Positions 1 to 7,915 of a DNA stretch of 7,915 nucleotides are shown piece by piece. Below the pieces are notes generated by a model, which saw only the letters and a program-made list of their open reading frames with translations, did not search any database and had not been told where the DNA came from. The translations under genes and the position numbers were made by a program. This stretch comes from Actinomycetota bacterium (lineage in GTDB: Bacteria > Actinomycetota > Actinomycetes > Streptosporangiales > Streptosporangiaceae): the NCBI GenBank assembly GCA_003168295.1, contig PMST01000345.1, positions 148 to 8,062 on the forward strand. The letters are read 5' to 3'. Positions within the stretch are counted from its first letter, which is position 1; each line of letters starts with the position of its first letter.

Positions 1-2849
1 GCGCGGAACTCGGGGTCGGCGGGCAGGGCCGCTTCGTCGGCGGCCAGGCTGGCCAGCGTCACCCAGCGCGACCGCTGCTCCTTGGTGAAGCCCGGCCACA
101 CGCACGACCGCTGCGTCGCCGCGGCCCCTGCCGCCCCCGCAGCCCCGACGGCCGGCGCCGGCGCCGGTGGCCCGCCGAAGGCGGCGGCGAGGGTGGCGGC
201 CTCACGCTGGGGGTGGTCCGGTAGCGTGTCGGCGAACAGCGGAGCCAGCAGGTCGTCGGCGGGCACGTGCTTCTCATACAGCAGGCGGGTCATCCGGGTC
301 AGCGCGGGCAGGCCGCCGGCCCAGTCGAACAGCGTCGGCTCCGCGCCGGGCGCGCGGACGGGATCGCGGAACCCCGCGTACCAGTGCATGCCGCTGCAGA
401 ACGGCTTGTTCTGCGAGTGACCGCAGCGGCAGAGCGCGTAGTGCTCGCGGGACGCCCCTTCGGCCCGGGGCACGGCGGCGGCCGCCGCAGCGGTGAGCGG
501 GATGCCGCCCGTCACCCGGTAGGGACCGTCCTGGGTGACCTCGATCGCAGGCTCGCGCCGGTCATGCCAGTCGGCCAGGCCGCGCGCCTCCTCGCCGTCG
601 ACGGCCAGGCTCAGCGCCCCGGACGGGCAGTCGCGCACCGCCCGGACGATCTCGTCCATCCGGCCGCCGCTCGGCGCGACGAAGGGCTCCTTACCCGCAC
701 GGAACACGGCGGCCAGCCGGTCGGTACACAAACCGGAGTGCTGGCAGATGCCCCGGTTGTCGAAGATCGTGACCTGCTGGCCCGGGTAGGTGTCACGCTG
801 GTCGGGCACCCGGTGCGGGTCCTTGCCGCCGGTGAAGCCGGTACCGACGTGCGTCCCGTCGCAGAACGGCTTCAGCGACGAGCCGCCGCACCGGCACAGG
901 GCGAGCTGCGGCGGTACGGGCAGCTGGGTGCCCAGGTGGTCGCGGACCGCGGCGACGTTGGTGACCAGGTACGGGCCGTTGGCGGCGGTCACGATGGCGG
1001 TCGGCAGGCCGCGCTGCCGCTGCTCGAGCTCGGATATCCGCTGGGCCCGCTCCCCCGCCGGCGCCTGCCCGACGGCTACGTCCTGCAGGGCCGCGACGGC
1101 CTCGAGCAACCCGGCCGGTGCGGCGGCACCCAGGCGGACGCGCAGGTCGGTAGCGGCGACCGCGACATCCCAGAGGGAAGGCGCGGGCTTCTGGGGGGCG
1201 GGCTCCTGGGCGGCGGGCTGACCGGGTGTGGCGGGCGAGGACAGGTCGGACAACGAGTCTGCCAGGGGACGCAGCACGCTGTGAACCAGGCGCGCCACGA
1301 TGCGGGCAGGGAGGGGGGCCGGGGCATGAGCGGGGACGGGGGACGAGGCGGGGGCGGGGAGAGCCTGGTAGGCGGAGGTCAGGATGGCGGCCAGGGAGGA
1401 CAGCGAGGCGCCTGGGTGGGCGGTGAAAGCGCTGTTCGTTCGGTAAATTTCTTTGGCCTGGGAGAGCAGGGAGTCGAGGTCCTCGGCCGGGGCCGGGGTT
1501 TCGGTGGCGCTCGGCGGCAGGTGGGCGGCGAGGGACTGCGCGACGTCGTTGAGGCTGGAGCGGATCGCGCCGAGACGGTCGGCGACCCGCGGTGCGCACG
1601 GCATCGCGGGTGTGCAGAACTCGGCGGCCTGCTGGATGCGTTCGGTGAGCAGGATCCAGGCCGCTTCCCGGTGCGGCAGCACGTAGTCGGTGTCGTAAAA
1701 CAGCTCGAAGCTGGGGGAGCCATTGCGGCCGGGGTACTCCGGGCCGGCCGGAAGCGTGGTCGCCAGGTCGCCGAGCGGCCTGACCACCGAACCCATCAGC
1801 GCGACGCCGGCGTCCGCGAGCGCCTTGAGCTGGACGTCGGTTTCTTCGGTGTGGGCGAAGAACCGCTGCAGGAGCAGCAGCAAGATCTCGTAGGAGACGT
1901 TGAACAGGTCCATGACCTGGGTGGTCAGCGGATCGGTGACCAGGGAAATGTCCGGGTCGCGCTCGGCCGGGCGCACGTTGAGGAGGACCACCGGACGGAC
2001 CGGGTCGAAGGCCGGGTTGGACTCGCGGAGGTCGAGGTACTCATCGAGGATCTGGACGAACTGGCCGAAGTGCGCGTCCTGCCACTGGCCGCGCGGGCCC
2101 TCGCCCTGCTCGAGGATCTCGTCGATGGCCCGCTGGGCCGAGGCTGCGTCCGTCACCGCGACCAGTTCGGGCCAGCCGAAGTACTGCTGGGTGGCCTGGG
2201 CCCGCGGCGGGCCGACGAACAGCCAGCGCTCACCGTGTTTTTCGGTCAGGTGAGCGATGCCGGCCTCGATGGACCGGTACAGGTGCCCGACGGTCCGGAA
2301 GTCCTGGGGGCGCGGGACGATGTCGGTTTCCCGCATGACCGGGAGGGCCCGGCCGAAGGCGGCCATCCCGTCGGCGTCGTCGATGTCCATGCCCTCGGGG
2401 CGCTCGAGGAACATGAAGTGGCGGAGTGCCTGCTCGCCGAACGGCAGCAGCGCCAGGTGGACGCCCGCGGGATAGTGCCTGGCAGGCTGGGGGAAGTTCG
2501 GCCGGGACAGGTGCGGGGCCGCCCCGATGGCAGACATCAGGTTCTGCACCAGGGACAGGTGCAGCATCTCCTGCGCGGCCACGTGGCTGATCCGCTTACG
2601 CCAGCTTGTGACGGCGGCTAGCTCGGCGGCGGTCAGCCCTTCGGCCATGGACTGCTTCAGGCTGAAGGCGGCGTACAGGTACTGGCACATGATGCCGTGC
2701 TCGAGTTCGGCCGCCTCGCAGAGCATGTAGATCAGGGCTTCGCGGTGCTCGATCACGAACGGCGCCTCGGGCGGAGCCAGGCCGCCGCGGGTGGCGATGA
2801 CCTGCGCGAGCCGCCCTTTTGGGGCCTGGCGGCTGGTGCTTTCTGTCAT
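1..2849 (-). CDS. Ferritin-like / CDGSH / 4Fe-4S / CDGSH / truncated-globin multidomain iron protein (3' end outside window)
   Basis: I translated this frame by hand: 949 uninterrupted codons from ATG at 2847-2849 to the left edge, where it is still open. RBS GGGGAGG (2857-2863) lies 7 nt upstream of the start. Domains in order: ferritin-like of the VioB/iminophenylpyruvate dimer synthase type, about 30-300, with AELEH (47-51) and QEMLH (93-97), likely metal ligands E50, E94 and H97, and EQGEG (247-251); a helical region to about 440; Pro/Ala-rich linkers (about 495-560); CDGSH site 1 (C652, C654, C663, H667); a divergent 4Fe-4S mono-cluster domain (C702, C708, and C741 in CPSGAL); CDGSH site 2 (C807, C809, C818, H822; reads CSGMH instead of CDGSH); and a group-II truncated-haemoglobin-like domain from about 838 (AGG, LLYEKH, APLF, DHP, FGGP, then RSRWV). 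No signal peptide, so probably cytosolic. The family assignments are from motif recognition. The combined function (redox, oxygen handling or oxidative chemistry) is unknown. It follows the CysRS gene by 53 bases, so is probably co-transcribed. Confidence 0.9.
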   Translation of the reverse strand, partial: MTESTSRQAPKGRLAQVIATRGGLAPPEAPFVIEHREALIYMLCEAAELEHGIMCQYLYAAFSLKQSMAEGLTAAELAAVTSWRKRISHVAAQEMLHLSLVQNLMSAIGAAPHLSRPNFPQPARHYPAGVHLALLPFGEQALRHFMFLERPEGMDIDDADGMAAFGRALPVMRETDIVPRPQDFRTVGHLYRSIEAGIAHLTEKHGERWLFVGPPRAQATQQYFGWPELVAVTDAASAQRAIDEILEQGEGPRGQWQDAHFGQFVQILDEYLDLRESNPAFDPVRPVVLLNVRPAERDPDISLVTDPLTTQVMDLFNVSYEILLLLLQRFFAHTEETDVQLKALADAGVALMGSVVRPLGDLATTLPAGPEYPGRNGSPSFELFYDTDYVLPHREAAWILLTERIQQAAEFCTPAMPCAPRVADRLGAIRSSLNDVAQSLAAHLPPSATETPAPAEDLDSLLSQAKEIYRTNSAFTAHPGASLSSLAAILTSAYQALPAPASSPVPAHAPAPLPARIVARLVHSVLRPLADSLSDLSSPATPGQPAAQEPAPQKPAPSLWDVAVAATDLRVRLGAAAPAGLLEAVAALQDVAVGQAPAGERAQRISELEQRQRGLPTAIVTAANGPYLVTNVAAVRDHLGTQLPVPPQLALCRCGGSSLKPFCDGTHVGTGFTGGKDPHRVPDQRDTYPGQQVTIFDNRGICQHSGLCTDRLAAVFRAGKEPFVAPSGGRMDEIVRAVRDCPSGALSLAVDGEEARGLADWHDRREPAIEVTQDGPYRVTGGIPLTAAAAAAVPRAEGASREHYALCRCGHSQNKPFCSGMHWYAGFRDPVRAPGAEPTLFDWAGGLPALTRMTRLLYEKHVPADDLLAPLFADTLPDHPQREAATLAAAFGGPPAPAPAVGAAGAAGAAATQRSCVWPGFTKEQRSRWVTLASLAADEAALPADPEFR

Positions 2850-2856
2850 TTCTTTG

Positions 2857-2863
2857 CCTCCCC
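2857..2863 (-). promoter_or_regulatory. Ribosome-binding site of the multidomain iron protein
   Basis: On the minus strand this reads GGGGAGG, 7 nt before the ATG at 2849. It fixes the start of the iron-protein gene and shows that the gene is translated independently, although it lies only 53 bases behind the CysRS stop codon. Confidence 0.8.
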
Positions 2864-2902
2864 TGGAACGGGGGTTTTGATCCGCGATCCTGTCGGGGCG
2901 GC

Positions 2903-4375
2903 TCAGCGGAGGTGCCAGGTCGGGCCTTCTGGGGTGTCGGTGAGGGTGACGCCGAGCTCGTCTAGCTCGGCGCGGATCTGGTCGGCGCGGGACCAGTCGC
3001 GCGCCTGGCGGGCTTGGGTGCGGTCGGCGACCAGTTGCTCGATGGCGCGGTTTTCCTCGGGCGACAGGTCGGCGGGCGCACGGCGGTGCACCAGGTCTTC
3101 CGGCTCGAGGGCGGCCAGGCCCAGGCCGAGCAGGGCATCGGCGGAGGCGACCACCGCGCGCTGGCCGTCCGGCGTGATATCCGGGTCACGCAGGGCGTCC
3201 TGGAGAGCCGCGAGGATCCTCGGGGTGCTCAGGTCGGCCGCGATCGCGGCGTCGATCGTGTCCAGGATGCGTTCGGCGGCCGGGTCGTCCTTCACGCGTC
3301 CTTCGGCGTCGGCGAGCGTTTCGATGGCGGGCAGCGGGCGCAGCGGCTGGATTCGTGCCACCAGCCTGCGCAGCGTGGCCTGGGCCGCCTCCACCGCCGC
3401 GGTGGTGAAATCGAGCTGGCTGCGGTAATGGCCGCCGAGCAGGAACAGCCGGTAGGCCATCGGGTGGTAGCCGGCCTCGGTCAGGTCGGCCAGCCGCGGG
3501 GCCCCGCCCGCCGACTTGGCCATCTTCCGGGCGCCCAGCTGCAGGAACTCGGTGTGCAGCCAGTACCGCACCCACGGCTTGCCGTCGCCGAGGTAGGCCT
3601 CGCTCTGCGCGATCTCGTTGACGTGGTGCAGCTCGCGGTGATCTACCCCGCCGGTGTGGATGTCGAAGTGCGGGCCGAGCAAGGCGATGCTCATCACCGA
3701 GCACTCCAGGTGCCAGCCGGGCGCGCCCCAGCCCCACGGGGAGTCCCAGCGCATCAACCGGCGCTGGCCCGGCTCCTCCGCCCGCCACAACGCGAAGTCG
3801 GTCTTGCGGCGGCGCCCCTCGACGTGCTCGACCCGGGCCGCTTCCAGCTGCCCCTCGGCGTCCATCTGGGCCAGCTCCCCGTAACCGGGGTCCTTGGCGG
3901 TGTCGAAGTACAAGCCGGAAGGCAGCCGGTAGGTGAAGCCCTTTCTTTCCAGCTCGGCCGCAAACTCGATCATCTGCGGCACGTAGGCGCTGGCCCGGGG
4001 GTACTCGTCGGCGGGCAGGATGTTCAGCGCGGCAAGGTCGACGAAGAAGATATCGGTGTAGAACGCGGCGATGTCCAGCACCGAACGGTGCTCACGCGCG
4101 GCGGCCACCTCGAGCTTGTCCTCGCCGGTGTTGGTGTCCGCGACCGCGTGTCCCACGTCGGTGATGTTGATGACGTGCCGCACCGCGACGTTCTTCCACC
4201 GCAGCGCACGGCGCACCGTGTCCGAGAACACCCACGCGCGCATGTTGCCCAGGTGCGGGAACGCGTACACGGTCGGCCCGCAGCTGTACATGCCTGTCAC
4301 GTCGCCCGACGCAGTGAAGTCCTCCACCCGCCGACCCAGCGAGTTATACAGCCGCAGCTGATGGCCGCCCGCCAC
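2903..4375 (-). CDS. cysS: Cysteinyl-tRNA synthetase, divergent type
   Basis: Class I aminoacyl-tRNA synthetase, 490 aa from the chosen start, which normally activates cysteine with ATP and charges tRNA-Cys. Visible landmarks: YSCGPTVY (30-37), the HIGH-equivalent HLGN (41-44), NITDVGH (70-76), WHLECS (221-226), HHVNEIAQSEA (250-260), and the KMSKS-equivalent KMAKS (284-288). The four zinc/cysteine-discrimination ligands known from E. coli CysRS are all present as C32, C225, H250 and E254. A C-terminal helical DALR/anticodon region follows, with DWSRADQIRAEL (460-471), so the enzyme is full length and is not MshC. An ATG at 4417 would add 14 residues but has no RBS. The GTG at 4373-4375 has GGGAGG 4 nt upstream and begins at the usual family N-terminus. 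The sequence style (CGPTVY, HxGN, NITDVGH) resembles CysRS of candidate-phyla type more than the typical actinobacterial housekeeping enzyme, so it may be a second copy; this is from memory, not a search. Confidence 0.9.
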   Translation of the reverse strand: MAGGHQLRLYNSLGRRVEDFTASGDVTGMYSCGPTVYAFPHLGNMRAWVFSDTVRRALRWKNVAVRHVINITDVGHAVADTNTGEDKLEVAAAREHRSVLDIAAFYTDIFFVDLAALNILPADEYPRASAYVPQMIEFAAELERKGFTYRLPSGLYFDTAKDPGYGELAQMDAEGQLEAARVEHVEGRRRKTDFALWRAEEPGQRRLMRWDSPWGWGAPGWHLECSVMSIALLGPHFDIHTGGVDHRELHHVNEIAQSEAYLGDGKPWVRYWLHTEFLQLGARKMAKSAGGAPRLADLTEAGYHPMAYRLFLLGGHYRSQLDFTTAAVEAAQATLRRLVARIQPLRPLPAIETLADAEGRVKDDPAAERILDTIDAAIAADLSTPRILAALQDALRDPDITPDGQRAVVASADALLGLGLAALEPEDLVHRRAPADLSPEENRAIEQLVADRTQARQARDWSRADQIRAELDELGVTLTDTPEGPTWHLR

Positions 4376-4379
4376 GTTT

Positions 4380-4385
4380 CCTCCC
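4380..4385 (-). promoter_or_regulatory. Ribosome-binding site that decides the CysRS start
   Basis: The minus strand reads GGGAGG then AAAC then GTG (4375-4373). The alternative ATG at 4417 is preceded by pyrimidine-rich sequence with no Shine-Dalgarno match. This supports the shorter 490-aa protein. Confidence 0.7.
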
Positions 4386-4456
4386 GCTCGTCTGCCTTGT
4401 TGATGCCAGATCGCCATGATAGAGGCGGGCGAGGGGATGCGGGGTCTGGCGGCGGG

Positions 4457-5323
4457 CTAGCGGTTCGGGGCGGGCGGGCGGCGGCCGTGCGATCCGGCGG
4501 CGCGGCTTCTGGTGTGGAAGTCGTGGTCGTGCCTGATCAGGCGCTGGACGCCGGCCCGCTGTTTGGCGTCGAGCTGATCGGCCGAGTCGCCGACCAGGCT
4601 TAGCAGGTAACCGGTCGAGGTTCCGACCGGGACGGTCGGGTTGCGGGACGGGCCGAGCCTTGACCTGCGGTGAGCGAGGATGACCACGCGCTGGACCGTG
4701 ACCGGCTGGCCGCGCTCGCGCAGGAATCGTTCCAGCGCGTCGGCCGGCTCGTTGACCTGCATGCTCGGCGAGCGCCCCCTCCGGTCCGCGATCGGCCGCT
4801 GCTCGACCAGGTTCCCGTAATTGTCGTACTTGTCGGCCTGCCAGCGGTCACCATCGATGTGTACGGTGGCGTTGAGGTTCTTCACCTCGATCGCGAAGAG
4901 GCCTTGCGGGCCGAGCAGCAGGTGGTCGATCTCACCACGCCGGTTCCGGTACCCGCGCAGCAGCGTCCAGTCGTCGTCCAGCGCGCGGCCCAGCTCGACC
5001 GCGACCAGTTCCTCGCCCGCGATCCCGGCCTTGAGTATCTGTTCGGTATCAGTGGACCTGGCCGCCAGGACCGGACGGCTGGGCACCCGGCGCTTCTCGG
5101 TCCAGGCGGCGACCACCAACCGCAGCCAGACCCCCCAGCGATGCTCGGCCCGGGCCCGGTCACGCTTCACCCGGACGGTCTGGACCCGAGCGCGATACTG
5201 GATCAGCTCGTCCTCATAGCGGGCCAGGGCGCGTTTCCCGGCCGCCTCGCGCCGCCGCGACGCGTCGTCGAGCATGTCGGCCGGATGGTTGGAAAGCTCA
5301 ACGATCAGCATGGCACGACTCAC
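4457..5323 (-). CDS. NERD-domain (nuclease-related) protein
   Basis: 288 aa from GTG at 5323, which directly follows an in-frame TGA (5326-5324), so the gene cannot start further upstream. An ATG at 5311 (residue 5) is an equally possible start. Neither has a clear RBS. Residues about 20-65 are rich in Arg/Glu/Ala and look like a charged helix or coiled coil. From about 98 a NERD domain begins: GIAGEE (100-105), then RGEIDHLLLGP (129-139) and GLFAIEVKNL (141-150). These give the PD-(D/E)xK-like set D133, E146 and K148 expected of this fold, so the catalytic residues look intact. The C-terminus is basic and Pro-rich. No signal peptide or convincing membrane helix, although WLRLVVAAW (67-75) is hydrophobic. 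NERD proteins are presumed DNA-processing or nucleic-acid-associated, but substrates are mostly unknown. First gene of a probable three-gene operon, 81 bases ahead of the CysRS gene. Confidence 0.85.
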   Translation of the reverse strand: MSRAMLIVELSNHPADMLDDASRRREAAGKRALARYEDELIQYRARVQTVRVKRDRARAEHRWGVWLRLVVAAWTEKRRVPSRPVLAARSTDTEQILKAGIAGEELVAVELGRALDDDWTLLRGYRNRRGEIDHLLLGPQGLFAIEVKNLNATVHIDGDRWQADKYDNYGNLVEQRPIADRRGRSPSMQVNEPADALERFLRERGQPVTVQRVVILAHRRSRLGPSRNPTVPVGTSTGYLLSLVGDSADQLDAKQRAGVQRLIRHDHDFHTRSRAAGSHGRRPPAPNR

Positions 5324-5432
5324 TCAACTCGAGGCCGACGTCACCTTCACTACTTTCTCAGAATTTCGCGCGGTCGCGGCCTGGATTCCTCGATCGGGCA
5401 GGCGTTGGGCGCGGGATGCCGTCATTGGCAGG

Positions 5433-5531
5433 TCACAGTTTGACAAATTCGGTACATCACGGTTTGAAAACAGGCCGACACTAACAGCTATAAATGTAGA
5501 TTACGTTTTGGAAACACCCTGACACTATAAG
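5433..5531 (+). repeat. Degenerate direct repeats, three copies (TCACGGTTTGAAAA-like)
   Basis: Copies start at 5433 (TCACAGTTTGACAA), 5457 (TCACGGTTTGAAAA) and 5501 (TTACGTTTTGGAAA). Copies 1 and 2 agree at 12 of 14 positions, copies 2 and 3 at 11 of 14. Similarity between copies 2 and 3 continues for about 31 bases (23 of 31 identical) at a 44-bp period, including an exact GACACTA at 5477-5483 and 5521-5527. Placement between divergent genes fits an operator array for one regulator, or the remains of a tandem duplication. Confidence 0.5.
5464..5494 (+). promoter_or_regulatory. Weak candidate rightward promoter
   Basis: TTGAAA (5464-5469) and TATAAA (5489-5494) with a 19-bp spacer, longer than the usual 17. 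A second weak option is TTGGCT (5626-5631), 17 bp, CATATC (5649-5654), nearer the GH26-like gene. Both are guesses from consensus matching in A/T-rich DNA. Confidence 0.2.
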
Positions 5532-5535
5532 TGTC
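5521..5535. promoter_or_regulatory. Palindromic operator candidate GACACT-ATA-AGTGTC
   Basis: Perfect 6-bp arms around a 3-bp centre. On the minus strand the centre reads TATAGT, close to a -10 hexamer, so a protein bound here could block leftward transcription of the NERD operon. A half site, GACACTA, is repeated 44 bp away at 5477-5483. No regulator gene lies in the window. Confidence 0.45.
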
Positions 5536-5680
5536 GTAAAATGCTGCACAGGGATGCGTAAGATTTCCGTAATATTGGAGATTTCGCAGTTCAGGGGACT
5601 GAAGCTGTTTAATTCAATTAATATCTTGGCTTATTCACCCGCTGTCGCCATATCCCTCAGAATCGCAGTGAGATAAGGGG

Positions 5681-5719
5681 TTCTGGTAGGGCCAGAAGGC
5701 TGCGGGCATGCCGCCGCAG
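5681..5719 (+). promoter_or_regulatory. Two consecutive hairpins in the leader of the GH26-like gene
   Basis: Hairpin 1: TTCTGG (5681-5686), loop TAGGG, CCAGAA (5692-5697). Hairpin 2: CTGCGG (5700-5705), 8-nt loop, CCGCAG (5714-5719). A small CCGG-TTTCA-CCGG element follows at 5731-5743. They lie 50-90 nt ahead of the start codon and would fold in the untranslated leader. I do not recognise a known riboswitch class, including the c-di-AMP (ydaO) type often found before actinobacterial wall enzymes. Confidence 0.4.
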
Positions 5720-5753
5720 GGCTATCCGGCCCGGTTTCACCGGCAGGCACCGA

Positions 5754-5760
5754 GGAGAGG
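5754..5760 (+). promoter_or_regulatory. Ribosome-binding site of the GH26-like gene
   Basis: GGAGAGG, 7 nt before ATG 5768. It selects this start over the in-frame ATG at 5708, which has no RBS and lies inside a hairpin. Confidence 0.75.
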
Positions 5761-5767
5761 AGCACGG

Positions 5768-7234
5768 ATGGAGCGAAGGCCCCATGGTCGGCACAGCGAA
5801 GTTCTCGCGCCGCTGAGGACGCCGCTGAGGGCGTCGGCCAGAAGCCGCCGCCGCCTGGCCGTCAAGGTGCGCTTCACCGCGATGGCCGTGCTGGCCGCGG
5901 TCAGCGTGCTGGCCGGAGTGCTCTTCGTGACCAGCCGGGGGCACACCCCGCCGGCCAGGATTGCGGCGGCCAGTTCGTCGGTACCGCTCTTCGGAGCCTC
6001 GGTGGGGTATGAAGGCCTCGCACAGACTACGGCGCAGTTCGGCCGGATGCCGATCGTCCGGGTCTATTACCCGGGCCTGCCGGCCTCCAACGCGTGGGAC
6101 GGCGGCCAGGCCGGGGCCAATGACTCGGCGGTTATCGTCAGCTTCAAGGCGCTGCCGAAGGACATCCTGTCCGGTGCCGACGACGCGACGCTGACGCATT
6201 TCTTTGACACCGCGCCGACCGGCCACCCGATCTACTACTCCTACTATCACGAGCCCGAGGACAACATCGCGGCCGGGGAGTTCACCCTGGCCGACTACAA
6301 GGCAGCCTGGGCCCGGGTGGCCGCGCTCGCGGGTGCCGCGCACAATCCGGATCTGCACTCCACCCTGATCCTGATGTCCTGGGATCTGGTCAAGGCTTCC
6401 GGCCGGGACTGGAAGTCCTACCTGCCTGGCGGCGGCATCATCAGCACGCTCGGCTGGGACGCCTATCCGGTGGGCAGTGCGACGAACGTCAACCCGCAGC
6501 CCACCTCGCCGGCCGATTTCATGGGCCCGTGCATCGCGGCGTCCGAAAGCGTCGGACTACCCTACGGGTTCGCTGAATTCGGTCTCTCCACGGCCACCGG
6601 CCGGCCGGCCTGGATGACGGAGGTCGGCAACTACCTGCTGAGCAGCGGCGCCCTGTTCGCCACGGTGTTCAACGGCGTCGCGGAGTATCCGACGCTGCAG
6701 CTGACCGACCAGGCCTCGCAGGATGTCTGGAAAGGCTTCGTGGCGCAGTCCGCCCAGGCCCAGTCTGACCCGACGCCGTCCTCGCCGGCGCCATCGTCCC
6801 CGGTCACCCAGCCGACGGGCACCACGCCGACCCCGACCGCCAGCACCCCGGCGCCCACGGCCAGCCCGTCAGGCTCTCCGGCCAGCCCGTCAGGCTCTCC
6901 GGCCAGCCCGGCCCCGGCCGCCGGCAGCAGCTGGGTCAGCGGGCTGAGCCTGAGCCCGGCGCAGTTGATCGGCACCGGAAGCAACGACACGACCATCAGT
7001 TTCCGGATCGGTCAGGCGGCTGACGTTACGGTCCTGGTGCTGGCGGCCGACGGTAGCGTGGTCCGGCAGATCGCCAGGCCGGCGCGTACCGCGGGCCGGG
7101 TCTCGGTGCCCTACTACGGTTACACCGACAGCCACACCCGGCTGCCGGCCGGAACCTACCAGGTCCTGGTGGTAGCCAGCAACGGGAGCGGCAGCGCCAG
7201 CGCCGAAACGGCGCTCACCATCAGCGCCCCGTAA
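5768..7234 (+). CDS. Membrane-anchored or secreted GH26-like glycoside hydrolase with C-terminal FlgD-like Ig domain
   Basis: 488 aa. A basic N-terminus (Arg-rich, 1-36) and one hydrophobic helix (about 37-54) form a signal anchor or uncleaved signal peptide, so the rest is extracellular. Residues about 73-330 resemble the (beta/alpha)8 fold of glycoside hydrolase family 26: YYSYYHEPED (157-166) supplies the likely acid/base E162, and YGFAEFG (266-272) the likely nucleophile E270. Both catalytic glutamates are therefore present. GH26 enzymes are mainly beta-mannanases and related beta-glycanases; the substrate here is not readable. A Ser/Pro/Thr-rich linker (about 334-386) includes a duplicated 7-residue unit. 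A C-terminal FlgD-like Ig domain follows (about 388-488), with GTYQVLVVA (462-470) near its end, probably for spacing or wall attachment. The upstream ATG at 5708 would add 20 residues but lacks an RBS. The gene stands alone, followed by a strong hairpin. Confidence 0.8.
   Translation: MERRPHGRHSEVLAPLRTPLRASARSRRRLAVKVRFTAMAVLAAVSVLAGVLFVTSRGHTPPARIAAASSSVPLFGASVGYEGLAQTTAQFGRMPIVRVYYPGLPASNAWDGGQAGANDSAVIVSFKALPKDILSGADDATLTHFFDTAPTGHPIYYSYYHEPEDNIAAGEFTLADYKAAWARVAALAGAAHNPDLHSTLILMSWDLVKASGRDWKSYLPGGGIISTLGWDAYPVGSATNVNPQPTSPADFMGPCIAASESVGLPYGFAEFGLSTATGRPAWMTEVGNYLLSSGALFATVFNGVAEYPTLQLTDQASQDVWKGFVAQSAQAQSDPTPSSPAPSSPVTQPTGTTPTPTASTPAPTASPSGSPASPSGSPASPAPAAGSSWVSGLSLSPAQLIGTGSNDTTISFRIGQAADVTVLVLAADGSVVRQIARPARTAGRVSVPYYGYTDSHTRLPAGTYQVLVVASNGSGSASAETALTISAP
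6859..6910 (+). repeat. In-frame 21-bp tandem repeat in the linker of the GH26-like protein
   Basis: Two identical 21-bp units (6859-6879 and 6880-6900, beginning GGCCAGCCCG) followed by a 10-bp partial third. Each unit adds seven residues of the A-S-P-S-G-S-P type. Identity at the DNA level, not only the protein level, indicates a recent duplication, so linker length may vary between strains. Confidence 0.9.
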
Positions 7235-7263
7235 ACCGGCCGGGGGCGGCGCATGACTCCCTA

Positions 7264-7312
7264 ATTGCCCTGGCGGCCGGCCACCTTATTGGCCCTGGTG
7301 GCCGGCAACCTC
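7264..7312 (+). repeat. Imperfect tandem direct repeat of about 24 bp
   Basis: Copy 1 at 7264-7287 and copy 2 at 7288-7312 share ATTG, CCCTGG, GGCCGGC and ACCT, with one inserted base and a few substitutions. The duplication creates the inverted repeat listed as the terminator, because each unit contains a GGCCGGC-type core. Confidence 0.6.
7276..7306 (+). terminator. Stem-loop terminator candidate after the GH26-like gene
   Basis: GCCGGCCACC (7276-7285) pairs perfectly with GGTGGCCGGC (7297-7306) across an 11-nt loop. The 10-bp, mostly G/C stem starts 41 nt after the stop codon. There is no U-tract, which is common for actinobacterial terminators. It ends only 20 nt before the next start codon. 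Confidence 0.55.
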
Positions 7313-7314
7313 GG

Positions 7315-7326
7315 TACGCTGACGGG
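7315..7326 (+). promoter_or_regulatory. Possible leaderless promoter of the small membrane protein
   Basis: TACGCT (7315-7320) fits the TAnnnT -10 pattern and lies 6 nt before ATG 7327, the spacing expected when the transcript starts on the A of the start codon. A Shine-Dalgarno sequence is absent, which agrees with leaderless translation. The -35 is poor (TTGGCC at 7289-7294, 20-bp spacer). Confidence 0.3.
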
Positions 7327-7662
7327 ATGATGGCGTCGCTGGCGGTGGGCGGCGTGCTGCTGCTGGCGATGGTCGCGGCTTCGGGGCGGGGCGCGGTCAC
7401 GCTTCCGGCGGACGCGCGCATCCCGGTCCACTGCGGCTCGGCGGAGCACTGTTTCCTGGTGTCCAAGCGGGCTGGGCTGCTCATCTGGCCTGCGGTGGGT
7501 GCGGTGCTGTTCGGGGTGCTCGGCGGGATCATCAGGAGCAGCCTGGCGGCCGGCTGGGTGCCTGGGGTGCGGGATGTGCTGGTGCCCGCGGTGCTGTGCG
7601 TGGTCCTCGGCTTCCAGGTCGGCGCGCTGGTGCTGGCGGGGCGGGGACCGGCGGGCCGTTGA
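7327..7662 (+). CDS. Small three-helix membrane protein of unknown function
   Basis: 111 aa. Hydrophobic stretches at about 4-19, 49-69 and 84-105 look like three membrane helices. The loop after helix 1 holds two cysteines, C36 and C42 (HCGSAEHC), which could form a disulfide if outside the cell. I do not recognise a family. A second ATG immediately follows (7330). No RBS is visible. The coding frame shows the G/C third-position bias of the region and hydrophobic patterning, whereas the opposing minus-strand frame (7221-7715) is low-complexity, so this strand is preferred. It sits between the GH26-like gene and hisS with no evident functional tie to either. Confidence 0.6.
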   Translation: MMASLAVGGVLLLAMVAASGRGAVTLPADARIPVHCGSAEHCFLVSKRAGLLIWPAVGAVLFGVLGGIIRSSLAAGWVPGVRDVLVPAVLCVVLGFQVGALVLAGRGPAGR

Positions 7663-7709
7663 GCCGGCAGGCGGTCGCTAATAGACGCGACGCGCGGGCT
7701 AGAGGCCTT

Positions 7710-7715
7710 TACCAT
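7710..7715 (+). promoter_or_regulatory. Weak candidate -10 element for hisS
   Basis: TACCAT fits TAnnnT. The hexamer 17 bp upstream, GCGACG, matches the TTGACA consensus at only three positions. Transcription from here would give a leader of roughly 85 nt containing the palindrome at 7743-7757. Confidence 0.25.
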
Positions 7716-7742
7716 TGCAGGTGCTGTCCGGCGGGTGCCTGT

Positions 7743-7757
7743 GCCGTCGACGACGGC
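7743..7757. promoter_or_regulatory. Perfect palindrome upstream of hisS
   Basis: GCCGTCG, one central A, CGACGGC: 7-bp arms, 48 bp ahead of the hisS start. It may be an operator or a short leader hairpin (5-bp stem, 5-nt loop). No T-box landmarks are seen. Confidence 0.4.
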
Positions 7758-7805
7758 TCAGAATGAGGTACGTACGGCGTCTGGCACCGTGGGCAGGAAG
7801 GCACA

Positions 7806-7915
7806 ATGAAGATCGATAACAGTCCGGCCAGGGGAATGCGGGACCTGCTGCCCGCTGACGTCGCGGTCCGTGACCATGTGCTCGAGTCGATCTCCGCGGT
7901 GTACCGGCGGTTCGG
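7806..7915 (+). CDS. hisS: Histidyl-tRNA synthetase, N-terminal part (cut by window end)
   Basis: Only the first 36 codons are visible. After a short variable start, RGMRDLLPADV (9-19) is the conserved N-terminal motif of class II HisRS (RGxxDxLP), followed by a helix, RDHVLESISAVYRRF (22-36), as in the family. The enzyme charges tRNA-His in the cytosol. AGGAAGG (7795-7801) lies 4 nt before the ATG and supports this start. The paralogue HisZ shares this region, so the identity rests on 36 residues plus the good match to HisS. Confidence 0.85.
   Translation, partial: MKIDNSPARGMRDLLPADVAVRDHVLESISAVYRRF

What the first reader, a model, noticed from the sequence alone, without database searches (positions are those of the whole stretch)
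1..2849. One polypeptide joining a ferritin-like domain, two CDGSH sites, a 4Fe-4S mono-cluster domain and a truncated globin
At least 949 residues in one open frame carry five predicted iron or haem sites. Each domain is known alone, and CDGSH next to the divergent 4Fe-4S domain is familiar, but the full chain with a VioB-type diiron domain at one end and a globin-like domain at the other suggests a self-contained electron-transfer or O2/NO-handling machine. The domains are read from motifs; the function is inference. I cannot say whether this architecture has been described.
Basis: partly seen in the sequence, partly recalled or inferred. Interest (0 to 1): 0.85.

Follow-up and report, generated by a model that had tools for sequence, protein, structure and literature searches.

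The report
Iron-sulfur diiron protein with haemless globin
This is one long bacterial protein that chains a ferritin-like domain, three predicted iron-sulfur sites and a globin-shaped domain, but in this branch of the family the globin has lost the residue that normally holds haem; the family is widespread in bacteria and its job is unknown.

Summary
The reading frame is real: 949 codons at 3..2849 (-), running off the window; a database copy, one difference in 949, has 1086 residues. Pfam confirms Ferritin-like, two zf-CDGSH and Fer4_19. The fifth domain has a truncated-globin fold, but its haem site is gone: where relatives carry the F helix with the proximal histidine, the window has an Ala/Pro/Gly-rich stretch. 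0 of 120 closest homologues keep the motif; 120 of 120 ferritin-less short-form homologues do. So: four candidate metal sites, a globin presumably without haem whose A-E helices stay highly conserved, and an unnamed C-terminal domain outside the window. The architecture is common (3,307 homologues among a capped 7,991 scored) and auto-named; I found no functional description in the papers searched. Relatives shuffle the modules: separate genes, reversed fusion, two genes of one genome. One branch naturally has Cys for the first CDGSH site's His (110 of 120), as in engineered mitoNEET. Best reading: an oxygen-active diiron domain fed by a built-in CDGSH/Fer4_19/CDGSH relay, the globin kept as scaffold or sensor. 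Mechanism is inference.

The parts
3..2849 (-). Fusion ORF, residues 1-949 of a protein of about 1086 residues; runs off the low end of the window
   Evidence: full-length copy P0001 differs at one residue
1704..2759 (-). Ferritin-like (VioB-type) domain with its C-terminal extension, residues 31-382; Pfam PF12902 core is residues 44-268 (2046-2720). Candidate diiron ligands (inferred) E48, E94, H97, E195, E250, H260
1017..1670 (-). Mostly helical linker, residues 394-611, less conserved from 411 on
   Evidence: mean column identity 0.64 for 411-611
834..998 (-). CDGSH site 1 (CRCGGSSLKPFCDGTH), residues 618-672: ligands C652, C654, C663, H667
603..788 (-). Fer4_19 (DUF1271) domain, residues 688-749: conserved C702, H704, C708, C741
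381..530 (-). CDGSH site 2 (CRCGHSQNKPFCSGMH), residues 774-823: ligands C807, C809, C818, H822; His kept in 360 of 360 homologues read
3..338 (-). Truncated-globin-like domain, residues 838 to about 966 (cut by the window edge at 949)
   Evidence: 2bmm E 1.7e-4; model
84..167 (-). Residues 895-922: low-complexity stretch in place of the globin F helix and proximal histidine
   Evidence: low pLDDT; mean column identity 0.28, half gaps
2903..4417 (-). Upstream neighbour on the same strand, cysteine--tRNA ligase-type gene, 53 bp before the fusion ORF; not shown to be part of the system
   Evidence: (TIGR00435 378 bits, cutoff 340)

Best explanation
A modular redox protein. The ferritin-like domain carries a complete set of candidate diiron ligands and is the oxygen-active end (an oxidase, oxygenase or peroxide/O2 scavenger); the CDGSH - Fer4_19 - CDGSH block ('CDC', type-7 CISD) is the built-in relay that brings electrons to it. 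In the family the same relay can instead or also serve a haem-carrying truncated globin. In the window's branch the globin has lost the F helix and proximal His and so should not bind haem in the usual way; it persists as a scaffold, docking or sensing piece. Shown: domains, ligand conservation, haem-ligand loss, module shuffling. Inferred: metal binding, electron flow, chemistry and direction.
For: Domains by profile. E48, E94, H97, E195, E250, H260 are invariant in 44 of 44 sampled intact ferritin-like domains from five architectures; in both degenerate Ktedonobacterial copies, which keep the globin His, five of the six are changed together (E48, E94, E195, E250, H260; one change, E250 in L044, is to Asp) while H97 stays, as expected if they form one site. 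The CDC block is in one ORF in 46 of 51 loci and in 360 of 360 homologues. Modules come apart and rejoin around it: standalone ferritin and CDC-globin on separate contigs of one Nocardia genome (L014, L040); reversed order CDC-globin-Cterm-ferritin in L033; one Ktedonobacteraceae MAG with a ferritin-CDC gene without globin and a CDC-globin gene (L062, L022) and one Chloroflexi MAG likewise (L047, L021). Globin His motif in 0 of 120 window-type and 120 of 120 short-form homologues. In the window's group globin A-E helices have 0.91 mean identity, G-H 0.78, the F gap 0.28.
Against: No metal, haem or activity was measured, and no call tests the electron path: the model gave me no cluster positions or inter-domain distances. 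Fer4_19 has three conserved Cys, so its cluster may not be a simple [4Fe-4S]. Another branch keeps ferritin and globin His together (group C, 109 of 120 by motif), so the two are not exclusive. The ferritin/globin-His association rests on few independent events: one pair on starred branches, p = 1, and L042 lacks both. At least 5 of the 9 His-less rows of A2 still match Bac_globin at E <= 1 (34 of 38 rows match). PF12902 includes VioB, a biosynthetic enzyme, so the chemistry could be unrelated to stress or respiration.
Confidence: 0.5

Rival explanations
1. Iron and cluster handling rather than catalysis: the ferritin-like domain takes up or oxidises iron and the labile CDGSH clusters are donated to client proteins, so the chain is an iron-sulfur repair or storage protein.
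For: NEET clusters with the 3Cys-1His ligand set can be transferred to acceptors (PMC6006223, passages); the window keeps 3Cys-1His at both sites, and site-2 His is kept in 360 of 360 homologues.
Against: In the sister branch 110 of 120 homologues have Cys in place of the site-1 His, the change that in engineered NEET proteins stabilises the cluster and lowers its potential to about -300 mV, which suits electron transfer better than donation. None of the ten recurrent neighbour families that I annotated (of 12 found in three or more loci) is an Fe-S assembly gene.
Confidence: 0.2
2. One reading: an intact haem globin at the C-terminus handles O2 or NO with electrons from the Fe-S chain.
For: Truncated-globin fold; short-form and group C relatives keep a His aligned with that of group II truncated haemoglobins. 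Y858 and F872 are invariant in the window's group.
Against: The window copy and 120 of 120 closest homologues lack the F-helix His motif. Of those 120, 90 have no His in the stretch, 20 have one at varying spacing and 10 could not be cut out by the pattern. No His is among the near-invariant positions of the globin part of A2.
Confidence: 0.07
3. Biosynthetic enzyme related to VioB: the ferritin-like domain joins or oxidises a small metabolite and the Fe-S domains supply electrons.
For: Partial match to the VioB model over its C-terminal part (81 bits; 101 bits for L062).
Against: Far below the VioB cutoff of 1250 bits. No neighbour family recurs in more than 9 of 51 loci within up to 10 kb; of the ten annotated, P450 (3 loci) and an S-adenosyl methyltransferase (4 loci) could be biosynthetic.
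Confidence: 0.2

Closest known systems
Type 7 CISD proteins, subtype CDC (CDGSH - DUF1271/Fer4_19 - CDGSH), PMC3174974
   Same: Same order of two CDGSH motifs around a DUF1271/Fer4_19 domain
   Different: Adds ferritin-like, globin and C-terminal domains; 'ferritin' and 'globin' have 0 occurrences in that paper's main text
Ferritin-like domain proteins with CDGSH (listed in PMC5311916 and PMC5859297; e.g. Asticcacaulis plasmid protein WP_338736526.1)
   Same: PF12902 + Fer4_19 + two CDGSH in one chain
   Different: The 653-residue Asticcacaulis protein has no Pfam globin hit and ends after its second CDGSH site
Unnamed database family 'CDGSH-type Zn-finger protein/truncated hemoglobin YjbI' (JGI automatic name)
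   Same: The window's protein belongs to it: the 120 listed hits share PF12902, PF06902, PF09360
   Different: The name implies a haemoglobin; in the window's branch the haem ligand is missing
Group II truncated haemoglobins (2bmm, 5d1v, 5v3t)
   Same: Fold outside the F helix; Y858 and F872 kept
   Different: No F helix, no proximal His
VioB (iminophenyl-pyruvate dimer synthase)
   Same: Ferritin-like domain related to its C-terminal part
   Different: No full-length match; different partner domains
Non-haem globin domain of RsbR (stressosome)
   Same: A bacterial globin fold kept without haem (recalled; only a search listing seen)
   Different: Different protein context; no sequence comparison made

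Membership tests
Type 7 CISD, subtype CDC | CDGSH motif, then DUF1271/Fer4_19, then CDGSH motif in one chain | tested here: met
   positions; definition from passages of PMC3174974
Type 7 CISD, subtype CDC | 3Cys-1His ligands at both motifs | tested here: met
   C652/C654/C663/H667 and C807/C809/C818/H822
Type 7 CISD, subtype CDC | Binds two [2Fe-2S] clusters | not testable with these tools
   needs purified protein
PF12902 ferritin-like family | Profile match above the curated cutoff | tested here: met
   145 bits, cutoff 22.3
PF12902 ferritin-like family | Diiron ligand set | tested here: inconclusive
   Six candidate ligands invariant in 44 of 44 sampled intact domains; the assignment is inferred, geometry and metal binding not tested
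VioB equivalog (TIGR04492) | Score above 1250 bits | tested here: not met
   81 bits, model residues 592-937 only
Truncated haemoglobin (Bac_globin, PF01152) | Pfam gathering score | tested here: not met
   No hit at E <= 1 in the window piece or at E <= 10 in full-length P0001. Of 38 rows of A2, 34 match at E <= 1; 9 of the 38 lack the His, so at least 5 of those match, if weakly
Truncated haemoglobin (Bac_globin, PF01152) | Globin fold | tested here: met
Truncated haemoglobin (Bac_globin, PF01152) | Proximal (F8) histidine | tested here: not met
   motif absent in the window and in 120 of 120 closest homologues; role of the His recalled

The most novel reading that the evidence does not exclude
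The family is a plug-in redox hub: one CDGSH/Fer4_19/CDGSH relay that evolution has wired, fused in both orders or split apart, to two oxygen-active ends, a diiron ferritin-like domain and a haem globin. Branches specialise by switching one end off, in the window's case while keeping most of its fold under strong selection, and retune the relay by swapping a single CDGSH ligand from His to Cys. In the window's branch the diiron end is on and the globin has become a conserved haemless regulatory or docking domain.
Probability: 0.3. Interest if true: 0.75.

Novelty: new variant of a known kind. Interest (0 to 1): 0.52.

Why it matters
If the relay really feeds either of two oxygen-active ends, this widespread but apparently unstudied family would give bacterial CDGSH proteins a concrete electron-transfer job. 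It also offers natural experiments: a globin that keeps its A-E helices but not its haem ligand, and a natural His-to-Cys CDGSH site in a sister branch that mirrors a well-known engineered NEET mutant.

Tried and rejected
Sequencing error or accidental join: rejected (full-length copy and many homologues with the same domains). Operon-based function: besides the core gene, 12 gene clusters recur in 3 to 9 of the 51 loci within flanks of up to 10 kb; I annotated ten of the 12 (home-made gene calls, so neighbours can be missed or false). The window's cysteine--tRNA ligase gene has a relative in one of 51 loci (L010). Defence system: no PADLOC hit for the fusion; the NERD neighbour hits PglW weakly. 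VioB membership: not met. Name for the C-terminal domain: no Pfam or NCBIfam family; its fold was not searched alone, and the structure lists are filled by the ferritin and globin parts, so no claim of a new fold. Plasmids: 194 records match some part of P0001, none covers 80% of it. Statistical proof that ferritin and globin-His states exclude each other: not reached. The 105 tree rows were chosen with minority states added on purpose, the tree is 'quick', 42 of 101 inner branches are drawn open; five rows with doubtful states were left out, two rows (P0346, P0348) rescored to His present after reading them, and L047, which has no globin, was scored as lacking the His. The association is a description of clades. 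A genome survey above genus level was not obtained. The DNA around two Streptomyces/Nonomuraea plasmid hits carries no annotation.

Full report
What is in the window. The finding lies in an open frame on the minus strand, 3..2849, ATG start, 949 codons, cut by the window edge. GC by codon position is 0.74/0.52/0.91. Pfam finds PF12902 Ferritin-like at residues 44-268, two PF09360 zf-CDGSH stretches and PF06902 Fer4_19 at 688-749, all well above cutoff. NCBIfam gives only a partial match to VioB (81 bits, cutoff 1250). The best homologue, P0001, differs from the window at one residue in 949 and is 1086 residues long, so the frame is complete elsewhere and not a joining error. Its extra residues hold a conserved domain of about 75 residues ('FxxHIKPLFRxxDRxSMxFAFDLWSxxDVxxHAxAILxRLxxGTMPCDGAWP', from the consensus of A2) with no Pfam or NCBIfam name. 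In Trebonia a separate short ORF carries a relative of this domain (L060).

How common it is. The protein search scored 7991 candidates (a cap) and found 3307 with E <= 1e-3; the 120 listed share the three Pfam families, and many carry the automatic JGI name 'CDGSH-type Zn-finger protein/truncated hemoglobin YjbI'. Two further searches, with a short form (L017) and a Solirubrobacterales form (L005), gave 3093 of 7996 and 2021 of 7995 scored; the three sets overlap to an unknown degree. I call the three listed sets of 120 window-type, short-form and group C. One scan of species genomes gave 51 loci, mostly Actinomycetota, with Chloroflexota, Dormiibacterota and single Bacteroidota, Acidobacteriota and Eremiobacterota records. 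Many are MAGs, whose labels may err.

The globin. The last 118 residues match Thermobifida truncated haemoglobin at E 1.7e-4, and the full-length model (mean pLDDT 80.9) matches truncated haemoglobins. But aligned with relatives, the stretch that in them reads GGPxxYSxxYGGYxRMxSQHxGKxLTEEQRARW is in the window GGPPAPAPAVGAAGAAGAAATQRSCVWPGFTKEQRSRW. The QH of the relatives aligns with the RH of solved truncated haemoglobins (2bmm, 5d1v), the proximal haem ligand (ligand role recalled). A strict motif finds it in 0 of 120 window-type and 120 of 120 short-form homologues; in group C a slightly looser one finds it in 112 of 120. Of the other 8, reading shows three with a His at the aligned place (P0346, P0348, P0359), one cut or frameshifted (P0352), one with Leu there (P0313) and three degenerate (P0350, P0351, P0353). 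In the window-type set 90 of 120 have no His in the stretch, 20 have one at varying spacing, 10 were not parsed. In that set the globin A-E helices have mean column identity 0.91, as high as the ferritin-like domain (0.90) and Fer4_19 (0.92); G-H 0.78; the F gap 0.28 with half gaps; Y858 and F872 are invariant. The domain is kept, at least in its first half, rather than decaying.

The relay. The block CDGSH - Fer4_19 - CDGSH matches subtype CDC of type 7 CISDs (PMC3174974, passages). Site 2 keeps its His in 360 of 360 homologues and in 46 of 46 loci that hold both motifs in one ORF (46 of 51 do). Site 1 has His in 113 of 120 window-type (4 Cys, 2 Asp, 1 Glu), 118 of 120 short-form (2 Cys) and 10 of 120 group C homologues (110 Cys), and Cys in 10 of the 46 loci. 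The same His-to-Cys change made in mitoNEET, NAF-1 and At-NEET stabilises the cluster and, in the review's words, takes the potential from about 30 or 0 mV to values near those of ferredoxins, about -300 mV (PMC6006223, passages). The window keeps His at site 1. A search for a natural Cys form in print listed three papers; the passages seen of two of them speak of engineered mutants only.

Modules shuffle. Besides the window's order there are: short forms without ferritin (L017 and others); a reversed chain CDC-globin-Cterm-ferritin (L033); a Nocardia genome with ferritin and CDC-globin on separate contigs (L014, L040); a Ktedonobacteraceae MAG with a degenerate-ferritin CDC-globin gene (L022) and an intact ferritin-CDC gene without globin (L062); and a Chloroflexi MAG with L047 (ferritin-CDC, no globin) and L021 (CDC-globin). 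In 40 genomes of the genus of that Nocardia (itself included), 19 had any match; 4 had a match through the CDC and C-terminal parts, one a broken remnant, and many only a separate globin.

Tree. On the CDC core of 105 chosen rows, with the site-1 ligand masked, the window-type rows form one clade of 31 (SH-aLRT 96.5) in which no row has the globin His, one of them (L045) being cut off before that point. L012, L029, P0313, P0351 and L042 lack the His outside this clade. Presence of ferritin, of globin His and of site-1 His need 7 changes each. Among 100 scored rows: ferritin without His 34, His without ferritin 41, both 24, neither 1 (L042). The test on independent pairs has no power (one pair on starred branches, p = 1), so the association is described, not proven.

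Neighbours. No gene cluster besides the core recurs in more than 9 of 51 loci within flanks of up to 10 kb: ABC transporter 9, LysR 7, DJ-1/PfpI 6, others 3-4. In the window the fusion gene follows a cysteine--tRNA ligase gene (53 bp) and a NERD gene on the same strand; the ligase has a relative in one locus, L010.

Interpretation. The best-supported reading is a diiron redox protein with its own Fe-S relay, whose globin in this branch should no longer carry haem. The relay as electron path, the diiron chemistry and the role of the haemless globin are inference. In print: two phylogenetic surveys list CDGSH with ferritin-like domains (PMC5311916, PMC5859297; passages). 'Truncated hemoglobin' with CDGSH gave 0 papers, as did; searches listed no paper whose title, or passages where I opened it, describes the fusion with a globin. 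Only CC-licensed PubMed Central papers were searched.

Noticed in passing
L005, L006, L007, L009, L011 and P0241-P0360 (first CDGSH site): Natural His-to-Cys replacement of the fourth cluster ligand of CDGSH site 1 (e.g. CRCGxSxxKPxCDGAC) in 110 of 120 group C homologues, with scattered cases elsewhere, including Asp (2) and Glu (1) among 120 window-type homologues.
   Followed up: partly
L033:3604-6738: Reversed domain order: CDC-globin-C-terminal domain first, ferritin-like domain last; the ORF runs to the contig end.
   Followed up: partly
L050:5235-6039 and G032:C137: Broken remnant of the fusion gene in Nocardia (L050: Nocardia seriolae): only about the first 100 and last 150 residues match. 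Described only.
   Followed up: no
L060:658-1059: Separate short ORF in Trebonia whose first part resembles the unnamed C-terminal domain (50% identity; ORF).
   Followed up: no
window 2903-4417: Cysteine--tRNA ligase-type gene directly upstream of the fusion gene; scores above the cysS cutoff and partly matches MshC.
   Followed up: partly
window 4457-5323: NERD-domain protein with weak similarity to parts of MAD6 and PglW.
   Followed up: no
window 5708-7234: Protein with a FlgD Ig-like C-terminus; its N-terminus looks exported and its central part (HEPE motif) like a glycoside hydrolase to me (recalled, no profile hit).
   Followed up: no
L061:736-1200: Separate truncated globin of Trebonia related to the fused one, with a His at the F-helix place, in a genome whose fused globin lacks it.
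   Followed up: partly
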